Part shown: one piece after another, positions 1 through 33,011 of the stretch
Position numbering within the stretch: the stretch's first letter is position 1
How the letters are laid out: every line of letters starts with the position of its first letter
IMG/VR virus record: IMGVR_UViG_3300004807_000071
Span: 1 to 33,011 of that record
Source: a virus
Direction: 5' to 3' (one strand)
Length of the DNA: 33,011 bases
Translations under genes and position numbers: made by a program
The notes under the pieces: generated by a model
Database searches by the model: none
Seen by the model: only the letters and a program-made list of their open reading frames with translations
Told to the model about the DNA's origin: nothing

Positions 1-138
1 CACAAGGTCGATCAGGACACCTCGTTGGTCGAGGTGCTGAAGTCCCGGTACTGGGAAGAGATCGGCAGGCCTGGGGGCGTGCTGATGGAGTACTGCAACG
101 ACGATCGCCGGTTCAGGGAATCGGAGCGGTCTGTCTAG
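1..138 (+). CDS. 3' end of an unidentified plus-strand gene
   Basis: The first frame on the plus strand is open from the window edge to a TAG at 136-138 and gives 45 residues rich in charged amino acids, ending in RFRESERSV. The start lies outside the window, so the length and function cannot be judged, and I do not recognise the fragment. Its codon use is GC-rich like the neighbouring phage genes. It runs toward the minus-strand 581-aa gene, and the two stop codons overlap inside the palindrome CTAG (135-138). This makes the left edge a convergent junction between two transcription units. Confidence 0.6.
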   Translation, partial: HKVDQDTSLVEVLKSRYWEEIGRPGGVLMEYCNDDRRFRESERSV

Positions 139-1880
139 TCCCGGCGGGTTTTGTTCCGGGCTCTCTGTGCGCTGAGGGCCTTGATCGTGTTTTTTGCGGC
201 AGCCTTTTTGTTGACCGGCGCTGTTGGCTTGCGCGCAGTCACCGTAACGGGCTCGGACTCTATCTGCGGAGGCTTGTCCTTCATTCCCGTTACAAGGCGC
301 AGCAGATCGTACACGGGTCGTGCAGCATCACCGACGTGCTGCTCTGCCTGCGTCAAGGCGCTGGTCTTTTTCGGCAAATCCTTCAGCTGCAGATCGGAGT
401 AATCTTTTTTCAGATAATCGTCCGGGTTCTTCACGCCCGCTTCCATCACACGCTTACGCATTTTGTCAGTAACAGAATCGTAAACCTGTTTGACCGTTGC
501 GTTTTTCTTGAAGAAAGCCGGGTTTGCTTTTGCTTCAGTCGGGAAGGCCTTGGCGGCATTTTGTTGCGCCAACTTGGGGTTCATGGCCATCTGGATGAAC
601 TTTGCCCCACTTGGTCCAGTGCCCATGAAGTGGGTCACATAGATATTGCCCAGCGTAGCAGGAACCTTGTGGTTCTTGAGATACTGGATGCCTTCACCCG
701 TCAGTTCGTGGTTGAGAGCCACCTCGTCTTTGAAGACGCGGTCACGCAGCTCCGGGTCTTTGGGCGTCTTGATTTTGTCGATGGCGGAGGTAACCAGCCG
801 ATCCGTTTGAAGCTTGGCTGGATCTTCCCGGCGCACATGATCCATGACATCAGGGCCAAGGATCTTTGCCAGATCCTGCAAAGCGGGACTGGTCTCATCT
901 CGACGCATAAGATCATGCATCGCGCCTGCGAAGCTTCGGTTCGTCATGCCGCCAACACCGCCGGCAGTCTGACCCTTCTTTTTTGTTCTGGCAGTACCCT
1001 CCTGAGCAAAAATGAACGGATCAATGCGCTCGTCCATCGTTTGCTCAGATGTCACATTCTGTTTTTTAGCTTGATCAACCTGTTCGGTGTGTTGGGTTTC
1101 TTGAGCAGCGAGTTGCGCACGGGCTTGATCTTCTGCTGCTTTGGCCCGTTGTTGAACGGCCTGGATATTATTCGTTCTTGCCTCACGGCCCACGTACTGC
1201 TGGTACATTTCAGCCAGCTGCTCGGCCTGTTGGCGGGCTTGAGGCGTGTTCTGCGCACGCAAGGCGCGGATCTGGTTCTCGAGGTAGTCCAGTTCCTGCC
1301 GGTGCGTTTGCGGCATTGTCAATGCCGCGTCCACGCGTTGGCCGGGTTTCAAAACGGGCGCATGTGGCCCTTGAGGCATCGCGCCCCTGGTGGCGCGCAT
1401 GTACGCACCCGCTTCGTCACCGGACATGTTTGGATACATTCGATGAACGGTGGCCGGGTCCATGTGGGCATAAGCATCACTCGGAGCGCTGTTTTTCATG
1501 AAGGATTGCATCGAAGCCAAGCGTTCTTGCGGATCAGGAGATTCCATGCCCCGCTCGTACATTTCCACGTCGAGGTCTTTACCGGCCTGATCAACGTACG
1601 GCTGAGCCTTCGCCTGCAGCGCGCTCGCCATGTCTGCCGCTTTCCCAGGTATGGTCTGGGCATAATCACCAACACTTTGCGCCAAGGGTGCAAGGCGTTG
1701 TTGGGCTTTGGCTGTAATGTCCTGCAGCGAGAAGCCGTCTGTCTGCCCAAGCGCGCGATTGGATTGTTGGTACGTTTTCGGCTTGGTTGAGGTCGGCTTG
1801 GCATCCGCCCGCCCGAGGACCGTGTCAGACACGTACTTCAGCGGATCTGTCTTCTGGTCGTCGGATGGATCGTAGGCCAT
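135..1880 (-). CDS. virion protein with C-terminal lysozyme-like (transglycosylase-type) domain
   Basis: 581 aa. Residues 1-280 are Gln/Ala-rich and largely helical, with a likely coiled coil near 195-275. Residues about 285-480 resemble the lysozyme-like domain found at the end of many phage and alphaproteobacterial peptidoglycan transglycosylases. The segment FAQEGTA (E294 is a candidate catalytic Glu) is followed by a Gly-rich GVGGMT stretch, then NIYVTHFMGTG near 412-421 and AFPTEAKANPAFF near 445-457, the family's typical HFLG and fP-aa-aNp-f pattern. The start follows AGGA seven bases upstream. It is the last gene of the minus-strand late unit, after the 1363-aa polyvalent protein, so a virion-carried enzyme that opens peptidoglycan during DNA entry is likely. 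Enzymatic activity is inferred from pattern only. Confidence 0.65.
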   Translation of the reverse strand: MAYDPSDDQKTDPLKYVSDTVLGRADAKPTSTKPKTYQQSNRALGQTDGFSLQDITAKAQQRLAPLAQSVGDYAQTIPGKAADMASALQAKAQPYVDQAGKDLDVEMYERGMESPDPQERLASMQSFMKNSAPSDAYAHMDPATVHRMYPNMSGDEAGAYMRATRGAMPQGPHAPVLKPGQRVDAALTMPQTHRQELDYLENQIRALRAQNTPQARQQAEQLAEMYQQYVGREARTNNIQAVQQRAKAAEDQARAQLAAQETQHTEQVDQAKKQNVTSEQTMDERIDPFIFAQEGTARTKKKGQTAGGVGGMTNRSFAGAMHDLMRRDETSPALQDLAKILGPDVMDHVRREDPAKLQTDRLVTSAIDKIKTPKDPELRDRVFKDEVALNHELTGEGIQYLKNHKVPATLGNIYVTHFMGTGPSGAKFIQMAMNPKLAQQNAAKAFPTEAKANPAFFKKNATVKQVYDSVTDKMRKRVMEAGVKNPDDYLKKDYSDLQLKDLPKKTSALTQAEQHVGDAARPVYDLLRLVTGMKDKPPQIESEPVTVTARKPTAPVNKKAAAKNTIKALSAQRARNKTRRD

Positions 1881-1890
1881 GTGCTCTTCC

Positions 1891-2055
1891 TCAGGGTTCG
1901 TCGATTGAATCTCGCAGATCGATCGGCTTGGTTTTCATCGCGTAGAATTGACGCAGCAGCTGGCGCTCACTCTCGGATTTCACGGTCTGCGTATAGTCGG
2001 GCAAGGGTTTCGAGCTTGTCTTGGTTGACTTCGGGTCTTTGGTACCAGGGGGCAT
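1891..2055 (-). CDS. small hypothetical protein overlapping the 3' end of the 1363-aa gene
   Basis: A 54-aa reading frame (begins MPPGTKDPKSTK, ends DLRDSIDEP) starts at an ATG at 2055 with a GGAG seven bases upstream and ends with TGA at 1891-1893. Its first 89 bases overlap the last codons of the 1363-aa gene in another frame. Its end lies ten bases before the 581-aa gene start, so it fills what would otherwise be an 86-base gap. The residues look protein-like: a polar N-terminus, then a short amphipathic helix (SESERQLLRQFYAMK). I do not recognise a family. Tight spacing and a good ribosome site support it as a real small gene of the late operon. Confidence 0.6.
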   Translation of the reverse strand: MPPGTKDPKSTKTSSKPLPDYTQTVKSESERQLLRQFYAMKTKPIDLRDSIDEP

Positions 2056-5000
2056 TACCGCTCTCCGTCACTTTGAAATTGGTGGGGACGACCTTGTTTT
2101 TAGGCTTCTTGATCTCTTCCATGAAGCGTCTGTACGCTGGCACGGTGAACTCCACGAATTCACCGGATGGGAGCTTGTACCTATAATGGGGGATGCCGTC
2201 GTAGTCACGGCCATATTCTGCGCCGTACTCGTAGGCACCGTATTCGCCCTGCTTGGCGCGGATTTCAGCCAGGGGCGCGTTCTTGCGCTGCGCCTTGTTC
2301 AAAATGCCCGTCAGAGTGCCGTGGGAGGCCTCTTGGCCGCTATCTGCCACCCAGGTCTCCCAGTGGTAGCGTCCGACGCTGGCGTCCTCAGGACGGCCCA
2401 CGGCGCCGTAGATGCGTTCCAGTTGTTTTTCGATCCCGCGTTCGATCGCTTCATAAACCAGAATGCCGCGGACACCGGAGGTCAATTTCGCGAGCGAACT
2501 GCCAGTGACAGTGTTTCCGTTATCGTCCGTCCGACCATCGTACAGGTTCCGATCGTTGAAGCGGCCATCGTCCCACAGCTGGCGGATCTGGACGCGGTCC
2601 AAGACCATCACGTCAGGATGACCGGCGACCAGAAGCGTGAAGGACAAAACCTTGTTGTCGATGCCAACGCCCTCGCTGAATTTTGCGAACTCCCGGCGGA
2701 TCTGCTTTCCGGTCATCTTCGGATCGGAGAGCATGTTGTGCAAGCGCTGGAGATGCGTGATGCCGTCGTCGCCCTCCTGGCCCATCTTGTAGAGGAAGTC
2801 TCGGCCAAAGGCCCCCAGATTGTGGATCGCGCCAGCTCCGGGTTGGCCTGACCCCTTGGGGGCTTGTTGTTTGACCCATTCCTCATACGCCGGGAACTGA
2901 TCCTTGGTGAAGTTACCGTCCGCCGCCATGCGGATGAAGCGCTCGATGCCTTCGAAGGAGTCGATGAACAGGCCTTCTTGCGCGTAGGGCGAAACGCCAC
3001 GCGACAGGAACGACCACATCAGAAGCTCGCCCGTGGTTCCGATCGACATTTCGCCGGCTTCGTACTTCTGGCGGAAGAGCTTGGCCTGCTCGAACCCGTG
3101 GTTTGCGTCCTCAATCTGCCCAGGCTTCAGGGTTCTGAGCTTTTCAATGGATCCTTCGCCATTGATATCGCGGATGAACGCGTAGGGCGGGATCGGGACC
3201 TCGCTGGAGCCCAGCGCATCGCCCATCATGTTTTCCCAGGCGTCGGTGCTCTTGGCGGCGTCGGGGTGATCCTCGAGGACCGGCGTGATGTTCTCGAGCT
3301 GCTTCGGTGCGTTGCCGTTTGTGGTCTTTTGGACGAATTTCGCCTTGGTCTTGGGCGGGGGCGGATTGGGGACTTCAACGCGCAGATCGGGCTCGAACCC
3401 GTGCTTGTTGCCGTCCTCGACCGACGCCATCAGGCCTGCAAGTTCACGGTCGCGATCTGACAGGCCTTCTTCGATGGAAGGGGTGCGCGCAGCTTTACCA
3501 GTCCGGATGATCTCGTCCGGAAACACGTCGCGCGTGTCAGCAGTTGTCAGCAAAGGCGTGGTGTGCCGACGCGTGAATTCAGGCATGTGACGCCGTGCTT
3601 CCACGTCTCTGGATTCACGTTCACCGGAGATGTTGCGATACATCTCGTAGCGTATTTGCGCGGCTTCAGGCACGTCCTCGCCGGCCTGAATAGCGTTGCG
3701 CATTTCGTATTTGTCTTTGTTTCGAATGCCGTTCGCGATTGTTTTGTATTTAGTCGCGGCTTGGTTCGCTTGATAACGAGGCATGAAAAACACATCACGC
3801 GGTGTGGTTTTTTTCATCTCAATTGCGTTTTGACGCACAATGAAAGATATTCTTTCCCATTCCTTATTTAAGTCTTCCACAGGCCTTGCTTCATACAAGG
3901 CTTCAAATGCTTTTGACGATGCATTGGCAATTTGTTGGTCCAGGGGCGCTAATTGCGCTAACGGCACACCGGCGCGCAGAGACGCAGCTTTCATGCTGTT
4001 GAGCTTCAGCCATTCGTCCATACGCGGATCTTGCATCAGCTCCTGATAGGCAAGTGCACTAGACTCAGCGTCAGCGGCTTTGTTTTCAAAGGCAGGAATC
4101 AACCGCTTTGAGTACATTTCCAACTGTTCGGGTGTTGCGTAAGAACCCACGGTTTCCGGGTTGCCGCCTGGGTCAAAACCTTCATGCTCTTGGATTCCGT
4201 GTTGGATCTCATGCAATGTTGTGCTGAGCGGATCGTCAGATTTCGGAGTGATCTCAATTCTGTTGGTCGTACGGTCAAAAGACCCGCTGTAATCCGGTGA
4301 TTCAGTGCGACCGATCGTCCACTCTTTGACCTTGTCAGGATAAGCCTGCATTAGGGTCGGATGCGTCAGCATCTGATTGAGCGGGGTCTCTTGCCCCGAT
4401 TGCCAATTGGCGAAATCCTCGTTCAGGCTCGCTGGCACGTCCGACAGCTCGTATCGCGGCATCTGATCGGACGGATTAATGAAGACGCCGGTCTTGTCCC
4501 AAATCTCGCGCGGGCTGTAGCCCTGTGCGAGCATGCGCTGACCTTCTTCCCAGTTCGCAATCAGTTTCTGGTTCTCAGGGAAAAGTTTGCGCGGATCCTC
4601 AGCCTTCAGGTTCTCATAGGCCTTTTGACCAACGAAGATATAGCGGTTGGCCCCGGCGCCATCCGCTGTGCCTGAACCATGGGTGATCTTGCGTTGCGCA
4701 GATCTCAGGATAGCCGCGAGCTCCTTGTCGGACATCTCGAGGTTCATGCCCATCATGCGCCCGAACTGCCGGATCATCGCGGTCAGCTGGGATTTGATCG
4801 ACGCGTCCAGCACGCCTGCCTCGGCCTTGGCGGCGAGCACTTCCTCAACGGCGCGCATCTGTTTGTTGGGGTCGTCTGGGTAGGCCTCGGGATGCGCTCG
4901 GAGCCATTCTTCGGCCTCGCGCTGTACGGTAGGGCTGGACTGGTGGATCCGGCCCAGTGCTTGATCCAGTTGCTCTCCGTACTTGGCGTTCAGGCCAAGG

Positions 5001-6058
5001 TGGCCCAGCGTCTCGTGATAGAGGGCTGAGGTCGCGTTCTCGGGCGATCCGATCTGGTCCGCGATCAGATAGACTTTGCCATCCGGACCCACCAGCGCAC
5101 CCGTCTTGCCAGACATGCCGTCGCGCTTCAGCTGAGCTGCGACCTCCGGCGGGAGGTGCTCTTCAGTGGGGACGACCTGGGCGGTGGTGTTGCTCTTCCA
5201 GTTCTCTGTCAGGCGGTCTACGTGGCTCTGGATGCCATCCATGCCGGAAGGCATCGCACCGGCCTCAGGAGCCCGCTCTGGGGCACCAGAGGGCATTCTA
5301 GGAGCACCGGGCTCCTTCATGCCGCGCATAAGGCCCGCAAGGCCTTTGGCACCCCCTACGAGGGCTTCCTTGCCAACCTCAAAGGCTGGGCCCATGGCGA
5401 AGGCCTCGCCGGTCTGTGTGGGGTCGTATTTGTCACGCGTTCCACCGGCCAGCTGTGCCAGCTGGGTTGCGGTATCGGCGCCAGCGTTAAGGGCACCCAT
5501 CTTGCCACTGCGCGCGGCGAATTCCTTGGCCAATTGAGCTAGGGTCTTCTTGCCGGTGTTAGCGGCGGCTGCGCCCTCGGTCAGGGGCGTGGCGGCGGCA
5601 AACAAAGGATCGCCCAAGCCCAACAGGTTTCCGGCCAAGGTCGCGCCCCCGGCCAAGGTCTTGTCAAACATGCCGCCTGGGGCTGAATAGAAGGGATCCG
5701 ATTGGCTCTGGACCTCATACTCCTCGTTGGAGCGTTTGACCGCGCCTGCCAGATCCGTGCCTAGGTTCCTGCCGTACACATCAGGACCGGAGGCCCTCAA
5801 GCCTTGGATAAGGGCGGCGAGGGCAGCAGCACCCGTGGGGCTGTTCTGGACGGCCTGCTGAGCGTTCTGGCCCAGGCGTTCGCCAAGGGTGCGATGCGGG
5901 CCTGTCGAGGGTCGGAGCGTGGGGGCGGGGCCAGTGGGGGCTGCGAAATTAGAGGCTGCACGCATCTCGTCAGGCGTGAGCTTCGGTTGATCCGGCAAGC
6001 GCGCGCGCAGCGCTGCCAGCGGGCTGAGCATCGATTCGAAGGATTGATCGTCAGCCAT
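1967..6058 (-). CDS. large polyvalent virion protein with two zincin-like motifs
   Basis: 1363 aa. Residues 1-250 are Ala/Gly-rich and helical. Near 346-356 the motif YHETLGHLGL matches the HExxGH signature of phage polyvalent zincin domains. A second motif, LHEIQHGIQ at 615-623, is followed by EGFDPGGNP and later by GERESRDVEARR (812-823) and a T-A-D segment. This is the arrangement of a metallopeptidase-like domain common in large phage polyvalent proteins. Residues about 930-1190 form another conserved phage domain of unknown function, with LLMWSFLSRG, KGSGQPGAGAIHN and GVGIDNKV...AGHPDVMVLDRVQ. Such giant proteins are thought to be packaged and injected with DNA. Whether either zincin site cleaves anything is not shown. 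The middle part (about 3550-4350) is visibly less GC-rich than the rest, as if acquired separately. Confidence 0.75.
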   Translation of the reverse strand: MADDQSFESMLSPLAALRARLPDQPKLTPDEMRAASNFAAPTGPAPTLRPSTGPHRTLGERLGQNAQQAVQNSPTGAAALAALIQGLRASGPDVYGRNLGTDLAGAVKRSNEEYEVQSQSDPFYSAPGGMFDKTLAGGATLAGNLLGLGDPLFAAATPLTEGAAAANTGKKTLAQLAKEFAARSGKMGALNAGADTATQLAQLAGGTRDKYDPTQTGEAFAMGPAFEVGKEALVGGAKGLAGLMRGMKEPGAPRMPSGAPERAPEAGAMPSGMDGIQSHVDRLTENWKSNTTAQVVPTEEHLPPEVAAQLKRDGMSGKTGALVGPDGKVYLIADQIGSPENATSALYHETLGHLGLNAKYGEQLDQALGRIHQSSPTVQREAEEWLRAHPEAYPDDPNKQMRAVEEVLAAKAEAGVLDASIKSQLTAMIRQFGRMMGMNLEMSDKELAAILRSAQRKITHGSGTADGAGANRYIFVGQKAYENLKAEDPRKLFPENQKLIANWEEGQRMLAQGYSPREIWDKTGVFINPSDQMPRYELSDVPASLNEDFANWQSGQETPLNQMLTHPTLMQAYPDKVKEWTIGRTESPDYSGSFDRTTNRIEITPKSDDPLSTTLHEIQHGIQEHEGFDPGGNPETVGSYATPEQLEMYSKRLIPAFENKAADAESSALAYQELMQDPRMDEWLKLNSMKAASLRAGVPLAQLAPLDQQIANASSKAFEALYEARPVEDLNKEWERISFIVRQNAIEMKKTTPRDVFFMPRYQANQAATKYKTIANGIRNKDKYEMRNAIQAGEDVPEAAQIRYEMYRNISGERESRDVEARRHMPEFTRRHTTPLLTTADTRDVFPDEIIRTGKAARTPSIEEGLSDRDRELAGLMASVEDGNKHGFEPDLRVEVPNPPPPKTKAKFVQKTTNGNAPKQLENITPVLEDHPDAAKSTDAWENMMGDALGSSEVPIPPYAFIRDINGEGSIEKLRTLKPGQIEDANHGFEQAKLFRQKYEAGEMSIGTTGELLMWSFLSRGVSPYAQEGLFIDSFEGIERFIRMAADGNFTKDQFPAYEEWVKQQAPKGSGQPGAGAIHNLGAFGRDFLYKMGQEGDDGITHLQRLHNMLSDPKMTGKQIRREFAKFSEGVGIDNKVLSFTLLVAGHPDVMVLDRVQIRQLWDDGRFNDRNLYDGRTDDNGNTVTGSSLAKLTSGVRGILVYEAIERGIEKQLERIYGAVGRPEDASVGRYHWETWVADSGQEASHGTLTGILNKAQRKNAPLAEIRAKQGEYGAYEYGAEYGRDYDGIPHYRYKLPSGEFVEFTVPAYRRFMEEIKKPKNKVVPTNFKVTESGNAPWYQRPEVNQDKLETLARLYADREIRE

Positions 6059-6067
6059 ATGAATCTC

Positions 6068-6208
6068 TTATTTGCGCTTGGAGCGCTTGCTTCCACGAGC
6101 CTTGGACAGTGCGATGGCCACAGCTTGTTTCTGAGGCTTTCCTGCGCGGATCTCTGTGCGGATGTTCGCGCTGACGACCTCGGGGCTCTTTCCACGACGG
6201 AGGGGCAT
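6068..6208 (-). CDS. small basic phage protein (KPQKQAVAIALSKAR motif)
   Basis: 46 aa, too short for usual ORF thresholds. It begins MPLRRGKSPEVVSANIRTE and contains KPQKQAVAIALSKAR, followed by a run of Arg, Ser and Lys residues to the end. This combination, GKS-x-x-x-V/I-S-x-N-I followed by PQKQAVAIALSKAR, recurs in tiny proteins of many phages; the function is unknown. Very basic, so nucleic-acid binding is possible, but that is only inference. It sits nine bases upstream of the 1363-aa gene on the same strand. Confidence 0.75.
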   Translation of the reverse strand: MPLRRGKSPEVVSANIRTEIRAGKPQKQAVAIALSKARGSKRSKRK

Positions 6209-6256
6209 GTGTTGTCTCCGGGATCCTGCGGGTGGGAGCAACCCCGCAGGAGAGGA

Positions 6257-6403
6257 TCAGGCGCGGTTGTCGGCGCGCTTGGCGTTGCGCTTCAGGGCGG
6301 ACTTCGCCTTGTGAAGCTTCGCCGGCGTGAACGGGCGCTTGTTGGGATTGTAGGAGCGGACGGGATCGGTCTTGGCTCCGGACGGTCCAGTAACATCAGC
6401 CAT
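6257..6403 (-). CDS. small basic hypothetical protein
   Basis: 48 aa, beginning MADVTGPSGAKTDPVRSYNP and ending in a Lys/Arg/Ala-rich helix (KLHKAKSALKRNAKRADNRA). An AGGAG lies eight bases before the ATG. It is followed 48 bases later by the 46-aa basic protein, so the pair probably shares a transcript leading into the polyvalent gene. I do not recognise a family; the basic tail suggests nucleic-acid contact, which is inference. Confidence 0.65.
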   Translation of the reverse strand: MADVTGPSGAKTDPVRSYNPNKRPFTPAKLHKAKSALKRNAKRADNRA

Positions 6404-6458
6404 GGGTATTTCTCCTAGCTAGGGTGGCGGTGTGCACCGACTGAAAATAGCACTTCCC

Positions 6459-6487
6459 TTGACGGGAGAAAACAACGGGTGTTTTTT
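6459..6487 (+). promoter_or_regulatory. candidate promoter for the structured RNA
   Basis: TTGACG at 6459-6464 is a good sigma-70 -35 element. A 17-base spacer leads to a T-rich hexamer (6482-6487) that matches TATAAT at only three of six positions. A start about seven bases later would fall at 6494-6496, exactly where the first strong helix of the RNA begins. The weak -10 makes this tentative. Confidence 0.35.
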
Positions 6488-6493
6488 AGGAGG

Positions 6494-6941
6494 GCGGGGG
6501 TGAGGAGCTCGGAAGGCTCAACTCACCCCCTGGAACGTTGCCTGGGCGAACAGGGCGTTCCTATGACCACGCTGGGGAGGATGGCCACTGGCTCAAGCAT
6601 AGCCAAGGCCCACCACCAGATCAAGTCATCGCACATTGCTCGCCCCCGGAGCGTGGTCCTTACACTTGGGCGGCGCGCTCCGATCTGGCCGGCTACCGTG
6701 GAACACCCCAAGCCGGCGCGGGTGTCCTGACAGGCGGACCCGTTGGTGAGGAGCGTGAGGCGCTCCGCAATGTTGCCGCTGACCTGTGGCGCGCTCACGC
6801 GACTGCAGGGCCTCGATGCGACAGCCGGCTCCGGTGAGCATGCGCGAGATCGTCAGAGGTATGGGACCACCCCCTGAGAGCGTGCGAATGAGCATGTTTT
6901 CAGGGGAAGTGGTCCTATGCCTCTCGCTCCAACCTCACCAG
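6494..6941 (+). ncRNA. candidate large structured phage RNA, no known family recognised
   Basis: No reading frame here looks protein-like on either strand, but the stretch is packed with inverted repeats. Helices seen: 6496-6508 with 6516-6530 (13 bp, AA bulge); 6532-6537 with 6556-6561 plus inner 6541-6544 with 6551-6554; 6565-6573 with 6650-6658 (9 bp) enclosing 6583-6586 with 6607-6610 and 6589-6593 with 6601-6605; 6730-6737 with 6776-6787; 6750-6755 with 6761-6766; 6793-6798 with 6834-6839; and 6855-6870 with 6909-6924 (16 bp) extended by 6871-6877 with 6900-6906 and 6881-6885 with 6892-6896. In the last hairpin three apposed positions are G-T on the plus strand (they would be A-C on minus), so the RNA is probably read from the plus strand. 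I saw none of the conserved motifs of RNase P RNA, tmRNA or group I introns. Its role is unknown. Confidence 0.6.
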
Positions 6942-6966
6942 TAAGCATAGTGGCTTGATGCAGTGC

Positions 6967-6998
6967 AGAAACGAAAAGAGCAGGCCTTAGCCTGCTCT
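6967..6998 (-). terminator. rho-independent terminator, minus strand
   Basis: A perfect 9-bp stem AGAGCAGGC / GCCTGCTCT (6977-6985 with 6990-6998) with a four-base loop. On the minus strand it is followed by TTTTCGTTTC. It lies about 65 bases after the stop of the 64-aa gene and would end the small minus-strand operon 7626-7062. On the plus strand there is no following T-run. Confidence 0.75.
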
Positions 6999-7061
6999 GG
7001 AGTGGTAGCCAAACGTGTCAAGGTTAGCACTAGGGATCCAGATCCAGACCCCATCCTGGCG

Positions 7062-7256
7062 CTACCGCCGGGGCTCGATCGAGTAGATTTCTCCTTGAGC
7101 GGTGATGAAGTCTGCAGCGTCGTAATCGACATCTTCGTCCTTGTCGAAGCAGATGATCTTGAACGCTTCAAACGCATAAGCCTCAGCGGCAACGTAAGTT
7201 TCAAAAGAGGCTTTGACGTATTTTGCGGTATGGGGGCGGGTGTAGAGGTCAAACAT
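7062..7256 (-). CDS. small acidic hypothetical protein
   Basis: 64 aa starting MFDLYTRPHTAKYVKASFE, chosen at the ATG at 7256. An earlier in-frame ATG would make it overlap the whole end of the 51-aa gene and adds unprotein-like sequence. The middle is rich in Ala, Phe and acidic residues (FDKDEDVDYDAADF) and the end is IEPRR. No family is recognised. It is the third gene of a minus-strand trio (67, 51 and 64 aa) that ends at the strong terminator downstream, so the three probably act together in an accessory or host-takeover role. That role is inference from position only. Confidence 0.6.
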   Translation of the reverse strand: MFDLYTRPHTAKYVKASFETYVAAEAYAFEAFKIICFDKDEDVDYDAADFITAQGEIYSIEPRR

Positions 7257-7267
7257 TGTGTGGATCC

Positions 7268-7423
7268 CTATTTGAACGCAGCCGTTGGCCACCCGAAATA
7301 TTCTCCATCTGCGTTGGTTTCCTGCAGATAGCGGCACCGATCGTACATCTCAGAAAGAGATCCGCTGAACAGTTCGACCTGAGTGTATTCGCCCCAGGCG
7401 CGGCGGCTGATTTGGTAGACCAT
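7268..7423 (-). CDS. small hypothetical protein
   Basis: 51 aa, starting MVYQISRRAWGEYTQVELFS. The ATG overlaps the stop of the preceding gene as TGATG, which indicates translational coupling and decides the start over a much longer in-frame extension whose sequence is a Pro/Arg-rich shadow. It contains a stretch of aromatic and acidic residues (SEMYDRCRYLQETNADGEYF) that looks like a small alpha/beta fold. I do not recognise a family. Confidence 0.6.
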   Translation of the reverse strand: MVYQISRRAWGEYTQVELFSGSLSEMYDRCRYLQETNADGEYFGWPTAAFK

Positions 7424-7626
7424 CAGTTCGCCCGCTCGTTGCGGAGGCTGGCCCGCCACCAGTTGCGGGCCACCCGCTCCAGATCGGCAGGGGCGCATTG
7501 AACGGTAGAGCCGGTGAAATGCCCCCGCTCGCAAATCTGCTGGCCGTTGAGGCGGACATAGCCGTAGTCGCCCGAAACGGTGAATTCCTGGGCGCCTTGA
7601 CGGGTGTTGAGGGTGAAGGTGTTCAT
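7423..7626 (-). CDS. small hypothetical protein
   Basis: 67 aa, starting MNTFTLNTRQGAQEFTVSGD. The start at 7626 is preceded by AAAGGA at suitable spacing; a further upstream ATG in frame lacks a usable site. Its N-terminal half looks like a beta-hairpin (YGYVRLNGQQICERG), followed by a helix rich in Arg and Trp (LERVARNWWRASLRNER). Its stop overlaps the start of the 51-aa gene. Function unknown; it is the first gene of the accessory trio. Confidence 0.6.
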   Translation of the reverse strand: MNTFTLNTRQGAQEFTVSGDYGYVRLNGQQICERGHFTGSTVQCAPADLERVARNWWRASLRNERAN

Positions 7627-7721
7627 GGTCTCTGTCCTTTGACTGGGGCCCTCGTGGCCACGGATTTGTTCTCTCATATCCCCTCCGTATGGTCAAGGCA
7701 GCAATTGCACTTTTTTCCTTC

Positions 7722-7735
7722 AGCATTCCGGTGTA
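7722..7735 (+). repeat. direct repeat, copy 1 (AGCATTCCG core)
   Basis: AGCATTCCGGTGTA. A near-identical 14-mer (two differences) lies 140 bases downstream at 7862-7875. Both are in the noncoding stretch between the divergent 67-aa and 90-aa genes, which suggests a regulator-binding or promoter element. Confidence 0.35.
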
Positions 7736-7810
7736 CGTTTTTTGTGATATGCGCGCCAACGCAGATCAGTCCGCCGGAAAGCGGGCCTTGGTTTCATCAA
7801 AAGCGATTTG

Positions 7811-7847
7811 ATCCCGTCGAGCTCCAACTCGGCGGGATTTGCTTTTT
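7811..7847 (+). terminator. rho-independent terminator or attenuator, plus strand
   Basis: Stem ATCCCGTCGAG (7811-7821) with CTCGGCGGGAT (7828-7838), 11 pairs including one U-G, loop of six, followed by TTTGCTTTTT. The tail is T-rich only in the plus direction. No plus-strand protein gene precedes it, so it would stop either read-through from the structured RNA or a leader transcript of the plus-strand operon that begins at 7899. Confidence 0.6.
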
Positions 7848-7861
7848 GTGTTTCCGCCTCG

Positions 7862-7875
7862 AGCATTCCGATATA
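7862..7875 (+). repeat. direct repeat, copy 2 (AGCATTCCG core)
   Basis: AGCATTCCGATATA, matching 12 of 14 bases with 7722-7735. It lies 24 bases before the start of the 90-aa gene; the TATA-containing end could serve as a -10 element, though no convincing -35 is present. Confidence 0.35.
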
Positions 7876-7898
7876 GCTTGAGCGTAGGAGGTGCCCCC

Positions 7899-8171
7899 AT
7901 GGCTGATGAAATAGACGCGAACTGCAAGCACACGTCGATCGAGTATGATGTTGGCGGATTGGCCCAGCCAGGAACGAACGTCATGCTGACCGACATTGCC
8001 GCGCGCTGCGCTGACTGTGGTGTCCTGTTCAAGTGGCTGGGCCGGTGGTCCAATACGCCCAAGCACGGGATCCCGCACGTCTCCGAGGACGGCATCTGGC
8101 TGTCCCTGCCCATGATCCCAGATGGCGAGAACGCGTTCCGCCTGATCCTGAACGAGGATATCCCCCAATGA
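7899..8171 (+). CDS. small zinc-ribbon-like phage protein
   Basis: 90 aa. The start at 7899 is fixed by a strong TAGGAGGTG eight bases upstream. The pattern CKH near residue 10, then ARCADCGVLFKWLG in the middle, then an SEDGIWLSLPMIP tail corresponds to a widespread small phage family: C-x-H, then C-x-x-CG followed by an aromatic-rich strand and an S-x-DG-x-x-x-x-P-x-x-P end. It probably binds one zinc through Cys/His. Function in that family is unknown. It heads a three-gene plus-strand block and overlaps the next gene by ATGA. Confidence 0.6.
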   Translation: MADEIDANCKHTSIEYDVGGLAQPGTNVMLTDIAARCADCGVLFKWLGRWSNTPKHGIPHVSEDGIWLSLPMIPDGENAFRLILNEDIPQ

Positions 8172-8362
8172 CCGATACACCCCCGAAGAGCCGGCGTGGC
8201 TTTGCTGCCATGTCCCGCGAGCAGCTGCTGGAAATCTCGTCCAAGGGCGGAAAGGGAACGCCGCCGGAAAAGCGCACATTCGCGCTGGACAGCACCCTGG
8301 CCAAGGATTCCGCGCGTCTGGGGGGCCTTGCGAAGGCCGCTAAATCGAAGGTTCCGGATTGA
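8168..8362 (+). CDS. KGG-motif (general-stress-protein-like) small protein
   Basis: 64 aa. The start ATG overlaps the previous stop as ATGA. RRGFAAMSREQLLEISSKGG is followed by a second, degenerate GG repeat (DSARLGGLAKAAK). This is the pattern of the KGG stress-protein motif family, also frequent as single small proteins in phages and plasmids. The motif is hydrophilic and low in structure; a molecular role is not established. It is translationally coupled with the zinc-ribbon protein and so probably co-expressed early. Confidence 0.65.
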   Translation: MTDTPPKSRRGFAAMSREQLLEISSKGGKGTPPEKRTFALDSTLAKDSARLGGLAKAAKSKVPD

Positions 8363-8395
8363 TGATCTACGGATCAGGGAGAACCAGAGGCTAGC

Positions 8396-8908
8396 ATGAC
8401 CAGTTATTTGAACCGCCGACAGGCGTCGCAGGACGCTGTTGATAAACGCTATCAGGCCGAATTGGCGCGAAAGTGCACTATTTTCCGCGAATGGGTTGCG
8501 GGCGCAACGTACAGAGAGGCCGGCGAAAAGTTCGGGATTTCTACGAGCCGCGCCGGACAGATCATTCGACAGATTTTGCGCCAGTTGTGGATATTCCACC
8601 GAAAGGGGTTGAATGCTGACACTGCCAGCATGGCCTTGGAAGGCATTTGCGTTGAGTGGGTCGAAGAAACGAACGAAGTTCACTCGCACTGCTCTCTTTC
8701 CCTTTGCGTACCGGGGGGCGTCAAAAGGCGGATTCGGGACTATTGCTACCCTTCGCCCGATGAAGTTGTTACGCTGGGCGAAATGGTCATCATGGCGAAC
8801 AATGCGGAGCCCGATAAAATTGCGAAACATCAGCGCATTCGGAAGCGCATGGGTTTTCCCGGTTTGTGGATGGTGATCCCGGTTGGACTTGAACCAACAA
8901 CCGGCTGA
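8396..8908 (+). CDS. HTH protein, sigma region 4-like
   Basis: 170 aa. Residues about 28-66 (CTIFREWVAGATYREAGEKF then GISTSRAGQIIRQILRQL) form a helix-turn-helix of the sigma-70 region 4 or transposase-helper type, so DNA binding is likely. Residues 70-155 resemble nothing I know. AGAGG precedes the ATG. Codons are more A/T-rich at third positions than in the neighbouring late genes, hinting at different ancestry. The last 12 codons, reading IPVGLEPTTG, are the complement of the tRNA-Lys gene, and the stop falls in its anticodon-arm complement. The native C-terminus may therefore have been replaced when the tRNA and this gene became joined. It could regulate the island or late transcription; that is inference. 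Confidence 0.6.
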   Translation: MTSYLNRRQASQDAVDKRYQAELARKCTIFREWVAGATYREAGEKFGISTSRAGQIIRQILRQLWIFHRKGLNADTASMALEGICVEWVEETNEVHSHCSLSLCVPGGVKRRIRDYCYPSPDEVVTLGEMVIMANNAEPDKIAKHQRIRKRMGFPGLWMVIPVGLEPTTG

Positions 8909-8946
8909 TTAAGAGTCAGCTGCTCGGCCAATTGAGCTACGGGACC
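8871..8946 (-). tRNA. tRNA-Lys (anticodon CUU), CCA encoded
   Basis: 76 bases including the CCA. Acceptor stem GGTCCCG with CGGGATC (one G-U), discriminator A, CCA at 8873-8871. D-arm GCTC/GAGC, anticodon stem GCTGA/TCAGC with loop CTCTTAA (anticodon CTT), T-arm GTTGG TTCAAGT CCAAC. It reads AAG lysine codons, which the GC-rich late genes use heavily. It overlaps the 3' ends of an ORF on each strand, so release of the tRNA from a minus-strand transcript would require cleavage inside the coding sequence of the 80-aa ORF. Confidence 0.95.
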
Positions 8947-9151
8947 GACGTGCTTTACGCGCCAGATCCTGCCTATGAACCCTTAGGGCCCCATACGCAA
9001 GAGTTCGGACAAGCCCGATGTCTTTGGCTAATTGCGCGTATTTTTTTGCATTTTGTTCGTCGCCTTCAAAAAAATACTTGAGGGCTTCGTCCTTAAAACC
9101 ATGCCGTATGGCATCCTCAAATGGTTCTATGCCATCTTCTGGATTGTTCAT
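8909..9151 (-). CDS. small hypothetical protein running into the tRNA gene
   Basis: 80 aa, start coupled to the upstream gene by ATGA. Residues 1-47 look genuine (HGFKDEALKYFFEGDEQNAK is a good amphipathic helix). The last 13 residues (RSRSSIGRAADS) are simply the translated 5' half of the tRNA-Lys, and the part before it is Arg-rich and atypical. The gene may be a truncated one whose stop is now supplied by the tRNA (TAA in the anticodon loop). Function unknown. Confidence 0.5.
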   Translation of the reverse strand: MNNPEDGIEPFEDAIRHGFKDEALKYFFEGDEQNAKKYAQLAKDIGLVRTLAYGALRVHRQDLARKARRSRSSIGRAADS

Positions 9152-9420
9152 TTACGGCCACCCTTGCGAGTGCCCCGGCAGTTCCATTTCTTGAGGCTTA
9201 GCGCCTTTCGGGTGGGCTCGCCATTCGGTTTGCGCATAGCCCCAGGCATCCCAGTCATTCTTGAGCAGAAGGATTTCTTCCGGCCTGCGTCCCGCTCCGT
9301 CTTGGGATGCGGAGCCGGCGGCTTGATGTCATGCCCCTGAGCGCGCAGGGAAGCCCGTCCACGGGCATTCAGACCACCGCTGGCAGACTTTCCTTCCTTT
9401 CGGCTCCAGGCCCCGCTCAT
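9148..9420 (-). CDS. DUF6321-type phage protein
   Basis: 90 aa. It begins MSGAWSRKEGKSASGGLNAR and continues GRASLRAQGHDIKPPAP, then RKKSFCSRMTGMPGAM and GEPTRKALSLKKWNC. This is the full signature of the short phage family DUF6321 (RKEGKNPEGGLNAKGRAS, KPP, R-x-SF-x-x-RM-x-x-MPGP, PTRK-x-L-L-x-W). Its length fits the family. It is basic and without a known function. Both ends overlap neighbouring genes by ATGA, so it is part of a tightly coupled cluster of small genes after the lysis cassette. Confidence 0.8.
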   Translation of the reverse strand: MSGAWSRKEGKSASGGLNARGRASLRAQGHDIKPPAPHPKTERDAGRKKSFCSRMTGMPGAMRKPNGEPTRKALSLKKWNCRGTRKGGRK

Positions 9421-9587
9421 CGCTTGCCCCGCTTCTTCTGACGCTGGGCCGCGCGCATGTTGGCAACCAGGGACGGATACGTGGATCCAGACCGCTTGGC
9501 ATCGCGCTTGGCAGATGCCTTGGCAGCTGGGCTTAGCTTGGTTGACTTCAGGCCCTTAGGCCGCGGGCGTTCCCACACTTCGCTCAT
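9417..9587 (-). CDS. small basic phage protein
   Basis: 56 aa, beginning MSEVWERPRPKGLKSTKLSP and containing KLSPAAKASAKRDAKRSGS, YPSLVANMRAAQR and a basic end KKRGKR. The order LSPAxKAxAK...R-G...YP-x-LV-x-NM is common in short phage proteins found next to DUF6321 genes; no function is known. The stop overlaps the DUF6321 start (ATGA). Strongly basic. Confidence 0.7.
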   Translation of the reverse strand: MSEVWERPRPKGLKSTKLSPAAKASAKRDAKRSGSTYPSLVANMRAAQRQKKRGKR

Positions 9588-9594
9588 GATGACC

Positions 9595-9834
9595 TCACGG
9601 ACGGCTTGATCTGCGGACTGTGTCCCTGACTTCGGTCAGCAGCTGCTGGACGTTGGCCATGCCAACCTCAAGCCGGATCAGGCGATCGGTCAGGTCGTGG
9701 AAGTCGCGCTCCAGATCCTCGGCTTTGGACGCCTTCTCCTCGAGGGAGCGGACTTTCTGACCCATAACCCCGAATGTGTAAGCACCGCTCATCACCGCTG
9801 CTCCGATTGCTATGATATCAGCCCAAGTCGGCAT
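9595..9834 (-). CDS. small membrane-anchored coiled-coil protein
   Basis: 79 aa. One N-terminal hydrophobic segment (residues 5-25, ADIIAIGAAVMSGAYTFGVMG) is followed by a long charged heptad-like coil (QKVRSLEEKASKAEDLERDF onwards to about residue 68). The start at 9834 has a G-rich stretch upstream; an ATG three codons earlier is possible. The plan matches hemolysin XhlA-like or DUF2730-like phage proteins that sit near lysis genes, so it may be a lysis accessory factor; exact family not certain. Confidence 0.6.
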   Translation of the reverse strand: MPTWADIIAIGAAVMSGAYTFGVMGQKVRSLEEKASKAEDLERDFHDLTDRLIRLEVGMANVQQLLTEVRDTVRRSSRP

Positions 9835-9864
9835 GAAGCCCCCCATTTCGCACCACGACACAGA

Positions 9865-9884
9865 CCCCCGGCGCGAACCGGGGG
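9865..9884 (-). terminator. GC-rich intergenic hairpin
   Basis: CCCCCGG (9865-9871) with CCGGGGG (9878-9884), loop of six, between the 90-aa and 79-aa genes. On the minus strand it is not followed by a T-run, so it is more likely an RNA-processing or stability element, or a weak terminator, than a full stop. Confidence 0.35.
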
Positions 9885-9896
9885 GGATTAAATCAA

Positions 9897-10169
9897 TCAG
9901 GCAACCGGCGTGAGCGAGGTCGCGATGGCGTTCAGCGAGGTGGCAGCTGCCTCGATCGCGGACGTAGCAGCCGTGATGGCCGCAGTGTCCTCAGGAGGAG
10001 GCGCAGCAGCTCTGGCAGCTTCAGCAGCTGCAGCAGAGGCCTGGAGGGCTTGCACAGCGCCTGTGAGGGCATTGGTGGCGCTGGTGAGCGCGTCGGTGGC
10101 AGCGGACATTGCATCAATCCTTTTGAGGAGTGAGCGGAGGAGGGAGACGAGCTCCCTATCACCGCTCAT
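9897..10169 (-). CDS. Ala-rich coiled-coil hypothetical protein
   Basis: 90 aa. The first 20 residues are charged (MSGDRELVSLLRSLLKRIDA); the rest is an Ala/Thr/Ser heptad pattern (SAATDALTSATNALTGAVQA and repeats of it), interrupted by APPPED near 55-60, suggesting two helices of an oligomer. The start overlaps the preceding stop (ATGA). Similar short Ala-rich coils occur among phage late genes; no function can be given. Confidence 0.6.
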   Translation of the reverse strand: MSGDRELVSLLRSLLKRIDAMSAATDALTSATNALTGAVQALQASAAAAEAARAAAPPPEDTAAITAATSAIEAAATSLNAIATSLTPVA

Positions 10170-10549
10170 GGGGCCGGGGGGGAAGTGAGGGACGCCTTGT
10201 ACTTGAGGAGGTGAGCATCAATTTCGGCATGCAGGGCCGCGCCCAGGCGGTCCACGCCGGCATTGATGAACTTGTTGAAGGGCACGCTCGCGCCACCCGT
10301 CAGTCTGGCCAGCTCGGCGTCCAGAGCGGTCTCAATGGCAGGCACGATCGCTGCGATAGACGCGCCAATGTCCGTATCGGCCAGATCCAACGCGTTTGAG
10401 GCCGCGTGCTTGAGATCTGCTGTTACAGTGTCAATCGAAGCACTCATGTCCGGAGAATGCGCGATCAGGGCCTGGGCCCAATGCAGAGCCTGCTCCACGC
10501 CCTGAATTGGGCTGATCTTCTTATTCAGAACGTCGGTCAGAATGCTCAT
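10166..10549 (-). CDS. hypothetical helical phage protein
   Basis: 127 aa starting MSILTDVLNKKISPIQGVEQ with AGGA upstream of the ATG. It is predicted to be all-helical, with Ala-rich segments (IGASIAAIVPAIETALDAEL) and a C-terminal amphipathic helix (AALHAEIDAHLLKYKASL). No family recognised. It lies directly after the lysis genes and is coupled by ATGA to the Ala-rich 90-aa gene. Confidence 0.65.
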   Translation of the reverse strand: MSILTDVLNKKISPIQGVEQALHWAQALIAHSPDMSASIDTVTADLKHAASNALDLADTDIGASIAAIVPAIETALDAELARLTGGASVPFNKFINAGVDRLGAALHAEIDAHLLKYKASLTSPPAP

Positions 10550-10606
10550 GAGTGTTTCCTGCGTGGGGGGCCACTGGGGCGGATCCCTACTTTTACCACA
10601 GGAAAA

Positions 10607-10837
10607 TCACTTAGGGCAGAGGCTTGCCCGTGCCGCGTTGTTGGCGATGATCTGCTTGACGGTCAGCTCGCTGTCGTCCTTGGCCGAGTACGAGACCGTC
10701 TTCCAGACCAGACAGACCGGATCAGGCGTTGTCGCGGTTATTGGGGTCTGACTGTTCAACGGCGCGCAGGCCACCAGACTTGAGAAAGCGGCCAGTGACA
10801 GCATCGCGGGCCATGTTCGCAGCAGCAATTTGGGCAA
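10607..10837 (-). CDS. o-spanin-like lipoprotein (Rz1 analogue)
   Basis: 76 aa. Signal peptide MPKLLLRTWPAMLSLAAFSS ends in the lipobox LVAC with Cys24 as the lipidation site, so the mature protein is a 53-residue outer-membrane lipoprotein. Mature region has VCLVWKTVSYSAKDDSELTV then QIIANNAARASLC, the C...s-x-D-x-x-x-T-x-x-x-I-x-x-N...LC pattern seen in small Rz1-like lipoproteins of phages of Gram-negative hosts. Its first 116 bases overlap the i-spanin candidate in a different frame, the classic Rz/Rz1 layout. Role: with the i-spanin it fuses inner and outer membranes at lysis. Confidence 0.75.
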   Translation of the reverse strand: MPKLLLRTWPAMLSLAAFSSLVACAPLNSQTPITATTPDPVCLVWKTVSYSAKDDSELTVKQIIANNAARASLCPK

Positions 10838-10973
10838 GGCTCTTCTCCTGGGTCTTGAGTTCGGTTTCAGCGGTTGCAGCAGCTGCGGCCTGGACCGCTT
10901 CCTGCGAAGGAGCCGGTGTCTGCCTTAACCATAGGCTAGCAAGCCACTTCAGGATGTTCAGAAAGAAGCTCAT
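10722..10973 (-). CDS. i-spanin-like membrane protein (Rz analogue)
   Basis: 83 aa from the ATG at 10973, which overlaps the endolysin stop (ATGA); a longer in-frame extension inside the endolysin gene is not credible. N-terminal segment FFLNILKWLASLWL is a signal-anchor, followed by a periplasmic Ala/Glu-rich coil (QEAVQAAAAATAETELKTQE) and a polar C-terminus. Its position after the endolysin and its overlap with the lipoprotein gene support an i-spanin role. It is shorter than lambda Rz. Confidence 0.65.
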   Translation of the reverse strand: MSFFLNILKWLASLWLRQTPAPSQEAVQAAAAATAETELKTQEKSLAQIAAANMARDAVTGRFLKSGGLRAVEQSDPNNRDNA

Positions 10974-11401
10974 GCGTGCACTCCCGTCTCGAGCTCGTCC
11001 ATCTCGCGTTTCGCGCGGGCCGGCGTCTGCTTGGCCCACTCTGAATCAAGGCCTGCAGCCTTGGCCAGATCCCATTCCTCAGCCCTCACATGAGCCAGCA
11101 TCTGCTTGAACTCGAGCAAACCGCCGATCCCCAGCTGGAACGCCATCTTGACCAGCACATTGGCTCTCACGTCGTCCAGAGATCTCCACCAGGGGATGAC
11201 CACGTCCATCTGACCACAGGTGTGGTCTATGTCATGATCCAGCTGCTCGTCAGCGGCCTGCTGCGTCCACTGGAGGCCCTCGTGCACGTCCGGGCCCGTG
11301 TGCCCATAGCCGATCGTGAGGACGTTCAGCGTGTCCCTATAGGCCACCAGCCGGCATCCCTCCTCGCGCTCGAGGTCGGTTGTCAGGAGATCGCGGTTCA
11401 T
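10970..11401 (-). CDS. endolysin, GH24 lysozyme (T4-type)
   Basis: 143 aa. The catalytic triad of GH24 phage lysozymes is in place: Glu14 (EREEG), Asp23 (YRD) and Thr29 (LTIGYGHT), with the exact E-x8-D-x5-T spacing. This is followed by the helical lobe with LGIGGLLEFKQMLAHV and the WAKQTPARAKREMDEL end usual for the family. There is no N-terminal signal, so export probably depends on a holin. It cleaves the glycan strands of peptidoglycan from the periplasm. It lies between a two-TM protein (holin candidate) and the spanins, coupled on both sides by ATGA. Confidence 0.92.
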   Translation of the reverse strand: MNRDLLTTDLEREEGCRLVAYRDTLNVLTIGYGHTGPDVHEGLQWTQQAADEQLDHDIDHTCGQMDVVIPWWRSLDDVRANVLVKMAFQLGIGGLLEFKQMLAHVRAEEWDLAKAAGLDSEWAKQTPARAKREMDELETGVHA

Positions 11402-11553
11402 GGCTGTGGCGGCTTCTTAGGAGGTTGGATGAGAGCAAACGCGCCCATGATCACCGGCATCAGGAACGCATCAGGCGCTCCTGATGCACGGCAAACGACG
11501 CAGAACAGGATCACGACGAAGGGCAGGGTGTAGATGTAGTCATCCTGGGTCAT
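11398..11553 (-). CDS. putative holin, two transmembrane segments
   Basis: 51 aa. Short N-terminus (MTQDDYIYT), hydrophobic segment about 9-22 (LPFVVILFCVVCR), a brief turn (ASGAPDA), second hydrophobic segment about 30-42 (FLMPVIMGAFALI) and a short Pro/Lys tail. The size, two-segment plan and its place immediately before the endolysin (ATGA overlap) fit a class II-like holin. No sequence family is recognised, so the role rests on topology and context. Confidence 0.6.
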   Translation of the reverse strand: MTQDDYIYTLPFVVILFCVVCRASGAPDAFLMPVIMGAFALIQPPKKPPQP

Positions 11554-11554
11554 A

Positions 11555-12679
11555 TCATGCCGCCGTGTTAGCTATCAGGATTCCTTCCAACTGGATGGAT
11601 CCTTGAGTAGCGGTGGTGACGTTCAACTGCCACTGCACATCTGTTTTTGCGGCGTAGGCTCGGGGGGAAACACGGGTGCTGTCATATCCCGCGCCTTGGA
11701 ACGGCGCTTGCAGGAATATCTGCGTGATGCCGGTGCTGCTCTGCGTATACACGCGGTACAGAGTGATATCTGTTGCTGCGGGGGGCGGGCAATACGCTTG
11801 GACCCGATATAGGTAGAACGTGTACCCAGCCGGAACCGTATAAATGCTCATGTTCGATTTGCCCTTGGAAATCGTCGAGCCGTTGAAGTTCGCACTGTTG
11901 ATCTGGGCATAGGTGACGGTCTTGCCCGCGTTTGCCAGCGTAATTGCGCCCACCGGGTTGGTTGTGCCCGTCACCTGAATCCCGTTGATCCGGAGGTAGC
12001 TGTTGACCGTAGTCACGCCCGTCGTGCCGTTGGTCAGGACCAGCGTCTCGGACAGAATGTTGTAGTTGGCATCCAGCCCGCTGATCAGGATCGACACAGC
12101 CGTGTCGGACGCAGACGAGCTATAGAGCAGCATCTGGATCGCGGAGGGCGGGAACACATAGTACCCACCCACTTCCCACATGGGGTAGTAACTCCCGGCG
12201 GTGATAGACGACGTGTAGCCTTGTATTGAGACCGTAGAGGCACCGGGCACCAAACCCCGAGATACCTGAGTGTTCCACGGAGCTAGAAGAGTGCTGCCGA
12301 TGGCGTTCACACCGGCCTGAGCAGACAGGGACGCGCCCGTTGCCGCAAAGCCTGACCGTACCGCTAAGGTGGTCTGGGTTGTGGCCCCATTGACCACGCG
12401 CACCCGGCAGAACTGGGCCATCACGGGCGCGGAGATCGTGGCGGGGGTCGAGGGCGAGACAGCCAGCACAGCCGCAATCACCCACGTCGTGCCATCGCTC
12501 GACAGGTCGATGTATGCGGTCGCGGTCTGATCCGTGTAGACGCTAGCCACAAAGAACGCCCACGGGGACACAGCACCCTGTGTGCCAGTCCCATAGGCGT
12601 CCCTGGACGCACCCGTGAAGGTGGCGCTGGCCGCAAGCGGCGCGGTCGTCTCGAGTTGATAGACCGCGTTTGTTGCCAT
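11555..12679 (-). CDS. virion structural protein
   Basis: 374 aa, Thr/Ser/Ala/Gly-rich and beta-type throughout, low in charge, as in phage surface proteins. Residues 1-100 read like a beta-sandwich (AYIDLSSDGTTWVIAAVLAV). Residues 150-260 contain ISGLDANYNILSETLVLTNG and NSYLRINGIQVTGTTNP, a pattern found in tail or neck proteins of T7-like phages infecting aquatic bacteria. No enzymatic motif is visible. Start overlaps the preceding stop as TAATG. It could be a baseplate or fibre-base protein; exact position in the virion is unknown. Confidence 0.65.
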   Translation of the reverse strand: MATNAVYQLETTAPLAASATFTGASRDAYGTGTQGAVSPWAFFVASVYTDQTATAYIDLSSDGTTWVIAAVLAVSPSTPATISAPVMAQFCRVRVVNGATTQTTLAVRSGFAATGASLSAQAGVNAIGSTLLAPWNTQVSRGLVPGASTVSIQGYTSSITAGSYYPMWEVGGYYVFPPSAIQMLLYSSSASDTAVSILISGLDANYNILSETLVLTNGTTGVTTVNSYLRINGIQVTGTTNPVGAITLANAGKTVTYAQINSANFNGSTISKGKSNMSIYTVPAGYTFYLYRVQAYCPPPAATDITLYRVYTQSSTGITQIFLQAPFQGAGYDSTRVSPRAYAAKTDVQWQLNVTTATQGSIQLEGILIANTAA

Positions 12680-14448
12680 TACGACATGGCTTCCTGAGCG
12701 ATGAGGGAGGCACCCACCGTGGCGGTGCCGGTGATGGCAACCGTCAAAATGTCAGGCTGGTTGCCCTGCACCACGTTGAACAGCGGGAAGAAACTCGACA
12801 GGTCGAAAGTCTGGAGACCACCGGACGGCAGCGGGGTGTTGTACACGACCTCCCCGCCGGTCAGGGCGGTAGCAGAGATGTCGCGCTCCGCGAAGCTGTT
12901 GAGCGAACCCAGAGAGTACGCGGTCGCGAAACTCGCCCCGGTAAGCTGCACAGGCGACGAGTAGGTGGACGTGATAAGCTCTAGCGTACAGTTGGCGCTG
13001 GAGTAGATCGACAGGATTTGCGGCAGAATCTGGCCACGGTCGATCACGCCGATGATGTAGTTGCTCCCCGCCACCGGGGGGATCATCATGGGCAGGGTCG
13101 CGGTGGACGTGGACTGAATGTTGTCCACAACCGTCAGGGTGGTCGCGGTGTTCGCAATGATGCGCCCAATCGGACCCTGACCAGAGGTCATCACCGGAGA
13201 GCCGGTCACAGACCCGGTGGTGATGCCAGAGCCGGTGATCGTGAAGCCCGACGCAGACGCGCCGCTGACGAGAAACACGCCGTTGACCGTGGTGTTACCC
13301 GTGGCCCCGCTGATGGTGATGTAGCGGCCATTGCTGACGTAGTTGGTGCCGTTCGTGACCACAGCAGCAGAGCCCGCTGCGGAGACCGTGATGCTCGTCA
13401 GAACCTGTGTGGTGCCCCGGCTGAAGAAGTACTTGTCCACCCACTGGCTGGGCGTCCACGTCGCGGAACTACACGTCACAACGGTCTGGGTGGCCGTCTG
13501 AGACACACCCGTGATGGCCGCACCGCCCGTAGGCAGCGTACCGTTTGCGCCGCTGTAGGCCGTGTCCACGCCGTATTCCAGCGTACCCATGTTCCGGTAG
13601 CGGATGGACAGGAGGGGGTAGCGCGTAGCAGCCGAGGGCGCACGGGTCGGAGCCGTGCCGTAACCGTAGGTGAAGCCCCGCTGGTTGTCAATCTTCCCCT
13701 CTGCCAACACCGACACGCCCCAGTGGTAGAAGCTGTTGGCGGTGGTCGTGCCCACGTTCCGATTCTCATACCGGACAGGGAGGTTGCCGGTTCGGCTCCA
13801 TGCGGTGATCTGACCGGGCAAGTTCGCGATGCCGATCTGGTGCAGAGTGTACGGCTCGCCTTGGATAGTCACGCCCCAGCGCAGCATCCCCGCGCCGTAC
13901 CATGCGTACTCCATCCACACCATCTGGATGATCTGCCAATTCAGGCTGGCGGCTATCTGGTTGGGATCGCTCCACGCATTCGCGAGCGTCCGATACTCCT
14001 GAACCCCATTCGTGCCCGTGTCAGAACGGTACACAACAGCCAGACCCGTGGGGTTGGTGGCGGTCGGGTCACCCACCTCAAGGAACATGCCGTTGGCGTC
14101 GTCAAAGAAGCCCACGCGCTGGCGGTTGTTCGTGATCGGCGGGCCGAAGACGTGACCCGTGGCCATGTAGATCGTCTTACCCGGCTGGTAGCGGATGTAC
14201 GGGCGGGTCTGGCGGATCGCGAGGTCACCAGAGGCACCCGTCACCGAAAGCTGCACACCCCCTTGGCTGGAGATTTGCGTGATGGTGGCAGCACCAGCGG
14301 TGAAGTTCTCCCAACGCATGGGTTGCGCGGAGTACTCAAAGTCGGCCTCAAAGAGGTTCTGGCTCTCAGAGACCTTGATCTTGCCGACGTTGTCGCGGAG
14401 GCGCTGCGGAGCGGCGCTATCTTGGGTATTAAGGAACTTGTTTGGCAT
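12679..14448 (-). CDS. virion structural protein with FCCH-like inserted module
   Basis: 589 aa. Residues 1-285 form a folded body with many aromatic residues (ENFTAGAATITQISSQGGVQ, NWQIIQMVWMEYAWYG). Residues about 300-450 are a Thr/Gly-rich beta insert; within it GRYITISGATGNTTVNGVFL and GFTITGSG resemble the short FCCH-type repeat often inserted in phage surface proteins. Residues 465-589 return to a compact beta domain. Probably exposed on capsid or tail. It is in the same operon as the preceding small membrane protein, whose stop abuts its start. Confidence 0.6.
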   Translation of the reverse strand: MPNKFLNTQDSAAPQRLRDNVGKIKVSESQNLFEADFEYSAQPMRWENFTAGAATITQISSQGGVQLSVTGASGDLAIRQTRPYIRYQPGKTIYMATGHVFGPPITNNRQRVGFFDDANGMFLEVGDPTATNPTGLAVVYRSDTGTNGVQEYRTLANAWSDPNQIAASLNWQIIQMVWMEYAWYGAGMLRWGVTIQGEPYTLHQIGIANLPGQITAWSRTGNLPVRYENRNVGTTTANSFYHWGVSVLAEGKIDNQRGFTYGYGTAPTRAPSAATRYPLLSIRYRNMGTLEYGVDTAYSGANGTLPTGGAAITGVSQTATQTVVTCSSATWTPSQWVDKYFFSRGTTQVLTSITVSAAGSAAVVTNGTNYVSNGRYITISGATGNTTVNGVFLVSGASASGFTITGSGITTGSVTGSPVMTSGQGPIGRIIANTATTLTVVDNIQSTSTATLPMMIPPVAGSNYIIGVIDRGQILPQILSIYSSANCTLELITSTYSSPVQLTGASFATAYSLGSLNSFAERDISATALTGGEVVYNTPLPSGGLQTFDLSSFFPLFNVVQGNQPDILTVAITGTATVGASLIAQEAMS

Positions 14449-14814
14449 CTATTCTCTCCGGAGCGTCAGATAAATGCATGGCGCGAAGACGAGGCTGTCG
14501 TACAGCGCACTGGTGATGATGGACTGAACGCTGCCCTGCTGCAGCGCGATCAGCGCCAGCACGAAGGCCCCAATGCCCGCAAACATCAAAATGACGCGGG
14601 TTCCGAGGATCTTGAGCAATACGGACATGACCGCGACAGTCTCAGCGGTCGGAAACTGCACAACGCGGACCTCACGGGCCGGCGGGAGCGGTTTAGGGGG
14701 AGGAGACGCCAGAGGCTCATCCCGAGGGGGCTGGACTGTCTCTGGCGGGTCATCAGGCGCCACAAATCGAAGAGGGGGGCGCTCTTCACTTTCCTGGATC
14801 GCTCTGATGGCCAT
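14449..14814 (-). CDS. small membrane protein with proline-rich N-terminus
   Basis: 121 aa. Residues 1-50 are Pro/Glu/Arg-rich (PPLRFVAPDDPPETVQPPRD). Two hydrophobic stretches follow, about 70-88 (VILMFAGIGAFVLALIALQ) and 98-116 (IITSALYDSLVFAPCIYLTL). The stop is immediately adjacent to the start of the 589-aa gene. A late membrane protein could serve lysis, DNA entry or superinfection control; nothing decides between these. Confidence 0.6.
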   Translation of the reverse strand: MAIRAIQESEERPPLRFVAPDDPPETVQPPRDEPLASPPPKPLPPAREVRVVQFPTAETVAVMSVLLKILGTRVILMFAGIGAFVLALIALQQGSVQSIITSALYDSLVFAPCIYLTLRRE

Positions 14815-14859
14815 AGATGTCTCCTATGGTTCAGGAATACACCATAAATTCTCTGATTT

Positions 14860-16842
14860 CTACCGGCGGGGCCTGAGGCGCGGATTGCGAAGCAGGCGGG
14901 CCATCTCGTTGGGGTCCACCAGGGCACGCGCCAGGAGCTCTGCGGCCTCCGGATCCCCGAGGATCTCGGCATCGCGTTCCGCCATCAGGTTCAGCGCATG
15001 AGCGCCTGCGGTCTCCATGGGCTTTTTCAGCACGTCTGAAATCTTCTGGATCCGCTTTTCGTACTCGCCCTTGCGACCAGCTGCGGTCAGGCTCTTGATC
15101 GCCTCGGCTGCGGGCGTCGTTACAGATCCCCTCAGGCTGTTGAGCGTCTCGCGTTCCATCATCCGCTTGGTGATCTCAGTGTAAAACGCGTCAACTGAAC
15201 GCTCGTCTCCAAACGCAATTTTGATTTTCTCGCGCATGGACGGCGTGTTCAACCTTTTGAGCGCGAGGGTCGGGTTTTCTTGTGGAGCCTCATTGATCTC
15301 GTAAAAGATGGCTTCAGCTAATCCCTTCTTGTAATTTTCTTGTGCGTTTGGCCCCAGCCGCTTCAATTCGGCTGCAATGTGTTCAGGAGTGTTGATTTCG
15401 CTCTTTTTGAGCGCGCCTTTGCCCAACGCAAGAGCATCGAGCTCATCGCTGGCGTCACCATAACGCGCCAAAAACTCACCATACTTGACGTGCCCGCCCT
15501 GGGCAGGATCTGACGCGTTCTCGCGCAGCGCTCGGGCAAGATCCTTCAGAACCGTGCCATCACTGCCCCTGCCGGCCTTGTAGGCCTCTTCCGCAGCGCT
15601 ATTGAGCGCGAACGAGATGTCCTGGACATCCCGCACCCGCACACTGGCCGGAAGGCTCGCATCACCCTCGATCAGCCGCTCCAGTTCCTGTCCTGCCATG
15701 CGGACAGCCGGATCCAGAGACGACTGATTGCGCACGATCGCCGCCTTGATGGCAGGCTTCACCAGAGGGCTCTGCAGGGCATGCAGGCTGTCCGAATTGA
15801 GAGTGACAGGGAAATTTTCAATCTCGGCCATCTGACGCCCAGCTTCGACCCGACGTGCCTCAAGCATAGCTTCTTGCGTCGCCAAAAAATCGCCCTTCCC
15901 GCCAAGGGCTTCGCCCACATGGCTAATAATTTTGGGGCGAATAGCCTCTTTGTAAGTATCAGCCGCATTGAGAACAATCGATTGGTGCTTGCCTGGGACG
16001 CGATACAGAGCCCCTGCGGATCCTCTGATATTCGGACCACCGGCAATGAAGGTTGGCCTGTCAGGGTGCTTCTCGGCCTCTGCCAGAAACTGATCCACGG
16101 TCATGTTGTCGTCCGCGATCTTTTCGTACAGCACCCTGGCCACCTTGCGCTCGGCTTGGCTGGGCTTGGCTTCTGCGGATGCCGAGAGCGTAGGACCGGG
16201 GGACGGAACGGGCCTACCTGAAGACCCGATCGGTGCCACATGCGGGGTCTTGGGCATCGGAACGCGAACGCCCGATGGCGCAGTTCCCTCTGCCGCCCTT
16301 GCCGCCTCAGCGGCTTCTACAGCACTCGTCCCCGCCTTGAGCGTAGATGGCATCTTTGCCAGTCTGGATGCCGCCAGTTCAGCTGCTGGGGTCACTAAAC
16401 CGGCGATCGCACCGCCCACACGCGTAGGAACGCGTCCGCCCGTCAGAACGTCGATATTGCGGCCAAACAGGGTGTCCAGAGCCGCCGATACGGGCGCTGT
16501 TGGTATTTCTAGCCCCCCCATGACCGTTTTGGTCAAATCTTCCGCGGCCCGGTGAGCCGTATGCAGCGGATCATGCGTTCTGGCGTACTCGGGGATGTTT
16601 CCGAGGTTCTTAAGGCCTCTCCTAGCCCCCGCGAGTCCCTCAAGGCCATATTGACTTTGTCGGTTCCACCAATCCTCGGCTGCGCCGGTCACCCCAAGGG
16701 GTTCGGTGCTGCGATAGGTCACTTCACCTGAAGGCAGGCGGTATTGCCCCGGCTTCAGAGGAGCCGCAGGCTTGGGCGGGGGCTTCGGGGCCTCCGGAGG
16801 CAGATCCACGATTTCGTAGTCGTCCTTTTCGGCATCAGCCAT
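14860..16842 (-). CDS. internal/ejection-type virion protein
   Basis: 660 aa. Pro-rich start, Gly/Ala segments about 120-180 (RVGGAIAGLVTPAAELAASR), then a long helical part from 230 to the end with alternating charged helices (MVDQF-type, LEARRVEAGRQMAEIENFPV, DISFALNSAAEEAYKAGRGS). This layout, including GSAGALYRVPG and the later ERLIEG helix, occurs in long proteins packaged inside podovirus capsids or in prophages of alphaproteobacteria. No catalytic motif seen. Its start overlaps the M15 peptidase gene by eight bases. The segment 15100-15420 is noticeably less GC-rich. Confidence 0.6.
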   Translation of the reverse strand: MADAEKDDYEIVDLPPEAPKPPPKPAAPLKPGQYRLPSGEVTYRSTEPLGVTGAAEDWWNRQSQYGLEGLAGARRGLKNLGNIPEYARTHDPLHTAHRAAEDLTKTVMGGLEIPTAPVSAALDTLFGRNIDVLTGGRVPTRVGGAIAGLVTPAAELAASRLAKMPSTLKAGTSAVEAAEAARAAEGTAPSGVRVPMPKTPHVAPIGSSGRPVPSPGPTLSASAEAKPSQAERKVARVLYEKIADDNMTVDQFLAEAEKHPDRPTFIAGGPNIRGSAGALYRVPGKHQSIVLNAADTYKEAIRPKIISHVGEALGGKGDFLATQEAMLEARRVEAGRQMAEIENFPVTLNSDSLHALQSPLVKPAIKAAIVRNQSSLDPAVRMAGQELERLIEGDASLPASVRVRDVQDISFALNSAAEEAYKAGRGSDGTVLKDLARALRENASDPAQGGHVKYGEFLARYGDASDELDALALGKGALKKSEINTPEHIAAELKRLGPNAQENYKKGLAEAIFYEINEAPQENPTLALKRLNTPSMREKIKIAFGDERSVDAFYTEITKRMMERETLNSLRGSVTTPAAEAIKSLTAAGRKGEYEKRIQKISDVLKKPMETAGAHALNLMAERDAEILGDPEAAELLARALVDPNEMARLLRNPRLRPRR

Positions 16843-18790
16843 GTTTCACAAGCTCCGGTCCCTTGGGGCCCATCTTCCAGATGTTCCCCTGCTTGTCCTT
16901 GATGGCCTGTCCAGGCTTCAGGCCCTTGAACCTGTCTGCCGGGGGCGGCGTAGGGGATCCAGAGGGAGGTTTGGCAGCAGCTGGAGCAGGCGCGGGCTTT
17001 GAGGGATCATATCCCTTCGGCTCCAAGGTCGGGTCGTCCCCGACTGCCTGCATGGTTGCCACCGTTTCCGGCAAAAGACGCCCCAGAAACGCCTCATTTG
17101 ATCGATGCGTCGTCTGCAGATAGTTCAGCTGCGACGATCGGACCTGTCCAGCCATCAATTTCTTGAGTTGCAACACAACGCCAGCCAACGCTTTTGGGCT
17201 GCTAGCGGAATTGAAATTCTTCTGCAGAGATTCGCGGTCATGAACACCGCCAGCGCCCCCAAGGATCGCCTTGTTGACCTCGTCCGACACCAACAGCTTT
17301 GTGGTTTCAAAATCGGCAACCTTCGGGTCGCCAAATTGCGTCGTCAGCTTTTGGGCTGCAAAATTCAGCGCAGGAATGTCACCATTATTCAGTGCAGCAA
17401 TCGCGTCGTCCAACACTGCAAGGTGCGAGATCGACGTATTGAACGATTGCAGCATCTGGCCCTGCTTGCCCGTTGCCCATGCGCGATCTGACGACGTTTG
17501 CGCGGCTTGTTCAGACAGAAATTGAGAGCGCTCTATTGCAGTCCTGGGACGGCCATCTCTTTCCCCCTCCTGCAACCATGTCTGGTACGCGTCCTGGAGG
17601 GCCGTGAGAGGCCGTTGCTGAATTGGGGCCATCTTAGGCCACTTGCCCTGGACCCGCTGACCCGTTGACGCGTTGATCAGTACGCGGTTTTCCTTGTCGT
17701 AGATGTAGTCTTCGCCAGTCTCCGTCCCGCGGAACAGTTGGTCGCCCTTGTGGCTGTCCATTGCCGTGACCACACGGGCGATCGGAGCCATGGTCTTTAC
17801 CAGCATGTCCACGCGGTGCTGCATGGCCTCTCTGCCTTTACCGTAGTCGGCAGCTAGCTGTTCGTTCTCGCCCCACTGGCTGGCCAAAGCCTCGGCCTGG
17901 GCCTTAAATTCGTTATCTGTGAGGTTAACATCATCGATTAAAGCTTGGTATTGATTGGCTTTTATCGAATTATTCTCAAGAGTGCGCTTCAGATCGTCCA
18001 TATAGGACTCATGCGCCTGCTGACGGCGCTCATAGTCGCCTTCCTTCTGCGCATTAGCCGCTGCAGTGATGCCCTGGATGGCGGACAGCGCGTACTTCTT
18101 GTTGAAGGCACCCGAGATGAGCGCGAGCATGGGCAGGAACTGCGTCAAAGCCCGCGCAGGATCGCGGATTTCAGGCAATTGCTCGGCCTTGATCTGGTCA
18201 TATTTAGGCGTGTTGGGCCGGCGCTTGAAATTGTCGATCCTGGCCTGCTGGATCTTCTTGAACTCAGGCAGGAGCTCCTTGCGCGTTTGCGCGGCTTCCA
18301 CGTAAGCCTCGGATTCCATCTTCGCGAGCTCACCGGCACGCTGGGCTTCAGGCCCGGTCTCGATCGCCTGAAGGTTCGCCAGCAGCTGCTCACGCGTCAT
18401 GCCCGCCAGACCGTACTCAGGGTTCGCGCCCTGGATCAGGTTGGGAGGCGGTTGAGGAGCCTTGGGCTGGGCTCCAAGCTTCTCCATGTGGAGATGCGGA
18501 GCCGTGCTGTGCTGGCCTGCGGGTTCATAGATCTCGCGGTATCCGGGTGCGTTGAAGGCCTTCGCCTGCGCCTCCATCTGCGCCGGATCGCCCGCTACAA
18601 AGTCCACGGCCTCTCCGGACAGATGACTTGATCCCGGAACGCCCTTGACCGCGGCATTGCGCACAGGATCGCGCCGCCCGCTGGTGATGCGCGCGTTGGG
18701 GCTCGAGGCTAGTACCTGGGCGATGACAGATGGGTCAGCACCATATTGGCTGGCCAGCTGCGCAACGCGAGGATCATCTGTTCCGTCCAT
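16835..18790 (-). CDS. virion protein with N-terminal M15-type peptidase domain
   Basis: 651 aa. Residues about 34-103 match the peptidase M15 D,D-carboxypeptidase-like fold: ITSGRRDPVRNAAVKGVPGS, then SSHLSGEAVDF with zinc ligands His56 and Asp63, and the closing APHLHME with His99/His101 as the third ligand. After a Pro-rich linker (105-125), residues 130-590 are a long helical rod with Gln/Glu/Lys-rich coiled coils, ending in a Pro/Ala linker and a small SH3-like tail (KDKQGNIWKMGPKGPELVKH). It would cleave peptide cross-bridges of peptidoglycan. Location among ejection proteins suggests it travels in the virion and opens a path for DNA entry. Confidence 0.75.
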   Translation of the reverse strand: MDGTDDPRVAQLASQYGADPSVIAQVLASSPNARITSGRRDPVRNAAVKGVPGSSHLSGEAVDFVAGDPAQMEAQAKAFNAPGYREIYEPAGQHSTAPHLHMEKLGAQPKAPQPPPNLIQGANPEYGLAGMTREQLLANLQAIETGPEAQRAGELAKMESEAYVEAAQTRKELLPEFKKIQQARIDNFKRRPNTPKYDQIKAEQLPEIRDPARALTQFLPMLALISGAFNKKYALSAIQGITAAANAQKEGDYERRQQAHESYMDDLKRTLENNSIKANQYQALIDDVNLTDNEFKAQAEALASQWGENEQLAADYGKGREAMQHRVDMLVKTMAPIARVVTAMDSHKGDQLFRGTETGEDYIYDKENRVLINASTGQRVQGKWPKMAPIQQRPLTALQDAYQTWLQEGERDGRPRTAIERSQFLSEQAAQTSSDRAWATGKQGQMLQSFNTSISHLAVLDDAIAALNNGDIPALNFAAQKLTTQFGDPKVADFETTKLLVSDEVNKAILGGAGGVHDRESLQKNFNSASSPKALAGVVLQLKKLMAGQVRSSQLNYLQTTHRSNEAFLGRLLPETVATMQAVGDDPTLEPKGYDPSKPAPAPAAAKPPSGSPTPPPADRFKGLKPGQAIKDKQGNIWKMGPKGPELVKHG

Positions 18791-18799
18791 AGCGGGCCC

Positions 18800-19906
18800 T
18801 TATGGGGTTTGCTGCTTGTTGTAGTTTGCGGGATTGCCCATCCCCAGAGCTTGGAACAGCGAAGCCAGGGACTGGTTGAACTGCCCGCTCTGCTGCTGCT
18901 CAAGCTTCAAGAGATTGCTCAGATAGTTCTGGGTGTCGGTGTCGTACGCGCCCATCAGTTTGGCGTCCTGCGCCAGATTGGCCTGGGCCTCGTCGAACTG
19001 CTGCTTGTTGATCGCGGTATCCACAGCCTGCAGATCCGCGTTCTGGGCGCTCAGGATGCCCCCAGGCTGGCTCAGGATGCGCGCGCGAGCCTGCTGACGC
19101 TCGAGATCCAGAGCGGCCTGCTGGGCCGGTGAAACGCCACCAGCTTGGTCAGTGTTGACGCGGTTCTGATACAGGGCCTGCTGGTTCCTGGCATTGTCCA
19201 GTTGGTGCTGCATCTGCTTCTGCAGGGGATTGGGCTGCATCGCGTTCATCAGGTTCACACCCGTCAGAGCCGTAGACAGCTCCCGCGGGATGTTTTTCGG
19301 GTCCATCAAGCCCTGCACAAGAGAGTGCATCATGTCGGGTTGCGCAGCGCCCGTAGCAGCGCCTGGGGCTGCGGTAGGGCTCAGGCCAGCCATGTAATTC
19401 CCCGCCCCGCCAGACGTCGTCGGTTGCACGTCTTGAACTTTGAGCGGCGCACCAGTGCTGCCTGGAGCATTTGGATCATAAGAGGGAGCGCTCCCGGTCA
19501 CTGGGCCAATGTTGAAACCCGTTCCAGAATTGGCCCCAGAAGCACCCGGAAGAGCGTCCGCCATGGCCGTGGAAATGCCTCCAATGCCCCCTGCGCCCCC
19601 TGCTCCGGGGATTTGAGGCGCGGTGACAGGCGTATTCAGGCCCGCGCCCAGATTTCCTTGAGCGGCAGACAGGCCTTGGTTCAGCGCTGCCGGCATTTGC
19701 GTCCCGCCAAGGCTCTTCGCTACGCCAGCTGCGTCTGCAGCGGATCCCGTGATGGGCCCACCGGCTGCTCCGCTCTCGTATGCAGAGGGCCCGCCCCCAA
19801 ACATGCTGCCAATCGCGTTGGCGCCGCTGTTGAACGCGCCACCGATCGCGTTTTCAGCCCCGGTGAACATGCTTCCAAGCGAGTTCAGTACGTTTGCGTC
19901 TGCCAC
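18800..19906 (-). CDS. Gly/Ala-rich virion protein
   Basis: 368 aa, starting at GTG (19906) that overlaps the previous TAG as TAGTG, with AGGAG eight bases upstream. Residues 1-190 are Gly/Ala/Pro/Asn-rich low complexity (FNSGANAIGSMFGGG), residues 200-360 a Gln/Asn/Leu-rich helical rod (QMQHQLDNARNQQALYQNRV). This resembles the membrane-active or scaffold-like internal proteins ejected by podoviruses, which are poorly conserved in sequence. No motif identifies it further. Confidence 0.6.
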   Translation of the reverse strand: MADANVLNSLGSMFTGAENAIGGAFNSGANAIGSMFGGGPSAYESGAAGGPITGSAADAAGVAKSLGGTQMPAALNQGLSAAQGNLGAGLNTPVTAPQIPGAGGAGGIGGISTAMADALPGASGANSGTGFNIGPVTGSAPSYDPNAPGSTGAPLKVQDVQPTTSGGAGNYMAGLSPTAAPGAATGAAQPDMMHSLVQGLMDPKNIPRELSTALTGVNLMNAMQPNPLQKQMQHQLDNARNQQALYQNRVNTDQAGGVSPAQQAALDLERQQARARILSQPGGILSAQNADLQAVDTAINKQQFDEAQANLAQDAKLMGAYDTDTQNYLSNLLKLEQQQSGQFNQSLASLFQALGMGNPANYNKQQTP

Positions 19907-20586
19907 TAGATGCTCCTCGACTGCTGTTGCATGCCCGGTTGAGCTCCGGATTGCATGCCGGATCCGGACGTGCCGGCACCGGACGCCTGCTGGCTGGACG
20001 AGCCCACCGGCGGGCCCTGGTTGGATTGGACGTAAGGGTAGATCTTCGGCGCGGTGCCGCCTTGGATATCAAGACCACCAGCCCCAAGGCCTGGGCCCGC
20101 GCCACCGCCCGCGCCCGCAAGCCCGCCCTTGGCCGCAGGGGTCAGTCCGGGTTGCGTAGAAGCCGGTGCTTGCGCGGATGCATCCCTTAGTCCCAAAGAG
20201 CTGAAGAGGGGTTGAGCCCCGGCACCCAGAGCCGCGTTTGCACCCAAACTCGTTCCAAATTGAGCGGCCTTGCCAGCAGCCTGTGCAAAGTCTGATGCGC
20301 CTTGCGCGCTGGCCATCGTGGCTGGGTTATCAAGACCAGCCATGACCGTCTCTGAAGTCGGCGCGAGCGCATTTGTGGTTGCTTCGCCTGCGGCCTTGCC
20401 AAGCCCGCTGGTCAAAGCAGGAGCTCCAGCAGCCACCGCGCTCAGCGCAGCCGACAGAAGGTCTCCCCGGCTGGCCTCGTCAGTGCCTGCGATTGCATTG
20501 CCGGCAATCGGAGCCCACTGAAATCCAGGAACGAACCCCGCAACATCAGAGATGATGCTGATCGCTTCATCGAATGTCTTGCCCAT
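19906..20586 (-). CDS. Ala/Gly-rich internal virion protein
   Basis: 226 aa. The first 120 residues alternate hydrophobic Ala/Gly helices (PIAGNAIAGTDEASRGDLLS, AALSAVAAGAPALTSGLG), a pattern typical of small podovirus ejection proteins of the P22 gp7 / T7 gp14 kind that form membrane channels. The last 100 are disordered Gly/Gln/Ser/Pro. Similarity is by composition and position only. Overlaps the GNAT-like gene by 20 bases and the next gene by one base. Confidence 0.55.
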   Translation of the reverse strand: MGKTFDEAISIISDVAGFVPGFQWAPIAGNAIAGTDEASRGDLLSAALSAVAAGAPALTSGLGKAAGEATTNALAPTSETVMAGLDNPATMASAQGASDFAQAAGKAAQFGTSLGANAALGAGAQPLFSSLGLRDASAQAPASTQPGLTPAAKGGLAGAGGGAGPGLGAGGLDIQGGTAPKIYPYVQSNQGPPVGSSSQQASGAGTSGSGMQSGAQPGMQQQSRSI

Positions 20587-20989
20587 TGGTCACCACATAG
20601 CTGGCCCGATCGAGCGTAGCCCCAACCCGTCTGGCAAGCGGTGCAAGGTTGGCACCCGTGTCCTCGCCAAAATGATAAGTCGTCGCGCCGCGATCTTTCA
20701 GAGCCCACTTTACCATGTAGCGAAGCAGCGCGCACGGCTCATATCCAGACCCGCTTGTCGAGGCGAGAAACACCATCACACCCCTGCGCTTGGAAGGAGC
20801 CCAGAACGGCGCTGAGACGCCTGAAATACCGAACGAGCGCTCTCCTACAGCAATGAGAACGTCGGGGTTCTGGAGGGCTCTGAGAGCCCACTGGCGGCAT
20901 TCTTCTTGGTCGATCTGATATTCGGGATAGGCCTCGCGCGAGATCTCCAGGATGCGCTCCAGGTCATCAGGCGTGGCGGTTCTGATCAT
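20567..20989 (-). CDS. GNAT-like acetyltransferase-fold protein
   Basis: 140 aa. It starts MIRTATPDDLERILEISREA, the usual N-terminus of the GNAT fold. The central strand (VMVFLASTSGSGYEPCALLR) gives way to a helix and the end RRVGATLDRASYVV, typical for GNAT proteins. The canonical acetyl-CoA loop Q/R-x-x-G-x-G/A is only partly visible. Several podoviruses carry such a gene among their internal-protein genes, where it may be structural or modify a virion or host protein. The start at 20989 is chosen because it overlaps the upstream stop as TGATG; an ATG at 21007 has no ribosome site. Confidence 0.65.
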   Translation of the reverse strand: MIRTATPDDLERILEISREAYPEYQIDQEECRQWALRALQNPDVLIAVGERSFGISGVSAPFWAPSKRRGVMVFLASTSGSGYEPCALLRYMVKWALKDRGATTYHFGEDTGANLAPLARRVGATLDRASYVVTNGQDIR

Positions 20990-21741
20990 CAGTAGCTCGG
21001 ATACCATTTAGCGGTGGTGGCATCATACGTCATGATGAGCGCCTTGCTCACCACTGCCGTTGACGCCACGGCAATGTTCCCCGTGATGCCGGTCGTAAAT
21101 ATGCCGGTCGGGATCAATGTGATCTGGCCACCCGTGCCCGAAATGGGAGACGGGGCCGTGATGGTGTTGATGGTTGTCGTTCCAGACACAAACGAGATTG
21201 GCGCGGTGGGCGCGATCGTGGAGGCCGATGCAACAGTCGGAGCGGCAGATCCGGTTGCAACAACACCGCTGATCGTAGGCGTCGTGATGGTCGGGGACGA
21301 GCCGGTGATCAGCGTGCCACCCGTGGGCAGGGTCACATTGGTAGAGCCCACAGCAGTGAACTCAATTGCATAGCCATTCGCGGTCTGGAGCGTCGATCCG
21401 CTGGCCAGATTCAAGGTAGCGCCCGACGTGGACGTGATCGCCAGGCCATTGACGGACGTTGCAGTAGCAGCACCCAGAGACGGCGTCGTCAGGGTCGGGC
21501 TGCTGGACAGAACCACCGAACCCGAACCCGTTGAGCTCGTCACCCCGGTGCCGCCGTTGGTCACAGCCAACGTCCCGGTGGCATTGGCCACGGGGATGCT
21601 GGTGCAGTTGGTCAGCGTTCCAGACGCGGGCGTACCCAGTGCAGGCGTAACAAGCGTCGGAGAGGTGGCCAGAACCACACTGCCAGATCCGGTGGTCGTT
21701 CCATTACCGTAAAGCTTGGGAGGAATGGCAGGAGCGCTCAT
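20989..21741 (-). CDS. repeat-rich tail fibre-type protein
   Basis: 250 aa, nearly all Thr/Ser/Gly/Ala/Val. It carries the fibre repeat TGSGSVVLATSPTLVTPALG and GTPASGTLTNCTSIP, and one NGGTG, also found in the 1165-aa fibre. Residues 110-200 have TLPTGGTLITGSSPTITTPT-like strands. It ends in a short tail ITGNIAVASTAVVSKALIMT plus YDATTAKWYPSY, a terminal beta cap frequent in phage surface proteins. It probably forms a trimeric shaft. No receptor domain is obvious. Confidence 0.7.
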   Translation of the reverse strand: MSAPAIPPKLYGNGTTTGSGSVVLATSPTLVTPALGTPASGTLTNCTSIPVANATGTLAVTNGGTGVTSSTGSGSVVLSSSPTLTTPSLGAATATSVNGLAITSTSGATLNLASGSTLQTANGYAIEFTAVGSTNVTLPTGGTLITGSSPTITTPTISGVVATGSAAPTVASASTIAPTAPISFVSGTTTINTITAPSPISGTGGQITLIPTGIFTTGITGNIAVASTAVVSKALIMTYDATTAKWYPSY

Positions 21742-21742
21742 G

Positions 21743-22411
21743 TTAGTTCCCCGTCACATAGACTGTGTCACCGCCAGTGCCGATGATCCACACCGCATTG
21801 GCATTGGTCACCCCATAGCTGATCGACTGACCCGGCAGGAGCGCATAACCATTGGCCGTCGTCAGCGTCGAGGGGCCAACATAGGTGGTGCCCGTGTTGG
21901 TGGACTTGGCGGTGATCACAATACCATTGGAAAGCGCTTGAGCGGTCAGTGCGGTGGCCGAGGTGGTCACGCTCTGTTGCGCGGAATAGATGGTCGAGGG
22001 ATTGGTCAGATAGCCGATCGTGCTTGTGCTGTTGTTCAGCGACACCGACCAGGTGCCAGACTGCACCACGCTGGCATTCAGATTCGCAGCCGTGCCCTGC
22101 ACCACCGTGGCGTTCAGACTTGAGGCGGTGGCCTGCGTTGCTGCAAATGACGTGTTGGTAATCGAACCGATTGCGTTGGTTCCAGCCGGCAACGCCGGCA
22201 GGCTCGTGACCTGGGTGGCGAACGTGCCCGTACCCACTACGGTTGCGTTGAGGTTCGCAGCCGTCGATTGCGCAGCGCTGACGCTGATAGAAGATTGATC
22301 GGATGCTATCACCACCGGCAGGCTGTTGCCCGACGTGGCCTGACCCGCGTTCGGCAAGGTGTTGATGGTTTGGCCCACACCGGGCGTTACCGTGACCGTA
22401 GGGAATGCCAT
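21743..22411 (-). CDS. virion surface protein with ASxNATVV repeats
   Basis: 222 aa. N-terminus has NAGQATSGNSLPVVIASDQS, a pattern seen in tail and neck proteins of phages of aquatic bacteria. The middle holds short repeats (AANLNATVV, SSLNATVV, AANLNASVV) and QSGTWSVSLNNSTSTIGY. The C-terminus (residues 150-222) resembles a small beta-sandwich, ending GYALLPGQSISYGVTNANAV then WIIGTGGDTVYVTGN. No catalytic motif. GGAG precedes the ATG. Confidence 0.6.
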   Translation of the reverse strand: MAFPTVTVTPGVGQTINTLPNAGQATSGNSLPVVIASDQSSISVSAAQSTAANLNATVVGTGTFATQVTSLPALPAGTNAIGSITNTSFAATQATASSLNATVVQGTAANLNASVVQSGTWSVSLNNSTSTIGYLTNPSTIYSAQQSVTTSATALTAQALSNGIVITAKSTNTGTTYVGPSTLTTANGYALLPGQSISYGVTNANAVWIIGTGGDTVYVTGN

Positions 22412-22420
22412 GTCGGCTCC

Positions 22421-23296
22421 TTAGAGGATGATGCCAATGTTGCCAGAGTTGCCGGCAACGGAGAAATCAAGCGAAGTTGCGCCCACAACACCGGCCAGAA
22501 CAGGCGATGAGGGGGGCGAAACAGTGGTTTCTATACCATTCGGACCAAGGATGATCACAACCAACGTCAAGATCGAACCCACGTCGGCGTTCGTTGGTTT
22601 GTACGTCAACGATGTGGCACCGGAAATGGGGTAGCTGTTCTTGTACCATTGGTACGAAATCGAGAATGGCGGGTTCGCCCACACTGGAGGCGTCACAGAT
22701 ACCGGCAAATTGATATACGGAGATCCATTGATCACCGGATAGGACACGATCGTCGCTGCGGAATCTGGAAGGTTCTGCACATAGAGCGGATTGCCCTGTT
22801 GATCCGTAACGACATTGGAAGCCTGCGTCAGAATCTGCAGATTGTAGTTCAGATCAATAAATGTGCCGTCTTGGGTGGTCACATATTGGTTGCCCAGAGA
22901 GCCCAACACAGTGGCAGCAGATGCCACGAAAATTGAGAACTGCTGGCTAGCCCCCACGCGTCCGTCCGCGCTCCTGGCATTGATCAGGATTCCGCCGATC
23001 AGCTGGCTATCCACCGTGTAGATATATGGCGTTCCGCTCACCACTCCGGTCGAGGAATTGATTGTCAGTCCATTAGGCAGGCCTGACGCGTAGTAATAGT
23101 ATGGAGCCTTGCCTCCAGAGGCGACCGCAGTGAACGGCGTGTAGACCTGGCCTGAGACCGCCACCGGCGACGGATTACAAGTGACTTTCACGCGCGCCGA
23201 ACCAACGAGCTTGGTAGCTCGCATGTCAAATTTCACATTCTCCCGCTTCCAGGAGGTATGCGAAAAATCATGCAGCGTTCGGTACGCGTCGGTCAT
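22421..23296 (-). CDS. virion protein with Ig-like domains
   Basis: 291 aa. Residues 40-115 match a putative Ig domain of the He_PIG type (LPNGLTINSSTGVVSGTP is its hallmark). Residues about 205-265 form a second Ig-like unit, ISYQWYKNSYPISGATSLTY then KPTNADVGSILTLVVI. The first 35 residues (MTDAYRTLHDFSHTSWKREN) are charged and probably anchor it to the virion. Ig-like domains on phage surfaces usually give weak binding to cell-surface or mucus polysaccharides. It is located next to the large fibre gene. Confidence 0.75.
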   Translation of the reverse strand: MTDAYRTLHDFSHTSWKRENVKFDMRATKLVGSARVKVTCNPSPVAVSGQVYTPFTAVASGGKAPYYYYASGLPNGLTINSSTGVVSGTPYIYTVDSQLIGGILINARSADGRVGASQQFSIFVASAATVLGSLGNQYVTTQDGTFIDLNYNLQILTQASNVVTDQQGNPLYVQNLPDSAATIVSYPVINGSPYINLPVSVTPPVWANPPFSISYQWYKNSYPISGATSLTYKPTNADVGSILTLVVIILGPNGIETTVSPPSSPVLAGVVGATSLDFSVAGNSGNIGIIL

Positions 23297-23297
23297 T

Positions 23298-26200
23298 TTA
23301 TGATGTCACGTAGGTTGAAGTGATAATGTTGTTACCGATGAAGTACGTCGTGCCGCTGGTGCCCCCGGCAACATTTTGGATGCGCCCCAAAGTGTTACCG
23401 CTGAAATCGTTGTTTTGGATTATGTAGTTCGTAGTGGCAGAATTAGTAAGGATAATTCCGAATCCTTGAGTATTATTGATGGTACTGCCATCTGTACCAT
23501 TGTACGTGGGGCCACTTCTTGTTCCTGTGATGGTGTAATTATTGCCTCCAACAATAGTTATTCCGTGGTTAGATCCAGCCGAAGCGGAAGAGTTTCCGGA
23601 CACAATACAATTTGCAATTCTTACGTCAAAGGCTCCTGTATCGCATAAAATTCCGTGACCTGTGTTGGCCAAAATAGCGCAATTGTTTAGATTGACGCTT
23701 TTCACGTTTTTCAAATACATGCCACTGTTTTGCATGGAACTTGACCAGCAATTAGACAAGAAAACTCTAGACAGAAATTGGTTTGTTCCATCAATCAAAT
23801 AACCCGGTTGAGTAGATGATGGACCGCCGGCTCCATCCGCAAACACATTTGTCATGAATACGTTTGCCAAATAGGATCGACTCGACAATGTCGTCATATT
23901 GATAGGAATAAAAAACCCAGCAACATTACAATCGCTGACGATAACGGTGTCGCCAGAAACAAGATTGATGCCTGCGCCCGTGCTGCTGGTTGTTCCTTGG
24001 AGATCGCACCCAGAAATGGTCATAATTCCGTATTGTTGCGCAGGCGGCACACTGGGGGACACATCAATCGTGAACCCCGTGCCCGTCATGGCCAATCCAG
24101 TGCAATTTCTTGCTCCCGAATTTACGCAACCAGCGCCCCAAAATACCAAATTGTATCCGTTGATGAATTTTATTCTTTCTATAAGCGCCGTGCATCCCGT
24201 GAAACTTAAGTAAAATCCGGCTGTTACGCCGCCCGCAAATGGGTAAAAAACTGTGAAATCTCTAATTAGAATTTGCCCATTTGATGCACTGAACAAATTC
24301 CCAGTGGTTGAGGTGGATTGCAAAAATGCTTGGCCAAGCCCGCTCATGGTCAAGCGACCAGTGCCCGACCAAGTCAGTCCGGTGCACTTGTAAACTCCAG
24401 CAGGAAAAATGAGTTCAAGATTTCCTGTTGTGTTGGAATTAAGCGCTGCTTGAATCGCAGTGGAACAATCGGTAGTGCCGGTGTTATCCGCTCCAAAATC
24501 AAGAACGCTTACAAAATCACCAAGTTTTGCATTCGTGCCTCGAGACGTGGCTCCCGTCAAAGTGCTTGTATAGGTCGCGTTTGCAAGCGTGCTTTGGGCC
24601 AGTGTTCCTGAGGTAGGCAGCGTCACCGATGTTGTGCCGGTGGTTGTCAGAGTGGTTGAGAAGCCACCAGCAAACGACACTGCCTGGCCAAGCGTCAGCG
24701 TCGATCCTGACGAATTAGAAATGCCGGTGCCGCCATTGGTAGGCGACAGGGTTCCCGTCACGCCAGTAGAAAGCGGCAAGCCGGTTGCATTGGTAAGAGT
24801 GCCTGAGGACGGCGTACCAAGCGCGCCACCATTGACAACAAAAGATCCGGCAGTGCCGGTGTTGACGCCTAGGGCTGTGGCAACGCCCGTGCCCAATCCC
24901 GACACGCCCGTTGAAACCGGCAGGCCTGTTGCATTGGTTAGCGTTCCCGAAGACGGAGTACCAAGCGCGCCATTGAAAACAACAGGAGCTCCAGCAGAGC
25001 CAACCGCATTACCGAGGGCGGTAGCAACACCAGTACCCAAACCCGACACGCCGGTCGAAATTGGCAAGCCCGTTGCATTCGTAAGCGTGCCAGAAGATGG
25101 CGTGCCCAGAACTCCACCATTGACCACAACCGCGCCGGCAGATCCAACATTGACCCCGAGGGCCGTTTGAACCCCTGTTCCAAGACCCGAAAGAGCGGAG
25201 GATGGAATGGTCGTGGATGCCGACATGGCACCCGTTCCGTTGCCGTAAACGTAGCCCGTCAGAGTAGCAACGCCTGTGCCTCCGGAAGCCACTCCTAACG
25301 TGCCTCCGAGGGTCAGCGTTCCAGACCCCGTAATGGGACCACCGCTAAACGACAGACCTGTGGTGCCTCCAGACGCCTGGACGCTCGTCACCGATCCGGT
25401 AGCGTTGATCGTGATGGATCCAGCACCGTTAGTGATCGAGGAGATATTGGTCCCTGCCGTGAGCGTGGAGAGTGCAAATCCGGACCCCGTCGAACCAATG
25501 AGAAGTTGTCCATTGGTCGGATTGGTCGCGTTTCCAGTGCCTCCATTCACAATTGGAAGCGTTCCCGTAACACCAGAACCGCCCGTAAGAACCAGTCCAG
25601 AACAATTTGTCAGCGTTCCAGAGTTGGGCGTGCCAAGATTAGGCGTGACAAGGGTCGGCGTTGTGGCAAGTACGACGCTTCCCGTACCCGTCGATGTGGT
25701 GGTGCCGGTTCCGCCGTTGGCAACATTGAGTGTGCCGCCAAGCGTGATCGTGCCTGCGCCAACGATCGGCCCTCCACTGGTTGTCAGACCAGTGGATCCA
25801 CCTGATACACTGACGCTAGTAACCGTACCACCGCCAGGCGACCAGCTGAGAGTGGCGGGATTGTTTCCATCCGTGACCAACGTGTACCCATTGGATCCGG
25901 TGGTGCTGGGAAGCGTGAACGTGACATTTCCCGCCGCTGATGCCGGCTGAAGCGTGACCGTTCCGGAGCTTGCACCATTAAATACAATCTTGGTGTTGAT
26001 GCTGGGACTGGTAAGCGTGGGACTGTTGGACAGCACAACGGACGAGCTCGTATTGCCCGTGGACGTGGTGACGCCCGTTCCGCCATTCGCCACCGCAACG
26101 GTGCCGGTGACATTCGCTGCATTGCCGCTGATGTTTCCGCTGATCGCGGTTCCAGGAATACTCGTGGAGGCGGTAGCAGCGCTGGTGCCGTTACCATACA

Positions 26201-26795
26201 CGTAACCCGTCAAGGTGGTCGCACCGGTTCCACCATTTGCCACTGGAAGTGTACCGGTCACGCCTGTCGATAATGGCAAGCCGGTGACGTTAGTCATGAC
26301 ACCGCTTGCTGGAGTGCCCAGATTCGGACCCGACAAGGTCGGAGCATTAGACAACACGACATTTCCACTACCGGTGGAAGTCGTGACACCCGTGCCGCCA
26401 TGCAGTACCGAATTGACCCCGGTTGCATTGGAGAAGTCGGTGTACATGTTTCCGGCAGTGGTACTGTTCAGAAACGTGAAAATTTCAATGTCATCTCCAG
26501 CGGTCGCGCCGGTATTAAGGATGACAGCTGTGCCGTTGGTCGCGGTGTATTTGCTAGCCGCAAGCAGCAGGCCGTTCTGATAAACCGACAGAAGGCCAGG
26601 CGTGTAAGGCACGCCAAAATTAGTTTGGCCCGACGTGGCGGTAAAAGAATACCGGGAGAAAGCGGTGTTGGTTCCGGGGAAGAAGTAGGACGTGGGAACC
26701 TGGACGGTCGTGTTGTTCTGCACAACCGCGACCTGTTCAGATCCCGTCAGGAACGACCCAGGCGGCAGCTGGTTGATGGGGATTTTGCTGGCCAT
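23298..26795 (-). CDS. large tail fibre, NGGTG repeats with C-terminal beta-helix
   Basis: 1165 aa. Residues 1-45 (INQLPPGSFLTGSEQVAVVQ) are an attachment module shared with the 91-aa protein. Residues 50-110 resemble the T7 fibre-type domain (PGLLSVYQNGLLLAASKYTA). Residues 125-750 are fibre repeats (VANGGTGVTTSTGS, LGTPSSGTLTNATGLP), including three tandem 48-residue units (537-680). From about 757 a pectate-lyase-like right-handed beta-helix begins at VSVLDFGADNTGTTDCSTAI and runs to the end with Asn/Gly-rich strands. It should form a trimer whose helix binds or degrades host polysaccharide; no catalytic residues are assigned. The beta-helix part (23298-24530) is more A/T-rich than the repeats. 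Confidence 0.85.
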   Translation of the reverse strand: MASKIPINQLPPGSFLTGSEQVAVVQNNTTVQVPTSYFFPGTNTAFSRYSFTATSGQTNFGVPYTPGLLSVYQNGLLLAASKYTATNGTAVILNTGATAGDDIEIFTFLNSTTAGNMYTDFSNATGVNSVLHGGTGVTTSTGSGNVVLSNAPTLSGPNLGTPASGVMTNVTGLPLSTGVTGTLPVANGGTGATTLTGYVYGNGTSAATASTSIPGTAISGNISGNAANVTGTVAVANGGTGVTTSTGNTSSSVVLSNSPTLTSPSINTKIVFNGASSGTVTLQPASAAGNVTFTLPSTTGSNGYTLVTDGNNPATLSWSPGGGTVTSVSVSGGSTGLTTSGGPIVGAGTITLGGTLNVANGGTGTTTSTGTGSVVLATTPTLVTPNLGTPNSGTLTNCSGLVLTGGSGVTGTLPIVNGGTGNATNPTNGQLLIGSTGSGFALSTLTAGTNISSITNGAGSITINATGSVTSVQASGGTTGLSFSGGPITGSGTLTLGGTLGVASGGTGVATLTGYVYGNGTGAMSASTTIPSSALSGLGTGVQTALGVNVGSAGAVVVNGGVLGTPSSGTLTNATGLPISTGVSGLGTGVATALGNAVGSAGAPVVFNGALGTPSSGTLTNATGLPVSTGVSGLGTGVATALGVNTGTAGSFVVNGGALGTPSSGTLTNATGLPLSTGVTGTLSPTNGGTGISNSSGSTLTLGQAVSFAGGFSTTLTTTGTTSVTLPTSGTLAQSTLANATYTSTLTGATSRGTNAKLGDFVSVLDFGADNTGTTDCSTAIQAALNSNTTGNLELIFPAGVYKCTGLTWSGTGRLTMSGLGQAFLQSTSTTGNLFSASNGQILIRDFTVFYPFAGGVTAGFYLSFTGCTALIERIKFINGYNLVFWGAGCVNSGARNCTGLAMTGTGFTIDVSPSVPPAQQYGIMTISGCDLQGTTSSTGAGINLVSGDTVIVSDCNVAGFFIPINMTTLSSRSYLANVFMTNVFADGAGGPSSTQPGYLIDGTNQFLSRVFLSNCWSSSMQNSGMYLKNVKSVNLNNCAILANTGHGILCDTGAFDVRIANCIVSGNSSASAGSNHGITIVGGNNYTITGTRSGPTYNGTDGSTINNTQGFGIILTNSATTNYIIQNNDFSGNTLGRIQNVAGGTSGTTYFIGNNIITSTYVTS
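24756..25187 (-). repeat. three tandem 144-bp repeats within the tail fibre gene
   Basis: Units 25187-25044, 25043-24900 and 24899-24756. Each encodes 48 residues beginning GLGTGV-A/Q-TALG and containing LGTPSSGTLTNATGLP-x-STGV. Length is identical in all three, and they differ at a minority of positions. They extend the fibre shaft and can gain or lose copies by recombination. Confidence 0.85.
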
Positions 26796-26798
26796 GAT

Positions 26799-27074
26799 TT
26801 ACCCCACAATCCAGTTGGTGCCGTTGTAGAGAACGGGGACAAAATTGATCCCCGTTCCGCTCACTGTGGCAAGAAATGTTCCGGTGTTCGAATTGGAACA
26901 ATTGGCTCGAGCGCCTGCGACAGGCGTCAGGGCAATCAATTGCGCATAGGTGTAGACGGGGAGGTTCCAAAAAAATTGGGATGGAACCTCGACCGTGATG
27001 TTCTGTTGAACAAGCGGGACCGCTTCGGTGCCCGTCAGGACCGTTCCGGCAGGAAGCTGTGAAATTTGCGGCAT
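26799..27074 (-). CDS. short tail adaptor, paralogue of the large fibre N-terminus
   Basis: 91 aa. Residues 1-40 (ISQLPAGTVLTGTEAVPLVQ, then QNITVEVPSQFF) align with the first 40 of the 1165-aa fibre (INQLPPGSFLTGSEQVAVVQ, QNNTTVQVPTSYFF). The remainder is a small beta domain (NSNTGTFLATVSGTGINFVP, LYNGTNWIVG) of the sort that ends short fibres. It may occupy a second attachment position or act as an adaptor for another fibre. Separated from the large fibre gene by three bases. Confidence 0.7.
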   Translation of the reverse strand: MPQISQLPAGTVLTGTEAVPLVQQNITVEVPSQFFWNLPVYTYAQLIALTPVAGARANCSNSNTGTFLATVSGTGINFVPVLYNGTNWIVG

Positions 27075-27077
27075 GGC

Positions 27078-27121
27078 GCGTCCCGTGTCTCAATAAGCCA
27101 CATATACCACGCGAGGGACGC
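27078..27121 (-). repeat. inverted repeat upstream of the 91-aa adaptor gene
   Basis: GCGTCCC (27078-27084) and GGGACGC (27115-27121) flank 30 bases, with GTG and CAC extending the pairing inside. It fills the gap between the 112-aa and 91-aa genes and covers the translation start region of the latter. It could be an operator or an mRNA hairpin that lowers expression. Confidence 0.4.
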
Positions 27122-27125
27122 TACG

Positions 27126-27464
27126 CTAAATGCCCCCACCCAGAAACTGAGCGACGGACTGGTGTTCTACGTATTGAAGATAGAACCAAGCGTCCGCCTT
27201 CTTCTTGTCCTTCAGATCCAGATCCTGGAGATCTGATCCCTGCACGCCGGCGATCGCGTCCATCTCGGCGTGCATCTGCTGATGCTGCTGCAGGAAGTCC
27301 TTGAAGTTTTCCTTCGTCACCGGCCAGATCTGATACTGGTTCAGGGCGAAGCCGGCGGTCGCTGCCTGATGGATGATGGCAAGGTGGTGCTGGTAGTGGT
27401 CCCAGGTCCACTCGTCAAAGCCCTTGGGCGTGGGCCTGGGATAGATGATCTGGGCCAGACCCAT
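27126..27464 (-). CDS. small conserved virion-region protein
   Basis: 112 aa. Starts MGLAQIIYPRPTPKGFDEWT and continues with a His/Gln-rich helix (WDHYQHHLAIIHQAATAGFA), then LQQHQQMHAEMDAIAG and a polar end. Short His-rich helical proteins of this type are found between fibre and tail-hub genes of podoviruses. Start overlaps the preceding stop (TGATG). Function unknown; metal binding by the histidines is possible but speculative. Confidence 0.65.
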   Translation of the reverse strand: MGLAQIIYPRPTPKGFDEWTWDHYQHHLAIIHQAATAGFALNQYQIWPVTKENFKDFLQQHQQMHAEMDAIAGVQGSDLQDLDLKDKKKADAWFYLQYVEHQSVAQFLGGGI

Positions 27465-27688
27465 CAGCGACCATTCTTGTTCCGGGTTGCCGGGGCATTG
27501 CCTCGACCGTAACGCTGATGCGGCATCTGCCAGTCACCAGACTGGATAAGCGGATGCTCATTGGTGTCATAAAGGGTGGATTTGCTGAGGCCGGTATCAC
27601 CGATCGTCAGTACGCCATCCGGTGCATCGACGGTGACTTCTGCCGGCGGCATGCGGTTCCAGGCCTTGAATTCGTTATAGCGCGACAT
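27464..27688 (-). CDS. small hypothetical protein
   Basis: 74 aa, with a strong ribosome site (TAAGGAGG) nine bases before the ATG. Contains MSRYNEFKAWNRMPPAEVTV, a short beta stretch GVLTIGDTGLSKSTLYDT, and a basic, disordered end (RYGRGNAPATRNKNGR). No family recognised. It is coupled with the 112-aa protein and follows the tail hub gene, so a minor virion or assembly role is plausible. Confidence 0.6.
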   Translation of the reverse strand: MSRYNEFKAWNRMPPAEVTVDAPDGVLTIGDTGLSKSTLYDTNEHPLIQSGDWQMPHQRYGRGNAPATRNKNGR

Positions 27689-27700
27689 GTGACGGCCTCC

Positions 27701-30010
27701 TTAGCCGAACGGAGCAAATTCGCCAAATTGCGTCGTGAACGAAATGATATCGAGATCGGACGCGTTAGACGTGAGTGTGTAACCAATCATCTTACCATAC
27801 GCGTTGATGGCCAAACCATCAATTGACACCGGCGGAACAGTAGCAAAGTTGATGGCCGCGCCGCCGGTTCCTGTGAAAGTGATCGGCCCCGATCCGGTAA
27901 ACGAAACAGAGTTTTGCAGCAGGCCCAGAGTGATGGGTGTACCATTTGCCAGATCACTGTCTGGCGCAACGGTAAATGTCGGATTGTTTTCTGTTCCGTT
28001 GTTCTGGCCCACAAAATACAAACGCAAAGCTCGTTTGAAGCTTGTGTAATTGGGAGACTTGCGAAGCTTGGTCTGGAACACCTTGGGCAAAGACGTGCTG
28101 GGCGTCTGGAACATGGGGTACAGATTGGTTCCATCTGTTCCCCAAGCTTGAATGACCGAATTGACTTCCTGCGTCTGGATGAACGTCGGCGTCTTCAGCT
28201 GCGTGGACGTGAACCACTTCTGACCGTTCCACATGGCCATCATGGTCTGATTGGTTTTTGTGTACGGGTTAACGGTTTGGAAGTTCAACATATAGACGCG
28301 GTCGTTGAAGATTGTGGCGATCGCGGCGGTAGGCGTGGGCGAGGTCCAGGTCGCGGACAGGAACAATCCGTCTAGCTGGTTCGAGACCTTTTCTGCAGCA
28401 CCACCGTACAGGGTGTAGACCCCGGAGGGATTGGCAAACACCAGAGCGCGTCCCAACGCTGCCACGCTATCGCGCCAGGATGTGCCCATCTGCGGATCCG
28501 CGTTCACCAGATTGTAGCTGGTGACGCCTGCAGTGCTCACAGTGACGTTGGACAGCACCGAGATCGAGGAATCCCCGAACACGTACAGATAGCCGCTCGA
28601 CTGGATCACGCGGGTGATCTGTGCCTTGAGCGTTGCGTCTGTGAGCTGAGTGGTGACCCCGCCGGCTGAGGTCGCAAAGTTGGCCACAGTACCCGGCCCG
28701 GAGGCGTACAGATTGATCCCGTTACCTATCCAGACGCGGTTCTGATAGGTCTCGACGGTCGTTCCCTGGGTGCCCAGAGGCATCAGGCTGACGGTTCCGG
28801 CAGCAACATTGTTCCCCCCGGTCAGCTGGACAGTGGCCTTGGTATAACCGGATCCGCCAGAGATCTTGGTGAAGCTCGTGATGGCTCCACCTGTCACGTT
28901 GGCGATGAAGGATGCCCCGCTCCCATCGCCCACGATGTTGACCGTAGGAGGGCCCCCATAGCCCGCGCCGCCATCAGTGATGGTGATGCCGGTGATTTCT
29001 CCTAGCGCGATCTTGAAGACCAGGGTCGGGGCTGTGCCGGTAAGGCCACCAAACGAATACGAGGGCTGGCCGGTATATCCAGATCCAGGGCTCACAACAC
29101 CCACGCTCGTCAGGACGTTCGCAGAGCCAGATCCTGCCTGATTGAATCCGGTGACCACGAGAACCGCCTGGGTGGTCGCTCCACCACCGCTGAGCGTTAT
29201 GGTCGTCACCCCGGTAATATTGCTTGAGCCGCCATTGGTCACAGCGACCGACGCGATGCCGCCGGTCTCCTTAGACACAACAGGCGTCAGATTGGCGGTC
29301 TTGTCGCTGATGCCCCCGCCCGAGAATATCAATTGGGGCTGGTCGTTCAGGCTGTAGCCGGATCCGGGGTTGCTGACGACCAGCTGCGTGACAACGCCGT
29401 TCTTCACGGTTGCGGTAACAGCAGCCGAACTGCCGGAGCCACCCACTACCGTGACCGTAGGGGCCGAGGTGTAGCCGGATCCCGTGTTGATGATCGTAGT
29501 GTCAGGGCTCAGAGAGGTGGTCGAGGTCGCGCCAGAGGTCGTGCTGCCGAACAGATTGCTGCCATCCCACATCCAATAATTGGACTGTTGGAGGGTGTTG
29601 ACGATCGCCAGGTATTTGTTTTGGAATTGCGCGCAGGCGGGAAGCAGAGTTGGTGTGCTTGGATTGTAGAACGTATTGGCCACGGACGAGATCGTCGTTA
29701 CGGCGGACGTATTAGCGTTGACCTGGATCGCGGTTCCATCACTGAAGAACACCGCCCAGTACGGAATGCTGTTCAGCACGTACTGGTATGTGTAGACAAT
29801 TGTCTTGCTACTCGCCGTATAAAGCGTTGTGCCTTCAGCATATAGGGTCCGCAACCGACCCAACGCGATCGGCATCCAGTTTTGCGTCCAGGCAAATTCA
29901 GAATCGCCCACGGAGGGGCGCGGAACCTTGGTATTGAGCGTACCAAAGTCCTCGTACACCCACTCCTCAATGGGCGTTTCCTGGCTATTTCCTGCGCGCG
30001 GAATGGCCAT
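27701..30010 (-). CDS. tail hub / packaged DNA stabilisation-type protein with inserted G-x-GYT module
   Basis: 769 aa. Flanking parts have the layout of the P22 gp10 / podovirus nozzle-type propeller proteins: N-terminal EWVYEDFGTLNTKVPRPSVG and QNWMPIALGRLRTLYAEG, later YQNRVWIGNGINLYAS, LYVFGDSSISVLSNV, DPQMGTSWRDSVAALGRALV and FANPSGVYTLYGG. Between residues about 172 and 405 sits a long insert of G-x-GYTSAPTVTV-type repeats, absent from the classical family. The mature protein probably closes the portal channel and carries the insert on its outer surface. Assignment is by pattern and gene order. Confidence 0.65.
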   Translation of the reverse strand: MAIPRAGNSQETPIEEWVYEDFGTLNTKVPRPSVGDSEFAWTQNWMPIALGRLRTLYAEGTTLYTASSKTIVYTYQYVLNSIPYWAVFFSDGTAIQVNANTSAVTTISSVANTFYNPSTPTLLPACAQFQNKYLAIVNTLQQSNYWMWDGSNLFGSTTSGATSTTSLSPDTTIINTGSGYTSAPTVTVVGGSGSSAAVTATVKNGVVTQLVVSNPGSGYSLNDQPQLIFSGGGISDKTANLTPVVSKETGGIASVAVTNGGSSNITGVTTITLSGGGATTQAVLVVTGFNQAGSGSANVLTSVGVVSPGSGYTGQPSYSFGGLTGTAPTLVFKIALGEITGITITDGGAGYGGPPTVNIVGDGSGASFIANVTGGAITSFTKISGGSGYTKATVQLTGGNNVAAGTVSLMPLGTQGTTVETYQNRVWIGNGINLYASGPGTVANFATSAGGVTTQLTDATLKAQITRVIQSSGYLYVFGDSSISVLSNVTVSTAGVTSYNLVNADPQMGTSWRDSVAALGRALVFANPSGVYTLYGGAAEKVSNQLDGLFLSATWTSPTPTAAIATIFNDRVYMLNFQTVNPYTKTNQTMMAMWNGQKWFTSTQLKTPTFIQTQEVNSVIQAWGTDGTNLYPMFQTPSTSLPKVFQTKLRKSPNYTSFKRALRLYFVGQNNGTENNPTFTVAPDSDLANGTPITLGLLQNSVSFTGSGPITFTGTGGAAINFATVPPVSIDGLAINAYGKMIGYTLTSNASDLDIISFTTQFGEFAPFG

Positions 30011-30011
30011 C

Positions 30012-30629
30012 TTACTTACCTACGGCAAACCAATTGATGCTTACACCGGAAGCGTAAGAGCCACCGAGGCTCGTTGTGAAATAGCTGCCCGTGTAAGGGC
30101 CGGTTCCGATCAGAGCTCCGATCAAGGCCACATAATTTCCGGCAGCTTGACCTGAGACCGACGCTATCACCAAAGGCGGCGTGGTGAAATTTTGCGAAAA
30201 CGTGATGGTTCCACCATTTGCTCCAGCGGTAACGCTGGTGGCTTGTCCCCATTGCATCAAGAACCCGCCAGGCAAGGTGTAATACCCAGGAACGCCAGAT
30301 TGATTGTTTTGGTTCAAACTGTAGGGCGTAACGGCTTGTGTGTTGTTCGTGCCCGTCTTGACTTGTGCGGCAGTGGCAAGCGCGCTGGGCGCAAGCGCCG
30401 CTGCAGTCCCGATCCCCGTTGCTGCGGCGATCTGCGACAGCGTGGCCCCATAGGGCGTAGATCCGGCATTGATCAGAACAGTCTCTGAACCCGTCAGCGT
30501 ATAGCTGCCTGCGGTGACCGTGGTGGCCTGGCTGGGCAACGTGCCGGTGTAGGTAAAATTTTGATCAAGATCCGACGCAGGAAGGTTCCCGCTGAGGTTC
30601 GCAAAGATGTATGGGAAGTTGATAGCCAT
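30012..30629 (-). CDS. short tail fibre with gp53-like C-terminal domain
   Basis: 205 aa. N-terminal 35 residues include FANLSGNLPASDLDQNFTYT, the start of many phage fibre proteins. A linker with a short helix follows, then from about 130 the gp53-like C-terminal fibre domain: GYYTLPGGFLMQWGQATSV, TFSQNFTTPPLVIASVSG and the terminal GVSINWFAVGK. This domain sits at the tip of host-binding fibres. The gene lies, unusually, between the adaptor and the tail hub gene, overlapping the former by TAATG. Confidence 0.8.
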   Translation of the reverse strand: MAINFPYIFANLSGNLPASDLDQNFTYTGTLPSQATTVTAGSYTLTGSETVLINAGSTPYGATLSQIAAATGIGTAAALAPSALATAAQVKTGTNNTQAVTPYSLNQNNQSGVPGYYTLPGGFLMQWGQATSVTAGANGGTITFSQNFTTPPLVIASVSGQAAGNYVALIGALIGTGPYTGSYFTTSLGGSYASGVSINWFAVGK

Positions 30630-31555
30630 TACCAGACCTCGCTGTCATAGGCGCTGGGCGACATCGACGGCGTCGTCGCCACGCCATTTTCTATCAGGTT
30701 CTCGCGGAATAGAGCCTGCATGAATTGCGCGTCGTCCTTACGTTGCGCGTTCAGATAGGCCAGATACGCCGCATAGTATTTCACACTCGCGGTGAAGGGA
30801 TCCGGGATTGCCTCGACCGTGGCGTCCGTGACAAGCGGGATCGGGTTGCAATAGGCGTCCCAGTCCATCTGGCTCTGGATCGCCGGGATCGGCCACAGGT
30901 AACAGGATCCGCCAGCCCCTCGACCATACTGCGACCAGATCGACGGATAGTTCTGCTGGCCTACATTCCATGCGCGGTACTGCGCCTGGAGCGTTGTCCA
31001 GGACTTGTAGTCCAGCGTGGGCTTCATTGATCCCCACGACACCGACACCGACTGCAGACCAATGATTTCGGAAGCGCCTGGCTGCACCTGTTGCAGCGCG
31101 GTGATGTAGCTGCTGAACGGATACACTTCTTGGTTCACAACCGTCTTCACTGCCGGCGTCAGGGAAATGGTTCCCACCACCGCGCCCGATCCGGTGGAAT
31201 CCGTGATCGTGATTGTAGGCGTCAAAACATATCCAGAGCCCGCGGTAGTGACCGTCAGGGCGGTGATGACGCCACTCAATACCGTTGGGGTCACAACCGC
31301 CTGCGTTCCTCCGGTGATGCCGTCAGGCGCACTCACAGTGACCGTGGGGGCGGTGTAGTTGGTTCCGCCACTAGTGAGGGTCACGGATGTGATGGAGCTC
31401 GTGGACGGGAGCAGGACACGCAGACACTGTGAAAGTTCGCACACGCGATTGCGCGCGCGGTTGATGTAGTTGGTCAGATTGCTCTGGGAAAAAAACAGAT
31501 AGTTCGGGTCATTCAGCAGCAGCGCTGTGTCGATCAGATATTGGTTCAGCGCCAT
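30629..31555 (-). CDS. head-tail adaptor/connector with inserted G-x-GY module
   Basis: 308 aa. N-terminal helices LNQYLIDTALLLNDPNYLFF and NLTNYINRARNRVCELSQCL, and the C-terminal half (SWTTLQAQYRAWNVGQQNYP, DATVEAIPDPFTASVKYYAA, YLAYLNAQRKDDAQFM) match podovirus head-tail adaptor (P22 gp4-like) proteins that dock under the portal. Residues about 53-138 are a beta insert, TNYTAPTVTVS and GSGYVLTPTITITDS, the same type as in the tail hub protein. The join VVNQEVYPFSSY resumes the adaptor fold. Confidence 0.75.
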   Translation of the reverse strand: MALNQYLIDTALLLNDPNYLFFSQSNLTNYINRARNRVCELSQCLRVLLPSTSSITSVTLTSGGTNYTAPTVTVSAPDGITGGTQAVVTPTVLSGVITALTVTTAGSGYVLTPTITITDSTGSGAVVGTISLTPAVKTVVNQEVYPFSSYITALQQVQPGASEIIGLQSVSVSWGSMKPTLDYKSWTTLQAQYRAWNVGQQNYPSIWSQYGRGAGGSCYLWPIPAIQSQMDWDAYCNPIPLVTDATVEAIPDPFTASVKYYAAYLAYLNAQRKDDAQFMQALFRENLIENGVATTPSMSPSAYDSEVW

Positions 31556-31576
31556 GTGTGTTCCCTCAAACAGTTA

Positions 31577-31606
31577 GGGGACCGGCACGTCGCCGCACCG
31601 ATCCCC
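31577..31606 (-). terminator. hairpin downstream of the capsid-associated gene
   Basis: On the minus strand GGGGATCGG pairs with CCGGTCCCC (9 pairs, one U-G that is allowed only in the minus-strand RNA), followed by TAACTGTTTG. A second short stem lies upstream. This weak terminator or processing site sits in the 94-base gap after the capsid genes, where partial termination would favour high capsid expression. Confidence 0.45.
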
Positions 31607-31649
31607 CATCATGCCCCTTGCGTGCCCCCACGCGAAGAGATCTTTCACA

Positions 31650-32804
31650 TTAGAACGGTTGCAGAACCGTCAGGTCAACCGGGGAGGCACCCAGACCCAG
31701 CGTGATACCCGACACGATGGTCGAAGCCGCCGTGGTCAGGTTGGAGTCAACCACCGGATACGGGATGGCTTGGACCAGACCACCGTCGATCACGGTAGCC
31801 GCCGTCAGCTGAGCCGTAGCAATCGCACCAGAGTTCGTTGCACCAGCCAGCTGAGCCTGGCGGGGCTGGAACAGACCAGCGCCGATTGCCGGGTTCTTCA
31901 CGCTCGGGGTGGATGCGTTCAGACCGTTGAAGGTGCGCAGATTGAACTGCGTACCGTAACCCGCACCCGACGTGGTAGCCGCGCTGTTGGTCGGGGTGAT
32001 GCTCATGCACATCACGATGGTCGCCGCCGCCGAAGAACCGCCGCCGCCCGAGAAGGACAGGGTCGGGATCGCCGTACCGGCCAGAACCGTCGTACCCGGC
32101 TGAGTGCAGACCACCGCCGAGATCGTCTGGGCGCCGCCAGCCGAACCGGACGCGACCAGAGCGGTCGTGTACGAACCAACAGTCGTCGGACCCACCGTGC
32201 CCTGAGTAGATTCGCGCTGGTCAGGGATCAGGGTGATGGTCGGAGCAACGGTATAACCGGCGCCCTGGTCCACAACAGTCAGGGTCGGAACACCGGACGA
32301 GATCGTCGCGGTGATCGTGGCCTGAATGCCGCCGATTGGGGGAGGAGACACCAGCACCAGAGGTGCATAGTTGTAACCCGCGCCAGCCGTGACCGTGGTG
32401 ATGGTGGTGCTGATCGCGCCACCCACGATGGCCTTCCAGGTGGAACCACCCGAGGAAGCCGTCACGGTCGGAGCCGAGGTGTAACCCGAACCCGAGTTGG
32501 TCACCACGGCACCGATCGCGAAGCCCGTCATGTTGGCCAGACGGAAGTTCACGCCATCCGAGGAGATGGTGGTGGGCGTGTTGCCCGCGTTCGGGAAGTT
32601 GCGCCAGATGCCCGTGATGGGATCCAGGAACTGGATGAACGTGTACGGACCCGGAGTGATGAGCCACTGGCCCGCCGGGATGTAGTAGGTCGTGCCCGCC
32701 GGCAGATAGACTTCGTTGCCGAAGACCGGGCCGGTGTACGGGGTGACGAGGCCGGGGTTGAGCGGAAGACCAACGCCCGCTCCGCGCATGGGAGTGATTG
32801 CCAT
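31650..32804 (-). CDS. capsid-associated (decoration-like) protein with G-x-GYT repeats
   Basis: 384 aa, preceded by AAGGAG. Residues 1-90 form a beta domain (TYYIPAGQWLITPGPYTFIQ, FLDPITGIWRNFPNAGNTPT). Residues about 96-195 are three G-x-GYTSAPTVT-type repeats (GSGYTSAPTVTASSGG, GAGYNYAPLVLVS, GAGYTVAPTITLI). The rest is Ala/Thr/Gly-rich. The position, immediately after the major capsid gene, suggests a decoration or head-surface protein made in large amounts. The role is inferred from order and composition. Confidence 0.65.
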   Translation of the reverse strand: MAITPMRGAGVGLPLNPGLVTPYTGPVFGNEVYLPAGTTYYIPAGQWLITPGPYTFIQFLDPITGIWRNFPNAGNTPTTISSDGVNFRLANMTGFAIGAVVTNSGSGYTSAPTVTASSGGSTWKAIVGGAISTTITTVTAGAGYNYAPLVLVSPPPIGGIQATITATISSGVPTLTVVDQGAGYTVAPTITLIPDQRESTQGTVGPTTVGSYTTALVASGSAGGAQTISAVVCTQPGTTVLAGTAIPTLSFSGGGGSSAAATIVMCMSITPTNSAATTSGAGYGTQFNLRTFNGLNASTPSVKNPAIGAGLFQPRQAQLAGATNSGAIATAQLTAATVIDGGLVQAIPYPVVDSNLTTAASTIVSGITLGLGASPVDLTVLQPF

Positions 32805-32816
32805 GGTGAGGGCTCC

Positions 32817-33011
32817 TTAGAAGCTGGCGCCGGCAACGGCGGAAAGCTGCATCCCAGACGACGGCTTCGTATTCACGAGAGCCATGGCTGCGATGATCAC
32901 TCCGACATTGGCGATCTGGTTGTTGGCGATCAGCGAGTGCCAGCCAGAGAACGCGAAGTTCGCGTCTTCCGAAATGTACAGGCCGAGATACTTGGAGTTG
33001 ATGATGTAGGC
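32817..33011 (-). CDS. major capsid protein, C-terminal part
   Basis: 64 residues to the TAA at 32817-32819; the rest lies beyond the right edge. The end reads YLGLYISEDANFAFSGWHSL, IANNQIANVGVIIAAMALV and NTKPSSGMQLSAV, a strand-helix pattern at the C-terminus of HK97-fold coat proteins in related podoviruses (NQ-x-x-x-VG-x-x-x-x-x-LAL-x-x-KP). Gene order, upstream of decoration and adaptor genes, agrees. Confidence is limited by the partial sequence. Confidence 0.65.
   Translation of the reverse strand, partial: AYIINSKYLGLYISEDANFAFSGWHSLIANNQIANVGVIIAAMALVNTKPSSGMQLSAVAGASF

Follow-up and report, generated by a model that had tools for sequence, protein, structure and literature searches.

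Evidence for a structured non-coding RNA family in a lineage of uncultured phages

The intergenic interval 6459-6941 of the window (the whole 33-kb IMG/VR virus record analyzed here) almost certainly encodes a structured, non-coding RNA of ∼490 bases for which no known family gives a match. The structured RNA family is genuine, being represented by three diverged phage copies, and no description of it was found in open-licence PubMed Central papers. We consider it probable that the interval encodes a stand-alone, trans-acting, non-coding RNA of ∼450–500 nt on the plus strand, consisting of a constant core and of arms that are kept in shape. It corresponds to the loose kind "large structured phage non-coding RNA," being non-coding and having a structure conserved by covariation. 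Few such RNAs are known. For two of them, GOLLD and ROOL, recent work has shown assembly into cages made solely of RNA; another family, apparently with no relation to these, would provide an independent case, in which natural variants could show which parts matter. An RNA gene of this kind would be missed by protein-based phage annotation. As read from the sample identifiers, the source appears to be an uncultured freshwater phage from a bog lake.

The large genes of the window are carried by the minus strand, and several of them code for virion proteins (PHROGs); an endolysin-like gene is also present. Distant relatives of a 589-aa structural protein occur in HMO-2011 and cyanophages, with 31 related IMG/VR loci. 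The RNA interval is flanked on the left by a 48-aa gene starting at 6403 on the minus strand and on the right by small minus-strand genes. Since the RNA is divergent from the former and convergent with the latter, which have a terminator of their own, it overlaps no gene. The hairpin of this terminator also closes the plus-strand unit, without a U tract on that side. Homologues of the RNA were found in IMG/VR in the loci L005 (95% identical) and L004 (86%), along with one contig identical over the stretch, and the RNA is retained in each of the three lineage members known. The 1363-aa protein encoded at 1967-6058 showed 81% identity in L005 and 95% in L004; the lineage is thus mosaic, for L004 is the closer relative of the window by this protein and L005 by the RNA.

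As judged from the comparison of these copies, the secondary structure of the RNA is under selection, since two diverged homologues keep the fold and the arms in L004 have been rebuilt by compensatory changes. Covariation among homologues had been proposed as the test of the structure in an earlier sequence-only reading of this DNA, and the compensatory changes in L004 bear the proposal out. The differences between L004 and the window were gathered in the hairpin arms (63 of 160 columns in 6500-6650), with almost none in the 200-nt core (7 of 200 columns in 6650-6850), and the changed arms refold into the same hairpins. In the terminal hairpin, the structure-blind MAFFT alignment gave 96.7% paired cells, whereas slid versions reached 60.5% at best, with substitutions in both bases of three pairs and in one base of 10; the shuffle control for this hairpin with three sequences was 18/500. 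The corresponding values for the P3-P5 part were 97.9% and at most 41.0%, from an alignment fitted to the model and hence biased in its favor. Among the 195 pairs of the consensus, nine had both bases changed, 14 had one base changed, and eight were broken. When the same 69 substitutions were placed randomly on the columns of a hand alignment, the folding energy was -212 ± 8 kcal/mol compared with -232.1 kcal/mol observed, and none of 60 placements was as good; locally, on the same columns, one of 300 placements was as good for the terminal hairpin and one of 300 for P1-P3. The covariation statistics are thin because there are only three distinct sequences, and the long-range helices are unsupported, several of them being broken in L004. 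The parts of the RNA, whose conserved span is ∼6450-6966 overall, are listed in Table 1.

Table 1. Predicted parts of the RNA and the adjoining terminator (window coordinates).
Feature	Position	Strand	Evidence or remark
Conserved 5' leader, promoter-proximal block	6450..6495	+	Almost no changes among the three phages; L004 diverges over the following 150 nt
Possible small hairpin UCCC-UUGAC-GGGA	6455-6458 with 6464-6467	+	Sole L005 change, T6454C, turns U-G6468 into C-G
Hairpin P1	6496..6530	+	Refolds in L004: U-A to C-G, plus a coordinately inserted A-U pair
Hairpin P2	6532..6561	+	Shape shared by the three copies; L004 has gained a pair by coordinated insertion
Hairpin P3, conserved loop (C/U)AAGCAU	6563..6629	+	Both bases replaced in four pairs, with pairing retained
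Hairpin P4, invariant core begins	6647..6682	+	Fold common to all three save one L005 mismatch
Hairpin P5 (core)	6688..6717	+	Pair probabilities >=0.94 in all three; sequence invariant, hence no covariation signal
Hairpin P6 (core), CGGGuGUCC with GGACCCG	6719..6742	+	Sequence inspection; one loop base lost in L004
Closing helix P7, 5' strand	6744..6751 (partner 6933-6940)	+	Probability 0.96 in L004
Invariant core	6650..6850	+	7 differences in 200 columns relative to L004
Terminal 30-bp hairpin	6855..6924	+	87 of 90 cells paired in structure-blind alignment
Conserved 3' tail: P7 3' strand and second AAGCAUAG	6933..6966	+	Nearly invariant in all three
Terminator of right-hand minus-strand genes	6977..6998	-	Promoter/terminator scan; A-T to G-C covariation at hairpin base in L005

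The helices reported by the sequence-only reading were found at the coordinates it gave, and the terminal hairpin was larger than it had described: 6855/6856-6870 pairs with 6909-6923/6924, followed by 6871-6885 with 6892-6906, and the sole interruption between the two stems is an AA bulge at 6907-6908. In the P3 loop, only the first base varies. In the window copy, there is competition between the 5' strand of P7 and 6833-6838; P6 has a possible alternative long-range partner in 6473-6480. The plus strand of the interval folded with -251.2 kcal/mol (z -6.2), and none of 100 shuffled sequences folded as well. Among 822 windows of 160 nt covering both strands of the whole contig, 6801-6960 (+) had the lowest z-score, -5.97, and 6481-6640 (+) was likewise within the top ten. 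The L004 copy, which is recorded in the reverse orientation, had z-scores of -6.7 on the plus and -5.6 on the minus strand. Such scores alone are weak proof, as values of ∼-8 were also obtained (with few shuffles) for two coding stretches in related phages, and the case for a structured RNA is carried by covariation and not by z-scores. The contig's second lowest score, -5.86, belonged to 26881-27040 (-), which overlaps a 91-aa ORF.

The assignment of the RNA to the plus strand is well supported, though short of proof, and the sequence-only reading was most likely right in this respect. Its argument from the terminal hairpin was that G-T appositions occur on the plus strand and A-C appositions do not; the absence of A-C was confirmed, and the count of three G-T was corrected to five G-U. 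When the consensus was read on the plus strand, 66 G-U cells were observed against five A-C cells, a count that leans towards plus since the structure was derived on that strand; as G-U far outnumber A-C, the plus strand is likely the RNA. The changes in the terminal hairpin also pass through G-U on this strand. The main rival to a plus-strand RNA, to which we give a low probability, is a structured 5' leader of ∼500 nt on the minus strand, which would regulate in cis an operon coding for proteins of 48, 46, 1363, and 581 aa and would be transcribed from a promoter adjoining the 6977 terminator on its left. The stretch does lie between the minus-strand terminator (6998-6977) and the first minus-strand gene (6403), where the operon needs a promoter; the minus strand also beats its shuffles (-217.4 kcal/mol, z -3.0 for the interval), and P3 is more stable on it in two of the three copies. 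However, besides the G-U excess, the minus strand was less stable than the plus strand by 30–34 kcal/mol in all three copies. This difference is accounted for by P4 (-22.5 kcal/mol on plus vs. -14.0 on minus in stability) and the terminal hairpin, with 8–19 kcal/mol lost on the minus reading.

The 5' end of a plus-strand RNA may lie further left than had been proposed. The TTGACG at 6459, which was read earlier as a -35 element placing a start at the first helix, is real but is not followed by a -10 element; the hexamer at that position is TTTTTT, the promoter scan gave no site here, and TTGACG occurs 28 times in the window on both strands. A sigma-70 start at the first helix is therefore unsupported. 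The L005 change T6454C fits a small hairpin containing TTGACG, suggesting that the RNA may begin further left and that this motif may be a part of the RNA instead of a -35 box. The scan recognized neither a promoter nor a U-tract terminator on the plus strand. A promoter motif shared with the plus-strand genes at 7899 (GCACTT...TTTTTT) was rejected as weak, half of it being deleted in L005.

Comparison with the known RNA families was made with the Rfam covariance models, a check that the sequence-only reading had called for. The RNA interval gave no match at the gathering score, in line with an undescribed RNA, and below that score the window copy and L004 gave only chance matches to miRNA, sRNA, and snoRNA families (E up to 5). 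RNase P RNA, group I and II introns, riboswitches, and ribozymes were without a covariance-model match, and neither ARAGORN nor Rfam found a tmRNA or tRNA in the interval; motifs of RNase P RNA, tmRNA, and group I introns had not been seen in the earlier reading either. Since no Rfam family matched, the identities GOLLD, ROOL, tmRNA, RNase P, intron, and pRNA are unsupported. Of the candidates offered earlier, a packaging RNA thus found no supporting evidence, there being no Rfam match for phi29-type pRNA, and the models for GOLLD and ROOL gave none. The bog-lake RNA shares with phi29 pRNA the property of being a phage-encoded structured RNA, but it is about three times longer, and no phi29-like genes were seen in the window.

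It is improbable that the RNA belongs to GOLLD, ROOL, or another known class of large phage RNA and has diverged too far for detection by Rfam. GOLLD and ROOL are phage RNAs whose function is unknown and which assemble into RNA cages (PMC12286853). The phage setting, the broad size class, the high degree of structure, the combination of constant and variable parts known from GOLLD (PMC12286853), and a tRNA gene within 2 kb agree with such a relationship, GOLLD being often found near tRNA genes; like ROOL, it is a large RNA of a phage for which no protein partner is known. Against it stand the absence of a covariance-model match to either family, the length of ∼450–500 nt vs. about 800 nt or more in GOLLD, and the central position of the conserved part, which in GOLLD is the 3' region. 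Nothing in the analysis indicated a pseudoknot or nanocage assembly as in ROOL. The tRNA, a tRNA-Lys at 8871-8946 (-) and the lone tRNA found by ARAGORN/Rfam in the window, is absent together with its adjoining ORF from L004 and L005, which retain the RNA.

An element acting at the DNA level (an origin, recombination, or packaging site with inverted repeats functioning as DNA) would suit an intergenic, inverted-repeat-rich stretch in a mosaic genome, but it is very unlikely given the strand-asymmetric pattern, as DNA hairpins would not favor G-T over A-C on one strand. Least probable is a protein-coding gene with incidental RNA structure: its best candidate, the 99-aa ORF at 6538-6837 (+), is open in L005 with seven of 13 changes at third positions, but the changes amount to four silent and seven replacement codons, the frame is shifted and interrupted in L004, and tblastn found no match. 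None of the ORFs in the interval had a significant family match, and comparison of the copies shows no conserved frame in the stretch. The description of ∼450 bases without a believable ORF therefore holds for 6459-6941 (no family match, frames broken in L004), and the homologues were not found to encode a conserved protein in its place.

For the preferred reading, a stand-alone plus-strand RNA, a tentative mechanism may be outlined. The RNA would be transcribed from the plus strand, opposite to the surrounding virion genes, presumably as a separate transcript. The core (∼6650-6850), being constant in sequence, may be the functional site, and the peripheral P1-P3 and terminal hairpin, which alter their sequence and keep their shape, may be structural spacers or variable contact surfaces. 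By analogy with what is suspected for GOLLD and ROOL, the RNA could act by its shape, as a scaffold, self-assembling particle, or decoy during infection. It is possible, though rather doubtful, that it represents a new large phage RNA class with a constant core and exchangeable, shape-preserving arms, acting in trans either as a particle of RNA alone or as a decoy directed at the host.

The search for further members of the family covered IMG/VR, GTDB genomes, phages, and plasmids, and none was found; the genomes and plasmids yielded nothing except the terminator hairpin. Searches via the neighboring 48-aa and 1363-aa proteins also gave no further member. Four DNA patterns taken from P3, the core, and the tail returned the known copies and chance matches, mostly coding, as assessed from their surroundings and predicted fold. 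On related phage records, a covariance model built from P3-P5 gave no new member, with HMO-2011 lacking a match, and weak matches in L125, L128, and L129 were discarded because a pattern drawn from that very stretch had been used to select these loci. The distant relatives of the phage were without the RNA; apparent structured gaps in two of them (L028 and L035) turned out to be small minus-strand genes. A very strong fold (z ∼-22) on both strands was seen at L026:15567-16016 (29% GC) and probably stems from misassembly or a long inverted repeat.

The motif AAGCAUAG was observed twice in the RNA, at 6595-6602 and 6943-6950, and the complement CUAUGC is present in the 3' strand of the terminal hairpin at ∼6915-6920. 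Both copies and CUAUGC are unchanged in L004, although the opposite strand of the hairpin has changed; a tertiary or intermolecular pairing between them is possible.

To the right of the RNA, a 354-aa ORF at 7766-8830 (-) looks like a shadow of plus-strand genes, and the plus-strand genes of 90 aa (7899-8171) and 64 aa (8168-8362) are conserved with ∼95% DNA identity in L004 and L005. Within 8396-8946, a 170-aa plus-strand ORF weakly resembling sigma/HTH proteins runs into the oppositely oriented tRNA-Lys; as L004 and L005 have neither at this place, the two seem to have been inserted in this phage or lost from the others.
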